Origin: Halorussus marinus
GTDB lineage: Archaea > Halobacteriota > Halobacteria > Halobacteriales > Haladaptataceae
Direction: 5' to 3'
DNA length: 64,000 nucleotides
Assembly: GCF_004765795.1 (NCBI RefSeq)
Contig: NZ_SBIV01000003.1
Coordinates: 124,001 to 188,000 of the forward strand
A program made the position numbers and the translations under genes. Below the pieces are notes generated by a model, which saw nothing but the letters and a program-made list of their open reading frames with translations, was not told the origin of the DNA and made no database searches. Within the stretch, counting starts at the first letter, position 1. Each line of letters opens with the position of its first letter. This document shows positions 1 to 64,000 of the stretch, in pieces.

Positions 1-431
1 GCCGAGACGTTCGCCAGCCACGGAACGCCCCGCTCGGCGAGGTCGGCGCCCACCAGTTCGTCTTCGGTCCCGCTGATGACCCGTCCGGAACTCGTGTTGA
101 GGTAGCTTATGCCGTGTACCTCGTCCGGTAGCGCTTCGAGTTCGGTCTCGAACGTCGACCGAATTCGGTCGGCGTCACCCGAACGGACCGCGACTCCCTC
201 CGAGAGCAACCGCGTCGTTCGCTTTCGCTCGCTCTGCCACTCCTGTAGTTGATCGGCCGACAACTCGGTTATGGTCTTCGCCTCGTTGTGCTTCTCGTCG
301 GTGAGCTGGGCCGACACCTCGCCCTGAATCCAGAATCCCACGCCCGCGACGACCGCGAGCGTGAGGAGCACCACCGCGGCGAACTTTCTGAGATAGCTCT
401 TCCGTACGAAACTGAGCGTCTGTTCATCCAT
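1..431 (-). CDS. Methyl-accepting transducer (HTR-like), N-terminal part
   Basis: The gene runs off the left edge; about 143 N-terminal residues are visible. It starts with ATG at 431 (MDEQTLSFVRKSYLRKF). A hydrophobic segment at about residues 17-34 follows a basic stretch. After it comes a helical region rich in Gln, Glu and Lys (about 40-75), then the beginning of an extracellular sensor domain that includes SYLNTSSGRVISGTED. This layout of short cytoplasmic tail, membrane anchor, long helix and Cache-like sensor is typical of haloarchaeal transducers that signal to CheA. The methyl-accepting part lies outside the window, so a sensor kinase or diguanylate-type receptor is not excluded. No partner genes are visible here. 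Confidence 0.7.
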   Translation of the reverse strand, partial: MDEQTLSFVRKSYLRKFAAVVLLTLAVVAGVGFWIQGEVSAQLTDEKHNEAKTITELSADQLQEWQSERKRTTRLLSEGVAVRSGDADRIRSTFETELEALPDEVHGISYLNTSSGRVISGTEDELVGADLAERGVPWLANVS

Positions 432-481
432 CCCCGTGAAAATTACTGATTACTGGTATGTCATAGAACCTTCGTCGCAGT

Positions 482-495
482 TATCAATACTGATA
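482..495. promoter_or_regulatory. Short dyad TATCA-ATAC-TGATA upstream of transducer
   Basis: A 5-bp inverted repeat with a 4-bp spacer lies about 50 bp upstream of the transducer start, in an AT-rich stretch that is unusual for this genome. It could be part of the promoter or a regulator site. The evidence is only the symmetry and position. Confidence 0.25.
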
Positions 496-622
496 GCAGA
501 TCAGCCATGTTGAACGAAAATCGTAGACTCTCGATCGAGTCGGGACGGACCGAACGCGACAGGGACCGACGTCTCGCCCGAGCCTCGACACCACGGCACC
601 GAACCCGGTTCGATCGCCCGTC

Positions 623-1684
623 TCAGAACCGCCCCTGTTCGCGAAGCGCGGCGACGACCTCGCGGACGCGCTGGGCGTCGTCTTTCGGGACGACCACCAC
701 TCGGTCGCCGGCGGCCGCGACCACCAGTCCCTCGACGCCGACCGCGCTGACGTGCGCGCCGTCGAGGCCCGCGACCACCGTCTCCTCGGCGTCGATCGTG
801 AGCGCGTCCCCGAGGACCGCGTTGCCGTCGGCGTCGGTCTCGACGACGCGCTCGATCGCGTCCCACGACCCCACGTCGTCCCACTCGAAGTCGGCGGCCA
901 CGACGTAGGCGTCGTCGGTCCGCTCCATCACCGCGTAATCGACGCTGACGGGCTCGACCGCCCGGAACCCTCGCTCGGGATCGCCGTCGTCGAGGGCCTC
1001 GACCAGCGGCGCGAGCGGCGAGTCGCGGGCCGCCCGGAGCAAGGCCTCGGGCGTCCACGCGAACAGCCCGGCGTTCCAGTAACAGCCCGCGGCCACGAGT
1101 CGCTCTGCGGTCTCGGCGTCGGGCTTCTCGCGGAACCGAGCGATCTCGGCGTACTCGCCCCTCGACTCGCCCGGCTCGATGTAGCCGTAGCCGGTCGCTG
1201 GCCGCGTCGGTTCGACGCCGAACGCGACCAACCCCTCCGTTTCGACTGCGGCGCGGGCCGCGGTCCGGGCCGCGCCGGCGAAGCCGTCGCCGACGACGTG
1301 GTCGCTCGGGACACAGAGCACCACGCAGTCGCCGTCCCGATCGGCGGTCGTCTCGCCCTGCTCGCCCGTCTCCGGGGCGGGCCCGTTGCGTTGCTCTCGG
1401 ACCCGGTGGGCGGCGTACGCCAGCGCGGGGCCGGTGTCTTTGGCGTCGGGCTCGACGATGACCCCCGCCCCGGGAACCGCCTCGCGGACGCGGTCTGCGT
1501 GCTCGGCGGTCGTCGAGACGTACACCTCGTCGGCGAAGCCGACGCGCTCGACGGTCCGAGCGAGCAGCGACTCCGACCCGCCGAGCGCGAGGAACTGCTT
1601 CGGCCGATCCGCCCTGCTCGCCGGATAGAGCCGGGTCCCGGTGCCGCCGGCCATCACCACCGCGACGATCGGGCGGGCTACCAC
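623..1684 (-). CDS. manC: Mannose-1-phosphate guanylyltransferase (nucleotidyltransferase)
   Basis: A 353-residue protein that should make GDP-mannose from GTP and mannose-1-phosphate for glycan synthesis. The N-terminal nucleotidyltransferase signature MAGGTGTRLYPASRADRPKQ is at residues 11-30. Further family marks are CVPSDHVV, the FREKPDAETA loop, YWNAGLFAW, and DFEWDDVGSWDAI near the end. The chosen start is GTG at 1684, which overlaps the stop of the upstream small gene by seven bases; the open frame continues upstream but lacks family similarity there. There is no fused phosphomannose isomerase domain, so it is the short archaeal type. The glycosyltransferase at 15.4 kb could use such products, but is not linked. 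The enzyme class is secure; mannose rather than another sugar is inferred. Confidence 0.88.
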   Translation of the reverse strand: MVARPIVAVVMAGGTGTRLYPASRADRPKQFLALGGSESLLARTVERVGFADEVYVSTTAEHADRVREAVPGAGVIVEPDAKDTGPALAYAAHRVREQRNGPAPETGEQGETTADRDGDCVVLCVPSDHVVGDGFAGAARTAARAAVETEGLVAFGVEPTRPATGYGYIEPGESRGEYAEIARFREKPDAETAERLVAAGCYWNAGLFAWTPEALLRAARDSPLAPLVEALDDGDPERGFRAVEPVSVDYAVMERTDDAYVVAADFEWDDVGSWDAIERVVETDADGNAVLGDALTIDAEETVVAGLDGAHVSAVGVEGLVVAAAGDRVVVVPKDDAQRVREVVAALREQGRF

Positions 1685-1956
1685 GTCTCGACCCGTCCGT
1701 CGCGAACGTCCTCGACACACCCCTCGCAGTCGGGGTGGTCGGCGTCGAAGCAGGCGGGGCGGGCCGCCGCGTCGAGCGAGACGGCCCGACGCTCGGCGTA
1801 CCGCCGACAGACGATCTTCGCGCGGCCCTCCTCGTCTTGGGGGAGGTCCGCGAGCGCGGCCTGCCGGCCGTCGCGGTAGGCCCGTTTCGCGTCGGCGACC
1901 TGTCGCCCCGCGGACCTGAGCTTGGCGCGGAGGAAGCTTTCGAGGCGGTCGTCCAT
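1678..1956 (-). CDS. Small conserved haloarchaeal protein with Cys cluster
   Basis: A 92-residue protein beginning MDDRLESFLRAKLRSAGRQ. The N-terminal half is basic and helical. The C-terminal part has cysteines in KIVCRRYAERR, PACFDAD and HPDCEGC, which could bind a metal. Its stop overlaps the start of the guanylyltransferase gene, so the two are probably translated from one message. I recognise it as a recurrent small haloarchaeal protein without known function. The start ATG at 1956 is preceded by an AT-rich stretch that also lies ahead of the divergent LysE gene. Confidence 0.7.
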   Translation of the reverse strand: MDDRLESFLRAKLRSAGRQVADAKRAYRDGRQAALADLPQDEEGRAKIVCRRYAERRAVSLDAAARPACFDADHPDCEGCVEDVRDGRVETW

Positions 1957-2069
1957 GTCGGTTCATGTAGGGCGTGGGCGTAGAAAGGTTTGTTCGTCGA
2001 TCGGCTCGATCGAACGGATTGTGCCAACCCCACGATTTAGGGCGACCCAGACCGACCCTCGAACCAGCG

Positions 2070-2705
2070 ATGCTCCCGTCGATCGACTCGTACTTCGTGT
2101 TCGTCGGCGCGGCGGCGGCGCTGATTCTCACGCCCGGCCCCGACACCGTCTTCGTGCTCACGCAGGGCGTGAGCGCGGGCAAGCGCGGCGGCGTCGCCTC
2201 CGCGCTCGGGGTCAGCACCGGAATACTCGTCCACACCGCGGCCGCCACGCTGGGACTGGCCGCCCTGCTCCGGACCTCGGCGCTGGCGTACGCCGCGGTC
2301 AAGTACGCCGGCGCGGTCTATCTCCTGTATCTCGGTGCGAAGACACTCCGGTCTGGCGGAGAGTTCGACGTGCCGACCGCGACCGACGCCTCGCGGGCCG
2401 ACCCCGACCTCCGTCGGAGCTACCTCCGGGGCGTGACCGTCAACGTCCTGAACCCGAAGGTGGCGCTGTTCTTTCTGGCCTTCCTCCCGCAGTTCGTCGA
2501 CGCCGGGGCCGGCGCGCCGACCGCGATGATCGCGCTCGGTGGGACCTACGCCGCCCTGACCGCGCTGTATCTCGGCGGGGTCGGGGTGGCGTCGGGCGGC
2601 GTGCGGTCCGTTCTCCGGACCCGGCCTCGGTTCGCGGACGGCCTCCGATACCTCTCGGGGTCGGTGCTGGGGGCGCTCGGCGCCGCGCTGGCGCTGGACG
2701 CGTGA
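2070..2705 (+). CDS. LysE/RhtB family amino-acid exporter
   Basis: A 211-residue integral membrane protein with about five or six hydrophobic segments. The N-terminal family signature is ALILTPGPDTVFVLTQG, followed by GVSTGILVHTAAATLGL and the conserved NVLNPKVALFFLAFLPQF. These mark the LysE/RhtB superfamily, which exports amino acids or related small molecules. The start is ATG at 2070; an upstream in-frame extension from 1974 is rich in Arg and lacks similarity. It is transcribed divergently from the small Cys-cluster gene. The substrate cannot be read from the sequence. Confidence 0.88.
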   Translation: MLPSIDSYFVFVGAAAALILTPGPDTVFVLTQGVSAGKRGGVASALGVSTGILVHTAAATLGLAALLRTSALAYAAVKYAGAVYLLYLGAKTLRSGGEFDVPTATDASRADPDLRRSYLRGVTVNVLNPKVALFFLAFLPQFVDAGAGAPTAMIALGGTYAALTALYLGGVGVASGGVRSVLRTRPRFADGLRYLSGSVLGALGAALALDA

Positions 2706-2735
2706 CCCCTGCGGGACCGGCACAGAGGGCCAGAG

Positions 2736-2780
2736 CGCTTCAGTTTCACTTTCACTCCGGCCTCACCGAGCTTTTTATAT
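2736..2780 (+). promoter_or_regulatory. rpa promoter: 21-bp element plus TATA box
   Basis: Positions 2736-2756 hold a motif with core CTTCAGTTTCACTTTCACT, followed 15 bases later by a TATA box (CTTTTTATAT, 2771-2780). The start codon of rpa is at 2841, giving a leader of about 35 bases. The same 21 bases occur on the minus strand at 52573-52593, 16 bases upstream of another TATA box, and a shorter version precedes mcm at 53845. It is a candidate activator or repressor site. Confidence 0.6.
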
Positions 2781-2840
2781 CATGGCGCACTAACCGTTCG
2801 CACGTCTCCCGAAGAAAACGACGCGGAGACAGATACACCC

Positions 2841-3776
2841 ATGAGCGATGTGCGCCAGCACGCCGAAGAGATACGCGAACAGTTCTCCGAGCACCTAGAC
2901 GTCACCGTCGACGAGGTCGAACAGCGCCTCGACAACCTCGTCAACGAGTACCGAGTCCCCCTCGAGGAGGCTCGCCGGAGCGTCGTGAGCCACTACCTCG
3001 ACGAGGCCGGCCTCGACCGCGACGAGATCCGGAGCGGCGGGGGCGGCTCCGAACAGGTCTCCGTCGAGGACGTCGACGAGGACGAGCAGTGGCTCAGCCT
3101 CACCGCGAAGGTCGTCGACCTCTGGGAGCCCCGGAGCGACGCCGTCGGGCAGGTCGGTCTGCTCGGCGACGAGACGGGCACGATCAAGTTCACCAAGTGG
3201 GCCGACTCGGACCTCCCCGAACTCGAGGAGGGCGCGGTCTACCACCTCGGCAACCTCGTCTCCGACGAGTACCAGGGTAACTACTCGGTGAAGCTCAACC
3301 GCACGACCACCGTCGCGGAGGCCGACGAGGACATCGAGGTCGGCGACGACACCGCCGAGGTCGAGGGCGCGCTCGTCGACATCCAGAGCGGGAGCGGCCT
3401 CATCAAGCGCTGTCCCGCCGAGGACTGCACCCGCGTCCTCCAGAACGGTCGGTGCTCCGAGCACGGCGAGGTCGAGGGCGAGTTCGACCTCCGGATCAAG
3501 GGCGTCCTCGACGACGGCCTCGAAGTCCACGAGGTCATCTTCGACAAGGAGGCGACCGAGGAGTTCACCGGTATCGGCCTGCAGGAGGCCCAGGACATGG
3601 CGATGGACGCGCTCGACACGACCGTCGTCGCCGAGGAGATGCGCGAGAAGACCCTCGGGCGGTACTACCGCGTGAGCGGTCCCACGATGGGCCGGTATCT
3701 CCTCGCCGACGAGGTAGAGACCCTCGCCGGGCCGACGGACGCCGAGGACGTTCTCATCAAAGCGAGGTCGATATAA
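2841..3776 (+). CDS. rpa3: Replication protein A, single OB-fold type (Rpa3-like)
   Basis: A 311-residue single-stranded-DNA-binding protein for replication and repair. Residues 1-65 form a helical N-terminal region. The OB fold spans about 82-160 (WLSLTAKVVDLWEPR, IKFTKWADSDLPEL). A zinc-binding region follows with Cys191, Cys196, Cys205 and His208 (CPAEDCTRVLQNGRCSEHGE). A conserved C-terminal domain includes KTLGRYYRVSGPTMGRYLL. The length and arrangement match the haloarchaeal Rpa3 class, whose gene is paired with an RPA-associated protein gene; that partner follows here with a one-base stop/start overlap (TAATG). The promoter carries the shared 21-bp element. Confidence 0.9.
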   Translation: MSDVRQHAEEIREQFSEHLDVTVDEVEQRLDNLVNEYRVPLEEARRSVVSHYLDEAGLDRDEIRSGGGGSEQVSVEDVDEDEQWLSLTAKVVDLWEPRSDAVGQVGLLGDETGTIKFTKWADSDLPELEEGAVYHLGNLVSDEYQGNYSVKLNRTTTVAEADEDIEVGDDTAEVEGALVDIQSGSGLIKRCPAEDCTRVLQNGRCSEHGEVEGEFDLRIKGVLDDGLEVHEVIFDKEATEEFTGIGLQEAQDMAMDALDTTVVAEEMREKTLGRYYRVSGPTMGRYLLADEVETLAGPTDAEDVLIKARSI

Positions 3777-4411
3777 TGAGCGGAACCCCGACCAGAGAGG
3801 TCGCGCGCCGCGTCTTCGCCGACGAGTTCAACGACGCGACCCACACGTTCAAAGAGTCCGACGAGGAGCGCGCCCCGGTGTACGTCCTGTTGCCGACCGG
3901 CGAGCGAGCCAACCGCGTGTTCATCGTCGGCACCCTCACCGAGACAGAAGACGTCGGCGAGGACAGCGAGTACTGGCAGGGCCGCGTGGTCGACCCGAAC
4001 GGTGACCCGTTTTTCGTCTACGCGGGCCAGTACCAGCCCGAGGCCGCGAGCATGCTCAGAGAACTGGAGCCGCCGGCGTACGTCGCCATCACGGGCAAGC
4101 CCCGGACGTACGAGACCGACGACGGGAACACCAACGTCTCCGTGCGACCCGAATCGATCACGCTGGTCGACGCCGCGACCCGCGACCGCTGGGTGGTCGA
4201 GACCGCCGAACAGACCCTCGACCGGATTCAGGCCTTCGACGACGAGACCAACGAGTACGCCCGAATGGTCGAAGACGAGTACGACCTGCCGCTCGACCGC
4301 TACCGCGAGACGGCCATCGCCGCGCTCGAAAGCCTCGAAGACCAGCAGTCCGACGCCGACGGGAACGACCCCGACGGCTCGGACGAAACCGAACTCGAGC
4401 CCCAGACGTAG
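3776..4411 (+). CDS. rpap3: RPA-associated protein (COG3390 type)
   Basis: A 211-residue protein starting at the ATG overlapping the rpa stop. It begins MSGTPTREVARRVFADEFND and contains an OB-like core (VFIVGTLTETEDVG, YWQGRVVDPNGDPFFVYAGQ, PAYVAITGKPRTYET). The C-terminus is acidic and low in complexity. In haloarchaea such proteins are encoded with, and bind, their cognate RPA. The tight coupling with rpa indicates stoichiometric expression. Assignment as the Rpa3 partner follows from gene order. Confidence 0.88.
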   Translation: MSGTPTREVARRVFADEFNDATHTFKESDEERAPVYVLLPTGERANRVFIVGTLTETEDVGEDSEYWQGRVVDPNGDPFFVYAGQYQPEAASMLRELEPPAYVAITGKPRTYETDDGNTNVSVRPESITLVDAATRDRWVVETAEQTLDRIQAFDDETNEYARMVEDEYDLPLDRYRETAIAALESLEDQQSDADGNDPDGSDETELEPQT

Positions 4412-4575
4412 CCGGGGCCCGATCCGCCGATTCGACAGCCGACCGGCTCTCCGGGGGGTAGGGACGACGTCGCGGCCGGAGCATCGGTGACCGAACAGCC
4501 CAGCGGCCGCGCTCGAAAACGCGCCCGGGTGGTACCAGCACCCGAACGCTGGGCGTGTCAGCTACGAGTAGCCCA

Positions 4576-4848
4576 ATGGCAACCCATACGTCACGATTAC
4601 AAGAAGGTACCGAGACCGTCTCCGGGCCGCACCTCGGCCGCGGCCGTGACGGCGGGCCCGACCACCGCTACTGGCGGTGCGAGCGCTGCGGGCTCGAAAG
4701 CACGGATCCGGACCTCCGCGAGGGGTGTTTCCGGTGTGGAGACGACGAACTGCAACGAGTTTCGACGAGCGAGCACCGCGACCGGCCCGGCGTCTCGGAC
4801 GCGAGCGCCCGCCGACGACGCGGAGGAGACGATGCCCGACGAGCGTGA
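4576..4848 (+). CDS. Small zinc-ribbon protein
   Basis: A 90-residue protein from ATG 4576 (MATHTSRLQEGTETVSGPH). The core WRCERCGLESTDPDLREGC plus FRCGDDEL places four cysteines in two knuckles, typical of haloarchaeal small zinc-finger proteins. The C-terminal tail is Arg-rich and may be poorly conserved. It overlaps the next gene by 17 bases in another frame, which suggests coupling. No function is known. Confidence 0.6.
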   Translation: MATHTSRLQEGTETVSGPHLGRGRDGGPDHRYWRCERCGLESTDPDLREGCFRCGDDELQRVSTSEHRDRPGVSDASARRRRGGDDARRA

Positions 4849-5065
4849 GTCCCCGAGCGCGGGGTGGCGCGGCGTGTGCCGCGAGATGGCGGTCGACACC
4901 GGGATCGAGGCCGCGACCGCGCGGTGTCCGGACTGCGACCGACCGTGTCCGAACGTCGCGGGCGACGCCTACGACTGTGTGGCCCACGGACTGTTTCGCC
5001 CCGGCGAGGACCGGTCCGAAGACTCCGCCGACCCGAACGACCGAATTCGCGGGACGGCCGATTAG
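4832..5065 (+). CDS. Small zinc-finger protein
   Basis: A 77-residue protein from ATG 4832 (MPDERESPSAGWRGVCREMA). It has CPDCDRPCPNVAGDAYDC followed by VAHGLFRPG, a Cys/His-rich core that could bind one zinc ion. It overlaps the preceding zinc-ribbon gene and ends against the convergent stress-protein gene, with the two stop codons interleaved. I infer a real gene from the conserved-looking Cys spacing and acidic tail; no function is assigned. Confidence 0.55.
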   Translation: MPDERESPSAGWRGVCREMAVDTGIEAATARCPDCDRPCPNVAGDAYDCVAHGLFRPGEDRSEDSADPNDRIRGTAD

Positions 5066-5466
5066 CCGCTGGCGGTTCCGGCCCCGCAGACGAGGACCGG
5101 GCGGTCGGTCTCCAGCAACACCTGCTGGGTGACGCTCCCGAACAGCGCCTTCCCGGCCGGCGTCCGGCCTCGGGGCGCGAGCGAGACCAGATCGGCGTCG
5201 AGGTCGGCGGCGGCCTCGAGGATCTCCTCGGCGGCGGGGCCGCTCGACTCGGCGTACTCGATCTCGATGCCGGCGTCCTCTAAGTGTTCGGCCGCCCGCC
5301 GGACGGCGGCGACCTGGTGGACCGACGCCCCTTCGGTGTTGTCGGTGAAGTCGTGAAAGAGGGTGACCGCCATCGCCGCGGGGTCCCGGGGCAGATCCGC
5401 GATGGCCCGAGCCTGTTCGATCGCTCGCTCCTCGTCGTCGCCGATCGCCGCGAGCACGCGGTACAT
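5062..5466 (-). CDS. Universal stress protein (UspA family)
   Basis: A 134-residue alpha/beta protein from ATG 5466 (MYRVLAAIGDDEERAIEQA). It keeps the UspA fold features: the first strand with a following acidic turn, the middle LDADLVSLAPRG segment, and the C-terminal nucleotide-loop region GSVTQQVLLETDRPVLV. The usual G-x2-G-x9-G-S/T loop appears as RGRTPAGKALFGSVT, close to the ATP-binding type. The role is cytoplasmic stress resistance by family. An upstream in-frame extension to 5493 adds nine residues not seen in the family. Confidence 0.85.
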   Translation of the reverse strand: MYRVLAAIGDDEERAIEQARAIADLPRDPAAMAVTLFHDFTDNTEGASVHQVAAVRRAAEHLEDAGIEIEYAESSGPAAEEILEAAADLDADLVSLAPRGRTPAGKALFGSVTQQVLLETDRPVLVCGAGTASG

Positions 5467-5606
5467 ACCCGCGAATACGGCCGCTTCCGCCATAAGTGTG
5501 GAACTCGACCGTCGGTCGGCGGCCTCGACCGATTTTCACGAACTGAGATTCGGGTCCCCTATTAAACTGTTTTCCCGAACGAGTATCGCATGTGAGGTGA
5601 CCGCCG

Positions 5607-6137
5607 ATGTCCACTCGTACACTCGAAACCGAACTGCTCGGGCGGCGTACCGACTTCGAATACTCCGAGACGTGGGTCGGGTACGCCCTGCTCGCGCTCC
5701 GCCTCGTGATGGGATGGACGATGTTCTACGCCGGCATCACGAAGGTGCTCGACCCGTCGTGGTCCGCGGAGGGGTTCCTCCTCCACGCGATCCCGGAGGG
5801 CAATCCCTTCACCGGCCTCTGGACGACGCTCGCCAGCGACTGGCTGTGGCTCATCGACCCGCTGAACCAGTGGGGCCTGACCCTCGTCGGGCTGGCGTTG
5901 CTCGTCGGGGCGTTCGTCCGATGGAGCGCCTTCTGGGGCGCGGTCATGATGCTGTTCTACTGGGCGGCCAGCCTCCCGCTGGAGAACGGCATCGTCATCG
6001 ACGACCACATCGTCTACGCGATGTTGCTGTTCGGGCTCGGCGCGTTCGGCGCGGGCCGAATCCTCGGGCTCGACGAGCTCGTCGAGGACGCTGGCATCGT
6101 GCAACGAAACCCGTGGCTCCGATACGTCCTCGGGTGA
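5607..6137 (+). CDS. DoxX family membrane protein
   Basis: A 176-residue protein with four predicted membrane segments. Family marks are LRLVMGWTMFYAGITKVLDP near the N-terminus, followed by GLTLVGLALLVGAFVRWSAF and DDHIVYAMLLFGLGAFGAGR. DoxX-type proteins are linked to quinone-dependent oxidation or redox homeostasis, but the exact reaction is unknown for archaeal members. A small membrane protein gene follows at a ten-base gap and is probably cotranscribed. Confidence 0.85.
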   Translation: MSTRTLETELLGRRTDFEYSETWVGYALLALRLVMGWTMFYAGITKVLDPSWSAEGFLLHAIPEGNPFTGLWTTLASDWLWLIDPLNQWGLTLVGLALLVGAFVRWSAFWGAVMMLFYWAASLPLENGIVIDDHIVYAMLLFGLGAFGAGRILGLDELVEDAGIVQRNPWLRYVLG

Positions 6138-6147
6138 CGACGGGACG

Positions 6148-6447
6148 ATGCCGGGTTTCACCGCGCTCGTCCTCGCGCTCGACGCGGTGCTCATCGCGCT
6201 CGGCGGCGTCCTCGCGTACTTCGCCCAGCAGGCGTTCCGGCGCACCGAGTCGCCGGGACTGCGGGTGGTCGCGATCGGCATCTGCGTAGTCACCGTCGGA
6301 ACCGCGCTGCCCGGCGTGGCCGCGCTGGGCGTCGGGCTCGCGCCCGCGCCGAGCCTGCTCGCGGGCACCGCGGTCGTCACCCTCGGGTTCGTGGTACTCG
6401 CGTACTCGCTGTACGCCGAGTATCCCGGCGACGACGGCCCGAGGTGA
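6148..6447 (+). CDS. Small three-helix membrane protein
   Basis: A 99-residue hydrophobic protein (MPGFTALVLALDAVLIALGG) with three predicted membrane segments, and the short polar stretch FRRTESPGLR between the first two. Similar small proteins occur near regulators and transporters in haloarchaea, without known function. It ends directly against the stop codon of the convergent hutH gene. Confidence 0.65.
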   Translation: MPGFTALVLALDAVLIALGGVLAYFAQQAFRRTESPGLRVVAIGICVVTVGTALPGVAALGVGLAPAPSLLAGTAVVTLGFVVLAYSLYAEYPGDDGPR

Positions 6448-8034
6448 CTATTCGAGCGGGTCGCCGACGGCGCTCTCGACTCGTTCTTCGAGTAGCCCCG
6501 ACGCCACCAGCGCGTCGGCGCGCTCGATGTCGTCGTGGATCGGTCGGTCCTCGACCAATCGGGGCACCGCGTCTCGGACCGCCTCGTACGCCGCGGCCGT
6601 GCCGGCGCCGTGGGCGAGGTCGTCGGGCAGGAACTCGGCGGCCTGCGCACAACAGAGCAGTTCGATCCCGACCACGGTCGTCGCGTTCTCGACCGCCGCG
6701 CGGGCGTCGAACGCGCTCTGGGCGCTCATGCTGACGTGATCTTCCTGATTGCCGCTGACCGGGGTGTTGTCCATCGAAGGCCGGCCGGTCGCGCGGTTCT
6801 CGTTGACGAGCGCCGCCGCGGTGTACTGGGCGATCATGTACCCCGAGCGCAGGCCGCTCGCTTCGGTCAGGAACGGCGGCAGGTGTGACTCCTGGACGTT
6901 CGGGTTCACCATCCGGTCGACCCGGCGCTCGGAGATGGCCGCCAGTTCGGTGATCGCGTTGGTGAGGTAATCGAGCGGGAGCGCCAGGGGATCGCCGTGG
7001 AAGTTGCCGCCCGACAGCACTGCCGCGCTCTCGGTGCCCGAGGCCCGCGGGTCGGCGTCGGCGGCGTCGAAGATGAGGGGGTTGTCGGTCGCGCTGTTGA
7101 GTTCGACCTCGACCGCCTCCCGGAGGTGGGCGACGGCGTCCCGGACCGCGCCGTGGACCTGGGGCGCACACCGGATCGAGTAGGCGTCCTGCACCCGGTC
7201 GCAGTTGCGGTGGGACTCGACTACCTCGGAGTCGGCGGTCAGGCGCTTGAGGTTGCGGGCGGTCTCGGCGTGGCCCTCGTGCGGGCGGACCCGAGCGATC
7301 GCGTCGTCGGCCGAGGCGGTGGTTCCCATGGTGACCTCCGTCGTCAGCGCGGCCGCGACGTCGCCGGCCCTGATCGCCCGCTCGGCGTCCACGACCGCGA
7401 GCGCGGCCAGACCCACGCTGAGTTGGGTCCCGTTGATGAGCGCGAGCCCCTCCTTTGCCTTGAGGGTCAGGGGGTCGAGGTCGGCGGTCGCGAGCGCCTC
7501 CTCGCCCGGCAGTCGCTCGATGTCCGTTCCGGACTCGACGTCTGCCTCCCCTTCGCCGATCAGCACGAGCGCGAGGTGCGCCAGCGGCGCGAGGTCGCCG
7601 CTCGCCCCGAGGCTCCCCCGAGATTTCACCACGGGGTGGATCCGCTCGTTGAGCGCGGTCGCGAGGTGGTCGACGACGACCTCCCGGACGCCCGAGTGGC
7701 CCTTGACGAGCGCGTTGAGCCGGCCGAGCAAGAGCGCCCGGACCTCCTCGCGGCCGAGTTCGCGGCCCGCGCCCGCGGCGTGGCTCCGGACGAGGTTCAA
7801 CTGGAGCTGTTCGATGTCCTCGTCGGGGATGCGCTCGTCGACCAGCTCGCCGAAGCCGGTGTTGACGCCGTAGACGGCCTCGCCGCTGTCGACGACCGCC
7901 TCGACGCGCTCGCGGGCGACCCGGACCTTTTCGCGGGCCGCGTCCGGGACGACGACCCGGGCGTCCTCGCGGGCGACCCGGGCGACGTCCTCGGGCGTGA
8001 GGCGCTCGCCGTCGACCTCGACCGGATCAGGCAC
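6448..8034 (-). CDS. hutH: Histidine ammonia-lyase
   Basis: A 528-residue enzyme that converts L-histidine to urocanate and ammonia, the first step of histidine degradation. The MIO prosthetic group would form from Ala144-Ser145-Gly146 in SRGSLGASGDLAPLAH. Other marks are YGVNTGFGELVD (about 55-66), LINGTQLSVGLAAL, and the C-terminal GNQEDHVSMS motif. Length is normal for the family. The start is GTG at 8034, inside the end of hutI (eight-base overlap). It is the last gene of the four-gene hut operon read from 11945 downward. Confidence 0.97.
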   Translation of the reverse strand: MPDPVEVDGERLTPEDVARVAREDARVVVPDAAREKVRVARERVEAVVDSGEAVYGVNTGFGELVDERIPDEDIEQLQLNLVRSHAAGAGRELGREEVRALLLGRLNALVKGHSGVREVVVDHLATALNERIHPVVKSRGSLGASGDLAPLAHLALVLIGEGEADVESGTDIERLPGEEALATADLDPLTLKAKEGLALINGTQLSVGLAALAVVDAERAIRAGDVAAALTTEVTMGTTASADDAIARVRPHEGHAETARNLKRLTADSEVVESHRNCDRVQDAYSIRCAPQVHGAVRDAVAHLREAVEVELNSATDNPLIFDAADADPRASGTESAAVLSGGNFHGDPLALPLDYLTNAITELAAISERRVDRMVNPNVQESHLPPFLTEASGLRSGYMIAQYTAAALVNENRATGRPSMDNTPVSGNQEDHVSMSAQSAFDARAAVENATTVVGIELLCCAQAAEFLPDDLAHGAGTAAAYEAVRDAVPRLVEDRPIHDDIERADALVASGLLEERVESAVGDPLE

Positions 8035-9247
8035 GGTGGACCACCTCCCCGTCTTTCAGCACGGTCCCGACCGCGTTCACGCCGAAGTTGTACGGGACGT
8101 GGACGTAGGTCGGGGCGTCGAGCACCGCCAGATCGCCCGGCGATCCCTCCCGGAGGGTGCCGACGCCGTCGTCGAGATCGAGCGCGCTCGCGGCGTTCGC
8201 GGTCGACGCCACCAGCGCCTCGGCGGGGGTCAGCCCCATCTCGACGCACGCCAGCGACGCCGCGAACCCCATGCTCTGGCTGTAGCAGTTGGGGTTGAAG
8301 TCGGTCGCGATCGCCACGTCCGCGCCCGCCTCGACGAAGGCCCGCGCGTCGGCGTACTCGGCGCCGAGCCCGAACGCGGTCCCCGGGAGCAACACCGGCA
8401 CCACGTCGGCCTCGACGAGCGCGTCGATGTCGTCGGCCGTCGAGTGGAGCAGATGGTCGGCGCTCGCGGCCCCGACCTCGGCGGCGAGTCGGGTGCCGCC
8501 GATGTGCGCCAGCTCCTCGGCGTGGACCTTCGGCGTCAGGCCCGCCTCCGCGCCGGCTTCGAGCACGCGTCTGGACTGCTCGACGTCGAAGACGCCCTCC
8601 TCGCAGAACACGTCGCAGAACTCCGCGATGCCCTGGGAGGCGACCGCCGGGAGCTGGTCGTCGACGACATCGTCGACGTACTCGTCGGCGTCCCGGTCGG
8701 CCGGCACCGCGTGGGCGCCCATGAACGTCGCCACGACGTCGACGGGGTGGCGGTCGTCGGCCCGGTCGAGGACTTCCAGCATCCGGAGCTCGGTCTCGGT
8801 GTCGAGGCCGTACCCCGACTTCACCTCGACCGTCGTCGTCCCGTGGGCGAGCATGGTGTCGAGGTGGTCGAGCAGGTTCGACAGGAGTTCGTCGTCGCTG
8901 GCCTCCCGGGTCGCCCGCACCGTCCGGAGGATGCCGCCGCCGTCTTCGAGGATCTCCTGGTAGGTCTTCCCCCTGAGTTTCGCCTCGAACTCGTCGGAGC
9001 GGTCGCCCGCGAACACCGCGTGGGTGTGGGGATCGACGAACCCTGGGATCACGGCCTTCCCCGAGGCGTCGACCGCGTGGGTCGCGTTCTCGGGCGGGAA
9101 CTCGCGGGTCACGGGTCCGGTCGGGCCGACCCGGGCGACCGCGCCGTCCTCGATCGCGATCGCCGCCTCCTCGTAGACGCCGAGGCTCCCGTCCGGTTCG
9201 ACCGTCACGACCTCGCGGGCGTCGTGGACGACCGCGCTCACCGTCAT
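8027..9247 (-). CDS. hutI: Imidazolonepropionase
   Basis: A 406-residue amidohydrolase that opens imidazolone-5-propanoate to N-formimino-glutamate, the third step of histidine degradation. The metal-binding motif [11 protein letters not shown] is at residues 72-82. Additional ligand regions are [11 protein letters not shown], the [12 protein letters not shown] segment, and [12 protein letters not shown] near the C-terminus. The start ATG overlaps the stop of hutG (ATGA). Everything needed for activity is present. Confidence 0.97.
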
Positions 9248-10181
9248 GGCTCGGCCCCCGACTGGCGCGCGCTCAGGAGGTGGGCGATCGCTCGCGCGCC
9301 GGCGCTCGCGGTCAGAGCCGCCGACCCCTGCTCAAGGGGCGGCGCACACTCCACGACTTCGAAGCCGGCGAGGCGGTCTTCCTCGCCGAGCAGTCGGAGC
9401 ATCCGGAACAGCTCTCTGGTCGTGATACCGCCGGGCGTCGGGGCGCTCACGCCGGGCGCGGCCGCGGCGTCGAGCACGTCGAGGTCGACGCTGACGTAGA
9501 CCCGGTCTACGCTCGCCACCGCGTCGAGCGCGCGGTCGACCGCCCCGATCTCGTCGTCGCCGACCTCCTCGCTGGTGACGACCTCGCCGCCGCGCTCGCG
9601 GACGAACTCGGCGTACGCCGTCGAGGTCTCGAAGTGGCGCGCGCCGACGCAGGCGTAGGCGTCGAGCCCGGCGTCGTAGAGCTGGCGGTAGGGGCTCCCG
9701 CTGGTGGGGTCGTCGCCGACGTCCCGCACGTCGAGGTGGGCGTCGAAGTTGACTACCCCGAGCGACCCCTCCGCCAACAGCGGCGCGGCGTTCGGGTACG
9801 TCATCGAGTTGTCCCCGCCGAGAAAGACCGGGAAGGCGTCGGCGTTGTGGACCCGTTCGGCGATGGTCCGGACCCGGTCCTGAAGCTCCGCGACCGACTC
9901 CGGGGGCGCCTGAAAGGTCACGTCGCCGAGGTCGGCGACCGACCCGACCGGCCCGGCGTCGAAGTGGTGGGTCTTGGTGCCGGCCAGTCGCTGGCGGAGC
10001 GCCGCGGGGCCCTCGGCGGCCCCCTTCCGACCGATGACCGCCCGGTCGAACGGCTCGCCGACCAGCGCGGCGTCGTAGCCGTCGGCGTCGTCGATGCTCG
10101 CGAGTTCGACTACGTGGCCGAACTGTTCGTCGTTGGCGTCGGTTGAGGTGCCCATCCAGTCGAAGGTTCGTGCGAGTTCGG

Positions 10182-10185
<4 letters not shown>
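9244..10185 (-). CDS. hutG: Formimidoylglutamase (arginase/agmatinase fold)
   Basis: A 313-residue ureohydrolase-fold protein that should cleave N-formimino-L-glutamate to glutamate and formamide. Binuclear manganese ligands are in GGDNS (123-127), NFDAHLD (146-152) and SVDLDVLD (232-239). It is distinguished from agmatinase mainly by its place between hutU and hutI. The start ATG at 10185 overlaps the hutU stop (ATGA). With this gene the pathway would run by direct hydrolysis rather than by tetrahydrofolate transfer. Confidence 0.95.
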
Positions 10186-11945
<1,760 letters not shown>

Positions 11946-12033
11946 ACGTTCGTGTTCGGGCGCGACCGGCAAATAGCTGAACCCCGCCCCTCGGAGGGTG
12001 ATTTAAATGAGTCGGGCGCGAATCCCGAGCCGA
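11946..12033. promoter_or_regulatory. Divergent promoter region between hut operon and regulator
   Basis: The 88 bases between hutU and the regulator carry two outward promoters. GATTTAAATG at 12000-12009 is a good TATA box about 25 bases before ATG 12034, implying a leaderless regulator message. TATTTG at about 11971-11976, read on the other strand, is the likely TATA box for hutU. The GC-rich stretch CCCCGCCCCTCGGAGGG between them could hold a regulator site. Confidence 0.5.
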
Positions 12034-12762
12034 ATGCACGAGGCGCTCCTCGGGATCGACCAGCCCGGCGCGTACGCCGACGCGACCGCCGGAACCGACA
12101 CGACGGTCGAGTTGTGGTGCAACGACCACTGCGACCTCCTCCACGTCAGCGGCGGGGCCGACTCGGACGCCGGGAGCCCCGCCGGCCGCGGGACGCGGAC
12201 CGACGCCAGTGCGACGGGGGCCGATCGCGACGCGGACGCGGGCGCGACGGCGGTCGTCGCCCACGTCGAGGCGACGGTCGGCGTCCGCGAGCGCCTCGTC
12301 GAGGACGGCCAGCGACTCCTCATCACCGACGACTGCCTGAAGTCGTCCGACGACGACCACATCGAATCGGTGCTCGCCGACCACGGCTGTCTGCTGGTCC
12401 CGCCGCTGACCTACGCCGACGGGACGAAGTGGTGTCGCGTGCTCGCGCTCGACCCCGCGAACCTCACCGGGTTCTACCGGGCGGTGGCGGCCGACCACCC
12501 GGTGACCGTCGAGTCCAAGCGCGAGGTCGCGTCGGTCGCGGCCGACCGGCCGCTACTCACCTTCCAGTCGGCGTTACCCGACCTCTCGGCCCGCCAGCGC
12601 GAGGCGCTCGCGACCGCGACGGAGTTTGGCTACTACCGGATCCCGCGCGATACGACCACCGCCGACCTCGCGGCCGAGATGGGCGTCGAGCGCCGCACCT
12701 TCGAGGAGCATCTCCGGCGCGCGGAGAACAAACTGCTCGGCGCGATGGTCGAGTACCTATAA
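12034..12762 (+). CDS. Bat-type helix-turn-helix regulator, probable hut regulator
   Basis: A 242-residue protein starting MHEALLGIDQPGAYADATAG. A variable N-terminal sensor-like domain (about 1-150) has an Asp/Ala/Thr-rich insert. The C-terminal bacterio-opsin-activator HTH domain begins at LSARQREALATATEFGYYRI and includes DLAAEMGVERRTFEEHLRRA (about 183-236). It is divergent from the hut operon and shares its promoter region, so control of histidine degradation is likely by position, though not proved. ATG 12034 is preferred over ATG 12007 because the latter lies inside the TATA box. Confidence 0.85.
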   Translation: MHEALLGIDQPGAYADATAGTDTTVELWCNDHCDLLHVSGGADSDAGSPAGRGTRTDASATGADRDADAGATAVVAHVEATVGVRERLVEDGQRLLITDDCLKSSDDDHIESVLADHGCLLVPPLTYADGTKWCRVLALDPANLTGFYRAVAADHPVTVESKREVASVAADRPLLTFQSALPDLSARQREALATATEFGYYRIPRDTTTADLAAEMGVERRTFEEHLRRAENKLLGAMVEYL

Positions 12763-12869
12763 GAGCCCGAGCGCCGCGACCGCGTGGGTCATCCCCGCGA
12801 CGAGCGGGACGAGGTCGCGACACCGGATCGGAACGTCGCTGGACGCGTCCGGCTCACCGGGCGCCGCGT

Positions 12870-13715
12870 TCACTCCGCCGGTAGCTCGATCCCCTCGGCC
12901 GCGAACCGGACGCTCGTTCGGCGGAGGTACTCCGATCGGATCCGCACGAGCGCCTCCCGGGAGGGCCGGTCGATCCAGAACCGGGTCTGGACGCCCGCCC
13001 GGCCGGCGTCGAGGTCGACGACCCGGACCGACGGCGTCGGCCGGTCGAGGATCTCCTCGTGGCGCTCGGCCTCGGCGACCAGCATCTCGGCCACCCGACC
13101 GAGGTCGGCGTCGTCGCCGACGTGGAAGGTGTACGAGACCCGCCGCGGGGACTTGGCGACCGCGTTGACCACTGCGGAGGTCGCGAGCTGGGAGTTGGGA
13201 ACCGTCAGCAGTTCGTTGTCGAACGTCCGGATCCGGGTCACCCGGAAGCTGATGTCCTCGATGACGCCCTCCCTGTCGCGCCACTGGATCCAGTCGCCGA
13301 TGTTGAACTCCGGGTCGGTGACGATGAACACGCCGCTGACGAGGTTCGAGGCGATGTCCCGGCTCGCGAACCCGGCGGCCACTGTCAGCGCGGCGACGAC
13401 GGTCGGCGGGATCGACAGCAGGTAGCCGTAGTCGGCGACGTCGAGCGCGACCCGGAGCGCGACGACGAGGACTCCGACGCGGATTCCCTTCACGAGCGCG
13501 TTCGCCGCGGTCCGGTTGATGCGGGCGTCCAGCGCCCGCTCGACCAGCGGTTCGAGCACCCATCGCCCGACCGCGTAGACCGCCGCGAACGCGACGGCGA
13601 ACTCCCCGACGCTCCACGCGAGTTCGATGTACCTGTCGGTCGGGAGCTCCGACGGCTCGGCTCCGGGTGCGACGCCGCTCACCGACCGACACACGCCCCG
13701 AGCCCCCCTGAACAT
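12870..13715 (-). CDS. MscS family mechanosensitive channel
   Basis: A 281-residue membrane protein. After two predicted membrane helices comes the pore-lining helix and beta-domain entry, with VAAGFASRDIASNLVSGVFI (about 130-149) and FNIGDWIQW, followed by GVIEDISFRVTRIRTFDNEL and VPNSQL. The C-terminal alpha/beta region ends in IELPAE. This is the small MscS class, which releases solutes on hypo-osmotic shock. It stands alone between the hut regulator and the ribbon-helix-helix gene. An upstream ATG at 13715 is used; a later start would also keep the channel core. Confidence 0.88.
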   Translation of the reverse strand: MFRGARGVCRSVSGVAPGAEPSELPTDRYIELAWSVGEFAVAFAAVYAVGRWVLEPLVERALDARINRTAANALVKGIRVGVLVVALRVALDVADYGYLLSIPPTVVAALTVAAGFASRDIASNLVSGVFIVTDPEFNIGDWIQWRDREGVIEDISFRVTRIRTFDNELLTVPNSQLATSAVVNAVAKSPRRVSYTFHVGDDADLGRVAEMLVAEAERHEEILDRPTPSVRVVDLDAGRAGVQTRFWIDRPSREALVRIRSEYLRRTSVRFAAEGIELPAE

Positions 13716-13845
13716 TCCGGCCGCTCAGTCGGTCTCGCGGACGGCCGTGTCCTTCGGCGCCTCTCGACGGCGCGCTGTCACCCGCGGTCGCCCGCGTCGC
13801 GTCTGACGAACGCTTAAGTGGCGAGCCCTGCGAACTGTCACCAAG

Positions 13846-14256
13846 ATGGGCAACAAGAACAAGACGATCTCCTTCCGGGTCAACGAGGACTCGTTCGAGA
13901 CGCTCCGGGAGATCGCCGAGGAGCGGGACCTCTCGCTGTCGGCGGTGTTCCGCGACTACGTCGACACGCTGGTCGCCCACGACGGTCGGGTGAAGGTCGT
14001 CCCCGAGAGCGAACTCGGCGAGCAGGCCGACGGCGAGGAGTTCCCCCCGAAGGTCGAGGTGTCGAAGAGCTTCGTCCGCGAACACGAACGCCTCGAACTC
14101 GAAGCCGAACACCTCCGCGAACAGCTACAGGAGTACAAGCAGTACGTCACCCGGCTTCAAGAGCAGGCCGAGGGCGACGGCGGCGTCGAGGAGGTCGTCC
14201 AACTGGAGGAACTCGACGACGAACTCGACACCGACGAGACCTATCGGCTGGGTTAG
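13846..14256 (+). CDS. Ribbon-helix-helix/coiled-coil protein
   Basis: A 136-residue acidic protein. Residues 1-45 (MGNKNKTISFRVNEDSFETL, then a helix-loop-helix with SLSAVFRDYVD) fit a ribbon-helix-helix DNA-binding fold. Residues about 80-115 form a charged coiled coil (VREHERLELEAEHLREQLQE), and the tail is acidic. It is likely a dimeric transcription factor or chromatin-associated protein. A short AT-rich TTAAG stretch is about 30 bases upstream of the start. Its stop overlaps the convergent neighbouring gene by four bases. Confidence 0.75.
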   Translation: MGNKNKTISFRVNEDSFETLREIAEERDLSLSAVFRDYVDTLVAHDGRVKVVPESELGEQADGEEFPPKVEVSKSFVREHERLELEAEHLREQLQEYKQYVTRLQEQAEGDGGVEEVVQLEELDDELDTDETYRLG

Positions 14257-14708
14257 CCCGACAGCCGGCGCTTCTTCTGGCGGGCCTCCTCGGCGGTCTC
14301 GCGCTCGCCCTCCACCGCCGCGAGCTCTTCGACGGCTTCGAGGGTCCGGACCGAGTTGTCGAGAAACGAGAGCACGTCGCCCGGATAGGCATACACCATG
14401 TAGTCGTCGGTCATCACGTCCACGATGGCTTCGGGGCCCAGCCCCTCCTCGCGGAGTTCGAGCAGGTAGCGCATGAACTTCCGCTCGGGACAGCCACAGT
14501 AGGGGTTGCTCTGACAGTCACAGTCCAGAAAGTCCTCCGCGAAGTCGAGCACCCGCTCTTGGGTGGTGTCGTCGAGTTGCGCGAGGTTCTGGCCCTGAAA
14601 CAGCATGTCGAGGGTCGCGCCCTTGAACGCTCCCTTGGGGATGTTGGTCTCGAGCTGGGAGCCGATCTGGCGGTGGTTTTTGACGTATATTTTGTCCGTA
14701 ATCGCCAC
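14253..14708 (-). CDS. Conserved haloarchaeal protein with CxC/CGC cluster
   Basis: A 151-residue protein starting with GTG (VAITDKIYVKNHRQIGSQLE). A distinctive cysteine cluster is present in DFLDCDCQSNPYCGCPERKF (about 64-83), followed by a helical region with DDYMVYAYPGDVLSFLD. The four clustered Cys residues suggest a metal or iron-sulfur site. I recognise it as a conserved haloarchaeal family without known function. It is convergent with the ribbon-helix-helix gene and its upstream side faces tRNA-His. Confidence 0.7.
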   Translation of the reverse strand: MAITDKIYVKNHRQIGSQLETNIPKGAFKGATLDMLFQGQNLAQLDDTTQERVLDFAEDFLDCDCQSNPYCGCPERKFMRYLLELREEGLGPEAIVDVMTDDYMVYAYPGDVLSFLDNSVRTLEAVEELAAVEGERETAEEARQKKRRLSG

Positions 14709-14841
14709 TGTTAGCCCCGAATATGGCGCTCGGACCCAAAAGCGTGTCGTCGTCTCGCTCCGGCCCGAACGCGTGAAAGCGTCCCAGTACCGCCGCGAGT
14801 CGTAACGTATTTTAATCCCACGAGGCTAGGTCTGGATGCGT

Positions 14842-14915
14842 GTCCGGGTTGGGGTAGTGGACCATCCTTCAGCCTTGTGGAGGCTGAGACGCGGGTTCGA
14901 TTCTCGCACCTGGAC
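14842..14915 (+). tRNA. tRNA-His (GTG)
   Basis: A 74-nt cloverleaf including the extra 5' G(-1) opposite C73 that identifies tRNA-His. The acceptor TCCGGGT pairs with ACCTGGA, with one G-T pair. The anticodon stem CAGCC/GGCTG encloses loop TTGTGGA with anticodon GTG. The T-arm is GCGGG-TTCGATT-CTCGC. There is no intron. A T-run (CTTTT) follows directly and may terminate transcription. The 3' end is not duplicated nearby, so no element is inserted here. Confidence 0.95.
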
Positions 14916-15019
14916 CTTTTCGACGCGAACCAAACGGCCAGTACTGCGAAACCCGCTTCGAGAGTTCCGAGTATCGCAGAAGAGATCGAACCCTGCGAGT
15001 CGGGTGTCGTCTCTCTCCG

Positions 15020-15400
15020 TCACCGCGCGGCCGACTCCCGCCGATACAGCCCGACGATGACGGCGATGAGACCGACCTGCGCGAGTTTGTCCGCGATTCC
15101 CAGCACCGAGAACGCCGGCGCGTTCACCAGATACCACGCGACGATCTGGACGCCGGTGAACGGGAGCCCGAGGAGGTACACCAGCCGACGGCGGTAGCCG
15201 ACCGCGACCGCGCCACCGCCGGCGAAAAAGCCGACGCCGGCGAGCAGGAAGCTCCAGCCCATCGGAGTTCCGAGAAACGAGACGCCGAGCACGAGATGTA
15301 TCGCCCCGGTGACGGCGGCGAGCGCGATGCCCGCCCACTGGAGCGCGGTCACGTCGCCGAGATCGAGGCCGCCACTCTGATTGGTGGTACCGATACCCAT
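15020..15400 (-). CDS. Small four-helix membrane protein
   Basis: A 126-residue protein from ATG 15400 (MGIGTTNQSGGLDLGDVTAL) with four predicted membrane segments (ALQWAGIALAAVTGAIHLVL, then FLLAGVGFFAGGGAVAVGY, LVYLLGLPFTGVQIVAWYLV and a last one ending at VGLYRRESAAR). No catalytic motif is seen. It follows the glycosyltransferase gene by 24 bases on the same strand and may be cotranscribed. Function unknown. Confidence 0.65.
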   Translation of the reverse strand: MGIGTTNQSGGLDLGDVTALQWAGIALAAVTGAIHLVLGVSFLGTPMGWSFLLAGVGFFAGGGAVAVGYRRRLVYLLGLPFTGVQIVAWYLVNAPAFSVLGIADKLAQVGLIAVIVGLYRRESAAR

Positions 15401-15424
15401 ACAAGGTCGTGTCGCTTCAGTCAC

Positions 15425-16537
15425 TTAAGACGGGAGGGTCTCGGCAACGAGGTCGCGCAGGCGGCGATGGAAGCGCTCGCTCGCGAAGCGGTCCCGCGCC
15501 AGCGAGGGCCTCGCGTCGCTCTCGACGGCCGCCGAGAGCTTCGCCGCCGCGTCCGGGACCGACTCGTAGAGCCGGCGGTCCTCGCCCGCGAGCACGTCGC
15601 GCTGGCCGCCCGAATCCGGCGCGAACGCCACCATCCCGGCGGCGACGTACTCCGCGACCGTCATCCCGAAGTGCTCGTCGGGCTTGGCGTTCAGGCCGTA
15701 CCTGTGGGTCGTCAGCAGAGTTTCGAGTCGGCCCCGGGGCACGTCGGTCTCGACCGTCACATGCGACCGGGCGGCCGCCGCGCGCTCGACGCGCTCGACG
15801 TACGACCGGTAGGCGGGCGCGGCCGACCCGACGACGTGGAGGTGGAGGTCGGGCCCGCGCTCGCGGACGGCGTCGACGATCCGGATCGCGTCGAGGGTCC
15901 GCTTGTCCGGCGCGATCCGGCCGGCGACCACCACCCCGTTCTCCCGGTCGGCCCAGTCGGCGCCGCCCGTGATCGGATCGACCGGCGGGTGGACGACGGC
16001 GGGTCGTCGGTCGTACCGCTCGGCCACGACGTCGGCGGTCCACGAGGAGTTCGCGACGAGCGTCGCGTCTCCGGGGAGTCGACCCCCGCCCACGCCGGCG
16101 AGGCGACTCCAGAGCGCGTCGAGCCGGGGGGCGTCCTCGTCGCCGACCGCCCGACCGTTGAACTGCGGGTAGTGGACGTACTGGACCGACGGGATCGGCG
16201 GCGCGAACTCGTTTGCGGTGCTGACCGCGGCGTCGTACCCGTCGGCGTGTCGCCGGAAGAACCGATCCAGCAGGACGCTCCGGACCGCGAGTAGCGGTCC
16301 CGCCCGGTCGGCCGCCGTCGCGAAAGCCCGGCCGAGGAGGCGGTCGCCGGGCGGCGTCCGGACCGGAACTGCGGCGTCGGTGTCGAACAGCCGATTGAGC
16401 CCGGCCAGCGGCGGGTGCGAGAGCGTGAACAACGTTACGTCGTGTACCTCCTGGAGCGCCTCGCAGACGTGCAGACAGACGGCGTCGGCGCCGCTCCGGA
16501 GATCGAGGGTGTTGTGAACGACCGCCAGCCGTGCCAT
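15425..16537 (-). CDS. GT4-type glycosyltransferase
   Basis: A 370-residue GT-B glycosyltransferase. The N-terminal acceptor domain starts MARLAVVHNTLDLRSGADAV. The donor domain has VVAGRIAPDKRTLDAIRIV and DLHLHVVGSA. The E-x7-E motif is in EHFGMTVAEYVAAG, followed by SGGQRDVL. It would transfer a sugar from a nucleotide-activated donor to lipid or glycan at the cytoplasmic face. ATG 16537 is chosen, since sequence upstream is Arg-rich and unlike the family. It is divergent from the oxidoreductase cluster that begins at 16702. Confidence 0.85.
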   Translation of the reverse strand: MARLAVVHNTLDLRSGADAVCLHVCEALQEVHDVTLFTLSHPPLAGLNRLFDTDAAVPVRTPPGDRLLGRAFATAADRAGPLLAVRSVLLDRFFRRHADGYDAAVSTANEFAPPIPSVQYVHYPQFNGRAVGDEDAPRLDALWSRLAGVGGGRLPGDATLVANSSWTADVVAERYDRRPAVVHPPVDPITGGADWADRENGVVVAGRIAPDKRTLDAIRIVDAVRERGPDLHLHVVGSAAPAYRSYVERVERAAAARSHVTVETDVPRGRLETLLTTHRYGLNAKPDEHFGMTVAEYVAAGMVAFAPDSGGQRDVLAGEDRRLYESVPDAAAKLSAAVESDARPSLARDRFASERFHRRLRDLVAETLPS

Positions 16538-16701
16538 ACGAAAACGACGGGCTCGCACGGCAAAACTCCGACGTTCCGGCGCCGGCGTCCGTACCGCTTC
16601 CACAACCGTTTTTATCGATTGGTCCTGCGCTACTGTATGAACGTTGTGACCGAGAGCCACGGTACCGGCGTCCGCGGCCGGTTCGCCGGCGCGATCGCGC
16701 C

Positions 16702-18669
16702 ATGAACTGCCTGTTCGTCGGCGCCGGCGAGGTGGCGCGCGAGTACGCCGCCGGGCTCGCCGACACCGATCTGGGGCTCGCGGCGGTCTGTGACCTCGAC
16801 CGCGAGCGCGCGGAGGGGCTGGCCGACGAGTACGGCGCGACCCCCTACGCGGACCTCTCGGCCGCGATCGCGGCCGAGCAGGCCCCGCTCGTTCTCAACC
16901 TCACCGGCCACGCGGCCCACGCGCCCGTCACCCGGACCGCGCTCGAAGCCGGCCGCCACGTCTTCAGCCAGAAGCCCCTGGCGATGGACGCGACGGTCGC
17001 TCGCGAACTCGTGGCGCTCGCCGACGAGCGGGGGCTCTCGCTCGCCTGCGCGCCGACCAACCCCGCGGGCGGTCCTCAGCGCCGGGCGGCGACCGCGCTC
17101 GCGGACGGTCGACTCGGGACGGTCCGGTTGGCCTACGCCCACGCCCACGTCGGTCGGGTGACCGAGTGGCACGACGATCCGGAGTCGTTCCTCCGCGTGG
17201 GGCCGCTGTACGACGGAGCGGTCTACCCGTTGACCCTGCTGGTCGCGTGGTTCGGCCCGGTCGAGCGCGTCCGCACCGCCGACGCCGCCGACCCGTGGCC
17301 CGACCGGGAAGCCCGTCGGCCGGAGCGTCCGAGCCACGTCGAGTCGACTCTCGGGTTCGCGTCGGGGCCGACGGTCAGGCTGACCGCGAGCCTCTACGCG
17401 CCCCACCGGAGTCGGGAGTTCAACGCCCTCGAACTCCACGGCGACGACGGCTCGGTGTACCTCCGGGACGCCGGCGCGATGACCGACGGCCCCGACCTCG
17501 TCTCGTTCGGCCGACAGGGCCGCGAGTACGTCTCGGTGCCGCCCCAGCGACCAGACGGCGATCGGGCGTTCGTCTCCGGGCCCGCCCGGTTCGCCGCCGA
17601 GATCCAACGCGGTCGCCAGACGCTCCGGACCGCGCGGCGGGCCGCCCACGTCGTCGCGACGTGCAACGCGATCGAGCGCGCCGCCGAGTCCGGATCGCCG
17701 GTCTCGGTCGACGCCGACGCGCCGCCCGCCGCCGCCCCGCACCCGCCCGAGTTCGGAGCCGAGTCGCGGTCGGACGCCGCGATCCGATTGCCGCCGGTCG
17801 GGGTCGGGTGCGCGCGCTACCGCGACGGCGAGTACGTCGACCGCCAGGACTCGATCGCCGCGGCCCTCGACGCGGGCTACCGGCTGCTCGACTCGGCGGA
17901 GCTGTACGGTAACGAGGCACGTATCGGCGATATTCTGGCCGCACCGGGGTCTCCTGATCGGTCGTCGCTCCACCTCACGAGCAAGGTGTGGAACACGAAC
18001 CACGGTCACGTCGCGGAGGCCTGCGAGACGACCCTCGACGCGCTCGGGATCGACCGACTCGACTCGTATCTCGTCCACTGGCCCGACGCGTGGGCGTATC
18101 AGGGGCCGCTCGTCGACCTCGCCTCCCGGCCGGTCGACGAGCAGGAGGCGCTGACGTTCCCCCGCGACGAGGACGGCGAGATCGTCGCGGCCGACGTGTC
18201 GCTGTCCGAGACGTGGCGGGCCATGGAACGACTGGTCGACCGCGGGCTGACCCGAGCCATCGGCGTCTGTAACGTCTCGGCCGATCGCCTCGCCGACCTC
18301 GTCGAGCGCGCCGACGTCGAGCCGTCCGTGGTGGAGGTCGAGACCCACCCGCTCGAACCTCGGCGGGACCTCGTCGCGTTCTGTCACCAGCGAGGGATCC
18401 GGGTGCTGGCCCACACGCCGCTGGCGTCGGGCGAGCTGGTCGGGAACCGGACGGTGGCGTCGGTGGCGGCCGACGCCGGCGTGGGGCCCGCGCAGGCGGC
18501 GCTGGCGTGGAACGTCCACCGCGGGGTCGTCCCGATCCCGTCGAGCACCGACGACGACCACCTCGTCGAGAATCTCGCGGCCGGCGCGGTCCGGCTCGAC
18601 GCCGAGCAGATCGCGCGACTCGACGGGCTGTCGGGCGCCGAACGATCGGCCGCGGGGTCCGACGCGTGA
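16702..18669 (+). CDS. Fusion: Gfo/Idh/MocA oxidoreductase plus aldo-keto reductase
   Basis: A 655-residue protein of two enzyme domains. Residues 1-340 are a Gfo/Idh/MocA-type NAD(P) dehydrogenase: the Rossmann start MNCLFVGAGEVAREYAAGL, the cofactor motif SQKPLAMD, and a C-terminal sheet domain. A Pro/Ala-rich linker (about 335-360) leads to an aldo-keto reductase with its full catalytic tetrad: Asp and Tyr in LLDSAELYGNE, Lys in TSKVW and His in LVHWPDAW. The NADP loop region near IPSSTDDDHLVENL is also present. The two domains probably act on successive carbonyl/alcohol positions of one substrate, unknown here. It overlaps the next gene (GTGA). Confidence 0.85.
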   Translation: MNCLFVGAGEVAREYAAGLADTDLGLAAVCDLDRERAEGLADEYGATPYADLSAAIAAEQAPLVLNLTGHAAHAPVTRTALEAGRHVFSQKPLAMDATVARELVALADERGLSLACAPTNPAGGPQRRAATALADGRLGTVRLAYAHAHVGRVTEWHDDPESFLRVGPLYDGAVYPLTLLVAWFGPVERVRTADAADPWPDREARRPERPSHVESTLGFASGPTVRLTASLYAPHRSREFNALELHGDDGSVYLRDAGAMTDGPDLVSFGRQGREYVSVPPQRPDGDRAFVSGPARFAAEIQRGRQTLRTARRAAHVVATCNAIERAAESGSPVSVDADAPPAAAPHPPEFGAESRSDAAIRLPPVGVGCARYRDGEYVDRQDSIAAALDAGYRLLDSAELYGNEARIGDILAAPGSPDRSSLHLTSKVWNTNHGHVAEACETTLDALGIDRLDSYLVHWPDAWAYQGPLVDLASRPVDEQEALTFPRDEDGEIVAADVSLSETWRAMERLVDRGLTRAIGVCNVSADRLADLVERADVEPSVVEVETHPLEPRRDLVAFCHQRGIRVLAHTPLASGELVGNRTVASVAADAGVGPAQAALAWNVHRGVVPIPSSTDDDHLVENLAAGAVRLDAEQIARLDGLSGAERSAAGSDA

Positions 18670-19442
18670 GCGAAGCGACCCGTTCTCCGCCCGGCGACCG
18701 GGTCCGGATCGAGGTCGCGGTGTCGGCGCTGATCGCGGGCCTCTGGCTGTTCGCCGGACTGCGAGTCACCGCCGGTCACGCCGACCCGCCGACCGCGAGG
18801 CGGTGGTTCGGCGTGGCGGGGGCGGTCGTCGTCGCGGAGCTCGCGTACCTCCGGCTCTCGCTCGACGCGTGTCGGCCCGAGTCGGGCGCCACTCGTCGCC
18901 GATCGCTCGGGCTCGCGAACGTGGTGACGCTGTGTCGGGGCGGGCTGTTCGCGTCGGTCGCGGGGTTCCTCGCGGTCCCGTCCGCCGGCCCGCTGGTGTG
19001 GGGGCCGTCGGTCTGCTACGGCGCGGGCGTCGCCCTCGACCGACTCGACGGCGCCGTCGCCCGGACTATCGGTCGCACGACGGCGCTCGGGGAGCGCCTC
19101 GACCTCGCGTTCGACACGCTCGGGTTCGTGGTCGCGCCGCTGGTCGCGGTCGCGTGGGGCCGGCTCCCGGTGTGGTACCTCTCGCTGTCGGCGGCCCGCT
19201 ACGTGTTCAAGGCCGGGGTCGCGTGGCGTCGACGCCGCGGGCGACCCGTCTGTGACCTCCCGGAGAGCCGGCTCCGGCGACCGCTGGCGGCGCTCCAGAT
19301 GTGCTTTCTCACGGTCGCGCTGGCGCCGGTGGTTCCGGCCGGCTCCCTGCGGGCGGTCGCGGCGGTCGTGCTGGCGCCGTCGCTGACCGTGTTCGCCCGC
19401 GACTACCTCGCGGTCTCGGGTCGGCTCCGGTCGACGCGTTGA
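18666..19442 (+). CDS. CDP-alcohol phosphatidyltransferase family protein
   Basis: A 258-residue membrane enzyme with GTG start overlapping the preceding stop (GTGA). The catalytic signature D-x2-DG-x2-AR-x8-G-x3-D-x3-D is intact: DRLDGAVARTIGRTTALGER followed by LDLAFD. About five hydrophobic segments surround it. Such enzymes move a CMP-linked diacyl or archaetidyl group onto an alcohol acceptor, making phospholipid head groups or inositol/glycerol phosphates. The neighbours suggest that the acceptor alcohol could be made by the flanking dehydrogenases; this is inference. Confidence 0.85.
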   Translation: MSEATRSPPGDRVRIEVAVSALIAGLWLFAGLRVTAGHADPPTARRWFGVAGAVVVAELAYLRLSLDACRPESGATRRRSLGLANVVTLCRGGLFASVAGFLAVPSAGPLVWGPSVCYGAGVALDRLDGAVARTIGRTTALGERLDLAFDTLGFVVAPLVAVAWGRLPVWYLSLSAARYVFKAGVAWRRRRGRPVCDLPESRLRRPLAALQMCFLTVALAPVVPAGSLRAVAAVVLAPSLTVFARDYLAVSGRLRSTR

Positions 19443-19534
19443 AACGTAATCTTCAACAACAGTCGGCCCAACTAGGTGTGTGTCCTGTACTCGTTTCACG
19501 ACCGGGTCGAGCGGCGTTCGGGGGACCGGCTGAG

Positions 19535-20566
19535 ATGAGCGAGCGCGCACGGTCGCTGTACTTCGAAGCGCCCGGCGAGGTCGCGCTCCGCGAGCGGGCG
19601 GTCCCGGAGCCGGGTCCCGAGGAGGTTCGGGTCGAGACCGCGATCTCGGCGATCAGCGCCGGGACCGAACTGCTGGTCTACCGTGACGAGGTGCCGACCG
19701 AGATGGCTGTCGACCCGACGCTGGAGGCGTTCGACGGCGACTTCTCGTTTCCGGTCAGCTACGGGTACGCCGCCGTGGGGACGGTGACCGCCTGCGGCGA
19801 TCGGGTCGACGACGCGTGGCGCGGCCGGTCGGTGTTCGCGTTCAATCCCCACGAGTCGCAGTTCCTCGCGGCCCCCGACTCGCTGATCCCCGTCCCCGAC
19901 TCGCTGTCGGCGACCGAGGCGGCGCTGTTGCCGACCGCCGAGACCGCGACCAATCTCGTCCTCGACGCCGCGCCGGCGGTCGGCGAGCGGGTCGCGGTCC
20001 ACGGCGCCGGCGTCGTGGGGCTGTTCACGATCGGCCTGCTCGCGGCGTTTCCCCTCTCGTCGCTGGTCGCGGTCGATCCCCTTCCGGGTCGCCGGAACCT
20101 CGCCGCCGAACTCGGCGCCGACGAGACGCTCCACCCCGACCGTAGCGACCGACTCGGCGATCACCGGGACGCCGACGAGCCGCCGGGGCTGGACCTCGCG
20201 GTCGAGATCTCGGGCCGGCCCGCCGCGCTCGACGACGCGGTCGACGCGGTCGGCTACGACGGCCGGATCGTCGTCGGCTCGTGGTACGGCCAGAAGCGCG
20301 CGGACCTCGACCTCGGCGGGGAGTTCCACCGCGCCCGGATCGACATCAGTTCGAGTCAGGTCAGCACCATCGCGCCCGATCGACGCGGCCGGTGGACCAC
20401 CGACCGCCGGCTCGACGCCGCGGTCGACCTGCTCGAACGGGTGCCCGTCGAGGAGATCGTGACCCACCGAATCCCGTTCGACGAGGCCCCGCGGGCCTAC
20501 GACCTCCTCGACGGCGCCGACGCGGGCGAGGGGTCGCCCCTGCAGGTGCTTTTGACCTACGACTGA
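19535..20566 (+). CDS. MDR superfamily dehydrogenase, lacking catalytic Cys
   Basis: A 343-residue medium-chain dehydrogenase/reductase. The catalytic-domain segment ISAISAGTELLVYRDEVP has Ser/Ala-Gly-Thr-Glu where zinc enzymes usually have Cys-Gly-(Ser/Thr)-Asp. The Rossmann motif is VAVHGAGVVGLFTIGLLAAF, and the C-terminal part has THRIPFDEAPRAYDLLDG. Replacement of the zinc Cys resembles the BchC-like/zinc-independent branch. The start ATG 19535 follows a 92-base gap with an AT-rich stretch. It is probably part of the cluster from 16.7 to 21.9 kb. Confidence 0.8.
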   Translation: MSERARSLYFEAPGEVALRERAVPEPGPEEVRVETAISAISAGTELLVYRDEVPTEMAVDPTLEAFDGDFSFPVSYGYAAVGTVTACGDRVDDAWRGRSVFAFNPHESQFLAAPDSLIPVPDSLSATEAALLPTAETATNLVLDAAPAVGERVAVHGAGVVGLFTIGLLAAFPLSSLVAVDPLPGRRNLAAELGADETLHPDRSDRLGDHRDADEPPGLDLAVEISGRPAALDDAVDAVGYDGRIVVGSWYGQKRADLDLGGEFHRARIDISSSQVSTIAPDRRGRWTTDRRLDAAVDLLERVPVEEIVTHRIPFDEAPRAYDLLDGADAGEGSPLQVLLTYD

Positions 20567-20618
20567 GCGATCCGCGACCACCCGGAGAACTAAGAGCTGA
20601 GCTCCCTAGAACCGGACC

Positions 20619-20996
20619 GTGTACGAACTGTCCGTCTCTCGCGACTTCGTCGCCCAGCACTTCCTGACGGTGCCCGACCCGGGACCGGAGGGCGAGGTTC
20701 ACAGCCACCACTTCGAGGTCGCGGTCCGGTTCGCGGGCCCCGAGCTCGGCGAGTACGGCTACCTCGTGGACATCGACGCGGTCGACGAGGCGCTCGACAC
20801 GCTCGAAGCCCGCTACCGGGACGCGCTGTTGAACGACCTCCCGGAGTTCGCCGACGCGAACCCGAGCGTCGAGCGGTTCGCCCGCGAGTTCGGCGACCGG
20901 CTCCTCGCGGAGCTCGACCCCGAGACGCCCGACCGGCTCGCGGTCCGGATGTGGGAGGACGACGCCGCGTGGGCGAGCCACGAGCGGTCGCTCTGA
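20619..20996 (+). CDS. PTPS/QueD-fold protein without catalytic Cys/His
   Basis: A 125-residue COG0720 (6-pyruvoyl/6-carboxy-tetrahydropterin synthase) homologue beginning with GTG. Zinc-binding histidines are kept: His14 and the H-x-H pair His28/His30 in VHSHHFEV. The C-terminal substrate-anchoring Glu is probably in RMWEDDAAW. The protein has no cysteine at all; the position four residues before H-x-H, normally the catalytic Cys, is Glu24. In the segment aligned to DHKYLND the sequence is RDALLND, so the catalytic His is also lost. It is therefore unlikely to make 7,8-dihydropterin or carboxytetrahydropterin by the usual mechanism. It lies one base upstream of the methyltransferase gene. 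Confidence 0.82.
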   Translation: MYELSVSRDFVAQHFLTVPDPGPEGEVHSHHFEVAVRFAGPELGEYGYLVDIDAVDEALDTLEARYRDALLNDLPEFADANPSVERFAREFGDRLLAELDPETPDRLAVRMWEDDAAWASHERSL

Positions 20997-20997
20997 G

Positions 20998-21852
20998 ATG
21001 GTCGACGACCACGCCCGGATCGACTACCTGAACGCCAAGCGCTCGGTCGACGAGCGCGCGTTCGCGCGGTCGGTCCGCGAGCGACTCCTCGCGGCGCTCC
21101 CCGAGCGCCCGACGGTGTTCGAGGCCGGCGCCGGCACCGGCGTGACCGTCCCCCGACTGCTCGAGTGGGGCGTCGAGGCGGGTCGCTACCGGGGGGTCGA
21201 ACGCGCCGAGGCGCTGGTCGAACACGCCCGGACGGCCCGCGCCGCCGAGCTCGAGGCGGCCGGCTACGACCCGGTCGAGACCGACCGCGGGTTCCGGGTC
21301 GAGGAGCTCTCGGTGGCGTTCGAGGCCGGCGACGCGCTGGCGGCCGTCGATGGCGTCGACGCCGGCCTCGACCTGCTCGTCGCGCAGGCGTTCATGGACG
21401 TGGTCGCGGTCGAGCCGGCGGTCGCCGCGTTCGAGCGCGCCCTCTCGCCGGGCGGGCTCGCGTACTTCCCGATCACGTTCGACGCCGGGACCATATTCCA
21501 GCCGAGCCACCCCGCCGACGACGCCGTCGAGCGGGCGTACCACCGCGCTATCGACGCCCGGGAGAGCCGGGACAGCCGCGCGGGCAGACGCCTCCTCGAT
21601 CTGCTCGGGCGGGCCGACGGCGACCTGCTCGCCGTCGGGGCCTCCGACTGGGTGGTCCGGCCCCGCGACGGCTCGTACCCCGCCGACGAGGCGCTGTTTC
21701 TGTCGTGCATCCTCGACTTCGTCGCCGACGCGCTCGCGGGGGGCGAGGTGGCCGAGTTCGACGACTGGATCGAGACCCGCCGCGACCAGCTCGCGGCCGG
21801 GGAGCTGAGCTACGTCGCCCACCAGTACGATCTGCTCTACCGGGCGCCCTGA
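20998..21852 (+). CDS. SAM-dependent methyltransferase
   Basis: A 284-residue class I methyltransferase. The SAM motif I is TVFEAGAGTGVTVPRLLEWG (about 39-58). Motif II-like acid is in YRGVERAEALVEHAR, and DLLVAQAFMDVV gives motif IV. A C-terminal region with YVAHQYDLLYRAP is kept in the cluster's homologues as I remember them. The ATG start lies one base after the stop of the PTPS-like gene, so the two are cotranslated. Substrate unknown; it may modify the product of the same cluster. Confidence 0.82.
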   Translation: MVDDHARIDYLNAKRSVDERAFARSVRERLLAALPERPTVFEAGAGTGVTVPRLLEWGVEAGRYRGVERAEALVEHARTARAAELEAAGYDPVETDRGFRVEELSVAFEAGDALAAVDGVDAGLDLLVAQAFMDVVAVEPAVAAFERALSPGGLAYFPITFDAGTIFQPSHPADDAVERAYHRAIDARESRDSRAGRRLLDLLGRADGDLLAVGASDWVVRPRDGSYPADEALFLSCILDFVADALAGGEVAEFDDWIETRRDQLAAGELSYVAHQYDLLYRAP

Positions 21853-22207
21853 CGCCGGTCGGGGGCGGTCCGGGGGGCCGTACGCGGTCGTAGCGTCGGT
21901 CTGTCGCGTCACAGTCGCGTCCTGTGGCGGGGAACTCGCCCCATAACAAAGTCCGAACCCGCCAAAGCAACTGACGCGCCCGGCGGCTCGGGCGCAGTAA
22001 CAGGACGGCGACGTCCGGCGGAGCCGGAGGCGCTGGTGGCGGGCTGGCCTCCCGCCGTCGTGTCACCAACCCTCCCACGAAAGTTCTCGTTCCGGGTCGC
22101 CGTCACTCTCGGTATCTCTCCTTTCGGTTCCGTTCGACGCCGAGCGGTCTCCCCGTTTCGCGGACGGCCGGCGGGGCTTCCGAGCGACCTCGACGGCGGA
22201 CTCCGGC
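21853..22207. other. Intergenic region, no gene seen
   Basis: About 355 bases between the convergent methyltransferase and SRAP genes. I see no start/stop-consistent gene. GGCGGG at about 22038 followed by CCCGCC after a seven-base loop is a possible hairpin terminator. Confidence 0.4.
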
Positions 22208-22882
22208 CTAGAAGTCGCCGAGCCCGGTCTGGACGTCCTCCTCGGCCGGGACCTCCTCGATCACGTCGGGCGAGTCGTTCGCGGGGTCGTTGACCGCGTC
22301 CGAGACCGGGTAGGCCCGCAACTCCTCGGCGGGGAACGGATCGAGCAGATCGACACCGCCCTCGCGGAGCCAGCGGCCCTCCTCGCCCGGCGACAGCATC
22401 ACCGGCATCCGGTGGTGGATCGGCTCGACGACCGCGTTGGGCTCGGTCGTAAGGACGGTGAACGTCGGGTCGTCGGCGCCGGTCGAGGCGTCCGCGCGGG
22501 CCGGCTCCCACAGCCCCGCGAACGCGAACGGCTCGCGGTCGGCCCGCTCGATCCGGTAGGGCTGTTTGCCGGTCGGGACGGGTTTCCAGTCGTAGAAGCC
22601 GTCGGCGAGGACGAGACACCGCCGCTCGGCGAACGCCTCTCGGAAGCTTGGCTTGTCGGCGACCGTCTCGGATCGGGCGTTGCTGTGGCCCGAGCCGTCG
22701 CCCCACTCGGGGACCAGCCCCCACGTCGGGAACCGAATCTCGTCGGGGGCGTCGTTCAGGACCGCGGGGTGGTCGTCGCCCGGCGCGACGTTGTACCGCG
22801 GTTCGAGCGGTCGGACCGGCTCGGCGTCGAAGCGCTCGCGGACGCGCTCGGCCGAGGCGAAAAGCGAAGTTCTCCCACACAT
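22208..22882 (-). CDS. SRAP domain protein (HMCES/YedK family)
   Basis: A 224-residue protein that should form a thiazolidine DNA-protein crosslink with abasic sites in single-stranded DNA. The obligatory catalytic Cys2 is present (MCGRTSLFAS). The DNA-contacting region RYNVAPGD (29-36) includes the conserved Asn31. NARSET (68-73) and the active-site His in HHRMPVML (156-163) are kept. The usual catalytic Glu of GFYEWK is Asp here (GFYDWK, 95-100), a conservative change that might slow crosslink chemistry. Length is typical. It is followed (five bases) by no overlap with the upstream protease gene and probably shares its message. Confidence 0.9.
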   Translation of the reverse strand: MCGRTSLFASAERVRERFDAEPVRPLEPRYNVAPGDDHPAVLNDAPDEIRFPTWGLVPEWGDGSGHSNARSETVADKPSFREAFAERRCLVLADGFYDWKPVPTGKQPYRIERADREPFAFAGLWEPARADASTGADDPTFTVLTTEPNAVVEPIHHRMPVMLSPGEEGRWLREGGVDLLDPFPAEELRAYPVSDAVNDPANDSPDVIEEVPAEEDVQTGLGDF

Positions 22883-22886
22883 CGTC

Positions 22887-24071
22887 TCAGAAGGGCTGTT
22901 CGGTCTCGCGGGTCGGCTCCTCGGCGGGCGTGACCTCGCTGATCCGGCCGGTCTGCTGGATGACCTCGAACGCGGTCATCAGGTCGGTCCGGGAGATGAG
23001 CCCCGCGAGCTCGCCGTCGTCGTCGACGACGAGGAGCCGGCCGATGCCGTGTTGCTGGATCCGCTCGAACGCGGTCATCGCGTCCTCGTCGGCCCGGATC
23101 GTCTTGAGCTCCCGGGACATCACGTCGGCGACGGTGTAGGCGTCGCGCTCGACCTCGTTGACATCGCGGGCGTCTTCGAGGGTCACCATCCCGACCGGCT
23201 CGCCGCTCTCGATCACGGGGAAGCCGGTGTGGCGCTCGCGAAACATCGCCTCCAGCAGGTCCGAGACCGACGTGTCCGGGGTGACCGCGTCGAGCTCGTC
23301 GACCTCTGTCATGACGTCGCGCACCCGGACGTTGCGAAACGCCGTGCTCATCACGGTCTGTTGGGCCTCGCTGGTCGCGCCGACGTAGATGAAAAACGCG
23401 ATCCCGATGAGAACGATGTTGAACTGGAGCAGTCCGAACAGCCCGAGCAACACCGCAAACAGCTTGCCGACCTCCGCGGCGATCCGGGTCGCGTCGGCGA
23501 ACGGCCGGTTCCGGGCGAGCAGTGCCCGGAGGACCCGCCCGCCGTCCATCGGGAACCCCGGCAGGAGGTTGAACGCCGCGAGCACGAGGTTCATCAGCGC
23601 GAGGTAGCCGAACACGAACCGGACCGTCGGGAGTCCGGTCGGGATCACGAACAGCGCGGCGTACGAGAGCACGCCGAGCGCGATGCTGACCGCGGGGCCC
23701 GCGATGGCGATGGCGAACTCCTCGCGCCACTCCTCGGGCTGGTCGCTGAGTTGCGCGATGCCGCCGAAGATCCAGAGCGTGATCGAGTCGATCGGGAAGC
23801 CGTATCTGATCGCCACCAGCGAGTGGCCGAGTTCGTGAAGCACCACGCCGGCGAACAGCCCGACGGCCGCGACGGCGCCGAGCACCCACTGCGTTCCGTC
23901 GGCGGTGAGCGGGCCGGCGTCCAGATCGAGCGCCCACAGCATGTTCAGGTTCTCGACCCACAGACCCACCTGTGACCCGATGAGCCACGCGAACACCGGG
24001 AGGATGAGGAGAAACGTCAGGTCGAGCTTGATCGGAATGCCGAACGCCCGACCCACTGTGAAACTTCGCAT
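22887..24071 (-). CDS. Site-2 type metalloprotease with two CBS domains
   Basis: A 394-residue membrane protein of the M50 family. Residues 1-215 form about six membrane helices with the zinc motif HELGH (79-83) and the third-ligand motif NLLPGFPMDGG (168-178). Two CBS domains follow (about 250-305 and 315-370: VRDVMTEVDELDAV, VADVMSRELKTIRADEDAM). It cleaves membrane-embedded substrates, and the CBS pair would sense adenine nucleotides. All catalytic residues are intact. It is divergent from the tnpB gene, with about 180 bases between. Confidence 0.93.
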   Translation of the reverse strand: MRSFTVGRAFGIPIKLDLTFLLILPVFAWLIGSQVGLWVENLNMLWALDLDAGPLTADGTQWVLGAVAAVGLFAGVVLHELGHSLVAIRYGFPIDSITLWIFGGIAQLSDQPEEWREEFAIAIAGPAVSIALGVLSYAALFVIPTGLPTVRFVFGYLALMNLVLAAFNLLPGFPMDGGRVLRALLARNRPFADATRIAAEVGKLFAVLLGLFGLLQFNIVLIGIAFFIYVGATSEAQQTVMSTAFRNVRVRDVMTEVDELDAVTPDTSVSDLLEAMFRERHTGFPVIESGEPVGMVTLEDARDVNEVERDAYTVADVMSRELKTIRADEDAMTAFERIQQHGIGRLLVVDDDGELAGLISRTDLMTAFEVIQQTGRISEVTPAEEPTRETEQPF

Positions 24072-24252
24072 ACCTGTGGGTTACCGTGGCAGACCCTTAA
24101 CAGTATTTGGTCGCCCGTTCGGGGGCTTCGTGGGACGACAGTCGGCCACCCCGGCGGTCTGTGCCGGCGGTTCGACGGTGGCCCGGGTCGGTCCCGTCCG
24201 GCGACCGTCAACCCAAGTATTCAAGAGGCCCCCGGAGACAGTCACGAACAAC

Positions 24253-25461
24253 GTGGCAGACACCGAGTACTGCAGACGGACGGCGGTCACGGGTCTCTCC
24301 GTGTCTCCGACGGACGCCACACGGCTCCGCGAGCTGGTTTCGGAGTGGAAACGCGGCTGTCAGCTCGCGGTCAACGAGGCGTGGGGTGTCTGTCACACGC
24401 GGAGCGAGGTCCAACAGCTCGCGTACGACGAACTCCGCGAGCACACCGACCTCAGTAGCCAGCACGCGGTGTTGGCGACCCACCGAGCGGCCGAGGCGAT
24501 CAAACGCGCCGGCGAGTCGGGGACCAAACCCGAGTTCACCAGCCCGACCGTCGCGTTCGACACCCGCACGATGACGGTGTTCGAGGACCGCACGGTCAGC
24601 CTCACGACCACCGACGACCGGGTCCGGTGTGACCTCGATCTGCCGGCCGACGGCGGCTACCAGTCCCGATACCTCGACGGCGAGGAGTGGGAGCCCGCAA
24701 AGAGCGCGCTCCGCTACCGCGACGGCGAGTTCGTCTTCCACCTCGGCTTCCGGACGCCCAAGCCCGCCGTCGACCCGCCGACCGAGGGCGCGACCGTGCT
24801 CGGGGTCGATCTGGGCGTCGAGAACCTCGCGGTCACCAGCACCGCCCGGTTTTTCCCCGCGGGCGAACTCTCCCACCGCCGCGAGGAGTTCGAGCGCGTC
24901 CGGGAGTCCCTCGAAGCGACCGGCACCCGGAGCGCGTCCCGGACTCTCCGGCAGGCGGGCTACCGGACCGACCAGTTCGTCACCCATCGGCTCCACGAGA
25001 TCGCCAACGGCATCGTCGAGGAGGCGACGCGCTACGACTGCGAGCTCGTCGCCTTCGGCAAGCTCGCGGAGGTCCACGACCTGCTCCCCGAGGCCGACCC
25101 CTTCCACGAGTGGCTGTTCGAGCGACTCCTCTCGATGGTGGAGTATCGTGCGGCCGCCCGCGACATCGCCGTCGTGGAGGTCAACCCCGAGTACACCAGC
25201 CAGCGGTGCATGGAGTGTGGGTTCACCCACCCGCAGAACCGCGACGTCGAGGCCGGCCACTTCGAGTGTCTCAAATGCGAGGCGTCGGCCAACGACGACT
25301 ACAACGCCGCCAAGAACATCGCGTTCCGGTGCGTGCGACGCGGCCCGCTCTCCTCGCGCGGGCTCGGCGCGGCGGCGTGTGCGCTCCAGTCGGGCGTCGT
25401 GACCCCAGACGACGGGTTCACGCCGTACGCGGAGCTGTCAGACCCGCCGCTGTCGGACTGA
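24253..25461 (+). CDS. tnpB: TnpB (IS1341-type) with RuvC-II Glu replaced by Gly
   Basis: A 402-residue RNA-guided nuclease-type protein without adjacent tnpA. The RuvC-I Asp is Asp186 (GVDLGVENLAVTS) and the RuvC-III Asp is Asp349 (NDDYNAAKNIA). The zinc ribbon is complete (Cys319, Cys322, Cys339, Cys342). In RuvC-II, where related haloarchaeal proteins read A-F-E-N-L, this one has LVAFGKLAEVHD, so the catalytic Glu is Gly269. The nuclease should be dead while RNA and DNA binding may remain. Start GTG 24253 is the first that gives the family N-terminus; others are possible. It lies 55 bases before a cupin gene whose promoter could be a target. Confidence 0.88.
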   Translation: MADTEYCRRTAVTGLSVSPTDATRLRELVSEWKRGCQLAVNEAWGVCHTRSEVQQLAYDELREHTDLSSQHAVLATHRAAEAIKRAGESGTKPEFTSPTVAFDTRTMTVFEDRTVSLTTTDDRVRCDLDLPADGGYQSRYLDGEEWEPAKSALRYRDGEFVFHLGFRTPKPAVDPPTEGATVLGVDLGVENLAVTSTARFFPAGELSHRREEFERVRESLEATGTRSASRTLRQAGYRTDQFVTHRLHEIANGIVEEATRYDCELVAFGKLAEVHDLLPEADPFHEWLFERLLSMVEYRAAARDIAVVEVNPEYTSQRCMECGFTHPQNRDVEAGHFECLKCEASANDDYNAAKNIAFRCVRRGPLSSRGLGAAACALQSGVVTPDDGFTPYAELSDPPLSD

Positions 25462-25515
25462 CGCGCTCGCCGACCGAGCCGACCTTTTAAGCGCTCGCGT
25501 GCGTAGGACATCCGT

Positions 25516-25908
25516 ATGAGCGAGCAAGTCGAGCCGGTGATCCGGCGCGGAGACGACATCGAGTACGAGAACGTCGGCGCGGCCGACGGGATGCGAAAGG
25601 GCGTGCTCGTCGCCGAGGAGCACGGCGCCCCGAACTTCGCGATCCGGCGGTTCGAACTCGACCCCGGCGCGTCGGTCCCCGAGCACACCAACGACGTCGA
25701 ACACGAGCAGTACGTCCTTGCGGGCGAGTACGTCGTGGGGATCAGAGAGCCGTCCGAAGCCGACGGCGAGGAGTACACCGTCAGCGCGGGCGACTCGCTG
25801 CTCATCCCTGCCGGCGCCGTCCACTGGTACAGAAACGAGGGCGACGAGTCCGGGGCCTTCCTCTGTGCAGTTCCGAACGGCGACGACGAGATCGAACTGG
25901 TGGAGTAG
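25516..25908 (+). CDS. Cupin domain protein
   Basis: A 130-residue single-cupin protein. Cupin motif 1 is PEHTNDVEHEQYVLAGEY (about 56-73), giving His/His/Glu metal ligands. Motif 2 is in SLLIPAGAVHWYRNEG with the last His. Such proteins bind small molecules or act as mono-metal enzymes; no substrate is indicated. A TATA box (CCTTTTAAG) at about 25483-25492 sits 25 bases ahead of the likely start of transcription. It is followed by a convergent tiny gene. Confidence 0.85.
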   Translation: MSEQVEPVIRRGDDIEYENVGAADGMRKGVLVAEEHGAPNFAIRRFELDPGASVPEHTNDVEHEQYVLAGEYVVGIREPSEADGEEYTVSAGDSLLIPAGAVHWYRNEGDESGAFLCAVPNGDDEIELVE

Positions 25909-25911
25909 CTA

Positions 25912-26082
25912 CTCGTACTCCGGCAGCGAGACGAGCGCCGAGATGTCCGCCGAGATCCACGCCTCGGAGACGCGTCGGTCCTGCATCCGCACGGTCGGGC
26001 GGCCGTCCGTGGCGTCGTCTATCTGTAACTGGACTTCCTCGTCGAACCGCGCCGGCAACTGCTCGTTTTGGCTCCCCCGCAT
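25912..26082 (-). CDS. Tiny protein, 56 residues
   Basis: An open frame from ATG 26082 to TAG 25912-25914, encoding MRGSQNEQLPARFDEEVQLQ and then a strand-rich acidic stretch ending VSLPEYE. It stops four bases from the stop of the cupin gene. Codon use (third-position G/C) and the acidic composition fit haloarchaeal coding DNA. I believe a small conserved protein of this kind exists in haloarchaea, but no function is known. An upstream AT-rich patch (TTTGTTATTTG) at about 26117-26127 could hold its TATA box. Confidence 0.6.
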
Positions 26083-26313
26083 AGGTCTGGTACGTCCCGC
26101 GGTTGCGACGAAGCGGGCTTTGTTATTTGCCGGTTGCCGAACGGAATTGCGACGATAACGAACCCGTCGGGGGAGTTATCCCGAGCTTACCGACCGGTAT
26201 CGTCGCGTTTCGGTCGGTCGCGACCCGTCCGGTGACGGTCGTCGACGCCGCGCGCTCGGCGGCCGACCGACCGTTCCGAACCGCTCAAATACCGCGAGCC
26301 ACTATCGGGTGGT

Positions 26314-28368
26314 GTGTCGAAGCAGGTCCCGCAGGTGGACACGCTGTTCCTCCACGAGCAGTCCGGCGACTACGTCGCGGTCGTGAACCGCGACGGGTCG
26401 CGCGTGTTCCGCGCGAAGCTCGAACTGAAACAGACCGACGCCGGGCCCCGCCCCGGAAAGCTCCGGGTCCAGCGCGGGTCGAGCGAGGAGCTACGCGACC
26501 CGGACCAGTTCGTGGAGATCGCCCGCAGGGCCGACCGCATCCGGATCTCCGAACAGACCCCGTCGTCGAGTCGAACGGAGCTACGGGAGATGCTCGACGG
26601 CTACCAGCTCGACGCCAAGGTCGTCCGGACCTGTCGGCTGTGTGCGTCGAGCGGGCGCTACTCGCCGATCACGAGCGAGACGGCCATCGACGCCGGCGAG
26701 GAGTACATCTGTCCCGACTGCGCCAAAGAGGAGCTAGAGCGTGAGCTCGCGTTCCACGGCGACCTCACCGGGCAGGCCCACGACCGGCTCGAAGACCTCC
26801 TGCTCGAAGTGCAGGACCTCGAACGCATCACGAACCTCCTGAAGGGACAGCTCGACCCCGACCTCACGAAGTTCGACGAGATCAGCGCCAACGTCGAGGA
26901 CGTCGAGACGGTCCCGGTCGACTCGCTCGGGCTCCACCCCGGCGTCCAGAACCTCCTCGAAGACCGCTTCGAGGAGCTGTTGCCCGTCCAGAGTCTGGCG
27001 GTCCAGAACGGCCTCCTCGACGGCGAGGACCAGCTCGTGGTGAGCGCCACCGCGACCGGCAAGACCCTCGTCGGCGAGATGACCGGCCTCGACCGGGTGC
27101 TCGACGGGGAGGGCAAGATGCTGTTTCTGGTGCCGCTGGTCGCGCTGGCCAACCAGAAACACGAGGACTTCGAGGAGGAGTACGGCGACCTCGTGGACGT
27201 GACCATCCGGGTCGGCGCGAGCCGGGTGCGCGACGACGGACAGGCGTTCGACCCGAGCGCGGACGTCATCGTCGGCACCTACGAGGGCGTCGACCACGCG
27301 CTCCGGACGGGTCGGGATCTGGGCGACATCGGGACGGTCGTCATCGACGAGGTCCACACCCTCAAAGAACAGGAGCGGGGCCACCGCCTCGACGGGCTCA
27401 TCGCCCGGCTGAAACACTACTGCGAGACCCGCGCCGAGCGCCGCGAGGCGTACGACGGGGCGCAGTACGTCTACCTCTCGGCGACGGTCGGCAACCCCTC
27501 CGGGCTCGCCGAGTCGCTCCGGGCGAACCTCGTCGAGTACGAGGAGCGGCCGGTCCCGCTCGAACGCCACGTCACCTTCGCCGACGGCCAGGAGAAAGGC
27601 GACATCGAGAACAAACTGGTCAAACGCGAGTTCGACAGCACGTCCTCGCAGGGGTATCGCGGCCAGACCATCATCTTCACCAACTCCCGGCGGCGGTGTC
27701 ACGAGATCTCCCGGAAGCTGGAGTACAGCTCCGCGCCGTACCACGCGGGCCTCGACTACGGCCGTCGGAAGACCGTCGAGCGCCAGTTCGCCGATCAGGA
27801 CCTCGCGGCGGTCGTGACGACCGCGGCGCTGGCGGCCGGGGTCGACTTCCCGGCCTCGCAGGTCGTGTTCGACACCCTCGCGATGGGGATCGAGTGGCTC
27901 TCGGTCCAGGAGTTCCACCAGATGCTCGGGCGAGCGGGCCGGCCGGACTACCACGACCGCGGGAAGGTGTACGTGCTGGTCGAGCCAGACGCCGCCTACC
28001 ACAACAGCATGGAGATGACCGAAGACGAGGTCGCGTTCAAGCTCCTGAAAGGCGAGATGGAGAACGTCCGGACGCTGTACGACGAGAGCGCCGCCGTCGA
28101 GGAGACGCTCGCGAACATCACCGTCGCCGGCACCGAGACCAAGCGGCTCAACGAGCGGATGATCGGCGAGGTGCCGACCAAGCACGCGCTCGGCAAGCTC
28201 CTCGAATACGGCTTCATCGACGGGCTCGAACCCACCGACCTCGGTCGGGTGGTCACCAGCCACTTCCTCGCGCCCGACGAGGCGTTCAAGATCCTCGACG
28301 GCATCCGGAAAGACACCGACCTCTACGAGATCGCGGCCGAACTCGAACTCCACGGCGACGAGGAGTGA
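26314..28368 (+). CDS. Large superfamily 2 DEAD/DEAH helicase, haloarchaeal type
   Basis: A 684-residue Ski2/Hel308-like helicase. An N-terminal haloarchaeal domain (1-200) contains a zinc knuckle (Cys107, Cys110, Cys133, Cys136). The motor has SATATGKT (244-251), the DEVH box (345-348), SATVGNPSG, and motif VI in HQMLGRAGRP. Motif Ia/Ib and FTNSRRRC in the second RecA domain are present. The C-terminal winged-helix part has LGKLLEYGFIDGLEPTDLGR. It probably unwinds RNA or DNA during repair or RNA turnover. GTG 26314 is the start; no other candidate is nearby. Confidence 0.88.
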   Translation: MSKQVPQVDTLFLHEQSGDYVAVVNRDGSRVFRAKLELKQTDAGPRPGKLRVQRGSSEELRDPDQFVEIARRADRIRISEQTPSSSRTELREMLDGYQLDAKVVRTCRLCASSGRYSPITSETAIDAGEEYICPDCAKEELERELAFHGDLTGQAHDRLEDLLLEVQDLERITNLLKGQLDPDLTKFDEISANVEDVETVPVDSLGLHPGVQNLLEDRFEELLPVQSLAVQNGLLDGEDQLVVSATATGKTLVGEMTGLDRVLDGEGKMLFLVPLVALANQKHEDFEEEYGDLVDVTIRVGASRVRDDGQAFDPSADVIVGTYEGVDHALRTGRDLGDIGTVVIDEVHTLKEQERGHRLDGLIARLKHYCETRAERREAYDGAQYVYLSATVGNPSGLAESLRANLVEYEERPVPLERHVTFADGQEKGDIENKLVKREFDSTSSQGYRGQTIIFTNSRRRCHEISRKLEYSSAPYHAGLDYGRRKTVERQFADQDLAAVVTTAALAAGVDFPASQVVFDTLAMGIEWLSVQEFHQMLGRAGRPDYHDRGKVYVLVEPDAAYHNSMEMTEDEVAFKLLKGEMENVRTLYDESAAVEETLANITVAGTETKRLNERMIGEVPTKHALGKLLEYGFIDGLEPTDLGRVVTSHFLAPDEAFKILDGIRKDTDLYEIAAELELHGDEE

Positions 28369-28463
28369 GACCGCCCGCGACCGCCGTCTGGGCGCGACGA
28401 CCGGGGAGCGTCTGACGCTCGTCTGCCGGAGTTTCATATGCGGTAGCTGCCAATGCGTTGATA

Positions 28464-28763
28464 ATGGCCACGGCAAACCCCGAGAGCTCCGAACGCGCGG
28501 TCGCGCCCAAACACGAAGCGTACCACGACCCGGACGGCGACGCCGCGCTCAGCACGACGGTGATCAACGCGGTCGCGGCCGCCGAGGGCGTCGACCCGAC
28601 CCACCGGAACCTCCAGTTGTACGACGCGCTCGATCTCGAAGCGCTCGACTCGCTGTTCGAGCGCCGCTCGCGCGGGGACCACTGGCGCTTCGAGTTCGGC
28701 GTCCACGATCTCGTGGTCGTCGTCCACGGCGACGGCTGTATCGCGGTGTACGACGACCGCTGA
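28464..28763 (+). CDS. HalOD1 domain protein
   Basis: A 99-residue protein matching the halobacterial output domain 1. It contains STTVINAVAAAEGVDPTHRN, DALDLEALDSLFERR, and the strand-rich end FEFGVHDLVVVVHGDG. Start ATG 28464; a TTG two codons upstream is possible. HalOD1 proteins are widespread in haloarchaea and are linked to signal output or two-component systems. No regulator is adjacent. Confidence 0.8.
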   Translation: MATANPESSERAVAPKHEAYHDPDGDAALSTTVINAVAAAEGVDPTHRNLQLYDALDLEALDSLFERRSRGDHWRFEFGVHDLVVVVHGDGCIAVYDDR

Positions 28764-28916
28764 CGCTCCCGACGCTCGCCGCCCGGTCGACGACCGACCG
28801 GGCGCTCGACGCTCGCTGAGGGGGATCGCCGTCGCCGCCAGTCCGCACGATTTTTGGTCACCCGTCGAGACGTATCCGCCGTGGTACTTCCGGAGCTGAC
28901 GGCGGGTGTCGGCGGC

Positions 28917-30737
28917 ATGCAGGTCGTCTTCCTCGTCATCCTCGTCGCGCTTGTGCTGTTTGCCACCGAGCCGGTTCCGATCGACATCACCGCGATCGGG
29001 ATCATGGTGGCGCTGATGGTGCTCGAGCCGTGGACCCGGGTCTCTCCCGCGGAGGGCGTCTCGGGGTTCGCCAGCACCGCCACCGTGACGGTGCTCGCGA
29101 TGTTCGTGCTGAGCTACGGCGTCCAGCGTACCGGCGCGGTCCAGATTCTCGGCCGGAAGATCGCGGCGTTCACCGGCGACGACGAGGGCCGCCAGCTCGG
29201 CGCGACGATCGGCGTCGTCGGCTCTATCTCCGGGTTCATCAACAACACCGCGGCGGTCGCGATCCTGTTGCCGATGGTGACCGACCTCGCCCACGAGGGC
29301 AAGACCTCCCCGTCGAAACTGCTGTTGCCCCTGTCGTACGCCTCGATGTTCGGCGGGACGCTCACGCTCATCGGCACCTCGACGAACATCCTCGCCAGCG
29401 ACCTCTCGGTCCGGCTCGCGACACAGGACCCCGCGGCGTTCGGCGAACTCCACGCGTTCTCGATGTTCGAGTTCACCGCGCTCGGGCTGATCGTCTCGGG
29501 GGTCGGGACGGTGTACCTGCTCACGGTTGGCCGGTGGCTCACCCCCGCACGCATCCCGCCCCGCGAAGACCTCACCGAGGAGTTCGAGCTCGAAGAGTAC
29601 CTGACCGAGGTCGTCGTCGAGGACGACTCGCCGCTGGTGGGCCGGACCGTCGCCGACGCGCTCGCGGAGACCGACTTCGACGTCGATCTCGTCCAGCTCA
29701 TCCGGGGCGAGACGACGTTCGCCGAACCGCTCGGTCCCAAGGAGATCCAGTCCGGGGACGTGTTCGCGCTCCGGACCGACCGCGGGACGCTCGTCGAGCT
29801 CATCGACGCCGAGGGGCTGGCACTGCTCCCCGAAGTCGACGTGACCGACGCCGAACTCGAGGGCGGCGACGACACCGGCCTCGCGCGAAGCCTCGTCGAG
29901 GTGGTCGTCGCGCCCCGGTCGTCGCTGGTCGGCGAGAGCCTCGCCAGCGCGAGCTTCCGGGACCGGTACGACGCGACGGTGCTCGCGCTCCGGCGGGGGC
30001 CCGAGTACATCCGCGAGCGCATGGACCACGCCGAACTCCGTGTCGGGGACACGCTGTTGGTGCAGGCGACCGCCGACAGCGTCTCGCGGCTGAACGCCAA
30101 CCGCGATTTCATCGTGGCCCAGGAGATCGAGCGCCCCGACTACCGGGAGTCGAAGATCCCGCTCGCGCTCGGGATCGTGGCGGCGGTCGTCACGGTCGCC
30201 GCCCTCGACGTCCTCCCGATCATGGTGTCGGCGCTGGCCGGGGCGCTCGCGATGGTCGTGACCGGCGTGCTCAAGCCCCCGGAGGTGTACGACGCCGTCG
30301 AGTGGGACGTCATCTTCCTGCTCGCGGGGGTCATCCCCCTCGGGATCGCGCTCGAGAAGACCGGCGGCGCGGACCTGCTCGCGGATCTGGTGGTCGCCTC
30401 GGCCGACGTGTTGCCCGCGATCGCGGTCCTCGGGCTGTTCTACGTCGTGACCGCCCTGCTCACCAACGTCATCAGCAACAACGCCAGCGTCGTGTTGATG
30501 ATCCCGGTCGCGGCCGAGGCCGCCGCCCAGCTCGACGCCAACGCCTTTGCGTTCGTCCTGGCGGTCACGTTCGCGGCCTCGACCGCGTTCATGACGCCCG
30601 TCGGCTACCAAACGAACCTCTTCGTCTACGGTCCCGGCGGCTACCGGTTCACCGACTACATCCGGGTCGGCGCGCCGCTTCAGTTGCTGTTCGCGATCGC
30701 CACGACCGCGGGTATCGCGGTGATCTGGGGCGTCTGA
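28917..30737 (+). CDS. SLC13 (DASS) permease with two RCK-C domains
   Basis: A 606-residue transporter. N-terminal membrane segments (MQVVFLVILVALVLFATEPV) carry the SLC13 motif region FINNTAAVAILLPMV and SYASMFGGTLTLIGTSTN. Two cytoplasmic TrkA-C/RCK-C domains follow (about 200-285 and 300-385: VGRTVADALAETDFDVDLVQ; VGESLASASFRDRYDATVL). The second membrane half has TNVISNNASVVLMIPVA and FMTPVGYQTNLFVYG. It should move dicarboxylates, sulfate or other anions with sodium; the substrate is uncertain. ATG 28917 directly precedes the first helix; GTG 28881 would add twelve residues. Confidence 0.88.
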   Translation: MQVVFLVILVALVLFATEPVPIDITAIGIMVALMVLEPWTRVSPAEGVSGFASTATVTVLAMFVLSYGVQRTGAVQILGRKIAAFTGDDEGRQLGATIGVVGSISGFINNTAAVAILLPMVTDLAHEGKTSPSKLLLPLSYASMFGGTLTLIGTSTNILASDLSVRLATQDPAAFGELHAFSMFEFTALGLIVSGVGTVYLLTVGRWLTPARIPPREDLTEEFELEEYLTEVVVEDDSPLVGRTVADALAETDFDVDLVQLIRGETTFAEPLGPKEIQSGDVFALRTDRGTLVELIDAEGLALLPEVDVTDAELEGGDDTGLARSLVEVVVAPRSSLVGESLASASFRDRYDATVLALRRGPEYIRERMDHAELRVGDTLLVQATADSVSRLNANRDFIVAQEIERPDYRESKIPLALGIVAAVVTVAALDVLPIMVSALAGALAMVVTGVLKPPEVYDAVEWDVIFLLAGVIPLGIALEKTGGADLLADLVVASADVLPAIAVLGLFYVVTALLTNVISNNASVVLMIPVAAEAAAQLDANAFAFVLAVTFAASTAFMTPVGYQTNLFVYGPGGYRFTDYIRVGAPLQLLFAIATTAGIAVIWGV

Positions 30738-30818
30738 GGCGCGCGGGTCGCCGATCGGCGCCGTCGGCCGCGACAAACGAAACCCTTTACAGGTGTTCGC
30801 GCGCTACGTACACGGTAC

Positions 30819-30891
30819 GGGACCGTGGGGTAGCTTGGTATCCTTTCGGCCTTGGGTGCCGATAACCCCGGTTCGAATCCGGGCGGTCCCA
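30819..30891 (+). tRNA. tRNA-Pro (TGG), element insertion site
   Basis: A 73-nt cloverleaf. The acceptor GGGACCG pairs with CGGTCCC, the anticodon stem TCGGC/GCCGA encloses CTTGGGT with anticodon TGG, and the T-arm is CCCGG-TTCGAAT-CCGGG. There is no intron. Its last bases form attL of the integrated element and are regenerated intact, so the tRNA should be functional. Confidence 0.96.
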
Positions 30892-30893
30892 TA
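30879..30893 (+). repeat. attL (15-bp direct repeat)
   Basis: CCGGGCGGTCCCATA, covering the T-arm 3' strand, the acceptor 3' strand and two bases beyond tRNA-Pro. An identical copy is at 48234-48248. Confidence 0.88.
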
Positions 30894-30974
30894 GCCACTT
30901 AAGTAAATCAGCTGATTTTGCCGCTTCTAAACGCCTTAGAATCGGTCTCGTTCTCGCCCTTCTCACTGGCTGGA

Positions 30975-31011
30975 GGTGCGGTTTCTGATGGCGGTTCAAC
31001 TCCCCGACTCG
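30975..31011 (+). repeat. Element left-end repeat, copy 1
   Basis: A 37-bp stretch beginning GGTGCGGTTTCTGATGGCGG recurs at 48331-48367 with two mismatches. Both copies lie 82 to 83 bases past a copy of the att repeat, and the bases between also align without gaps over at least 41 bases. This copy overlaps the start of the first element gene. Confidence 0.85.
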
Positions 31012-31254
31012 GACCGCGACCGCCACACCTGCGACTACTGCGACGCCCACGTCACTGCCGAGTTCCGCCGCATCTACGGGACCGAGAGCGGCCGAGCTAA
31101 ACGATGTCCGGGCTACGATTCGTGGCCACGTATCGAACACGGCTCGGCGCGCGGCGACGAAGTCGACCATCCTGATCCGCAAGAGAACCCCGCTCGTAAC
31201 GGCGGGAAGGAACTCCGTCGCAAGTGCGTGGCTGACGGAGGTGAATCGCCGTGA
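30988..31254 (+). CDS. Small zinc-knuckle protein at element left end
   Basis: An 88-residue protein from ATG 30988 (GTG 30976 is an alternative). After a short leader comes HTCDYCDAHVTAEFRRIYG and then KRCPGYDSWPRI, a Cys-knuckle layout known from haloarchaeal provirus and plasmid proteins; the last expected Cys is Tyr here (CPGYD), so the zinc site may be incomplete. It heads a chain of genes joined by GTGA overlaps. A truncated copy of its first residues (MRFLMAVQL) is found beyond attR. Confidence 0.65.
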   Translation: MAVQLPDSDRDRHTCDYCDAHVTAEFRRIYGTESGRAKRCPGYDSWPRIEHGSARGDEVDHPDPQENPARNGGKELRRKCVADGGESP

Positions 31255-31355
31255 CCGGATTCGTCCGCGCGAGCGAACTCTACGACGTTCGCGAAGGGGA
31301 ACTTCTCGTTCATCCAGCTGAGCGTCCGAGCGAGCTACCTAGCGAGGAGGGCTAA
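31251..31355 (+). CDS. Tiny protein, 34 residues
   Basis: GTG at 31251 overlaps the preceding stop codon (GTGA) and the frame runs to TAA at 31353-31355. It encodes VTGFVRASELYDVREGELLV and then a Pro/Glu-rich end. The next ATG is two bases further on. The coupling and coding-like composition make it plausible as a real gene; no function is known. Confidence 0.5.
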   Translation: MTGFVRASELYDVREGELLVHPAERPSELPSEEG

Positions 31356-31357
31356 GG

Positions 31358-31630
31358 ATGGCCGCGCCAGCCCGCTACGAGACCCGTAGCGACGGCTATT
31401 GCCGGTGGCGTGCCTGGGATCGTGTCGACGGTCGCGAGCGCTACGTCTACGTCCACCAGCTAACCGCCATCGCCGACGGTGCGAGCCCGTACTTGGTGTT
31501 CTCGGCCGGCGAGTACCATATCCACCATCGCTCGGGCATCAGGTTCGACAATCGACCGAGCAACCCCCAGCTGCTCAAGGGCGACGACCACGCTCGCGAG
31601 ACCTTCGATCAGGAGGGAGCCGAGTCGTGA
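31358..31630 (+). CDS. HNH-like protein
   Basis: A 90-residue protein starting MAAPARYETRSDGYCRWRAW. The region VYVHQLTAIADGA and YHIHHRSGIRFDNRPSNPQL resembles the beta-beta-alpha metal core of HNH nucleases as found in phage-type small HNH proteins, with a His pair and a conserved Asn. It may nick or cut DNA, or it may be a remnant fold used for binding. It overlaps the next gene by GTGA. Confidence 0.65.
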   Translation: MAAPARYETRSDGYCRWRAWDRVDGRERYVYVHQLTAIADGASPYLVFSAGEYHIHHRSGIRFDNRPSNPQLLKGDDHARETFDQEGAES

Positions 31631-32118
31631 ACGATCGCGACGCCACGCCTGACTGGCAGCGGCGACTCAAGCGGAAGCTCGGCGAGAATCCCGCGCGGTT
31701 CCTCGACCACGACCTCGTCGAGCGCGGCTCCCGACATACGGATCGGACGCTTCAGCCACTCGTCCGAGCTCGAATCCGAGGTATCGACAAGATCGGCGTG
31801 GTGAACGCCTGGATTGCAGTTGAGCGCAAGCTCGATCGCGGGCCGCGCGATCGGATTATCGAGTTACTCGAAGAACGGAAGGCATACCTCGAAGAGTACG
31901 GCGAGCGTCCGGACCTCGCTACCGCACGTCTCGACGAACGACCGTCGCGCTACCAGCCTCACAGTCGCGATCTTCCTGCAACCGAGGTCACCTACGTCAC
32001 CGCCGACGGCGAACGCGTTCCCGCAGACAAACGGCCCACGAAGCCCACAGTCGGCCGGCGATTCGACTCGGCAACGACACAGACCGAGGTCGTAGCTGAC
32101 GGAGGTGAGGGCCAGTGA
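31627..32118 (+). CDS. Element protein of unknown function, 163 residues
   Basis: The protein starts at GTG 31627 (VNDRDATPDWQRRLKRKLGE) and is basic and helical in its first half (RARIRGIDKIGVVNAWIAVE; LLEERKAYLEEYGERPDL), with a disordered C-terminal half. The basic helices suggest nucleic-acid binding. It is coupled by GTGA overlaps to both neighbours. I recognise the gene order from haloarchaeal integrative elements but no function. Confidence 0.6.
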   Translation: MNDRDATPDWQRRLKRKLGENPARFLDHDLVERGSRHTDRTLQPLVRARIRGIDKIGVVNAWIAVERKLDRGPRDRIIELLEERKAYLEEYGERPDLATARLDERPSRYQPHSRDLPATEVTYVTADGERVPADKRPTKPTVGRRFDSATTQTEVVADGGEGQ

Positions 32119-32318
32119 CGCTCGCTCGCCCGGAGTGCGCCGAATGCAGCGAGCGGGTATTCGAGAGGTCCGCGACGATCTACGTCGCGAAGGCCGGCGA
32201 GACCGCGCGGGTACTCTGTCGAGACTGCCAGCACCGGTATCCCGACGAGCGCCAGTACTCGCCGACCGAGTTGCCGAGCGCGAGTCGGCCCGTGATTCGC
32301 GGGGGTGACCAACCGTGA
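32115..32318 (+). CDS. Small zinc-ribbon protein
   Basis: A 67-residue protein (VTLARPECAECSERVFERSA) with two Cys pairs, CAEC and CRDC, about 25 residues apart, a standard single zinc ribbon. The tail is short and Pro-rich. GTG start overlaps the previous stop, and its own stop overlaps the start of the large downstream gene (GTGA). Confidence 0.6.
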   Translation: MTLARPECAECSERVFERSATIYVAKAGETARVLCRDCQHRYPDERQYSPTELPSASRPVIRGGDQP

Positions 32319-34334
32319 CCCGCGAGGTCCACCACGTCGGCGAAGACCGCGACGCGGTCACGATGGACGACATCCACGCCGAGGACGATCTCGCCGACCA
32401 GATGGAGGGCGCCCTCCTGGAGGGTGACTACGAGGTCGAAGACGGTCCGGGGCCAGCCGACTCCGGTCCGGACACGGTCATCTGTTGTCGGTACTGCGAA
32501 CAAGAGTTCGAACGTATCGTCGACTACGACGACCACGAGTACACCTGCGAGGACCTCCAGCATGCGGTCGCTCGCGAGGAAACTGATAGTGACGACCAAG
32601 AGGACGCGACGGTCGACGACATCAATCGGACGTACTTCATCCGGACCCAGTGGCACGAATTCAAAGCCTACGTGAAGTACGATATCGGCCTCGACGTCTA
32701 CTACGGGTTGAACAGTCTCCAGAAGGAACACGACTTCCGCGACGACGGCGCCCTCACTACCGAATTTGAAGTCCCGGACGAGATCGCCGAGGAGACCGAC
32801 CGCGAACGCTGGGAGTTGGAGTTCTCGTTCTCGGACAGCAAGCTCAAACCGTGGGACGATCAGTCGTTCCGCATTCAGAACGTCCGCGAGTACTCGATCA
32901 AAGTTCATCCCGCAGGTGTCGACGATCACAACGATGCACTTCGGAAAAACGTTCTCGGTGAAACCGCGGTGGCCCGACCTCGAATCAGAAGACGGCTACT
33001 CGAATCCGAGCAACCCCCACGACATCCTCGGCGTCGACGTCACCTTCGACGGGTCGAACCTCGAACCGAATGTGTACCCGAAGCTGTTCTATCACGCACT
33101 GGGTGTGCTCCACGGCCAGCAGGGCAAGAACTGGTCGAACCCGACCTACATCCCCTACGACGATGTCCGACCGGAGAACATCCACCACTCCTCGAACATC
33201 GTCGACGGCGAGCTCTACGTCCGCCTCGACGAGGAGAAGACCGGCCCGCTGTACGCCATTGACGGGCCGATTCATCGCATCTCGATGCTGTTGGCTGACG
33301 AGCGCTCGGGGTACGCGAAGTCGATTCGGGACGATCGCGAGTGTGAGGGCTACTACCACGTCGCGACGATCGGGAGCGATCGCGCGTCCGAGCTGCTCGG
33401 CGGCCACTCGCTCGGCAAGGAATTCAAGCACTATCACGTCAACAACCCTAGCGCTGTCGACGGCGACGGGATGCTCGAACATCCGAAGGTCGGCGTCGCG
33501 CTTCAGAACTCGGTCACCGACCGCACTGTCTACTGGGACGATCTCCGGCGCCTGGAGAAGGAACTCGACGAGGCACTGTTGAACGTCCTTGACTGGGCGG
33601 ACATTCCGCTCCGACCTGACGATCAGTACTACGTCGAGGACGAGGTCTTCGAAGTAACTGGTGAGCGTCGCTTTCGCCAGCTGGCCGTGAACCAGCTCCC
33701 GAGCATCCAGCAGGAGCAGAATGACGACGTGATGCGGGTCGTTCCGAATCTCGCGCCGACCGACGCGGAGGCGCTCGACAAGCTACTGGCCGACGGCGGC
33801 CAGATCTCGCCGGCCGACCTCGCGGCGGATCTCGGACGCCACATCGATACGGTCTACCGGGCGCTGGATCGCCTCGGCGACATCGTCGTCCACGAGTACG
33901 GTGACGTTCGTCTGCGCTCGAAGAACGTCGCACAAGAGATTCTGAAGTACGTCCAGGGCGCGAAGGAGTCGTTCGAAGTCTCGATGTCCGAAGCGGCGGA
34001 CAAGATGGTTCAGGCCGAGCGCGTTGCGGATGGCGACTCTGCGTTCGCACAGTGGCGCCAGACTTACGGCGTCGAGATTGACAGTGACGACGAGGAGGAT
34101 CGCGACACGCTCTCGATGAAGTACACGCCGGAGGACCGGAAAGAGCTCAAGCGAATCCTCCGGTCGGGCGCTCGTCACTGGGCGGAGCTGACCGACAGCG
34201 CGGTGGGACGATTCGCCGTCGAGTTCCGGCCGGATGTTCGACTGGCGGACGGCTCGCGATACAACCCGGTGCTCTGGAAGAATCTGTTTACTCGGACGAA
34301 GGGTCCGAGCCTGTTCAGCCAGACGTTCGGCTGA
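32315..34334 (+). pseudogene. Large element protein with HTH, frameshifted
   Basis: Two frames cover one protein of about 672 residues. The first (from GTG 32315) has a zinc-finger-like CRYCEQEFERIVDYDDHEYTC and ends its similarity near SIKVHPAGVDDHNDALRK. The second picks up with TFSVKPRWPDLESEDG and runs to 34334. One extra A in the A5 run at 32945-32949 accounts for the shift exactly. The second half includes a winged-helix segment (DAEALDKLLADGGQISPADL; RHIDTVYRALDRLG). Such large proteins follow small zinc-finger genes in haloarchaeal elements and could be replication or regulatory proteins. Either a real mutation or a sequencing error in the homopolymer is possible. Confidence 0.75.
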
Positions 34335-34892
34335 CGGGCCGACTGGTGAGTGGCAACACTATCTCTCGGTTGACCTTATTCTAACTCTATTTGTTCTATT
34401 TGCCATAGTGGTAAAGTAGACTTGTTTTGAGTGGTATCTCCTGCATCGGGAGCGCCGTGATCAGGACGGTGGCCGAGCGCGGAATCCGGGGGGTCCCCCC
34501 GAATTTCCGCTTAGAGGGTGTGGCTAAAGAGCCACGGGCTCAAAGTACGTCCTTCGCTTCGCTCAGGACACCGGAAACAAAAGACACCACGGTCGGTTGC
34601 TCAGGCCACGCACGACCACTCAGCCTCGTCGCGCACACGGGTCCGAGCGCGAGATCGAGGCCACGCCCACAAGTAGGCGCCGAGTGCGCATGGATCGACT
34701 GCTCCCACGCGAGTGAGCGCTCGTGCTTCGTCCGCAAGCGAACGCATTCCTCCATGGAGTTGTTCTGCTCCACCGCTGATTTAAATATCTACTACGGAGC
34801 GACCGGTGACAAACTGGGAGTCGAATCGAGACGACGCGTGTACCGACAGCCCCGCGATCACGTCAGTGGGGTGGATGCCGACTTCGCGGGTC
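34335..34892. other. Non-coding region with palindromes
   Basis: About 560 bases between the large left-end gene and the ABC permease. The first 100 bases are AT-rich. It contains a long imperfect palindrome (34479-34510), a perfect GTGGCT-AAAG-AGCCAC hairpin (34520-34535) and a weaker hairpin TGGAG/CTCCA (about 34753-34770) before an AT-rich TTTAAATATC. A minus-strand open frame at 34540-34773 (77 codons) has no recognisable content. It may be a transposon scar or an origin-like region. Confidence 0.4.
34479..34510. repeat. Imperfect 32-bp palindrome
   Basis: GCGGAATCCGGGGGG on the left is matched by CCCCCCGAATTTCCGC on the right, giving arms of 15-16 bases around a single T. In RNA this would fold into a very stable hairpin. 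Confidence 0.65.
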
Positions 34893-35801
34893 TCACTGTA
34901 CAGCGGAACTCGACGCCCGGTTGAGCAAGTAGATCATGACGCCGCCGAGAACGATATCGAGTGCGAGGAGCACGGCGATCGCCGGGACGAGCGTGTCCCA
35001 GATACCGCCGAAGCGAGTGACCTCGACGACGGTCATGACGTCCTGGTCAAGCATGAGCGCGCGTGCGGCGTCGACACCGTAGGTGATTGGGTTGTACGTC
35101 GCGACGACCTGGATCCAGTCGGGCATCGCGTCCAACGGGAGGAAGGCGGTCGAAACGAACAGCAGGGGGAATTGCAGGAGGTTCGCGCCGATGATCGTCG
35201 ACTCCTGATCGCGGGTGACGATGGCCATGATGTTCGAGAGCGCGATGAACCACAGCGAGAAGAGGATGCCAATGCCGAGAATTCCGACGGCGCCGAGGAC
35301 CCCAGTGGCGACGTTTGCGCCGAGCACCGTGCCCAGCGCGAGGATGATGGCGATCTGGACGACAATCCGGAGGATCTCGGCGGCGGTTTTGCCGAGGAAC
35401 ATCGCCGAGCGACTCATCGGCATCACGAGTGTCTTCTCGAACATCCCCTCCTCCATGTCGTTGACGAGACCGATCCCCGACCCCGCGGCGGCCGCCAGTG
35501 AGACCTGCATCGCGATAGCGGGCAGCAGGAACGTCTCGTAGGTGATTCCCCCTGCCCCGCCACCACTACCGAGCGCGCTCGTCGCGATCTGGCCGAACAC
35601 CTGCGTGAATAGGACGAGGAAGATGATCGGCTGGACGAGCGATCCGACGACGACGAAGGGGTTACGTACCGCCTTCAAGTTCCAGCGGACGAAGTTCACC
35701 CAGAAATCGCTGAAAAAGGAGTTGCTCGACGGCATCGTGCGGACCTGTCCGCCGTCGGGGCGAGACTCGTTGGCGGCCTTGTCTCCCGAGGCTTCGCTCA
35801 T
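34893..35801 (-). CDS. ABC-2 type transporter permease (DrrB-like)
   Basis: A 302-residue membrane protein with six predicted helices. The N-terminal polar segment leads to NPFVVVGSLVQPIIFLVLFT, a typical DrrB/ABC-2 motif. Further conserved parts are LPAIAMQVSLAAAAGSGIGL, NDMEEGMFEKTLVMPMSRSA, FPLLFVSTAFLPLDAMPDWI and NPITYGVDAARALML. Together with the ATPase encoded immediately upstream (ATGA overlap) it should form a drug or lipid exporter. It is the last gene of a regulator-ATPase-permease set. Confidence 0.88.
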   Translation of the reverse strand: MSEASGDKAANESRPDGGQVRTMPSSNSFFSDFWVNFVRWNLKAVRNPFVVVGSLVQPIIFLVLFTQVFGQIATSALGSGGGAGGITYETFLLPAIAMQVSLAAAAGSGIGLVNDMEEGMFEKTLVMPMSRSAMFLGKTAAEILRIVVQIAIILALGTVLGANVATGVLGAVGILGIGILFSLWFIALSNIMAIVTRDQESTIIGANLLQFPLLFVSTAFLPLDAMPDWIQVVATYNPITYGVDAARALMLDQDVMTVVEVTRFGGIWDTLVPAIAVLLALDIVLGGVMIYLLNRASSSAVQ

Positions 35802-36856
35802 TCGGCGCCCACCTCCGGTTCCGTCACGTCAACGGCGTCAGCCGACCGATCCTCGGAGTCGAGTTCCTCGCCGGTGATCGCGAGGAAGACGTCGTCGAGC
35901 GTCGGCGCGCGGATATTGAACCCGGTGACGGTGATCCCGGCGTCGCGTAGAGCGACGAGCAGGTCCGTCCCGTGCTCGCGCGCCCGCTCGGCGGTGACGC
36001 TGATTCCGTCGTCGGTGACGCTCACATCCGCGTCGGCGTCGAAGACATCGCCCTCGCGGGCGATCTCGGCGGCGCGCTCGCGAGCGTCCTTCCCCGCGGG
36101 AACGTCCACGTCGAGAATCTCTCCGCCGACCCGCCGTTTCAGCTCCACGGGCGAGCCCGTGGCGGCAATCTCGCCGTGCATAATGACGGCGATTCGGTCG
36201 CAAAGCTGGTCGGCTTCTTCGAGGTACTGCGTGGTGAGAAACAGCGTCGTCCCGCGCTCGTTGATGCGCTCGAAGTACTCCCAGAGGCGATTGCGTGCCT
36301 TCGGATCCAGCCCGGTCGTCGGTTCGTCGAGGAAGACGAGCGGCGGGTTGTGGACGAGCGCCGTCGCGGCGTCAAGCCGCTTCTTCATCCCGCCGGAGAA
36401 CTCGCCAGCCTGCTTGTCGCCCACGTCCGCCAGGTCCACCAGGTCAAGTAGTTCGTCGATGCGCTCGGCGCGCTCGCTTTTCGGGACGCCGTAGGCCTGG
36501 GCGGCGAAGCGGATGTTCTCGCGGGCGGTGAGTTCTTCGTCGACGCTGGTCTCTTGGGCCATGTAGCCGATTGTCTCGCGGATCCTGCGGGGCTCGTCGC
36601 GCACGTCGAAGCCGTTGACGGTGATCGACCCCGCGGTCGGCGACAGCAGTGTCGAGAACGTCTTGATCGTCGTCGTCTTCCCCGCACCGTTCGCGCCGAG
36701 GAAGCCGAAGAACTCGCCCTCGGGGACCCTCAGATCGATTCCTTTCACCGCCTCCGTCCCGTCGGCGTAGGTGAGTTCCACGCCCTCGGCGTCGATGGCG
36801 GCGCCGCGTCCGTCCGTCCGTAGCGTGTCGTCGGTCACAGGCTTCTTTGTGACCAC
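35798..36856 (-). CDS. ABC transporter ATP-binding protein (DrrA-like)
   Basis: A 352-residue ATPase. Walker A is GANGAGKTTTIKTFSTLL, the Q-loop is in IGYMAQETSVDEELTARENI, the signature is EFSGGMKKRLDAATALV, Walker B is LVFLDEPTTGLDP, and the H-loop position is Gln in FLTTQYLEEADQLCD, as in DrrA relatives. A C-terminal domain of about 100 residues, PTLDDVFLAITG, is the DrrA-type tail. The start is GTG 36856, just 19 bases after the end of the broken regulator gene. Confidence 0.9.
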   Translation of the reverse strand: MVTKKPVTDDTLRTDGRGAAIDAEGVELTYADGTEAVKGIDLRVPEGEFFGFLGANGAGKTTTIKTFSTLLSPTAGSITVNGFDVRDEPRRIRETIGYMAQETSVDEELTARENIRFAAQAYGVPKSERAERIDELLDLVDLADVGDKQAGEFSGGMKKRLDAATALVHNPPLVFLDEPTTGLDPKARNRLWEYFERINERGTTLFLTTQYLEEADQLCDRIAVIMHGEIAATGSPVELKRRVGGEILDVDVPAGKDARERAAEIAREGDVFDADADVSVTDDGISVTAERAREHGTDLLVALRDAGITVTGFNIRAPTLDDVFLAITGEELDSEDRSADAVDVTEPEVGAE

Positions 36857-36874
36857 GGACCCGTAGCATCTGCC

Positions 36875-37568
36875 CTAATTTGTTCGGGTTTTTATACCGG
36901 AGATGCGTCGAAACTCCGCGACGAGGTGGTTCTGCGCGCGGCGCAGTCGCTCGGAGAGCGACGCCGAGCTCGTCGGCGACATCGGCCATCGTGGCGGTCC
37001 TCGGCGTGTCGAAATAGCCCATCTCGTGGGCGGTGACGAGCGCCTGCTGTTGGGCGCCGGTCATCTCGCGCGGCCGAAAGCGGTCGCCGGTCCCGAACGG
37101 GCTGGTCTCTCTCTCGTCCGAATCCTCGTCGGCCTCCACGAGGCGATCCAACCGGAACCCGTAGTCGTTGGCTCGGCAGAACGTCCGGAACCGGTCGAAC
37201 TCCTCGCGGTCGGCGAACCAGCGCCGCTCCTCCCAGCCGCTCGGCGTAGCGAGCACACGGTCGGGGATAGACCCGTTGTCCGCGAGCAGTTCCAGATCCG
37301 TCGGCGGGTCGCCGGTCGGGCGACAGCGGTAGCGCCGCGTCGTCCCGTCGGCGACGACCAACGAGTAGTCGGTTACCGAGTCGGCGTCGTCGAACGCCGC
37401 CTCGATCGCGTCAGCGTCGCCGCCCACGATCCGCACGATGAACGTCGGCGCCCCCGACGGGCGCCCCTGGACCGACTCGAACTCGACGGTTGCTTCGGAC
37501 ACGTCTTCCGCCACGTCGACCAGCGGCAGATGCTGGGAGGTCATCCGGAACTCTGCAATCAGTCCCAT
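36875..37568 (-). pseudogene. Bat-type HTH regulator, frameshifted in the HTH
   Basis: The N-terminal two thirds (MGLIAEFRMTSQHLPLVDVA and on) form a bat-type sensor region. The HTH begins normally, MTGAQQQALVTAHEMGYFDT and MADVADELG, but then the frame is lost. The expected rest of the HTH, ASLSERLRRAQNHLVAEFRR, is found in another frame and ends at TAG 36875. The lost bases fit deletion of one copy of an 8-bp tandem repeat (CTCGGCGT), which would restore the usual ELGVSASLSERL. The unshifted frame reads through into the ABC ATPase region. It presumably controlled the exporter genes downstream. Confidence 0.75.
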
Positions 37569-37735
37569 GGAGGTCAGAGGACGGACGGACAGTTAGCGCT
37601 GGCGGAGAAGCAAGTTTTCGTAGTGACAGTTGTGGGCCACTTTTTGTTCAGTACGTACTTCGTACTTACCGAATCTCGAGGTCTCAGTTCCACACCCGAT
37701 TCTAAAAGAAAAAGAGGTCACGCTACCGGCGACTG

Positions 37736-37951
37736 TTACGCGTCGCTGAGTTGCTGGATCGACTCGACCATCTGATCGGCGGTGTGGAGCTCGAGGGAGG
37801 TATCGCCTGCTTCGCCGGTGAAGAACACCGAGGAGCCGGGGCCGATACCGAGCGCTTCGACCGCCTCTTTCGGGAGAGTGACGTGGTAGGAGCTATGGCT
37901 GTCTTGGACTTTCCGGGACTCGACGATGGTTTCGGGGAGTTCTGCGGACAT
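37736..37951 (-). CDS. AbrB/SpoVT-type DNA-binding protein
   Basis: A 71-residue swapped-hairpin AbrB-fold protein. The core is SHSSYHVTLPKEAVEALGIG followed by GSSVFFTGEAGDTSLELHT. In haloarchaeal elements such proteins act as antitoxins or repressors. No adjacent toxin (PIN or RelE type) is seen within 300 bases, so a solitary regulator is more likely. It reads away from the bat-type pseudogene. Confidence 0.78.
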   Translation of the reverse strand: MSAELPETIVESRKVQDSHSSYHVTLPKEAVEALGIGPGSSVFFTGEAGDTSLELHTADQMVESIQQLSDA

Positions 37952-38365
37952 CTGTTCACATCGCTACAAACCGGGGGCCTCAAAAAGATTACCCCCAGCG
38001 TACTCAATTGAGCCAACAACCTTCCAAATCTCACTTCACAATGTTGCTGGTGGAGATAACTCTCTTGATTTGGATTGATTTCGAGGTGGAGACACTGACG
38101 GGTTGGCTGGCAGTACAGGCGCGCGCGTAGTTAGGAGAGTAAAGCCAACCCCCCTCCCCTTGATTTACTGTAGCACTGAGATTGAGCCGGTGACTCGTTT
38201 CGAATCAGTATTGCTCAACTGGAAGAACTCATTTTGGGAGAAATCCCTGGGGAGTACGCACCCGCTCGTAGTATCGCAACGGAACTCAACCCCGGGGAGG
38301 GGACTGAATCCGGATTTCACATAGCAGTGGCTTTCCCACGCGAAAGTGGCTCTGTAGCAGACGAA
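37952..38365. other. Region with possible decayed coding fragment
   Basis: About 410 bases. The part next to 37951 is AT-rich and holds the AbrB promoter. From about 38188 the plus strand reads in one frame ISIAQLEELILGEIPGEYAP and then ARSIATELNP, which looks like real helical protein, but there is no ATG/GTG start before it and the frame is preceded by TGA. I regard it as a fragment of a lost gene. Confidence 0.35.
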
Positions 38366-38941
38366 TCAGTCTCGGTTGGTGGCGAAGCACTCCTGACACG
38401 GCCGATAGTGACCACCGAGAGCGTCGGGAACGACGTGGCGATACTCGCCGGACTGTCCGCAAAGCGGGCCGTCAGTCGTCGGTGCATGCATGACTTTCGA
38501 GGAACCACCGCGGACCAGCACCTCTTGAGTGAGGACAGCCAGTGACGAGATCGACGGGAGCTCAAGCGGCTCGAACAGTTCCTCGTCGTCTTCGAACTGC
38601 TCGCCAAACTCGCGAGACCGGATGGGCGTCCGCCGCGGCTCGACCGGACTTTCGGGATCGGCTGCGAGGTGCTCGAAGATGGCTTTATAGCACGACTCGC
38701 AGGGAGTAAGCCCGCTTTGGCGGACTGTGGCTGGCGGGACGAGTTGCCAGTCGGAGGCGGAGCCACCGGCCGGGCACGCGGGAGTGGGCTGGTCGGCGCT
38801 GGCGTCGAGTGCGAGCCGGTGGAAGCCGCTGCCGTTCGGCTTCGCGACGACGCGATCCTGAAACACTCCTCGCACGTTCGCGAATCGGTCGAGGAGATCG
38901 TCGGTAGTGCTCGTAGAGGATTGAGTGATGGTTTTACTCAT
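38366..38941 (-). CDS. Element protein with two Cys/His motifs
   Basis: A 191-residue protein from ATG 38941 (MSKTITQSSTSTTDDLLDRF). It has paired motifs that may bind metal: ACPAGG with TPCESCYKAIFEHLA in the middle, and PLCGQSGEYRHVVPDALGGH with PCQECF at the C-terminus. The two halves resemble each other in layout (Cys-x-n-Cys-x2-Cys), suggesting an internal repeat. Its start overlaps the Cys-rich gene upstream by eight bases. Unknown function. Confidence 0.62.
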   Translation of the reverse strand: MSKTITQSSTSTTDDLLDRFANVRGVFQDRVVAKPNGSGFHRLALDASADQPTPACPAGGSASDWQLVPPATVRQSGLTPCESCYKAIFEHLAADPESPVEPRRTPIRSREFGEQFEDDEELFEPLELPSISSLAVLTQEVLVRGGSSKVMHAPTTDGPLCGQSGEYRHVVPDALGGHYRPCQECFATNRD

Positions 38942-39125
38942 TGGTTGTCCCCTGGCCACAGCAGGCTCGATCTGAGGTGCAATCGTTGAATCGGCAGCGA
39001 GCGCAGAAGCTGAGGCCCCCATTATCGTGGGTGCAGGCGGGACACTCACACTCGCGGTTTCGGCCGACTGGTGTGAACGATCGGTAGTGTGCTGAATCGG
39101 TATCTCGGCACTCGGTTTCTGCCAT
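38934..39125 (-). CDS. Cys-rich small protein, 63 residues
   Basis: Starts at ATG 39125 (MAETECRDTDSAHYRSFTPV). Ten cysteines in 63 residues include CECPACTHDNGGLSFCARC, a double zinc-ribbon type arrangement, and CTSDRACCGQG. It is encoded directly upstream of, and overlapping, the second Cys/His protein gene, forming a two-gene unit. An AT-rich promoter (CTATAAAG on the other strand near 39151) lies upstream. Confidence 0.62.
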   Translation of the reverse strand: MAETECRDTDSAHYRSFTPVGRNRECECPACTHDNGGLSFCARCRFNDCTSDRACCGQGTTNE

Positions 39126-39500
39126 AGACGGCCATGGGAGAAACCGGTAGTGCTATAAAGATTGGGCCGGAGAATACTTCGAGCAATAAAGATAGAATAT
39201 TAAACAAATCTCTCGTGGGCCTGTCGACATGATCATCACGTCACTGTTAAATTACAGAGGTATGACTGGTTGGACGCAGAGGGGGCGCGCCCCAAGATGG
39301 TCACCGTCAGAAAGAACTTGCAGGCATAGACGAGATCCTACTATCGGACGGGCGGTTCATCTCACTCAAGTGCACGGCGGATGGTGAATATAAACTCGAA
39401 TTAGTAAATTCGGACGTGCTATCAAGTTAAGCCCCAGAATTATTGTAGGATAGTATAAATTCTAATCGAAGGAATAATATTGCGTGTTGAGGAATTGCCT
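39126..39500. other. AT-rich gap with short coding-like fragment
   Basis: About 375 bases, clearly more AT-rich than the chromosome. The plus strand carries ELAGIDEILLSDGRFISLKC and then TADGEYKLELVNSDVLSS before a stop near 39427, which looks like the tail of a real protein but has no good start codon. TAGTATAAATTC near 39451 is a candidate TATA box for the gene at 39501. Confidence 0.4.
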
Positions 39501-39872
39501 ATGATGGAAATCACCAAAACAGCGGAGGACATGTACCGCGAATTGGCGTGCGTCGAAGAAGGTGGGGCCCTCTACACACTTCAGCAAGATACTCGCTACG
39601 AGGTGAAGTATGTCGAACGTGAATCTCGAAACGAGGTTGGTGACCGCGTAGTCGTGTACCTGCGGAGTCCCCCGAGCAGCCACTACCCAAAAGGGAAACC
39701 GTACCGACTGGTCGTCGATTGCGGCGAGGATCGGTATGTGATGGAAGAAAAACGGAATGGGGAAGACTGGCGAACATACTCGGCGAAGTTCGCGGGGTTT
39801 CGCTATCGGTCGCCGTCCCATCCAAAGAATGAGGAATCTTGGGAGTACGAAGAAACGAAATCATCTCTATAG
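39501..39872 (+). CDS. Element protein of unknown function, 123 residues
   Basis: Starts at ATG 39501 (MMEITKTAEDMYRELACVEE). The protein is polar with alternating strand segments (YEVKYVERESRNEVGDRVVV; YRLVVDCGEDRYVMEEKRNG) and no cysteine cluster or membrane segment. Third-codon positions are less GC-rich than in chromosomal genes, in line with recent acquisition. It faces the convergent gene at 40187, with 27 bases between the stops. I do not recognise it. Confidence 0.6.
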   Translation: MMEITKTAEDMYRELACVEEGGALYTLQQDTRYEVKYVERESRNEVGDRVVVYLRSPPSSHYPKGKPYRLVVDCGEDRYVMEEKRNGEDWRTYSAKFAGFRYRSPSHPKNEESWEYEETKSSL

Positions 39873-39899
39873 GATTCAGCGAGATCCTGTACTGTGACA

Positions 39900-40187
39900 C
39901 TATTTTTTAGCAGAAGTCTCTCCAACTGACCATGTAGTCTCGGCCTCGACGGATAGTTCCTGAGTGTCGAGAACCTCAGCAATCTGTTCGGGTGTGACCG
40001 AACCTTGTTCGGTGGCAAGTCCCATGAGCTCTTGAAAGCGACCGACCGGAACGGCGGTAGTGTCGCCGGCCATTTTGAGGTAGTAATCGGCGGCCGCGTC
40101 GAGGGCAGTCGACTTGTGGCCTTCCCCAGTGGCTTCTTTGAGATTCTCCCACTTGCGTTCGCGAGCGTCAGTGGCTTCGATGCGCAT
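39900..40187 (-). CDS. Small helical element protein (haloarchaeal plasmid/provirus type)
   Basis: A 95-residue protein from ATG 40187 (MRIEATDARERKWENLKEAT). The order of a basic helix, HKSTALDAAADYYLKMAGDT, and a C-terminal EQIAEVLDTQELSVEAETTW is one I know from many haloarchaeal plasmids and proviruses; the first part resembles a ribbon-helix-helix DNA-binding unit. A TATA box (TTTTATATAC, minus strand) lies at 40244-40253. The operator-like repeat at 40189-40202 sits directly upstream of the start codon and suggests autoregulation. Confidence 0.72.
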   Translation of the reverse strand: MRIEATDARERKWENLKEATGEGHKSTALDAAADYYLKMAGDTTAVPVGRFQELMGLATEQGSVTPEQIAEVLDTQELSVEAETTWSVGETSAKK

Positions 40188-40188
40188 A

Positions 40189-40354
40189 CTCGTTGCACAA
40201 CCTCCCCCCGAACCTAGTATTCTGCGGTGATTGAAACGGGATTCGTATATAAAAGGCGAGTGGGGACGGCGCGATTGAGCCGAAGATAGGGATGGTTTGG
40301 GGCGCGTCGTAGTGCTCGTTGCACAACCGAGTTCGCTGGGGTTGTGCAACGAGC
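40189..40354. promoter_or_regulatory. Three copies of CTCGTTGCACAACC upstream of 40187 gene
   Basis: CTCGTTGCACAACC is at 40189-40202. GCTCGTTGCACAACC is at 40314-40328, and its perfect 15-bp inverted copy GGTTGTGCAACGAGC is at 40340-40354, after an 11-base loop. The core GTTG-CA-CAAC is itself a dyad. Shorter relatives (CGTGCAACC near 40372, CTTGCAAC near 40410) follow. The arrangement fits operators of a dimeric DNA-binding protein or origin iterons. Confidence 0.65.
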
Positions 40355-40448
40355 GGGATTCGTTTCTGTCCGCGTGCAACCGCTGGGAGTCGCACTCAAA
40401 ATGTATCGGCTTGCAACATCTACCACGAAAATCGTGAGCCGCGATCCG

Positions 40449-42104
40449 TCAGCGCCGTAGTTCTATCGTCCGACGAGCTAACCCCGCACCGAGCAGTATG
40501 ACGCTTAGTCCGGTAAAAACGATGGGAACACCAGATTCTACGCTACCAGCCGTCGTACCGATGAAATCCATGGGCGTTGCTCCGTTGAGCGGCCCGATGT
40601 ACCACACCAGCAAGTATGACATCTCGAACAGCCATGATGAACGGCTCCACATTCCCATCGCAACCGCGAGTGATGGAGCAAACAACACGCCGCTCGCAAT
40701 ACCAACGAGAGTCCCCGTTTGATTACTGAGCGCGAACAACGTGAGTAGTCCACTGCTCACACCGGCAGCCACTATAACGCCGGCGAACCACTCAGCGACG
40801 AGTTGTTTGACAGGATGGTTCGACGATAACACGAGATCCGCCACTCGATGTTTTGTCACCCGTACACCCAGTTCAGACCAGATGAAGATCGGCCATACGA
40901 ACGCGAGCGGTAGCAGTACCCTTCGCGCGAGCTCGAGTGAGCGTGTCGACGCTCCGGCCCCCACAAGGATACTGACGGGAGCTACGACGAAGGCCGCAGC
41001 GCCGATGTACCACCACCACTGTTGTCCACGAACTGTGAGCCGAGTCTCGGCAGCGACCAGCCGCCAGAAATTCCATGTCTCTCGTTTTTCGACGTTCGTC
41101 AGCGACATGGAATCAACTGGAACTCGATCGGACGTGTCTTCGTTCGTATCGGTACTGTGACCGACTGCGGGTAGTAGTGTCGTGAGACGCGACAGCCATC
41201 TGGAGTCTTCCGAACCGGTATCCGATGGTCTTCGGGTGAACGGTATCGTAGCTACGAGGATAGTTATAACAGCAGGCAGTAGGAGTCCGGCTCGCTGAAT
41301 ATATATCCATAGCGGCCAGGGCCGACCGTCGTAACGGAACATCTGTGTCTCACCACTGAGCGTCCCGAACGACGGGAGTATACCGCTCGCGTCGGGAACG
41401 ACCGCCAGCAGCGCGTCTGCGGTCAAAGTGTAGACGGCGAGGTGTCCCATGATGTCGACCGATTTCACCCAGAACGGCAGTTCACTCGGAAGTCGCCCCT
41501 CGGCCGACTGAAGCCCAGCGAGCGCGAACGTCGCGAGGAAGAAATAGCCGATGTTTCCAAGCGTGCCACTCAGCCGGTCGACGGTCTCGAAAAGAAGTGC
41601 AACGGCCCCGACCAGCGCACTCAACGGCAGCGCGAGGACGAAGACTGGGCCGACTAACGCGAGCGGCTTGGTCGGTCCGACACCGTGGACGGCATGATTG
41701 ATTACCGTCGCGAGTGCGAGCGTAACGAGGACGACGACCCCGAGACCGATGTTGCTCACCCACTTCCCAAGTAGGTACGTCCGATTCGGGACCGCGGTAC
41801 TCGCGACGAGTCTATCGACATCGTGGACTCGGTCTCGGTTGAGTGTCCCTTTCATCAGATAGAATCCCGCGAATAACAACACCATCGAGCCGGTCATACC
41901 CGCTTTCAAGCCGACGAACGCGGCCGTGTTCGTCCCCTGAATATTTTTCAGCGAGTCACCGTCTCCGATTTGGTACGCGAGTTCGATCTGACCCACGTTG
42001 ACGAGATAGCCGAAGAACGCGACGATAGCAAGAACGACAATAAGTCGACGTGACCGGACTCGCTGGAGGAAGTCGGCCCGCGCAACGTGATACGCTCGGC
42101 GCAT
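40449..42104 (-). CDS. ABC transporter permease, two-fold large type
   Basis: A 551-residue membrane protein with about twelve predicted helices in two halves. It begins MRRAYHVARADFLQRVRSRR and has a cytoplasmic stretch RDRVHDVDRLVASTAVPNRT and a soluble segment (about 305-345) between the halves. It resembles ABC-2 exporter permeases that take ABC ATPases in operons. The ATG lies two bases after the stop of the ATPase gene. The substrate cannot be read; peptide or antibiotic self-protection is possible. Confidence 0.8.
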   Translation of the reverse strand: MRRAYHVARADFLQRVRSRRLIVVLAIVAFFGYLVNVGQIELAYQIGDGDSLKNIQGTNTAAFVGLKAGMTGSMVLLFAGFYLMKGTLNRDRVHDVDRLVASTAVPNRTYLLGKWVSNIGLGVVVLVTLALATVINHAVHGVGPTKPLALVGPVFVLALPLSALVGAVALLFETVDRLSGTLGNIGYFFLATFALAGLQSAEGRLPSELPFWVKSVDIMGHLAVYTLTADALLAVVPDASGILPSFGTLSGETQMFRYDGRPWPLWIYIQRAGLLLPAVITILVATIPFTRRPSDTGSEDSRWLSRLTTLLPAVGHSTDTNEDTSDRVPVDSMSLTNVEKRETWNFWRLVAAETRLTVRGQQWWWYIGAAAFVVAPVSILVGAGASTRSLELARRVLLPLAFVWPIFIWSELGVRVTKHRVADLVLSSNHPVKQLVAEWFAGVIVAAGVSSGLLTLFALSNQTGTLVGIASGVLFAPSLAVAMGMWSRSSWLFEMSYLLVWYIGPLNGATPMDFIGTTAGSVESGVPIVFTGLSVILLGAGLARRTIELRR

Positions 42105-42105
42105 C

Positions 42106-42981
42106 TCACACCTCCGCGGGATGGTCGACCGTGTCGAGGTACGCGTCCTCGAGGGTGGCAGGAACTTGTTCGGCAGTTTCTATCGGGCGTGTTTCCGCGA
42201 TCAGTCGAACTTTGACACCGTCCGAACGCTGGACGGTACTACATACCTGGTATTGCTCCCTGAGTTGAGGGACATCTGACCGAGGAACGAGACACTCGTA
42301 GACCCTCTCAGACACCCGCTGGATGAAATGGTCAACCGTCTCGTGTGTCACTAACTGTCCGTTCTCGAGGACAGCAAGTTTGTTCGCCGTCGCCTCGACG
42401 TCCGGGACGATATGTGTCGAGAGGAGGACTATTCGGTCTGTCGCAGTGTTCGCCAAGGCGCTTCGTAAGCGGACGCGCTCTTCGGGATCTAATCCGACGG
42501 TCGGTTCGTCGACGATGAGCAGGTCCGGGTCATTGAGTAGCGCTTGCGCGATACCGACTCGTTGCCTCATCCCACCCGAGAACGTCTTGATTTTTCGGTC
42601 TCGAACGTCACGGAGATTCGTGAGCGTTATCATTTCCCCGATGCGAGCACTCGCAGTCTCCTTGTCGAGACCGCGCAGGGCGGCGACGTATTCCAAAAAC
42701 TCTTCGAGCGTTAGGTCGGGATAGGCGCCAAATTCCTGTGGAAGGTATCCGAGCACTGACCGAACAACCTCGGGGGACTCGATGATGTCCGTTCCGTTCC
42801 AGTATGCCGTGCCTGTCGTCGGCTTGATTACTGTCGAAAGAATCCCCATCAGGGTTGATTTCCCGGCTCCGTTTGGCCCGAGAAGCCCGTGGATGCCGAC
42901 ATCGAGTTCTAGAGAGATATCCCGAATCCCCCACGTATCTTCCCCGTACTGCTTTCCGAGATCCTCTACGCTCAGTTTCAT
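42106..42981 (-). CDS. ABC transporter ATP-binding protein
   Basis: A 291-residue ATPase. Walker A is LLGPNGAGKSTLMGILST, signature TFSGGMRQRVGIAQALL, Walker B LLIVDEPTVGLDPEERVRL, and the switch His is in LSTHIVPDVEATA. A C-terminal extension of about 80 residues follows (ERVYECLVPRSDVPQLREQY), as in CcmA/NatA-like exporters. It pairs with the large permease at 40449. An AT-rich promoter is likely between 42982 and 43130. Confidence 0.88.
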   Translation of the reverse strand: MKLSVEDLGKQYGEDTWGIRDISLELDVGIHGLLGPNGAGKSTLMGILSTVIKPTTGTAYWNGTDIIESPEVVRSVLGYLPQEFGAYPDLTLEEFLEYVAALRGLDKETASARIGEMITLTNLRDVRDRKIKTFSGGMRQRVGIAQALLNDPDLLIVDEPTVGLDPEERVRLRSALANTATDRIVLLSTHIVPDVEATANKLAVLENGQLVTHETVDHFIQRVSERVYECLVPRSDVPQLREQYQVCSTVQRSDGVKVRLIAETRPIETAEQVPATLEDAYLDTVDHPAEV

Positions 42982-43188
42982 ACGTTACTCCGTTCAGTCG
43001 GGTCTCTTCTCTCAATCAGTTCGCAGTCCACAGATTTCCCGGAAAGGCGCCGGTATCGAGTCGCGAGTTGGCGTTGGAGGGGTTTCACGAGTTATCAAAA
43101 TAAGAATAGGTCAATAATACTTACGGATGGATCTGCTTGGAAGGATGGCGCAGATCCAAACAAGCCGACGGGAGGCTGACTGAGGGGA

Positions 43189-43671
43189 TCAACCCTCGGA
43201 CATGTCCGTCACTGCCATTCCGATCCCGTATGCCAGTGAGACTAACGCGACACCGAATATGAGAAGCCACAAAATCAGGATGAGATTAAAGGGAACGGCG
43301 CTCACTGCCTCGGGGAGGAACCCGCGCTTTACTGCGATCTTATCTGGAACGATCGGGCGAAAGACCAGCTGTACAACCATCAGAACGAGTCCGGTGGTGG
43401 CACCGAAGACGATCGTCCACCAACTCCCGCCATCGGAGGAGATCTGTCGGAGGATATTGATATAGTCGATCATGAGCGCAACCCCGATGGAGTACAGGAG
43501 ACAGGTGGTGAGAGATACTACAGCATAATCCAGTAACAGAAAATGCGAACTTAGCCCGAGACATATTCCTACAACCCCACCAACGAGTGTTGCTCGCTTC
43601 GTTGGCGGACTTCGAGTTGCCTTCTTCGATGCTGAAGACGGAATGGAGTTGTTTGATCGATCAGGTGTCAT
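43189..43671 (-). CDS. Four-helix membrane protein, 160 residues
   Basis: From ATG 43671 (MTPDRSNNSIPSSASKKATR), a polar N-terminal tail leads into four predicted membrane segments, including LVGGVVGICLGLSSHFLLLD and FGATTGLVLMVVQLVF. No catalytic motif is seen. An upstream in-frame extension to 43743 lacks a good reason to be used. It has lower third-position GC than the flanks. Unknown function, perhaps an envelope or immunity protein of the element. Confidence 0.6.
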   Translation of the reverse strand: MTPDRSNNSIPSSASKKATRSPPTKRATLVGGVVGICLGLSSHFLLLDYAVVSLTTCLLYSIGVALMIDYINILRQISSDGGSWWTIVFGATTGLVLMVVQLVFRPIVPDKIAVKRGFLPEAVSAVPFNLILILWLLIFGVALVSLAYGIGMAVTDMSEG

Positions 43672-44344
43672 CTGATACTCACCAGATGTTGACGAGAAAA
43701 TCGGTTCGAGAATACCGTTCGATGGATGCAAATGTAAATCCAATTATGATAAAGGGATCGATCTTCTATAGCGAATTGTTCGTGAGTTTTCGTCGTCTAC
43801 AGATCAGCACGGCGAGCGCCTCGGGTCGTTCGGAAATTGAAGATTACCGTAATGACGAGACGCCTTTGGCGTCTCGACCACTTGACTCCAAGGGTGAAGC
43901 CGACATGAGCGTTTAATTGGTATGATTCGTACAACAGAGTAGAGTCAGAAATCCCAAAGACGGCGCATCAAGCCCTCAATGAACGCACGCCAGTCGGGGA
44001 AACACTAGACGGTGCCGCCAACAGCTTTGTTCGCGAAATAGATTTTCGCCGACGAACCAGTTCATGCCGCCACTCCAATCGGTGCGCCTGACGTGGTGTC
44101 GACGGTGACGACCGCTGGGCGGATTGCTTTGCCGAACCGCAGGATTTCCTGCTCGTCGGCTAGCTTGGATTCGTCGGTGTGCGAGAGAGCGGCGGATTGG
44201 GTGACGTCATCCAGCAATGCTCGCAGTTCGGTGCATCCCGCGAGGCTGGTGGGTGCGCCGACTTGTGCGGACGTATTGGGATTCCGTTTGCCCCGTCAGT
44301 GGAGGGGTTGGTAGATAATGAATTCCGAAGACGCTAAACAGTAG
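43672..44344. other. Decayed region with two coding-like fragments
   Basis: About 670 bases without an intact gene. Plus strand, about 43916-44094, reads AFNWYDSYNRVESEIPKTAH and on through ANSFVREIDF, preceded by TGA. Minus strand, about 44300-44062, reads NPNTSAQVGAPTSLAGCTEL and on to APIGVAA, with a stop but no start. Both look like protein but are truncated, as left by deletions. Confidence 0.4.
43857..43875. repeat. Perfect hairpin GAGACGCC-TTT-GGCGTCTC
   Basis: Eight-base arms around a TTT loop, in otherwise AT-rich sequence. It could be a terminator or the end of a lost insertion element. Confidence 0.5.
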
Positions 44345-45202
44345 CTACCATTCGGCGTAAACGAGATACTCGTTACCGTCGTACTCGACGAGCCACGTCC
44401 CATAGGAATCGTCCACCTCGAATCCCTCGTGCTCCTGGAGTCGGTCAATCACCGAGCGGAAGGCTTCACTATCCTCGAAGTACGTCTCGTCAATCGCCTT
44501 CTCGACGACCGAACGCTCGGCATCCGAAAGGTCCGTGAGCGTGAACAAGTACTGTTCCCGAGTCTGCTCAGCGAACGTTTCGATGTCCGGAGCGACCGCC
44601 GTCACCTCATATCGATACTCCCCTTCGGGCGCCGTTCGGGAGTTGACTGCAACTCGATACCGATTCCCCTCGTAGACAATGATGTCGTACTGGCGCTCCG
44701 GGACAAACACCGATTCGTTTCCCACCTCCTCGGCGGATCCATAGCTGACACCGATATCGTATCCATCTTCGTCGGGTGGGCTTTCGTCCGAAAAGACTGG
44801 CTCGAGGCGTTCACGATCTACCTCCGGCAGCTCGTCGAATTCGATTTCTCCGAGGTCCGATGTCGTATCGTCCGGATCGAAATCGACGAGCACCTCGTAG
44901 ACCGTCACCTCGCTGCTCGCGAGTCGCGTCTCCGAGACCTCGTAGAAGGTCTCGTTCACCCGGACGACACTGGTGCGATCGAACAGTTCGTACCGGCCGC
45001 TCCGTGTGGCCGAACCGTTCTCGCGGGCCGACGTGACGAGTCTGTACTCCTCGGAATCGGGTTCGGGAGCCATCGAAACTTCGTCGGCGATGTCGTCGGT
45101 CGTCGCCTCTTTCATATCGAGAACGACAGACGGGTGGGCGCAGCCGGCGACAGCGACGGAGAGGAGGGTGGTTCCGCTCGCGAGGAACTGGCGGCGTCTC
45201 AT
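44345..45202 (-). CDS. Tat-exported lipoprotein
   Basis: A 285-residue protein with a twin-arginine signal (MRRRQFLASGTTLLSVAVAG) and lipobox Cys21 (VAGC). The mature part is acidic and strand-rich (VVRVNETFYEVSETRLASSE; YDIIVYEGNRYRVAVNSRTA) with no metal or catalytic motif. It should be anchored to the outer face of the membrane by a lipid on Cys21. It is divergent from a second lipoprotein gene at 45376. Function unknown. Confidence 0.78.
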   Translation of the reverse strand: MRRRQFLASGTTLLSVAVAGCAHPSVVLDMKEATTDDIADEVSMAPEPDSEEYRLVTSARENGSATRSGRYELFDRTSVVRVNETFYEVSETRLASSEVTVYEVLVDFDPDDTTSDLGEIEFDELPEVDRERLEPVFSDESPPDEDGYDIGVSYGSAEEVGNESVFVPERQYDIIVYEGNRYRVAVNSRTAPEGEYRYEVTAVAPDIETFAEQTREQYLFTLTDLSDAERSVVEKAIDETYFEDSEAFRSVIDRLQEHEGFEVDDSYGTWLVEYDGNEYLVYAEW

Positions 45203-45375
45203 GCCAACTCAGAGATACAACGCGCGTGAAAGCTTTCTGGTTCACTCGTTGAGTAGAACTGTGATAGTTCTCAGCGATCGTATGGGATGTAGGATCGCTC
45301 GTTCGGATGAGACCTAACGCGGCAGAGAGTACTATCCTCGGAAAAGCACATATGTGTGTGATTTGAACTGAACAT

Positions 45376-45771
45376 ATGCGCTCAAATTGGTCTCGGCGTG
45401 CCCTCCTCGGCGGTTTCAGCTCGATCGGTCTTGTCGGTCTTGCTGGTTGTAACGCCAGTCCCGGGAGTAGTCGGGGTGCAACTGACGTTTTTGTCCACAA
45501 TGAAGGGAATTTAGCACGGACAGTCGAGCTGACTGTTACACAACGCAGTAGTGAGTCATCCAAAATCGACACTCGCTTCGAAGTACGACCGAACGAACAG
45601 GAGAAGATCAACAACAAGGTGATGATGGAGAGTGATTACGAGGTAGAAGTATCGTTCACTGACACAGCGAGAGACTCGTCCTACTCAGAGACCCAAGAGT
45701 GGAACGAGGCCGGTCAGCCTCTTCATATCATACTGAACGACCAGATCGTGTTCGCAGTCCAAATTGGATAG
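45376..45771 (+). CDS. Small Tat-exported lipoprotein
   Basis: A 131-residue protein with Tat signal (SRRALLGGFSSIGLVGLAGC, Cys25 as lipid site). The mature part is a single strand-rich domain of about 100 residues (DVFVHNEGNLARTVELTVTQ; YEVEVSFTDTARDSSYS) resembling an immunoglobulin-like fold. It is divergent from the larger lipoprotein gene and ends in an unassigned gap. A role at the cell surface is inferred from the signal. Confidence 0.72.
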   Translation: MRSNWSRRALLGGFSSIGLVGLAGCNASPGSSRGATDVFVHNEGNLARTVELTVTQRSSESSKIDTRFEVRPNEQEKINNKVMMESDYEVEVSFTDTARDSSYSETQEWNEAGQPLHIILNDQIVFAVQIG

Positions 45772-45847
45772 CTCAGCAACGGGCTATTCGTTCGGGGCGG
45801 TAACTCTGTTTGCTGCACACAGCGAGCCATTCTCTTCAGAGAGCAGG

Positions 45848-45997
45848 CTATTCCGAAGTCCAGTCGTCGAAGTCGGTGCGGAACGTGATGTCGTGATACG
45901 GCCGGGAGCAGTGGTCGGTCAAGTCGACGATCTCTGACTCGAAGGAGTCGCCGCCGAGCGTCCAGCAGGTTGTAGTTCTTACCACACAGCTACTCAT
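45848..45997 (-). CDS. Possible tiny protein, 49 residues
   Basis: From ATG 45997, overlapping the stop of the coiled-coil gene, to TAG 45848. It encodes MSSCVVRTTTCWTLGGDSFE and then SEIVDLTDHCSRPYHDITFR plus an acidic end. The start/stop overlap favours translation; the sequence could instead be the tail of a lost larger gene. No family recognised. Confidence 0.35.
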   Translation of the reverse strand: MSSCVVRTTTCWTLGGDSFESEIVDLTDHCSRPYHDITFRTDFDDWTSE

Positions 45998-46178
45998 CGT
46001 CCGTGTCCAGTTTGTTCTTCAAGTCATTCAGTTCTAACTCGATCCGTTCGATAGCTTGCGATTGCTCTTGCAGTGCTTCGAGAAATTCCGTCTGCTGTTC
46101 GAGAACATCCTGCATCTGGTCCTGATCCGATTTCACACTCTTACGAACCCGATGCCGATCAGGATCCGCTTCAGCCAC
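45990..46178 (-). CDS. Coiled-coil small protein, 62 residues
   Basis: GTG start at 46178 (VAEADPDRHRVRKSVKSDQD) leads to a heptad-rich stretch (VLEQQTEFLEALQEQSQAIE, then RIELELNDLKNKLDTDDE). It overlaps the upstream gene by 46 bases in another frame. It is either a separate translationally coupled gene or the second part of one original gene split by a frameshift. Confidence 0.45.
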   Translation of the reverse strand: MAEADPDRHRVRKSVKSDQDQMQDVLEQQTEFLEALQEQSQAIERIELELNDLKNKLDTDDE

Positions 46179-46402
46179 AGAAACTCACGATGCTGAAGTT
46201 CCGATCTCTTATCGAATAGTGCGTCTATATTCGTAACCACGACCTCCCGTTCTACCTCCGATTCAGGCTCGTCTTTATCCAACTCTTCGACCAGTTCGTG
46301 GATGTGACCGTCGAGATCGTTCTTGGGGATGCCGAAGATTGCTTCTTCGAGTTTCGCAAATACCGAATTCTGGTCCTGTGGCGCGAGTTCGTCTCTACTC
46401 AC
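46133..46402 (-). CDS. Element protein, 89 residues, upstream of orc1 remnant
   Basis: Starts at 46402 (MSRDELAPQDQNSVFAKLEE). An acidic helical region is followed by HREFLWLKRILIGIGFVRV, a short hydrophobic end. It is divergent from the orc1/cdc6 remnant with about 60 bases between, so both may use one promoter region. If joined with the coiled-coil frame below it would form a helix-membrane-coil protein. Unknown function. Confidence 0.5.
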   Translation of the reverse strand: MSRDELAPQDQNSVFAKLEEAIFGIPKNDLDGHIHELVEELDKDEPESEVEREVVVTNIDALFDKRSELQHREFLWLKRILIGIGFVRV

Positions 46403-46462
46403 CCTCTACTTTCACTCTCCTTTGCTCGATTTTATTTAGGCCGCGTTTGTGACTGTGAGTAA

Positions 46463-47149
46463 ATGATCACGGACGCCCGAGCACTCCGCCAGAAGCACGT
46501 CCCTCAGGAACTCCATCACCGCGAAGGCGAAATCGAGCATCTGTCGAGTTGCCTCAAGCCCATCCAACAGGGCCTCTCCGGGCAAAGCGCGCTCATCACC
46601 GGCCCCTCGGGAGCGGGCAAGACCACCCTCGCGCAGTACACGGTCGGCCAGCTCGAACGCGCCACCCTCGACGTCCGAAATGGCTACGTCAATTGCATCT
46701 CGGACTCCTCGCTCACCGGCGCGTTCCACGCGCTCCTCTGAGACGCCGGCATCGGATTCGACATCCCACTCGAATCGGCTTCGACCACCCAGTACCTCGA
46801 TCAACTCCGGCAGCTCGACGAGCGGATCGTCGTGATCCTCGACGAGGTCGACGTGCTCGCGGACCCGTCGGTGATCGTCTCGCTCTGGGAGGAGCCCCAC
46901 GTCACCCTACTCATGGTCTGCGTCGACGAAGACGACTTCCTCGCGGATGCGGACGACCGGGTGCAATCGCGAGTCCGAGGCGCCGAGAAGATTCGGCTCG
47001 ACAAGTACCACGGTCACGAACTGGTCGACATCATTCAGGCGCGCGTCGACGCCGGGCTCCGCCACGGCGCGGCCGACCACTCGACGATCGCCCGCATCGC
47101 CGAGCTTGCCGCCGGGGACGCTCGGCTCGCAATCGCGTATCTCCGGCGG
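46463..47149 (+). pseudogene. orc: orc1/cdc6 replication initiator remnant
   Basis: The start (MITDARALRQKHVPQELHHR) leads to the AAA+ core with Walker A GPSGAGKTTLAQYTVG and Walker B VVILDEVDVLADP. An in-frame TGA at 46739-46741, in the context ALL-stop-DAGIGFD, interrupts the protein; CGA would restore Arg. After the stop the same frame continues through sensor 1 and 2 regions to GDARLAIAYLRR and then loses similarity at about 47149, where integrase sequence begins in another frame. The C-terminal winged helix, needed for origin binding, is absent. The gene is dead unless the stop is read through. Confidence 0.8.
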
Positions 47150-47217
47150 ATCTCTCGCCTCGCGAGGCGTGGCGCCGCTACATCGACCGCCGAAAGACCG
47201 GCCTCGCAGAGGGCTCG

Positions 47218-48162
47218 GTGTCGAGCTACCACTACCGGCTGAAGCTGTGGGTCGAGTGGTGCGAGCGACAGGGCATCGAGACCGTCGGAGAGCTGTCCGG
47301 CTGGACGTTCGACCAGTACGAGGCCGAGCGTTCCGGCGACGACCTCGCCCCGTCGACGCTCCACAACAACATGGAGACGCTGCAGGACCACATCGAGTAC
47401 CTGGAGCGCATCGAAGCCGTCGAGGAGGGACTCAGCGAGAAGGTCAACGTTCCGGAGGTGCCCGACGAGGACCGGTCGCGGGAGACGAAGCTCGACCCCG
47501 ACGACGCGGTCGCGCTGGTCCGCCACTACCGGGACAGCGAGAACGACTACGGGACCAACCTCCACGCGTTCCTCGAATTGGCGTGGCACACCGGCGCCCG
47601 GCTTGGCGCGCTCCGTGGGCTCGATATCCGTGACTACGACTCGGGCGAGCAGTACGTGGAGTTCGTCCACCGCCCGCAGACGGACACGCCGCTGAAGAAC
47701 CAGACTCACGGCGAGCGCACCGTCAGCCTCCGCCCGGAGGTGTGCGACGCGGTCGATTCGTACGTCCGCGACGAACGAAAAGACGCCCACGACGAGTACG
47801 GCCGCCAGCCCCTGTTCGGCACGCTTCAGGGCAACCGACCGGGGAAGAACACGCTCCGCGTCTGGTCGTATCAGGCGACGATGCCGTGCGTCGCCGGCGG
47901 CTGTCCGCACGGCTACGACCCCGATTCCTGTGATTTCCGGAGTCACACCCACGCGAGCAAGTGCCCGTCCTCGCGATCTCCCCACCACATCCGGACGGGC
48001 TCGATTGCATGGCACCGCGACCGGGGCTTCCCGCGGGAAGTGACGACAGAGCGAGTCAACGGCTCGCAGGACGTGATTGACAAGTTCTACGACAAGGCGA
48101 CGAAGCTGGAGCGGATGCAGCTGCGGCGTCGTCTCCACCTCGACAAACTGGCGATCGAGTGA
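47218..48162 (+). CDS. int: Tyrosine recombinase (integrase), N-terminus damaged
   Basis: Homology to haloarchaeal phage-type integrases begins at about 47149 (LSPREAWRRYIDRRKTGLAE), but no start codon precedes it in frame; the nearest usable start is GTG 47218, giving 314 residues and losing the first helix of the core-binding domain. The catalytic domain looks complete: Arg in HTGARLGALRGLD, Lys in TPLKNQTHGERTVSL, the H-x-x-R box in SPHHIRTGSIAWH, and Tyr in VIDKFYDKA. A Cys-rich insert before the box (CPHGYDPDSCDFRSHTHASK) is usual in this family. It ends 72 bases from attR, as expected for the gene that inserted the element. Confidence 0.8.
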   Translation: MSSYHYRLKLWVEWCERQGIETVGELSGWTFDQYEAERSGDDLAPSTLHNNMETLQDHIEYLERIEAVEEGLSEKVNVPEVPDEDRSRETKLDPDDAVALVRHYRDSENDYGTNLHAFLELAWHTGARLGALRGLDIRDYDSGEQYVEFVHRPQTDTPLKNQTHGERTVSLRPEVCDAVDSYVRDERKDAHDEYGRQPLFGTLQGNRPGKNTLRVWSYQATMPCVAGGCPHGYDPDSCDFRSHTHASKCPSSRSPHHIRTGSIAWHRDRGFPREVTTERVNGSQDVIDKFYDKATKLERMQLRRRLHLDKLAIE

Positions 48163-48233
48163 TTACCATGACACGCAACTCTCCCATCGAGACGTTCGTC
48201 GAAAAGGCACGCTCAGTTCCGGCCTGTTGGCAA

Positions 48234-48248
48234 CCGGGCGGTCCCATA
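48234..48248 (+). repeat. attR (15-bp direct repeat)
   Basis: CCGGGCGGTCCCATA, identical to the tRNA-Pro 3' end copy at 30879-30893. It marks the right end of the element and lies 72 bases after the integrase stop. Confidence 0.88.
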
Positions 48249-48441
48249 CCGTATAACAGCACAGAACTCACTTTTTGTCGGTTCTCCCCGTCTGAGATCG
48301 ATTTCGTTGTTACCGCTCTCGGAGACTTGCGGTGCGGTTTCTGATGGCGGTCCAACTCCTCGACTCGTCGAGTACGACCACGTCGAGCGAGTCGGGAGTC
48401 CGGGAGGTGAGCCAATCGAAGGGGAAGACCGAGAAGCGACG
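48249..48441 (+). other. Degenerate second left end of a related element
   Basis: After attR the sequence aligns with the bases that follow attL. The repeat 48331-48367 matches 30975-31011 with two mismatches, and the interval before it has nearly the same length and partial similarity (about 26 of 41 bases in 48297-48337 versus 30941-30981). The first element gene would start here too (MAVQL) but its frame then diverges to unrelated sequence. This is the remains of an older insertion at the same tRNA. Confidence 0.75.
48331..48367 (+). repeat. Element left-end repeat, copy 2
   Basis: Thirty-seven bases starting GGTGCGGTTTCTGATGGCGG, with two differences from 30975-31011. It lies 83 bases past attR. 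Confidence 0.85.
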
Positions 48442-48753
48442 CTACGACTCGTGTTCTCCCTCGGACACCGGTTCCATCCGGAGTTGTTTCACGAGATTCA
48501 GGTGGAGGAGGTGGAGATGCATCCCGATCCCGAACAGCAACAGGCCCATCCCGACGAAGATCAGCGGCAGGAGGATCGCGTCGACGGCGCTGGGTATCGA
48601 ATCCAGATTGTAGGGCAGTCGTCCGACGACCGAGAGCCCGAACGCCGCGAGTATGACGCCGAGTCCGGTTTTGACGACTCGAGAGTAGCGACCTACTCGC
48701 TGGATTCGCGTCTCTATCTCCTCGGTGTCCGGCGCGAGGCGGTCTCGTGTCAT
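48442..48753 (-). CDS. Small membrane protein, 103 residues
   Basis: From ATG 48753 (MTRDRLAPDTEEIETRIQRV), with two predicted membrane segments (VVKTGLGVILAAFGLSVVG and ILLPLIFVGMGLLLFGIGMH) and a polar tail. No catalytic motif. It is the first intact gene after the insertion scar; whether it is chromosomal or left from the older element cannot be told. Confidence 0.6.
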   Translation of the reverse strand: MTRDRLAPDTEEIETRIQRVGRYSRVVKTGLGVILAAFGLSVVGRLPYNLDSIPSAVDAILLPLIFVGMGLLLFGIGMHLHLLHLNLVKQLRMEPVSEGEHES

Positions 48754-49050
48754 CGAGTGACAGGATACGACCTCCCAACATATGTGTCACGGCAGTAAAA
48801 CTCCTCCCGGGGCGCCTTCTCGGCGGTGACGTGACAGCCACGAGTAGCCGGAGTACATGGGTCAAACACGACTGACAGCGGCGAACCGACCCGAGTCGGG
48901 GCGGGACACGCCTCGGGAGGATGGTCGCCGTCCCCGAGGCGGTAGTCTCTTCGCCGGTCGTCTCGGTCGACGATCTACACACCGGAGCCCGCCGATTTCA
49001 CCGATTAGCCAACGAAACGATTTATACCGCTCCTCTTTCTGGTGACACGT

Positions 49051-52000
49051 ATGGGCATCGTATCGTCCCGGAAAATCGCCGTCTTCTGTCTCGTCGCCGT
49101 CGTTCTCGCGCCGACCGTGATCGCGACGAGCAGTACGGCTACTATAACGTATATCGAGGACGATATAACCGGCGAGACGACGTGGTCCGCCGAGGAGGGA
49201 CCGTATCGGATCGCCGAGGACATCACGATCGAACGGGGGGCGACGCTCGAAATCGAACCGGGAACGACCGTCCAACCCGCCGAAGATATCACGATCACCG
49301 TCCGTGGGAATCTCACGGCGAACGGAACGGCGGCGGCTCCGGTCGGATTCGAGACGGCTCCGCAGGCGCCCGCGGACATTCACTGGGGGACGATTCGGTA
49401 CAACGGCTCGTCGAACTCGCGGCTCTCGCTGTCTCACACGACGCTCGAAACCGCCCGGAGCGCCGTTACGGTGACGAGTAGCGAAGGCACGGTCGACCTT
49501 TCGTCAGTCGCGGTCCGGTCGACCGCGCGGAGCGGAATCGAGGTCACGGACGTCTCGGTCCCGCCGCGGCTCTCAATCGCGGACTCCTCGTTCGCCAATA
49601 TCAGCGGCCGCGGGGTCGCGATCGCGCCCGCTTCGGGCGCCGTAGCGGGCTCGGAGATCCGGCCGAACTTCACCGAACTCGACGCGCGAGCGACCCACCG
49701 TATCGCGCTGTCGACCCGAACCGACGTCACCGGTGACACGCTGGCGGTCGACTATCGGGGCCACGGTGACGTCGACCGAGTCACCGCGTCGTCGATCGAG
49801 CGGTTCGGCATCGACACGAACGGGGACGGAGAGATCGACCGGTCGCTCGCGTCGCACGTCGAGGCCGTCGGCCACCGATCCAACGCCTTCGCGATCGAAC
49901 TGAACCGCTCGGTCCGGCTTCGAGCCGACGAGTCGCTTCTCGTGCGATACGATAACGTGACCAATCCCAAAACGTACGGAACCTACCCGGTTTCGATACG
50001 GATCCGCGACCGCGGGGTCGAACAGCTCGCGGACACGACGCTCCCGCTCAATATTCGAACGACCGAGCGGGCCCGAGCTCTGGGAGAATCCGACGGGAGT
50101 CGCGCCTCGCGGTTCCGGATCGTCGACTCGACGTTCGAGGCGATCGACGATCAGGCGGTGTTCGTCGCCGCAGAGACGGCCCGGAACTTCGAGGTTCGGG
50201 GCAATCTAATCCGGGGTATCGGCGGGAGCGGACTCGCGGTTCGGAGCGAGCGCACCGCGGACTTTCAGGTGTCCCGGAACCGGATTTCCGAGACCGAGAC
50301 CGGCATTCGGATCTACACGCGCAACGACGCGCTCGGTCGCTTCGAGATCACGTCGAACACGATCACGCAGAGCACGACCGGCCTCTCGGTCCGACACACT
50401 CATATGGGCCGATCGACCGTCGACAGGCTCTCGATGCGGGTCGCGGACAACCGGATCGCACAGAACAGCCGCCACGGGATCTCGGTCGTCGCGCACCGGG
50501 CACGACTCACCGGCCTCGACGTCCAGCACAACGAGATCACAGACAACGGTCGCGCCGGCCTCTATCTCGGCGGCGGCCACGTCGTCCACTCGACGCTCGC
50601 GAACAACACTATCGCGGAAAATTCGAACGTCGGCGTCGCGATCGAGAGCGAGCAGGCCCGCCATCTCCGAGTCGCGGACAACGAGATCGGGCGAAACGGC
50701 GATCACGGATTGTCGCTTCGGACCGAGCTCCTCGTTGACAACGTCTCGGTCGATTCGAACACCGTCTTCGACAACGCGGCGATCGGGCTCGATCTCGACA
50801 ATCAGCTGACCCACGCAGGGACGCTCAACGTAACGCGAAACACCGTGACGGCGAACGCGTACGGCGTCCGCATCGCGGGATCGGTCGATGCCAGCGTCCG
50901 GAACAACTCGATCGTCCACAACACGTACGGGTTCGACACGCCCGCTCGACTCGCCGGCTACGCGCCCGGAACCGGGATGATCGTCGAAGAAGGCGCAGCC
51001 GGGGCCATCTTCCGGGCCGGAGACGTCTCCGAACAGCTCACCGAACTCTTGGACGATCCGGACGTCCGTGCCAAGTTTGGCCCCGGCTCCAGCGACGACT
51101 CGATGGTCGTGCTTCGACCGGACGGTCCGAACACGCTGTGGAAACCCGATCGGTCGGCTCTCACCGTCCGAACCCTCACGAGGGAGCTCCCGACCGGGAT
51201 CGTCCTCTCGAAGGACGACGACCGGCGGGCACGAGTCCGCGTGCGCGACAACGACGTGTACGGCCACCGACGCGGCATGGTCGTGAACGTGAGCACGCTC
51301 GTCGACGCGAACACGACGACGCGACTGCTGCTCAACGCGACACAGACCGTCGTCGCCGAACGCAACTACTGGGGCGCACCGGACGGCCCGACTCACTCCT
51401 CGATCCACCCCGAGGGCACCGGCGACCGGATCGTGACTCGCAACGGCTGGGTCGATTTCCTCCCGAGCACCGCCTCGCACGTCCACGCCCCGAAGCATCG
51501 TCCGCAGGCCAACCTCACCGTCTCGACGACGACCCCGAGGGTCGGCGAGGAACTCAGAATCTCGGCCGCCGGCTCGTCCGATCCCGACGGCGCGGTCGAG
51601 ACCTATCGGTTCAGGACCGACGGATCCGAGCGGACCGCGACCGACCCGGTGTTCGCGGTCACGTTCGAGCGCCCGGGCGAACGCACGGTGGCGATCTCGG
51701 TCGAAGACGAACTGGGCGTCGAAAGCGCCGATCCAGCGACGGTGACGCTCACGGTTCGGGACCGACAGAACGCGACCGACGAGCCGAACACCACGACACC
51801 GACCACGACCGGATCGGCCGAGCGGGCAACCACGACCGTCGCCGAGACTACGACACAGAGCGCGGACGTGTCGCTCTCGGGAGCGCCGTTTTTCAGCTCG
51901 ATCGGGGGATTTCTCGGGTTCGTCTTCTACGGAATCGGGCTAGTTCTGGGCTCGTACGGGGCCCTCCAGACCGTTCGCTCGACGCCCGTGACCGTGAGCG

Positions 52001-52158
52001 GGCTCACGATCAACGGGTTCGCGGCCGGCGGCGTTCTGATCTGGATCGGGTTCGGGCTCTTGGGCACCGACGGCTTGCTCAGGATCGGTGTCGGCGCCGG
52101 CGTACTGTGGCTCGCGCTCGTTCTCGCCCTCTGGGCGCTGTCCGTCGTCCTCGACTGA
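49051..52158 (+). CDS. Secreted right-handed beta-helix protein with PKD domain
   Basis: A 1035- to 1038-residue surface protein. A Sec-type signal (about 1-25, RKIAVFCLVAVVLAPTVIAT) is followed by strand repeats (LEIEPGTTVQPAEDITITVR) and many NosD-type turns such as ENRISETETGIRI-like repeats, with NNTIAENSNVGVAIESEQAR and RNTVTANAYGVRIAGSVDA as examples. A PKD domain is near residues 820-900 (SAAGSSDPDGAVETYRFRTD), then a Thr-rich linker and three C-terminal hydrophobic segments (GGFLGFVFYGIGLVLGSYGA). ATG 49051 is preferred; GTG 49042 adds three residues. TTTATACCG at 49021-49029 is the TATA box. It probably binds or cleaves polysaccharide at the cell surface. Confidence 0.85.
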   Translation: MGIVSSRKIAVFCLVAVVLAPTVIATSSTATITYIEDDITGETTWSAEEGPYRIAEDITIERGATLEIEPGTTVQPAEDITITVRGNLTANGTAAAPVGFETAPQAPADIHWGTIRYNGSSNSRLSLSHTTLETARSAVTVTSSEGTVDLSSVAVRSTARSGIEVTDVSVPPRLSIADSSFANISGRGVAIAPASGAVAGSEIRPNFTELDARATHRIALSTRTDVTGDTLAVDYRGHGDVDRVTASSIERFGIDTNGDGEIDRSLASHVEAVGHRSNAFAIELNRSVRLRADESLLVRYDNVTNPKTYGTYPVSIRIRDRGVEQLADTTLPLNIRTTERARALGESDGSRASRFRIVDSTFEAIDDQAVFVAAETARNFEVRGNLIRGIGGSGLAVRSERTADFQVSRNRISETETGIRIYTRNDALGRFEITSNTITQSTTGLSVRHTHMGRSTVDRLSMRVADNRIAQNSRHGISVVAHRARLTGLDVQHNEITDNGRAGLYLGGGHVVHSTLANNTIAENSNVGVAIESEQARHLRVADNEIGRNGDHGLSLRTELLVDNVSVDSNTVFDNAAIGLDLDNQLTHAGTLNVTRNTVTANAYGVRIAGSVDASVRNNSIVHNTYGFDTPARLAGYAPGTGMIVEEGAAGAIFRAGDVSEQLTELLDDPDVRAKFGPGSSDDSMVVLRPDGPNTLWKPDRSALTVRTLTRELPTGIVLSKDDDRRARVRVRDNDVYGHRRGMVVNVSTLVDANTTTRLLLNATQTVVAERNYWGAPDGPTHSSIHPEGTGDRIVTRNGWVDFLPSTASHVHAPKHRPQANLTVSTTTPRVGEELRISAAGSSDPDGAVETYRFRTDGSERTATDPVFAVTFERPGERTVAISVEDELGVESADPATVTLTVRDRQNATDEPNTTTPTTTGSAERATTTVAETTTQSADVSLSGAPFFSSIGGFLGFVFYGIGLVLGSYGALQTVRSTPVTVSGLTINGFAAGGVLIWIGFGLLGTDGLLRIGVGAGVLWLALVLALWALSVVLD

Positions 52159-52523
52159 CACGACCCCGACACGCGGCCGATTTCTCGCCGTCCTCGCCGA
52201 CCGTCGCGCGGTCCGAGTCCGGTCGCCGACGCGCGAACGTCGAACAGTTCGGTCGCGCGGTCGGTCCCCGAGTGGATCGCGGTGTCGACGAACCGGAGCC
52301 ACTCGGCCGGGGTTTCGAACTCCTCGGAGTCGACCGTCGTGAGACAGCCGCCGTCCGGGCCGAAAATCCGCCACTGCTCGCCGCGGGTCCGGTCGCTCGG
52401 CGCCCTCGCGATCCGGTGGTCCCGGTAGGTGAGTTCGGCGTCCCGCGGCTGGCGTTCGGTGTACGCTCGCCGGAGGCGACCGCGTTCGGTCGGGAGTTCG
52501 TGGCGTTTTCGACTCGAACTCAT
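51927..52523 (-). CDS. Conserved small protein with extended tail overlapping neighbour
   Basis: From ATG 52523, MSSSRKRHELPTERGRLRRA and on to DHRIARAPSDRTRGEQWRIF and EEFETPAEWLRFVDTAIHSG, which looks like genuine acidic/basic haloarchaeal protein. After about residue 95 the sequence becomes Ser/Pro-rich and overlaps the 3' end of the convergent beta-helix gene by 232 bases, where the other strand is clearly coding. The real gene probably ended near 52200 and lost its stop by mutation, or the tail is non-functional. The promoter carries the 21-bp element also found upstream of rpa. Confidence 0.5.
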   Translation of the reverse strand: MSSSRKRHELPTERGRLRRAYTERQPRDAELTYRDHRIARAPSDRTRGEQWRIFGPDGGCLTTVDSEEFETPAEWLRFVDTAIHSGTDRATELFDVRASATGLGPRDGRRGRREIGRVSGSCQSRTTDSAQRARTSASHSTPAPTPILSKPSVPKSPNPIQIRTPPAANPLIVSPLTVTGVERTVWRAPYEPRTSPIP

Positions 52524-52550
52524 CACGAGCGGGGAGACGCGCTCCGAGCC

Positions 52551-52593
52551 GATAAACGTCGGCCGTGTGCGAAGTGAAAGTGAAACTGAAGCG
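52551..52593 (-). promoter_or_regulatory. Promoter with 21-bp element for 52523 gene
   Basis: On the minus strand the 21 bases at 52593-52573 are identical to 2736-2756 in front of rpa (core CTTCAGTTTCACTTTCACT). They are followed after 16 bases by a TATA box (TTTATC, 52556-52551), which is 28 bases from ATG 52523, so the message is probably leaderless. Confidence 0.6.
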
Positions 52594-52655
52594 ACGCGAA
52601 CGCTCCCGGTCGATCGCAGTCGTCTCGACTTCCGACCGACCCACGCCCCGATTCG

Positions 52656-53729
52656 TCACTCGCCGTCGCGTTCGACGACGACGTCGTCTTCGTCGCGGAC
52701 CGCGAGGTAACACAGCGCATCGTTTTCGTACACCGCGACGCCCTCGGTCCGACCGACGACGTAGCCGTCGCGTTCGGACTCGACGGTCGCCTTGTGCTCG
52801 CCGTGGGGCGTGACGATGTCGGCCACGGGGTCGCCCGCCGCCACGACGTCGCCCGGTTCGACGCGGTGGCGGACGATCCCCGGCGTGTCGGTCCGCGGGT
52901 GCTGGGCGCGCCGGACCGAGTAGTCGACGGGCTTTTCGAACCCGGGGTCGGCGGCGGCGACCTCCTCCGGGACCGATTCGAGCATCCCGAGCGCGACCAT
53001 CACCCGATAGCACCCCGCGACGCCCGCCGCCGTGATATCGTCGTCGACGACGCTGTGGCCGCCGAGTTCGGGCGTCATCGCGGGGATGCCGGCCACGTCG
53101 AGCGCCGCGCCGGTGGTCGAGCGCTGGAGCCCCCGGTCGGTGTACTCCGGCTCGGGGTACTGATTGAGCACCGGCAGTCCGAACGCTTCCACGAGTCGGC
53201 CCTGCGTCTCGGCGAGCGTTCGGGCGGCCGATTCGGTCCGGCGGTCCCCGTAGAACACCCGGTGGCGGATGGTGAACGGCACCGAATCGACGACCGACGT
53301 GTGGAGGTTGACGAGCGCGTCCGCCGAGTCGGCGAACGCCTCGTAGACGCGCCGGTCGATCAGCTCTTGGACCTTCGGCGGCCGAGTGGTCTCGGCGTCG
53401 GGGTCGGGGAAGTAGCGGTTCGGGTCGTCGTCGTGGTAGTAGGAGGTGCGCTCGTTGCGGCGCAGTCCCGCGGGGTTCAGGTTCGGGATGCAGACGACGG
53501 TGCCGGCGAGGCCGGTCGGCAACGTCTCGTCCATCGTGTCCTGAGCGACCGCGAGCCCGGTCGCCTCGTCGCCGTGAAGCGTCCCCGTGATCCAGAGCTC
53601 GGGGCCGTCCGCGTCGCCCTCGGCGACGACGACGGGCAGGCGTTCGGCCCCGCCCGCCGGCAGGTCGGTGACGTCGAGGTAGCCGGTCGCCAGCTCGCCC
53701 GGGTCCGCGTCCGCGGTACCGAGTTCCAT
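52656..53729 (-). CDS. Succinylglutamate desuccinylase/aspartoacylase family protein
   Basis: A 357-residue M14-like metalloenzyme. Zinc ligands are in TGTLHGDEATG (His/Glu) and NLHTSVVDSVPF (His); the catalytic Glu is probably in AMTPELGGHSVV. NLNPAGLRRNERTSYYHDDD is the conserved substrate region. A C-terminal lipoyl-like domain (about 290-345, VEPGDVVAAGDPVADIVTPH) is common in archaeal members. It hydrolyses an N-acyl amino acid; which one is unknown. It is divergent from mcm. Confidence 0.85.
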   Translation of the reverse strand: MELGTADADPGELATGYLDVTDLPAGGAERLPVVVAEGDADGPELWITGTLHGDEATGLAVAQDTMDETLPTGLAGTVVCIPNLNPAGLRRNERTSYYHDDDPNRYFPDPDAETTRPPKVQELIDRRVYEAFADSADALVNLHTSVVDSVPFTIRHRVFYGDRRTESAARTLAETQGRLVEAFGLPVLNQYPEPEYTDRGLQRSTTGAALDVAGIPAMTPELGGHSVVDDDITAAGVAGCYRVMVALGMLESVPEEVAAADPGFEKPVDYSVRRAQHPRTDTPGIVRHRVEPGDVVAAGDPVADIVTPHGEHKATVESERDGYVVGRTEGVAVYENDALCYLAVRDEDDVVVERDGE

Positions 53730-53844
53730 GTGTCACTCCTCCGGGTGCGGGTACAAAAGTCCGGACAATCCAGCAAAGGGGTTCGCCCACTCGGTCACAG
53801 TGCCCACCGCGACCCGACCGCAAGCGGGGCGCGCCGACGCCACG

Positions 53845-53866
53845 TTCACTTTCGGCCCGCTTTACG
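53845..53866 (+). promoter_or_regulatory. mcm promoter with short version of the shared motif
   Basis: TTCACTTTCGG at 53845-53855 resembles the core of the 21-bp element, in the same orientation, and is followed by a TATA-like GCTTTACGAA (53859-53868). The start codon is at 53904. Confidence 0.45.
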
Positions 53867-53903
53867 AAAGTTCTTACCGGAGGAGGAACTACGAGACGAC
53901 CGA

Positions 53904-56000
53904 ATGGCTCGCGCGGAGAACACCGAACTAGTCGACGATTTCGAGCAGTTCTATCGGCGGTACTACAGCGACGAGATCGGGGCGCTCGCCGCGAAGTACC
54001 CCGGCGAGCAGCGATCGCTGTACGTCGACTGGAACGACCTCTACCGGTACGATGCGGACCTCGCGGACGACTATCTCTCTCAGCCCGAACAGCACCAGGA
54101 GTACGCCGAGGAGGCGCTTCGACTCTACGACCTCCCGGTCGACGTGAGCCTCGGGCAGGCCCACGTCCGGGTTCAGAACCTCCCCGAGACCACCGACATC
54201 CGCGCGATCCGCGCCCGCCACGTCAACACCATGGTCGACGTCCAGGGCATCGTCCGGAAGGCGACCGACGTCCGGCCGAAGATTCAGGAGGCCGCCTTCG
54301 AGTGCCAGCGGTGTGGCACGCTCACCTACATCCCCCAGAGCGGCGGCGACTTCCAAGAGCCCCACGAGTGTCAGGGCTGTGAACGTCAGGGCCCCTTCCA
54401 GATCAACTTCGACCAGTCGGAGTTCATCGACTCCCAGAAGATCCGGGTCCAGGAGAGCCCCGAGGGACTGCGCGGCGGCGAGACGCCCCAGAGCATCGAC
54501 GTCCACATCGAAGACGACATCACCGGCGAAGTGACGCCCGGCGACCACGTCCGGGTCACCGGCATCCTCCACCTCGAACAGCAGGGTAGCGGACAGGACA
54601 AGTCCGCGGTGTTCGACGTGTACATGGACGGCGTCGCGGTCACCATCGAGGACGAGCAGTTCGAGGACATGGACATCACCGACGAGGACAAAAAAGAGAT
54701 CGTCGAGCTCTCGAACGCCGACGACATCTACGAGCAGATGGTCGGCTCGATGGCTCCGGCCATCTACGGCTACGAGGAAGAGAAGCTCGCGATGATCCTC
54801 CAGCTGTTTTCGGGCGTGACCAAACACCTCCCCGACGAGTCCCGGATCCGCGGGGACCTTCACATGCTGTTGATCGGGGACCCCGGAACGGGAAAATCCC
54901 AAATGATTTCGTACGTCCAGAACATCGCCCCGCGCTCGGTGTACACCTCCGGGAAGGGGTCGTCGAGCGCGGGGCTTACCGCCGCCGCGGTACGCGACGA
55001 CTTCGGCGACGGCCAGCAGTGGACCCTCGAAGCCGGCGCGCTCGTGCTGGCCGACCAGGGCATCGCGGCGGTCGACGAACTCGACAAGATGGCGCCCGAC
55101 GACCGGTCGGCGATGCACGAGGGGCTCGAACAGCAGAAGATCTCGGTCTCGAAGGCCGGCATCAACGCGACGCTCAAGTCCCGGTGTTCGCTACTCGGTG
55201 CCGCGAACCCCAAGTACGGCCGGTTCGACCAGTACGAGCCCATCGGCGAGCAGATCGACCTCGAACCCGCGCTCATCTCGCGGTTCGACCTCATCTTCAC
55301 GGTCACCGACCAGCCCGACGAGGAACACGACAAGCGCCTCGCCCAGCACATCATCCAGACGAACTACGCGGGCCAGCTCAACACCCAGCGCACCGAGATG
55401 AGCGCCCCGAACATCACCCAAGAGGAGGTCGAGAGCCAGACCGAGGAGGTCGCGCCGGCGATCGACCCCGACCTCCTGCGCAAGTACATCGCGTACGCGA
55501 AGCGCAACTGCTTCCCCACGATGACCGAGGAGGCAAAGCGGACCATCGAGGACTTCTACGTCGACCTCCGGACGAAAGGCGCCGACGAGGACGCGCCGGT
55601 CCCGGTCACCGCCCGGAAGTTAGAGGCGCTGGTCCGGCTCTCGGAGGCCAGCGCGCGGGTTCGACTCTCCGACGAAGTCGAGGTCGAGGACGCCGAGCGC
55701 GCGGTCGAGATCACCCGATCGTGCCTCCAGGACATCGGCGTCGACCCCGAGACCGGCCAGTTCGACGCCGACGTGGTCGAGACCGGCACCTCGAAGACCC
55801 AGCGCGACCGCATCAAAAACATCAAACAGCTCATCGCCGATATCGAGGAGGAGTACGACGACGGCGCCCCGGTCGACGTCGTGCTCGAACGCGCCGAGGA
55901 CATCGGGATGGATCACTCGAAGGCCGAACACGAGATCGACAAGCTAAAACAGAAAGGCGAGGTGTACGAGCCCTCGACCGACCACCTGCGGACGACGTAG
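53904..56000 (+). CDS. mcm: MCM replicative helicase
   Basis: A 698-residue AAA+ hexameric helicase. The N-terminal domain includes a zinc site (Cys134, Cys137, Cys156, Cys159) and the beta-hairpin region VTPGDHVRVTGIL. Walker A is GDPGTGKS (324-331), the MCM-box Walker B is VDELDKM (389-395), and the arginine finger SRFDLIF is at 458-464. The C-terminal winged helix ends at DHLRTT. There is no intein in the P-loop or elsewhere, unlike many haloarchaeal mcm genes. The next gene starts at the base after its stop. Confidence 0.97.
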   Translation: MARAENTELVDDFEQFYRRYYSDEIGALAAKYPGEQRSLYVDWNDLYRYDADLADDYLSQPEQHQEYAEEALRLYDLPVDVSLGQAHVRVQNLPETTDIRAIRARHVNTMVDVQGIVRKATDVRPKIQEAAFECQRCGTLTYIPQSGGDFQEPHECQGCERQGPFQINFDQSEFIDSQKIRVQESPEGLRGGETPQSIDVHIEDDITGEVTPGDHVRVTGILHLEQQGSGQDKSAVFDVYMDGVAVTIEDEQFEDMDITDEDKKEIVELSNADDIYEQMVGSMAPAIYGYEEEKLAMILQLFSGVTKHLPDESRIRGDLHMLLIGDPGTGKSQMISYVQNIAPRSVYTSGKGSSSAGLTAAAVRDDFGDGQQWTLEAGALVLADQGIAAVDELDKMAPDDRSAMHEGLEQQKISVSKAGINATLKSRCSLLGAANPKYGRFDQYEPIGEQIDLEPALISRFDLIFTVTDQPDEEHDKRLAQHIIQTNYAGQLNTQRTEMSAPNITQEEVESQTEEVAPAIDPDLLRKYIAYAKRNCFPTMTEEAKRTIEDFYVDLRTKGADEDAPVPVTARKLEALVRLSEASARVRLSDEVEVEDAERAVEITRSCLQDIGVDPETGQFDADVVETGTSKTQRDRIKNIKQLIADIEEEYDDGAPVDVVLERAEDIGMDHSKAEHEIDKLKQKGEVYEPSTDHLRTT

Positions 56001-56312
56001 ATGGACCGCATCTCCGCGCTCCGTAACGTCGAGGACGCGCTGGCGGACTTCGAGGCCGGCGAGGCGGACCTCGAAGCGACCGAGCGTCGGGTCCTGACGG
56101 TGTTGCGGACCTACGCGACCGAGTTCGAGGAGGAGACGCTCTCGGCGTACCGGGCGTCGGGAGCGCCGTCGGTCGAGGGCCTCGTCGTCGTCGCCGAGTC
56201 ACCCGCACAGGCGCGTCGGCGCGTTCGGGAGCTGACGGCGACCGAGCCAGAGGCCGACTCGGACGACGAAGACGGCGACTGGGGGGCGTTTGAGGTCGAC
56301 CCGGTCGAGTGA
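56001..56312 (+). CDS. Small acidic protein downstream of mcm
   Basis: A 103-residue protein whose ATG directly follows the mcm stop (MDRISALRNVEDALADFEAG). The first 75 residues are helical with RRVLTVLRTYATEFEEETLS; the tail is highly acidic (DSDDEDGDWGAFEVDPVE). Translational coupling suggests a role with MCM or in replication. It may be structurally like a GINS-interacting or regulatory subunit, but no domain is recognised. Confidence 0.75.
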   Translation: MDRISALRNVEDALADFEAGEADLEATERRVLTVLRTYATEFEEETLSAYRASGAPSVEGLVVVAESPAQARRRVRELTATEPEADSDDEDGDWGAFEVDPVE

Positions 56313-56428
56313 CGCCGCGATGGTTCCCGTCAAGAGGGGAAAATAAATAAACTAGGTCCTCTAAGAAGAAAGCAACGCTCACGTCTGTCGAGCGGTCGAG
56401 CGTGCGAGTCCGAACGTACGATCTACCG

Positions 56429-57055
56429 ATGCAAACGAAGCGAAACAACGAACCAGGGCCGCCGTGGGACGCCGTCGGACCGGGTACCTGTACGCTGGTC
56501 CTGGCGCCGTCGCTGCACGACGCGACCGACGAGGCGTGCCTCAACCTCCTCTCGCTCGACGACCCCGCCGACCAGAACGTCATGTGGGTCACTTACACCC
56601 GCTCGCCGGACGCCTGCATCCAGGATTGGCTGGCCCACGCCGGCGAGCGTCCCCGAAACATGCGGTTTGTCAGCGTCGGCGAGACCACGCGCTCGACCTC
56701 CGCGGTGTCGAACGCGGCCAACGGGCGAAGCGAGGTGGTCGAGACCCTCTCGAACCCCAGCGACCTGACGGGACTCGGGATCAAACTCAGCGAGATTCTC
56801 AAAGAGTGGACCCGCAACGACTACCCGACCACCGCCTGTTTCGACTCGCTGACCGCGCTGCTCCAGTACGCCGACCTCCAGACGGTGTATAAGTTCCTCC
56901 ACGTCCTGACCGGCCGGTTCGACGCGGCCGGCGTGACCGCCCACTTCCACCTCGACCCCGACACCTGCGACGACCAGACCGTCAGTACGCTCACGTCGCT
57001 GTTCGACACGGTCGTCGAGTTCGACGACGGCGAGTGGAACGTCCGGTCCAGATGA
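56429..57055 (+). CDS. HTR-like protein, RecA/KaiC-like fold without P-loop
   Basis: A 208-residue protein from ATG 56429 (MQTKRNNEPGPPWDAVGPGT). The fold pattern resembles the KaiC/RecA core: TCTLVLAPSLHDATDEACLN in place of the P-loop strand, DQNVMWVTYTRSPDACIQDW, and a Walker-B-like TACFDSLTALLQYADLQTVY. The glycine-lysine P-loop is missing, so ATP hydrolysis is unlikely. In haloarchaea it is described loosely as an HTR-like protein. It heads a cluster extending to 61.8 kb. GTG 56402 would add nine residues. Confidence 0.72.
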   Translation: MQTKRNNEPGPPWDAVGPGTCTLVLAPSLHDATDEACLNLLSLDDPADQNVMWVTYTRSPDACIQDWLAHAGERPRNMRFVSVGETTRSTSAVSNAANGRSEVVETLSNPSDLTGLGIKLSEILKEWTRNDYPTTACFDSLTALLQYADLQTVYKFLHVLTGRFDAAGVTAHFHLDPDTCDDQTVSTLTSLFDTVVEFDDGEWNVRSR

Positions 57056-57091
57056 CGTAATTTTAAGTTCGAAACGGCCGAATTTTTCGGC

Positions 57092-57430
57092 GTGCTCCTA
57101 GTTGTAACGTACTCCAAGGCGGCCCGCCAGACGCTTCGAAACGTCTGTAACGGCCACGACGAGGCGGTCGTCCAGCGACTCGGCCGCGCCGCGCTCCTCG
57201 AACCGACCCGGCTCGGAGCGTTCCTCGCGCTCCGACTCCGGGCGAAACACGCGGGCGACGTGCAGATCGAGCGGACCGACCCGTTCAACGAGTTTCGCGA
57301 CGCCCCCGAGGCGGTTCGGCGCGCCGCCGCCGCGTACGAGGACCGAGCGCACCCGAGCACGCCCTACCGAGCGTTCGCGGCCGGCACCGACCACCCGGAT
57401 CCGAGCGCGATGGCCGGGACGGAGCTGTGA
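57092..57430 (+). CDS. Conserved haloarchaeal protein, 112 residues
   Basis: Starts at GTG 57092 (VLLVVTYSKAARQTLRNVCN). A basic helical segment GRAALLEPTRLGAFLALRLR is followed by RTDPFNEFRDAPEAVRRAAA. The AT-rich AATTTTAAGTTC at 57058-57069 is a suitable TATA box about 24 bases upstream, so it is probably leaderless. Its stop overlaps the start of the next gene (GTGA). I recognise it as part of a conserved gene set of unknown function. Confidence 0.7.
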   Translation: MLLVVTYSKAARQTLRNVCNGHDEAVVQRLGRAALLEPTRLGAFLALRLRAKHAGDVQIERTDPFNEFRDAPEAVRRAAAAYEDRAHPSTPYRAFAAGTDHPDPSAMAGTEL

Positions 57431-58233
57431 GGGTTCGGCGGTCGACCGAGACGCGGACGGGCCGGGCGATCGACCTCTCGGACTGGAACGTCTCGGCCGA
57501 CGTCGTCGGCGACGCGGTTCGCGGCGACGACTCCGACGGCCTCGCGATCGCGTGCCCGCCGCCCGGCCCGGTCCACGAGCACGTCGGCGTGATTCGGCCC
57601 CGGATCGAGTTCTCCCGGCGAGCGGCGCTGGCGGCGGCCGCTCGCTCCCGGGGACGGACCGCGCCCCAGGACGGCGAACTGGCTCGGATCCGCGAGCGTC
57701 TCGACGCGCTGGATCCGGCGCCGGTCGGCCTCGCGGACGCGCGCCGACGCGTCGCCGACGCCGAGGGGTCGGAGGCGGCGGTCCGCGAGCGCGTCGCCAC
57801 GCTGCAGGGCCGCGTGCAGGCGCTCCGGGAGACCGACGGGGATCCGAGCGACGCCGAGGCCGAACTCGCGGACGCGACCCGCCGGCTCGCCGACCTCGAA
57901 ACCGAGCGGATCGCGGCCGAACAGACGCTCGCTCGCGCCCGCGAACGAGCCAGAGAGACCCGGGACGCCCGGCGCGAACGCCTTCGGCTCCGGGATCGGG
58001 CGGACAACCTCCGACGGCGCGCACGCGAGCACCTCGCGGACGCGCTCGGGCCGGCGTTCGAGCGCGTTCGCGGGGCGGTTCCGGGCGAGACGCCCCCGTC
58101 GGTCACCGCGGCGCTCGCGGTCGCTCGCCTCGCTGACCTGACCGCGCCGATCGTCATCGACGCCGAGGCCGCCGGATTCGAGGCGCCGAGCGCCGCCGCG
58201 ACGTGGCTCGACGCGCCCGTAATCTACGTGTAG
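57427..58233 (+). CDS. Coiled-coil protein in MinD/TFB cluster, 268 residues
   Basis: GTG start overlaps the previous stop (GTGA). The N-terminal domain is globular (IDLSDWNVSADVVGDAVRGD). Residues about 85-195 form a long Ala/Arg/Glu coiled coil (ERVATLQGRVQALRETDGDP; LADLETERIAAEQTLARARE), and the C-terminal part returns to a strand-rich end APSAAATWLDAPVIYV. It is unlike any enzyme I know. A scaffold role for the MinD-like ATPase encoded two genes on is possible. Confidence 0.72.
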   Translation: MRVRRSTETRTGRAIDLSDWNVSADVVGDAVRGDDSDGLAIACPPPGPVHEHVGVIRPRIEFSRRAALAAAARSRGRTAPQDGELARIRERLDALDPAPVGLADARRRVADAEGSEAAVRERVATLQGRVQALRETDGDPSDAEAELADATRRLADLETERIAAEQTLARARERARETRDARRERLRLRDRADNLRRRAREHLADALGPAFERVRGAVPGETPPSVTAALAVARLADLTAPIVIDAEAAGFEAPSAAATWLDAPVIYV

Positions 58234-58265
58234 GTTTAACACCGAAGCCGCGCCGAACCCGCCCT

Positions 58266-58820
58266 ATGGTGGATCTCGACTGGCGCGTCGAGGCGCAGGC
58301 GGGGGTCTCGCTCGTGGAACTGACGGTGCACAATCCCGGCCGAACCGCTCGACGGGTCCGGGTCGCGAATCGGCTCGACGGCGCGGTATGGCCGCCCAGA
58401 CGCGAGGGCGTGGCCGCGGCCGGCTGGGACGACGGCGGCTTCGAGGGGGTCGTCGCGGCCGGCGGTCGTCGAGCGCTCGGCTACGCGAGCCCCGCGGCCC
58501 CGACCGAGCCCCCGGCGGAGGTCGTCTGGACCGAGCGCGCCGGCGTCGCCGAGCCCGCCGATCGGTCGGCCCTCCGCGCGACGCCCGACGGAGTGGTGCG
58601 CACGCTCGGTGCGGCTCGTCCGCCGGCGGACGCCGTCCCGCGGCCGACCGAGCCCGACCCGGTTCCGGACGCCGTCGAGTCGTGGCTCGGCGCGCTCGAC
58701 GACCGATCGACCGCGCCGACGGCCGCCGAGCGCGAGGCCCTCGAAGTGGTGGCGCGCCGCGCCGGAGCGCTCGCCGACCGCTCGGCCGACGAGCGACCGT
58801 CTCCGGGGGACTCGCGGTGA
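58266..58820 (+). CDS. Conserved haloarchaeal protein, 184 residues
   Basis: From ATG 58266 (MVDLDWRVEAQAGVSLVELT). The first 95 residues form a strand-rich domain with immunoglobulin-like pattern (LTVHNPGRTARRVRVANRLD; VVWTERAGVAEP). The rest is Pro/Ala-rich with a C-terminal helix. Its TGA stop overlaps the GTG start of the MinD-like gene, so expression is coupled. Function unknown. Confidence 0.68.
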   Translation: MVDLDWRVEAQAGVSLVELTVHNPGRTARRVRVANRLDGAVWPPRREGVAAAGWDDGGFEGVVAAGGRRALGYASPAAPTEPPAEVVWTERAGVAEPADRSALRATPDGVVRTLGAARPPADAVPRPTEPDPVPDAVESWLGALDDRSTAPTAAEREALEVVARRAGALADRSADERPSPGDSR

Positions 58821-59485
58821 TCCTCGCGATCGCGGGCGGGAAAGGCGGGGTGGGAAAGTCGACGGTGTCGCTGAACCTCGGCGCGGAACTCGACGCGGTC
58901 GTGGTCGACGCCGACCTCTCGATGGCCGACCTACCGACTGCGCGCGGTCCTGATCTCCACGACGTGCTGGCCGGCCGCGCCGACCCGGTCGAGGCGGTTC
59001 GGGAGGACGGTCCGGTCGACCTGCTCCCGTGCGGTCGCACGCTCGCCGGCGCCCGGGCGGGCGAGGTGGCGGCGCTCGCCTCGGCGCTCGACGCCGTCGA
59101 GTCGATCTACGATCGCGTGGTCGTCGACTGTCCCGCGGGGATGGCCGCCGACGTGGGCGTGCCGCTGTTGGCGGCCGACGCCGCGGTGCTCGTCACCTCT
59201 TCCCGCGAGTTTGCGCTCGCCGACGCGGTCCGGACTCGGGCGCTCGCCCGGGAGCTCGACGCCGGGCTGGCGGCGGTCGCGCTCAACCGGACCGGTCGGG
59301 AGCCGCCGACCGAGACGCTCCGTCGCGCGCTCGGCGCGCGGGTCGTGGCGGTCCCGGACGACGGGCGCGTCCGGCGGGCTCAGCGGCAGGGTCGTCCGGT
59401 CGCGTCGCTCGCGCCCGACAGCCGACCGGCGGCCCGATTCGTCGCGCTCGCAGAAACAGTCCGGACCGGAACGCTCACTCGGTGA
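58817..59485 (+). CDS. MinD/ParA-like ATPase
   Basis: A 222-residue P-loop ATPase with the deviant Walker A motif intact: IAGGKGGVGKSTVSLN, both lysines present. Walker B-like strands are VVVDADLSMADLP and IYDRVVVDCPAGMAAD, and SRE-FALADAVRTR marks switch II. There is no membrane-targeting amphipathic tail obvious at the C-terminus. Such ATPases place protein complexes or DNA in the cell. It is the last gene of a run of overlapping genes and is convergent with tfb (11-base overlap). Confidence 0.85.
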   Translation: MILAIAGGKGGVGKSTVSLNLGAELDAVVVDADLSMADLPTARGPDLHDVLAGRADPVEAVREDGPVDLLPCGRTLAGARAGEVAALASALDAVESIYDRVVVDCPAGMAADVGVPLLAADAAVLVTSSREFALADAVRTRALARELDAGLAAVALNRTGREPPTETLRRALGARVVAVPDDGRVRRAQRQGRPVASLAPDSRPAARFVALAETVRTGTLTR

Positions 59486-60347
59486 GATCCTCGTAGGTCG
59501 ACCGGAGCGTGACCGGCGTCACGTCGGCGACGTCGGCGGCGTCCGCCTGGGTCAGCCGCGGCCCTCGCTCGCGGGCCGCGGTGTAGAGACACGCCGCGGC
59601 GACCCCGCTGGGATCCCGACCGCTGAGGAGGTTCCGCTCGCGCGCTCGCTCGACCAGCTCGGCCGCCCGGGTCTCGACGGCCTGCGGGAGGTCGAGCCGG
59701 CTGGCGAACCGCGGCAGGTACTCGCGCGGGTCGATGGGGCCGGTCGGTAGCCCCAGCTCGCGGTTGAGCGCGTCGTAGGCGGCCTTGAGCTCGTTTCGGC
59801 TCGCGCGGGCGACTTCGAGGATCTCGTCGAGCGTGCGCGAGACCGCGGCGGTCCGACAGGTCGCGTACACCGCGGCCGACGCGAACCCCTCCAGCGACCG
59901 GCCTCGCAGGAGGTCCTCGGACTGGGCGGACTCGAACAGGACGCAGGCCCGATCGCGGACGTCGTCCGAGAGTTGGAGCGCGCTGACGAGCCGCCGGATC
60001 TCGGTGAACGCGTACACCTGATTGCGCTCGGACTTCGAGGAGATGCGGGCCCGGCCGTGTTCGCGGCGCATCCGGGCGACCTGTCGGCGCTTTCGCCCCG
60101 TCAGCCGGAGGTCGCTCCCGTGACCGATCTCGGTCGTCAGCCCGCGGTCGTGGCGCGACCGGGTGAGGGGCGCGCCGGTCCGCTCTTTCTCGGTGTCGTC
60201 GTCCGCGAACGAGCGCCACTCGGGCCCTCGGTCGATGCGGTCCTCGGCGACCACGAGCCCGCAGTCGGCACAGACGGTCTCGTCGCCGTCGGGGGTCAGT
60301 CGGCCGTCGCACTCGGGACACGTCGTCGAAGCGTGTGCTTTGCTCAT
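59475..60347 (-). CDS. tfb: Transcription initiation factor TFB
   Basis: A 290-residue TFIIB homologue. The zinc ribbon is CPECDGRLTPDGDETVCADC (residues about 10-29). The B-reader region is PEWRSFADDDTEKERTGAPL, followed by two cyclin repeats (about 110-195 and 205-290; RSLEGFASAAVYATCRTAAV; GRDPSGVAAACLYTAARERG). It recruits RNA polymerase to TATA-bound TBP. Haloarchaea have several TFBs, and this one's place within the MinD cluster may reflect a special regulon. ATG 60347 is used; a preceding GTG (60350) is an alternative. Confidence 0.93.
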   Translation of the reverse strand: MSKAHASTTCPECDGRLTPDGDETVCADCGLVVAEDRIDRGPEWRSFADDDTEKERTGAPLTRSRHDRGLTTEIGHGSDLRLTGRKRRQVARMRREHGRARISSKSERNQVYAFTEIRRLVSALQLSDDVRDRACVLFESAQSEDLLRGRSLEGFASAAVYATCRTAAVSRTLDEILEVARASRNELKAAYDALNRELGLPTGPIDPREYLPRFASRLDLPQAVETRAAELVERARERNLLSGRDPSGVAAACLYTAARERGPRLTQADAADVADVTPVTLRSTYEDLTE

Positions 60348-60518
60348 CACACTCCAAACTTCGGCCCGATCCGTATTTAAACGAAGGAGCGAACGCCACC
60401 GAAAGACGCGTCGCGGCGCGACGAACGTACCGATTACCGGTAGCTTCCTCCCCGACGCAGATAATAATTACAAAATTATAAAAGAAATTTTAAGTGGATG
60501 TGACGGGCAGTTTCGGAC

Positions 60519-61013
60519 GTGACGCTCTCGGAGATCGCAGACGGACTCGAAGTGACCGCCCAACAGCGCGACCGCGGGGTCGCGACGGTCGACGCCACCG
60601 GCGACCTCCAGGAGAGACTCGAGGCGTTCGCCAACGAGTTGCCCTGCGACGCCGCGTCGGCCGCGACCGTCGTCGAGGGGCATCTCGCCGGCCGGTCGGT
60701 CGGCGAGAGCGCGCGATCGGCGGGTATCGCCCCGGTGACCGCGGCCAAGGCCCTCCACCTGCTCGGCTGTGAGGGCGTCTCGCCGCTGACGCCGCGCGCA
60801 CACGACGTCGTCGCGGACTGGCTGTCGGCGGAGCTCTCGCGCGCCGACGCGAAGGCGCTGACCGGCGCCTCCGAGACGGAGTTCGCGCTGGCGGCGTTCG
60901 TCGAGACCCACGAGTCGCTCGACGGGGCCCGGGCGGTCGTCGAGGGCGCGCGTCGGACGGCCGACGGCGACGCGCTCGAAGAGGCCCGGAGCGAACTGGC
61001 CGATCTGGTCTGA
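60519..61013 (+). CDS. HTH-like conserved protein, 164 residues
   Basis: GTG start at 60519 (VTLSEIADGLEVTAQQRDRG). An Ala-rich helical fold with two helix-turn-helix-like segments (ARSAGIAPVTAAKALHLLGC; ADAKALTGASETEFALAAFV) suggests DNA or protein binding. The TATA box AATTATAAAAG at 60472-60482 lies about 37 bases upstream, giving a very short leader. It is divergent from tfb and belongs to the same conserved neighbourhood. Function unknown. Confidence 0.7.
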   Translation: MTLSEIADGLEVTAQQRDRGVATVDATGDLQERLEAFANELPCDAASAATVVEGHLAGRSVGESARSAGIAPVTAAKALHLLGCEGVSPLTPRAHDVVADWLSAELSRADAKALTGASETEFALAAFVETHESLDGARAVVEGARRTADGDALEEARSELADLV

Positions 61014-61030
61014 CCGGCGGGCCGGCGCTT

Positions 61031-61807
61031 TTACCGATCCGACACGGAGTCGGGCAACAGCGACCCCGCATCGACGTCGAGCAGACCGCTCTCTGCGAAT
61101 TCGAGATCGAGAGTCGTCTCGAATACCGCCTGCGCGGCGTCGGCGACCGCCGGAGCGAACCCGGCTTCGGGATCGGGCGCGCTGGCGGGGACCGCCTCGA
61201 CGCCCGTCGCATCGCTCTCGGGGACCGCGGCGTCGGCGCTCCGGAGCGGGTGGTCGGAATTCGCGCGGTTCGCGACGACGGCGTCGACGCTCGCGCCGAC
61301 GTCCGCGACTCGGCCCCGGGCGCGCTGGACCGCGTCGACGCCCCGTTCGCTGGCGGGCGCGACGATGGCGACCCGATCGGCGGCGGTCACCGCCGCGACG
61401 CTCTGGTTGCCCGCGACCGGCGGGGCATCCACGAGGACGTGATCGAACCTCTCGGCGGCGTCGGCGATCCGCTCCTCGAAGCGGCGGGCCGCCTCGACGG
61501 TCTTGGCCCGCGCCGCCCGCTCGAAGGGCGCTCTCGCCGGACAGAGCTCGAGCCGTCCGGGAAGGTCGGCGCTCGCGCCGTGGTCGGTCAATCCGTCGGC
61601 GAGCGGTCGGTCGTCGGTCACCACCGCCGTCGCGTCCGGCTCGACGCGGCCGGGGACGTGGCGAGCGAGCCCTTCGGTGGCGAACGCGGCGTCGAGGACC
61701 GCGACCTCGCGACCGTCGCGTGCGAGCGTCGCGCCGAGTTCGATCGCGAGCCGAGTCGTCCCCGCCCCGCCGGTCGCGCCGACGAGCGTGCAGGTGCTTG
61801 AACTCAT
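61031..61807 (-). CDS. MinD-like protein with degenerate P-loop
   Basis: A 258-residue protein from ATG 61807 (MSSSTCTLVGATGGAGTTRL). The Walker A position is GATGGAGTT: both lysines of the MinD/ParA motif are absent, so normal ATP hydrolysis is doubtful. Fold markers remain: EVAVLDAAFATEGLARHVPG, FDHVLVDAPPVAGNQSVAAV, and AIVAPASERGVDAVQRARG. The C-terminal 60 residues are Pro/Ala-rich and acidic. It is probably a regulatory or structural partner rather than an active ATPase. TTTATGCTATT at about 61825-61835 is the likely TATA box, giving a leaderless message. Confidence 0.75.
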   Translation of the reverse strand: MSSSTCTLVGATGGAGTTRLAIELGATLARDGREVAVLDAAFATEGLARHVPGRVEPDATAVVTDDRPLADGLTDHGASADLPGRLELCPARAPFERAARAKTVEAARRFEERIADAAERFDHVLVDAPPVAGNQSVAAVTAADRVAIVAPASERGVDAVQRARGRVADVGASVDAVVANRANSDHPLRSADAAVPESDATGVEAVPASAPDPEAGFAPAVADAAQAVFETTLDLEFAESGLLDVDAGSLLPDSVSDR

Positions 61808-62130
61808 TAATTTATACTCTGTCCTAATAGCATAAAACACTCCCTTTCCGGATCGGCGATCGACAGCGATAGCCCGTTCGTCTCGCTGATTTAGCAGGAG
61901 TCGGTCGGAGACGACTTCGTCGCGTCCCGCCACTCGGCGGTCCGAGACGTGTCCTGCGTGGAACTGCGCCCCTGACTCCGGCGAGAACGTATTTACTCGG
62001 CGACGGTGTACAAGCGGCCATGACAGCCCGTCCCGCCGCCGCGACCGCTCTCCGGCGGCCGTCCGTACGGTCTCGCGATCGCCCCTGCCGAGCGACCCCA
62101 CCGGTCCGATCGGGGACGTACTGCTGACCG
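61808..62130. other. Divergent intergenic region
   Basis: About 320 bases between the degenerate MinD-like gene and the arylsulfotransferase-like gene. AT-rich promoter sequences for the leftward gene occupy the first 40 bases. ACGTATTTACTCG at 61987-61999 may be the rightward TATA region. No gene is seen. Confidence 0.4.
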
Positions 62131-63597
62131 ATGGCGGACTCGAAACGCGGGGTTCGGATCGCCTTCCTCGCGCTCCTCGCGCTCTCGGTCGCGGCCGTCG
62201 GGTACGGCGTGGCGACGTCGTGGACGGAGACGACCTTCGAGTCGCACCTCTCGGACGACAGCGAGGTGAACCGAACCGCCGCGGTCGCCCCCGAGGCCGA
62301 CGCCATTACAGTCATCGCCACCGACTCGAACTCCTGGCGGGGGCAGGCCAGCGACGGCCCGCGAGCGCGGGCCGAACTCGTCGCCCTGAACCCCGACGGG
62401 ACGGTTCGATACTACGACGACAGCCACACCCGCTACTGGGACGTCGATCCGGTCCGGGGGACCGAGACGACCGTCGAGTACTCGTACGCCGACCACCGCG
62501 ACGCCGAGTCGTGTCCCGCGGCCGACGAGTGGACGCCGAGCGACTACGCCGTCGACGAGCAGACGTGGGACGACTTCTTCGAGGTCCACGGCGAGGTCGG
62601 CGCCTGCACGTACAACGGCGTCGAACGCGTCAACCTCACGACCGGCGAGGTCGAGGACGTCTGGGGGCAACTCACCCCCGGCAAGGAGGCCTCGCGGTAC
62701 CACGACGTCGACCGGCTCAACGACACCCACCTCGTGATCGCGGACATCTACCTCGACGGGGTGTTCGCCGTGAACGTCTCCTCGGGCGAGATCGCGTGGC
62801 GCTGGAACGCCTCGGACGCGTTCGATCCCGAGACCACCGGCGGGCCGTTCCCCGACGACTGGTCGCACATCAACGACGTCGAGGTCCTCGACGACGGCCG
62901 GATCATGGTAAGCGGTCGCAACTTCGACCGCGTGGTGTTTCTGACCGCCGACGACCACACTCTCGACGCCGACTGGACGCTCGGAAGCGAGGACGACTAC
63001 GAGGTCATCTACGAGCAACACAACCCCGACTTCATCAACGGCTCGAACGGCGGGCCCGCGATCGTCGTCGCCGACAGCGAGAACAACCGCGCGATCGAGT
63101 ACCGGCGGGCGGGAAATGACTGGACCCGATCGTGGGTGTGGCGCGACGCCCGGATGCAGTGGGTTCGGGACGCCGATCGCCTCCCGAACGGGCACACGCT
63201 CCTCTCGGACTCGAACGGCAACCGCGTGTTCGAGGTCGACGAGACCGGCGAGATCGTCTGGAGCCTCAACGTCGGATTCCCCTACGAGGCCGAGCGACTC
63301 GGCACCGGCGACGAGTCGACCGGCGGGCCGAGCGCTCGCTCGGCCGACGTCGACTCGCGGGCCGGGACGCTCGTCGATCGGTTCTGGATCGCCGCGAAAA
63401 GCGTGATCCCGGGCAAGTACCTGAACGGGCTGATGTACGTCACGCCGGTCTGGATGGGCGTCCCGGAGGTGTTCGCGACCGCGTTCGGCGTCGTCGTCGG
63501 CCTCGTCTGGCTCGGGGTCGAGGCGCGGTGGTTCGTCGGCCGGCGGCGGTCGGCGGCCGCCGGCGGCGCCGGCGACGGCGCGATCGACCACGAGTAG
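62131..63597 (+). CDS. Arylsulfotransferase (ASST)-like membrane protein
   Basis: A 488-residue protein with an N-terminal membrane anchor (IAFLALLALSVAAVGYGVAT) and a C-terminal hydrophobic segment (VFATAFGVVVGLVWLGVEAR). Between them lies a beta-propeller-like domain with repeated W/D-rich blades: GEIAWRWNASDAFDP, DWSHINDVEVLDDGRIMVSG, ADSENNRAIEYRRAG, LPNGHTLLSDSNGNRVFEVD and GEIVWSLNVGFPYEAERLG. Conserved His and Arg residues (DDWSHINDVE; SGRNFDRVV) agree with the arylsulfotransferase family. It should face outside the cell. Actual sulfotransfer versus a simple propeller role is unproved. Confidence 0.8.
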   Translation: MADSKRGVRIAFLALLALSVAAVGYGVATSWTETTFESHLSDDSEVNRTAAVAPEADAITVIATDSNSWRGQASDGPRARAELVALNPDGTVRYYDDSHTRYWDVDPVRGTETTVEYSYADHRDAESCPAADEWTPSDYAVDEQTWDDFFEVHGEVGACTYNGVERVNLTTGEVEDVWGQLTPGKEASRYHDVDRLNDTHLVIADIYLDGVFAVNVSSGEIAWRWNASDAFDPETTGGPFPDDWSHINDVEVLDDGRIMVSGRNFDRVVFLTADDHTLDADWTLGSEDDYEVIYEQHNPDFINGSNGGPAIVVADSENNRAIEYRRAGNDWTRSWVWRDARMQWVRDADRLPNGHTLLSDSNGNRVFEVDETGEIVWSLNVGFPYEAERLGTGDESTGGPSARSADVDSRAGTLVDRFWIAAKSVIPGKYLNGLMYVTPVWMGVPEVFATAFGVVVGLVWLGVEARWFVGRRRSAAAGGAGDGAIDHE

Positions 63598-63697
63598 TCC
63601 CCTCGGTCGGTCGACCGTCGTGTGAGGCCGACCCGATCGGCGAACGCCCGACCCGGGGCAAATCCTATCGGGCGGCCGTCCGAACGTCCGACCGACA

Positions 63698-64000
63698 ATG
63701 GCGACGGACGACGAGGCGATCGGCGTCGGCGACCAGTTCCGGCGGTTCCTCGCGCTCGAGTCCGACGTGTTGATCCTGTCGGTGGCGATGTTCGCGTTCA
63801 GCCTCGGCTTTCAGATGACCGGCCGCTACCTCCCCGAGTACATGGCGGTTCTCGGCGCGACGCCGTTCGTGATCGGGCTCTACGGGACGTTCGGCAACGT
63901 CATCAGCGCCGTCTACCCGTACCCGGGCGGCGCCTTCTCGGATCGGGTCGGCTCGCGGTACGCGCTGGCGCTGTTCGGCCTCCTCTCGACGCTCGGGTTC
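63698..64000 (+). CDS. MFS transporter, N-terminal part
   Basis: The first 101 residues are visible and run to the window edge. After a polar start (MATDDEAIGVGDQFRRFLAL) there are membrane segments VLILSVAMFAFSLGFQMTG, LGATPFVIGLYGTFGNVISA and LALFGLLSTLGF. PGGAFSDRVGSRYAL corresponds to the MFS loop 2-3 motif G-x3-D-R-x-G. The substrate is unknown. Confidence 0.82.
   Translation, partial: MATDDEAIGVGDQFRRFLALESDVLILSVAMFAFSLGFQMTGRYLPEYMAVLGATPFVIGLYGTFGNVISAVYPYPGGAFSDRVGSRYALALFGLLSTLGF

What the first reader, a model, noticed from the sequence alone, without database searches (positions are those of the whole stretch)
20619..20996. Cysteine-free PTPS/QueD homologue inside a conserved-looking cluster
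Zinc histidines (14, 28, 30) are kept, but the catalytic Cys is Glu24 and the catalytic His has become Asp, judged by alignment to the usual C-x3-H-x-H and D-H-K-Y-L-N-D segments. The protein should not run normal pterin or queuosine chemistry. It is flanked, one base away, by a methyltransferase, and near dehydrogenases and a CDP-alcohol phosphotransferase. COG0720 is known to contain subfamilies with unknown function.
Basis: partly seen in the sequence, partly recalled or inferred. Interest (0 to 1): 0.6.

Follow-up and report, generated by a model that had tools for sequence, protein, structure and literature searches.

The report
Repurposed pterin enzyme in conserved operon
A salt-loving archaeon carries a relative of a vitamin-making enzyme whose usual catalytic cysteine is always a glutamate, inside a gene cluster shared by archaea and many bacteria that probably makes an unknown sugar-decorated compound from GTP.

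Summary
ORF 20619-20996 is a PTPS-fold protein that keeps His14/28/30, with Glu24 at the QueD cysteine position, Arg67-Asp68 at the catalytic Asp-His, and the pterin-anchoring glutamate (Glu113) kept. This is a rule, not an oddity: in 90 distinct haloarchaeal homologues position 24 is Glu in 89 and never Cys. With four other archaeal sequences and the bacterial PTPS-IV group (SCO6650, PDB 3d7j) they form one side of a 98/91-supported branch against Cys-type QueD. The same genome has a separate QueD next to QueE. The neighbourhood crosses domains: MDR dehydrogenase, PTPS, GT4 glycosyltransferase, methyltransferase and CDP-alcohol transferase, plus a GTP ring-opening enzyme: GTP cyclohydrolase II in bacteria and some archaea, the unrelated GTP cyclohydrolase III (ArfA) in haloarchaea. 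All eight haloarchaeal genomes with a second ArfA have one copy at this locus; one archaeon fuses GCH II to the dehydrogenase. Most likely it works on an aminopyrimidine or pterin made by that route, for an unknown glycosylated, methylated product. Queuosine is contradicted and F420 is unlikely. The exact reaction is inferred. Kind: new variant of the known, uncharacterised PTPS-IV subfamily; the haloarchaeal Glu form and ArfA swap appear undescribed.

The parts
20619..20996 (+). PTPS-fold protein, Cys-less (E24, R67-D68), three zinc His kept, pterin-anchoring E113 kept
   Evidence: PF01242 4e-25; conservation; AF2 model pLDDT 97; best fold match 3d7j SCO6650, TM 0.90
19535..20566 (+). MDR-type dehydrogenase annotated as zinc-binding alcohol dehydrogenase; beside PTPS in nearly every relative; the motifs that normally hold the catalytic zinc read SxGTE and YGYA
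   Evidence: PF00107; 58/61 haloarchaeal and 80/80 bacterial loci; 36-39% identity to the bacterial cluster members; conservation
20998..21852 (+). SAM-dependent methyltransferase, one base downstream of PTPS
   Evidence: weak Pfam methyltransferase matches; relatives in 50/61 haloarchaeal and 74/80 bacterial loci
18666..19442 (+). CDP-alcohol phosphotransferase with complete catalytic motif DxxDGxxARx8GxxxDxxxD
   Evidence: PF01066 4e-14; motif; 42/61 haloarchaeal, 68/80 bacterial loci
16702..18669 (+). fused GFO/IDH/MocA oxidoreductase + aldo-keto reductase, 655 aa
   Evidence: PF01408 and PF00248; found in 21/61 haloarchaeal loci
15425..16537 (-). GT4-type glycosyltransferase, divergent from the oxidoreductase; probably stands in for the GT4 that follows PTPS elsewhere
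   Evidence: PF00534; this type in 11/61 haloarchaeal loci, the other GT4 in 39/61

Best explanation
The protein is the haloarchaeal form of PTPS-IV: a PTPS-fold enzyme in a biosynthetic operon shared by archaea and bacteria that starts from GTP opened by GTP cyclohydrolase II (bacteria, some archaea) or III/ArfA (haloarchaea), not from the FolE product used by QueD and PTPS. SHOWN: fold, residue replacements, conservation, clade, cluster, and repeated linkage to GTP ring-opening enzymes. INFERRED: ring opening gives a formamidopyrimidine (FAPy) or diaminopyrimidine ribose phosphate; creatininase-family formamidases (in cluster, or housekeeping) remove the formyl group; the PTPS-like protein binds the 2-amino-4-oxo-pyrimidine ring through Glu113 and, with a three-His metal site and the carboxylates Glu24/Asp68 in place of Cys and Asp-His, catalyses an acid-base step on the sugar side chain or ring closure to a dihydropterin (a ring-closure role is my single most likely guess, about 0.3). 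The MDR dehydrogenase, GT4, methyltransferase and CDP-alcohol transferase then make a glycosylated, methylated, possibly phosphodiester- or lipid-linked product.
For: Clade and residues; SCO6650 nearest structure. Bacterial loci: ADH 80/80, GT4 78, MT 74, CDP-OH 68, RibD_C 58, GCH II 37, creatininase 35 of 80; annotated examples. Haloarchaeal loci: ADH 58/61, MT 50, CDP-OH 42, GT4 39 or the other GT type 11, ArfA 23 of 61. ArfA within 6 kb of PTPS in 21 of 52 PTPS+ genomes; 8 of 8 genomes with two ArfA copies have one at this locus, and none of 27 PTPS- genomes has two. ArfA tree: a deep clade of ten cluster-only copies plus separate recruitments. GCH II-MDR fusion next to PTPS and GT4 in L324; MT-GCH II-ADH-PTPS-GT4 in L328. 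ArfA makes the formamidopyrimidine and a creatininase-family enzyme deformylates it (PMC9478397).
Against: No biochemistry; the product is unknown. In this genome ArfA is elsewhere (G000:C8) and no creatininase or RibD_C lies in the cluster. Bacterial PTPS-IV has Ala at 24 and lacks the third His, so chemistry may differ between the two branches. Bacterial RibD_C, if it reduces ribose as in riboflavin synthesis, would block a ring closure through the sugar. Neighbour counts come from the best-scoring relatives, not a random sample.
Confidence: 0.6

Rival explanations
1. A PTPS-III-like folate or methanopterin enzyme: the Glu replaces Cys as in Plasmodium, making 6-hydroxymethyl-dihydropterin.
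For: PTPS-III also has Glu at the active site (PMC5041015); three zinc His kept.
Against: The PTPS-III motif is ExxHGH (Glu three before His); here it is ExxxHSH, at the Cys position. Asp-His is also replaced by Arg-Asp. No folate gene in the conserved cluster. Plasmodium PTPS ranks well below SCO6650 and QueD in fold search. PTPS-III sequences were not in the tree.
Confidence: 0.1
2. An F420 biosynthesis enzyme, as suggested (unpublished, quoted in PMC5041015) for PTPS-IV.
For: Quoted statement; ArfA also feeds F420; haloarchaea and actinobacteria make F420.
Against: CofH above its cut-off in 0 of 12 non-actinobacterial (proteobacterial) genomes that carry the cluster, but in all 3 actinobacteria. 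Cluster partners are not F420 genes.
Confidence: 0.05
3. A catalytically dead PTPS-fold protein that binds a pterin or nucleotide and regulates or scaffolds the pathway.
For: The whole catalytic triad is replaced; the bacterial branch also loses a zinc His.
Against: E24, D68, three His and E113 are almost invariant over distant haloarchaea, unlike relaxed pseudoenzymes.
Confidence: 0.13
4. A normal QueD for archaeosine synthesis with diverged residues.
For: Automatic annotation as 6-carboxytetrahydropterin synthase in plasmid records.
Against: Canonical QueD next to QueE in the same genome; QueD NCBIfam score 39 against a cut-off of 89; all three catalytic residues replaced.
Confidence: 0.02
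5. The operon mainly makes an unusual phospholipid (sugar or inositol headgroup through the CDP-alcohol transferase); the PTPS-like protein is a side player.
For: CDP-alcohol transferase with intact motif in 42/61 and 68/80 loci; glycosyltransferase and reductases.
Against: The tightest partners are ADH and PTPS, and the repeated, independently recruited GTP cyclohydrolases have no place in a plain lipid pathway.
Confidence: 0.1

Closest known systems
PTPS-IV subfamily of COG0720 (SCO6650, PDB 3d7j; FGPAQ motif)
   Same: Lacks catalytic Cys and Asp-His, keeps the pterin-anchoring Glu; nearest structure (TM 0.90, 28% identity); sister branch; same ADH-PTPS-GT4-MT-CDP-alcohol neighbourhood with a GTP ring-opening enzyme.
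   Different: Haloarchaeal form has PGPEGxxHSH instead of FGPAQxxHGAT: Glu24 and all three zinc His kept, Arg67-Asp68 instead of Asn-Tyr; GTP cyclohydrolase III instead of II; no RibD_C match in the haloarchaeal loci.
QueD (PTPS-I)
   Same: Fold, three zinc His, pterin-anchoring Glu.
   Different: No CxxxHGH, no Asp-His; QueD is encoded separately in the same genome beside QueE.
PTPS-III (folate bypass)
   Same: Active-site Glu and three zinc His.
   Different: Glu four, not three, residues before the His; no folate context.
Archaeal riboflavin/F420 entry (ArfA plus formamidase)
   Same: GTP cyclohydrolase III, and sometimes creatininase-family proteins, occur in the cluster.
   Different: No RibB/RibH/RibE-type genes found at the loci read; glycosyltransferase, methyltransferase and CDP-alcohol transferase instead.

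Membership tests
PTPS/QueD superfamily (PF01242, COG0720) | PTPS fold and profile match | tested here: met
   88.5 bits vs cut-off 22.4; Foldseek to PTPS/QueD structures
PTPS/QueD superfamily (PF01242, COG0720) | three zinc-binding His | tested here: met
   H14, H28, H30 nearly invariant; metal binding itself not tested
QueD / PTPS-I | CxxxHGH motif and Asp-His pair | tested here: not met
   ExxxHSH and Arg-Asp
QueD / PTPS-I | NCBIfam TIGR03367 cut-off | tested here: not met
   39.2 vs 89.25 bits
PTPS-II (biopterin) | CxxxxxHGH | tested here: not met
   no Cys near H28 in 89 of 90 homologues; the one Cys (L214) lies after H30
PTPS-III | ExxHGH | tested here: not met
   Glu at H-4, and HSH
PTPS-IV | FGPAQ signature (PMC5445326) | tested here: not met
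   PGPEG in haloarchaea; FGPET in L317-L319; only GP shared
PTPS-IV | groups with SCO6650-type sequences against Cys-type sequences | tested here: met
   98/91 branch; 93 in a second tree
PTPS-IV | neighbourhood with GTP cyclohydrolase (PF00925) and RibD_C (PF01872) | tested here: inconclusive
   ArfA (PF05165) instead of PF00925 in haloarchaea, PF00925 in L324/L328; no RibD_C at the haloarchaeal loci
PTPS-IV | enzymatic activity | not testable with these tools
   no published activity found in the papers held
F420 biosynthesis | co-occurrence with CofH | tested here: not met
   0 of 12 proteobacterial cluster genomes above cut-off
PTPS-V and PTPS-VI | their own motifs | not tested
   motifs not available in the papers held

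The most novel reading that the evidence does not exclude
An unknown glycosylated, methylated aminopyrimidine or pterin (a cofactor, protectant or lipid headgroup) is made from GTP by an operon shared between archaea and several bacterial phyla, with a PTPS-fold enzyme using a Glu/Asp-plus-metal active site on a ring-opened GTP product: a reaction new for this fold.
Probability: 0.4. Interest if true: 0.8.

Novelty: new variant of a known kind. Interest (0 to 1): 0.6.

Why it matters
COG0720 members are routinely mislabelled as queuosine or biopterin enzymes; this one is present in more than half of sampled haloarchaeal species (173 of 294) and, as PTPS-IV, in many bacteria, yet its product is unknown. 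The two kinds of GTP ring-opening enzyme in otherwise homologous operons give a specific, testable entry point (formamidopyrimidine or diaminopyrimidine ribose phosphate) to a pathway that may make a widespread unrecognised metabolite.

Tried and rejected
QueD role: rejected by the separate QueD-QueE locus and NCBIfam score. F420 role: rejected for the proteobacterial carriers by the CofH search. ADH-PTPS fusion suspected from long open frames (G006, G011, G199): the extra length is a stop-free stretch without a recognisable second domain, not a fusion. Phosphohalopterin or other pterin glycosides of haloarchaea as product: only recalled from memory; no held paper supports it, so not used as evidence. 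PADLOC: only a weak methyltransferase-domain match to mad2, no defence system. Creatininase copy number in haloarchaea is uninformative (1 to 8 per genome, all genomes). Phillips 2012, which defines the PTPS subfamilies, is not held.

Full report
OBSERVATION. The window is haloarchaeal (G000:C3). ORF 20619-20996 is a 125-aa PTPS protein (PF01242, 4e-25). In the alignment to E. coli QueD its H14, H28 and H30 fall on the zinc histidines, E24 falls on the catalytic cysteine, R67 on the catalytic Asp and D68 on the catalytic His; E113 keeps the pterin-anchoring glutamate (roles of the QueD residues are established knowledge of the family). An AlphaFold2 model has mean pLDDT 97.1, and its best PDB match is SCO6650 of Streptomyces coelicolor (3d7j, TM 0.90, 28% identity), ahead of QueD (about 0.8).

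CONSERVATION. A search of 294 Halobacteria-class genomes found homologues in 173. In 90 distinct sequences E24 is present in 89 and Asp in one; H14 and H30 in all; H28 in 88; D68 in 87 with Glu in three; no Cys at position 24. Four relatives from other archaea of the phylum keep the Glu four residues before the His: FGPETRLHGH (L317, L318), ESKIHSH (L320), ENTRHSH (L313). In 89 bacterial PTPS-IV sequences position 24 is Ala and the third His is Ala (HGAT), with H14, H28 and E113 kept. In the tree the Cys-less set (haloarchaea, other archaea, PTPS-IV) is one side of a 98/91 branch against Cys-type sequences; bacterial PTPS-IV is 100/99; the haloarchaeal set plus L313 and L320 is 99/97. An earlier quick tree gave the haloarchaeal plus PTPS-IV grouping 93. 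Few columns and long branches mean inner forks are unsure, and PTPS-II/III/V/VI references were not included.

NOT QUED. The genome has a second PTPS, a canonical QueD (CSRPHGHNYE) directly before QueE.

NEIGHBOURHOOD. In the window: GT4 (divergent), GFO-AKR fusion, CDP-alcohol transferase (complete motif), MDR dehydrogenase, PTPS, methyltransferase. Over 61 haloarchaeal loci: dehydrogenase 58, methyltransferase 50, CDP-alcohol transferase 42, GT4 39 (another GT type in 11, as here), GTP cyclohydrolase III 23, GFO-AKR 21, creatininase 3. Over the 80 best bacterial loci from Pseudomonadota, Actinomycetota, Acidobacteriota, a Gemmatimonadales MAG and a Nannocystaceae MAG: dehydrogenase 80, GT4 78, methyltransferase 74, CDP-alcohol transferase 68, RibD_C 58, GTP cyclohydrolase II 37, creatininase 35, as in the annotated records. 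The dehydrogenases of the two domains are 36-39% identical, so the operon core is homologous. The dehydrogenase lacks the usual catalytic-zinc motifs (SxGTE, YGYA) in the haloarchaeal set and SxGTE/YGY in the bacterial set.

GTP RING OPENING. The key finding is that the operon repeatedly acquires a GTP ring-opening enzyme, of unrelated families. In 79 haloarchaeal genomes (52 with this PTPS) ArfA lies within 6 kb of PTPS in 21; eight genomes have two ArfA copies and in all eight one lies here; none of the 27 genomes without this PTPS has two (Fisher p 0.03 for copy number, which ignores relatedness; the chance of the proximity is negligible). The ArfA tree has a deep clade of ten cluster-only copies and several separate recruitments of the common type. 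In archaeal L324 one ORF fuses GTP cyclohydrolase II to the dehydrogenase, directly before PTPS and GT4; in L328 the order is MT, GCH II, dehydrogenase, PTPS, GT4, with a creatininase nearby (L324 lies on a short contig of an incomplete genome). In twelve actinobacterial clusters the GCH II Tyr is Met or His, and all twelve also carry a creatininase. From memory, SCO6655 with Met there stops at the formamidopyrimidine; I could not check this here. ArfA produces that compound, and a creatininase-family enzyme deformylates it (PMC9478397).

MECHANISM. Shown: fold, residues, clade, operon, GTP-cyclohydrolase link. Inferred: the substrate is a 2-amino-4-oxo-pyrimidine (ring-opened GTP product, or a pterin made from it) held by E113, with a three-His metal and E24/D68 doing acid-base work. 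A ring closure or side-chain rearrangement is my favoured but weakly supported guess (about 0.3). Later steps by dehydrogenase, glycosyltransferase, methyltransferase and CDP-alcohol transferase give a decorated product of unknown structure.

KNOWN WORK. PTPS-IV has been named by the FGPAQ motif and a neighbourhood of PF00925 and PF01872 (PMC5445326); PMC5041015 quotes unpublished involvement in F420. The F420 idea fails for proteobacterial carriers: CofH above cut-off in 0 of 12, but in 3 of 3 actinobacteria. From memory, the SCO6650 structure paper reports no zinc and no PTPS activity but a pterin-like pocket; not verified here. No held paper describes the haloarchaeal Glu form or the ArfA swap, but most subscription papers are not held.

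VERDICT. Observation confirmed; interpretation partly right; new variant of a known, uncharacterised kind.

Noticed in passing
L324:1990-3723: One 577-aa ORF joins GTP cyclohydrolase II and the MDR dehydrogenase directly before PTPS and GT4 in a non-Halobacteriales archaeon; short contig of an incomplete genome.
   Followed up: partly
L053, L110, L115, L132, L134, L143, L144 (Met); L116, L125, L130, L133, L141 (His): Cluster GTP cyclohydrolase II of actinobacteria has Met or His in place of the conserved Tyr in KLRAY; all twelve clusters also carry a creatininase.
   Followed up: partly
haloarchaeal ArfA copies: A deep, cluster-only clade of ArfA (ten sequences) suggests a dedicated second GTP cyclohydrolase III in haloarchaea.
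   Followed up: partly
window 19535-20566: The 'zinc-binding' dehydrogenase and its relatives lack the usual catalytic zinc ligands (SxGTE, YGYA) but keep invariant H106 and H265.
   Followed up: partly
L250, L274 (Variovorax): Another PTPS paralogue whose sequence before HGH reads AGSRRIHGHTY, without Cys; different from PTPS-IV.
   Followed up: no
window 24301-25461: 386-aa ORF with a CxxC zinc finger near its end, looks like a TnpB-type transposon protein.
   Followed up: no
L026 and L014: Two haloarchaeal homologues have Asn in place of zinc ligand H28 while keeping E24 and H30.
   Followed up: no
L182 (G037:C1:179642-179991): A second copy of this PTPS in one genome that reads in two frames, apparently broken.
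   Followed up: no
L045:5744-6355, L049:5202-5744: About 180-203 aa protein without Pfam match (L045 copy scanned) that recurs near the cluster in four haloarchaeal loci.
   Followed up: no
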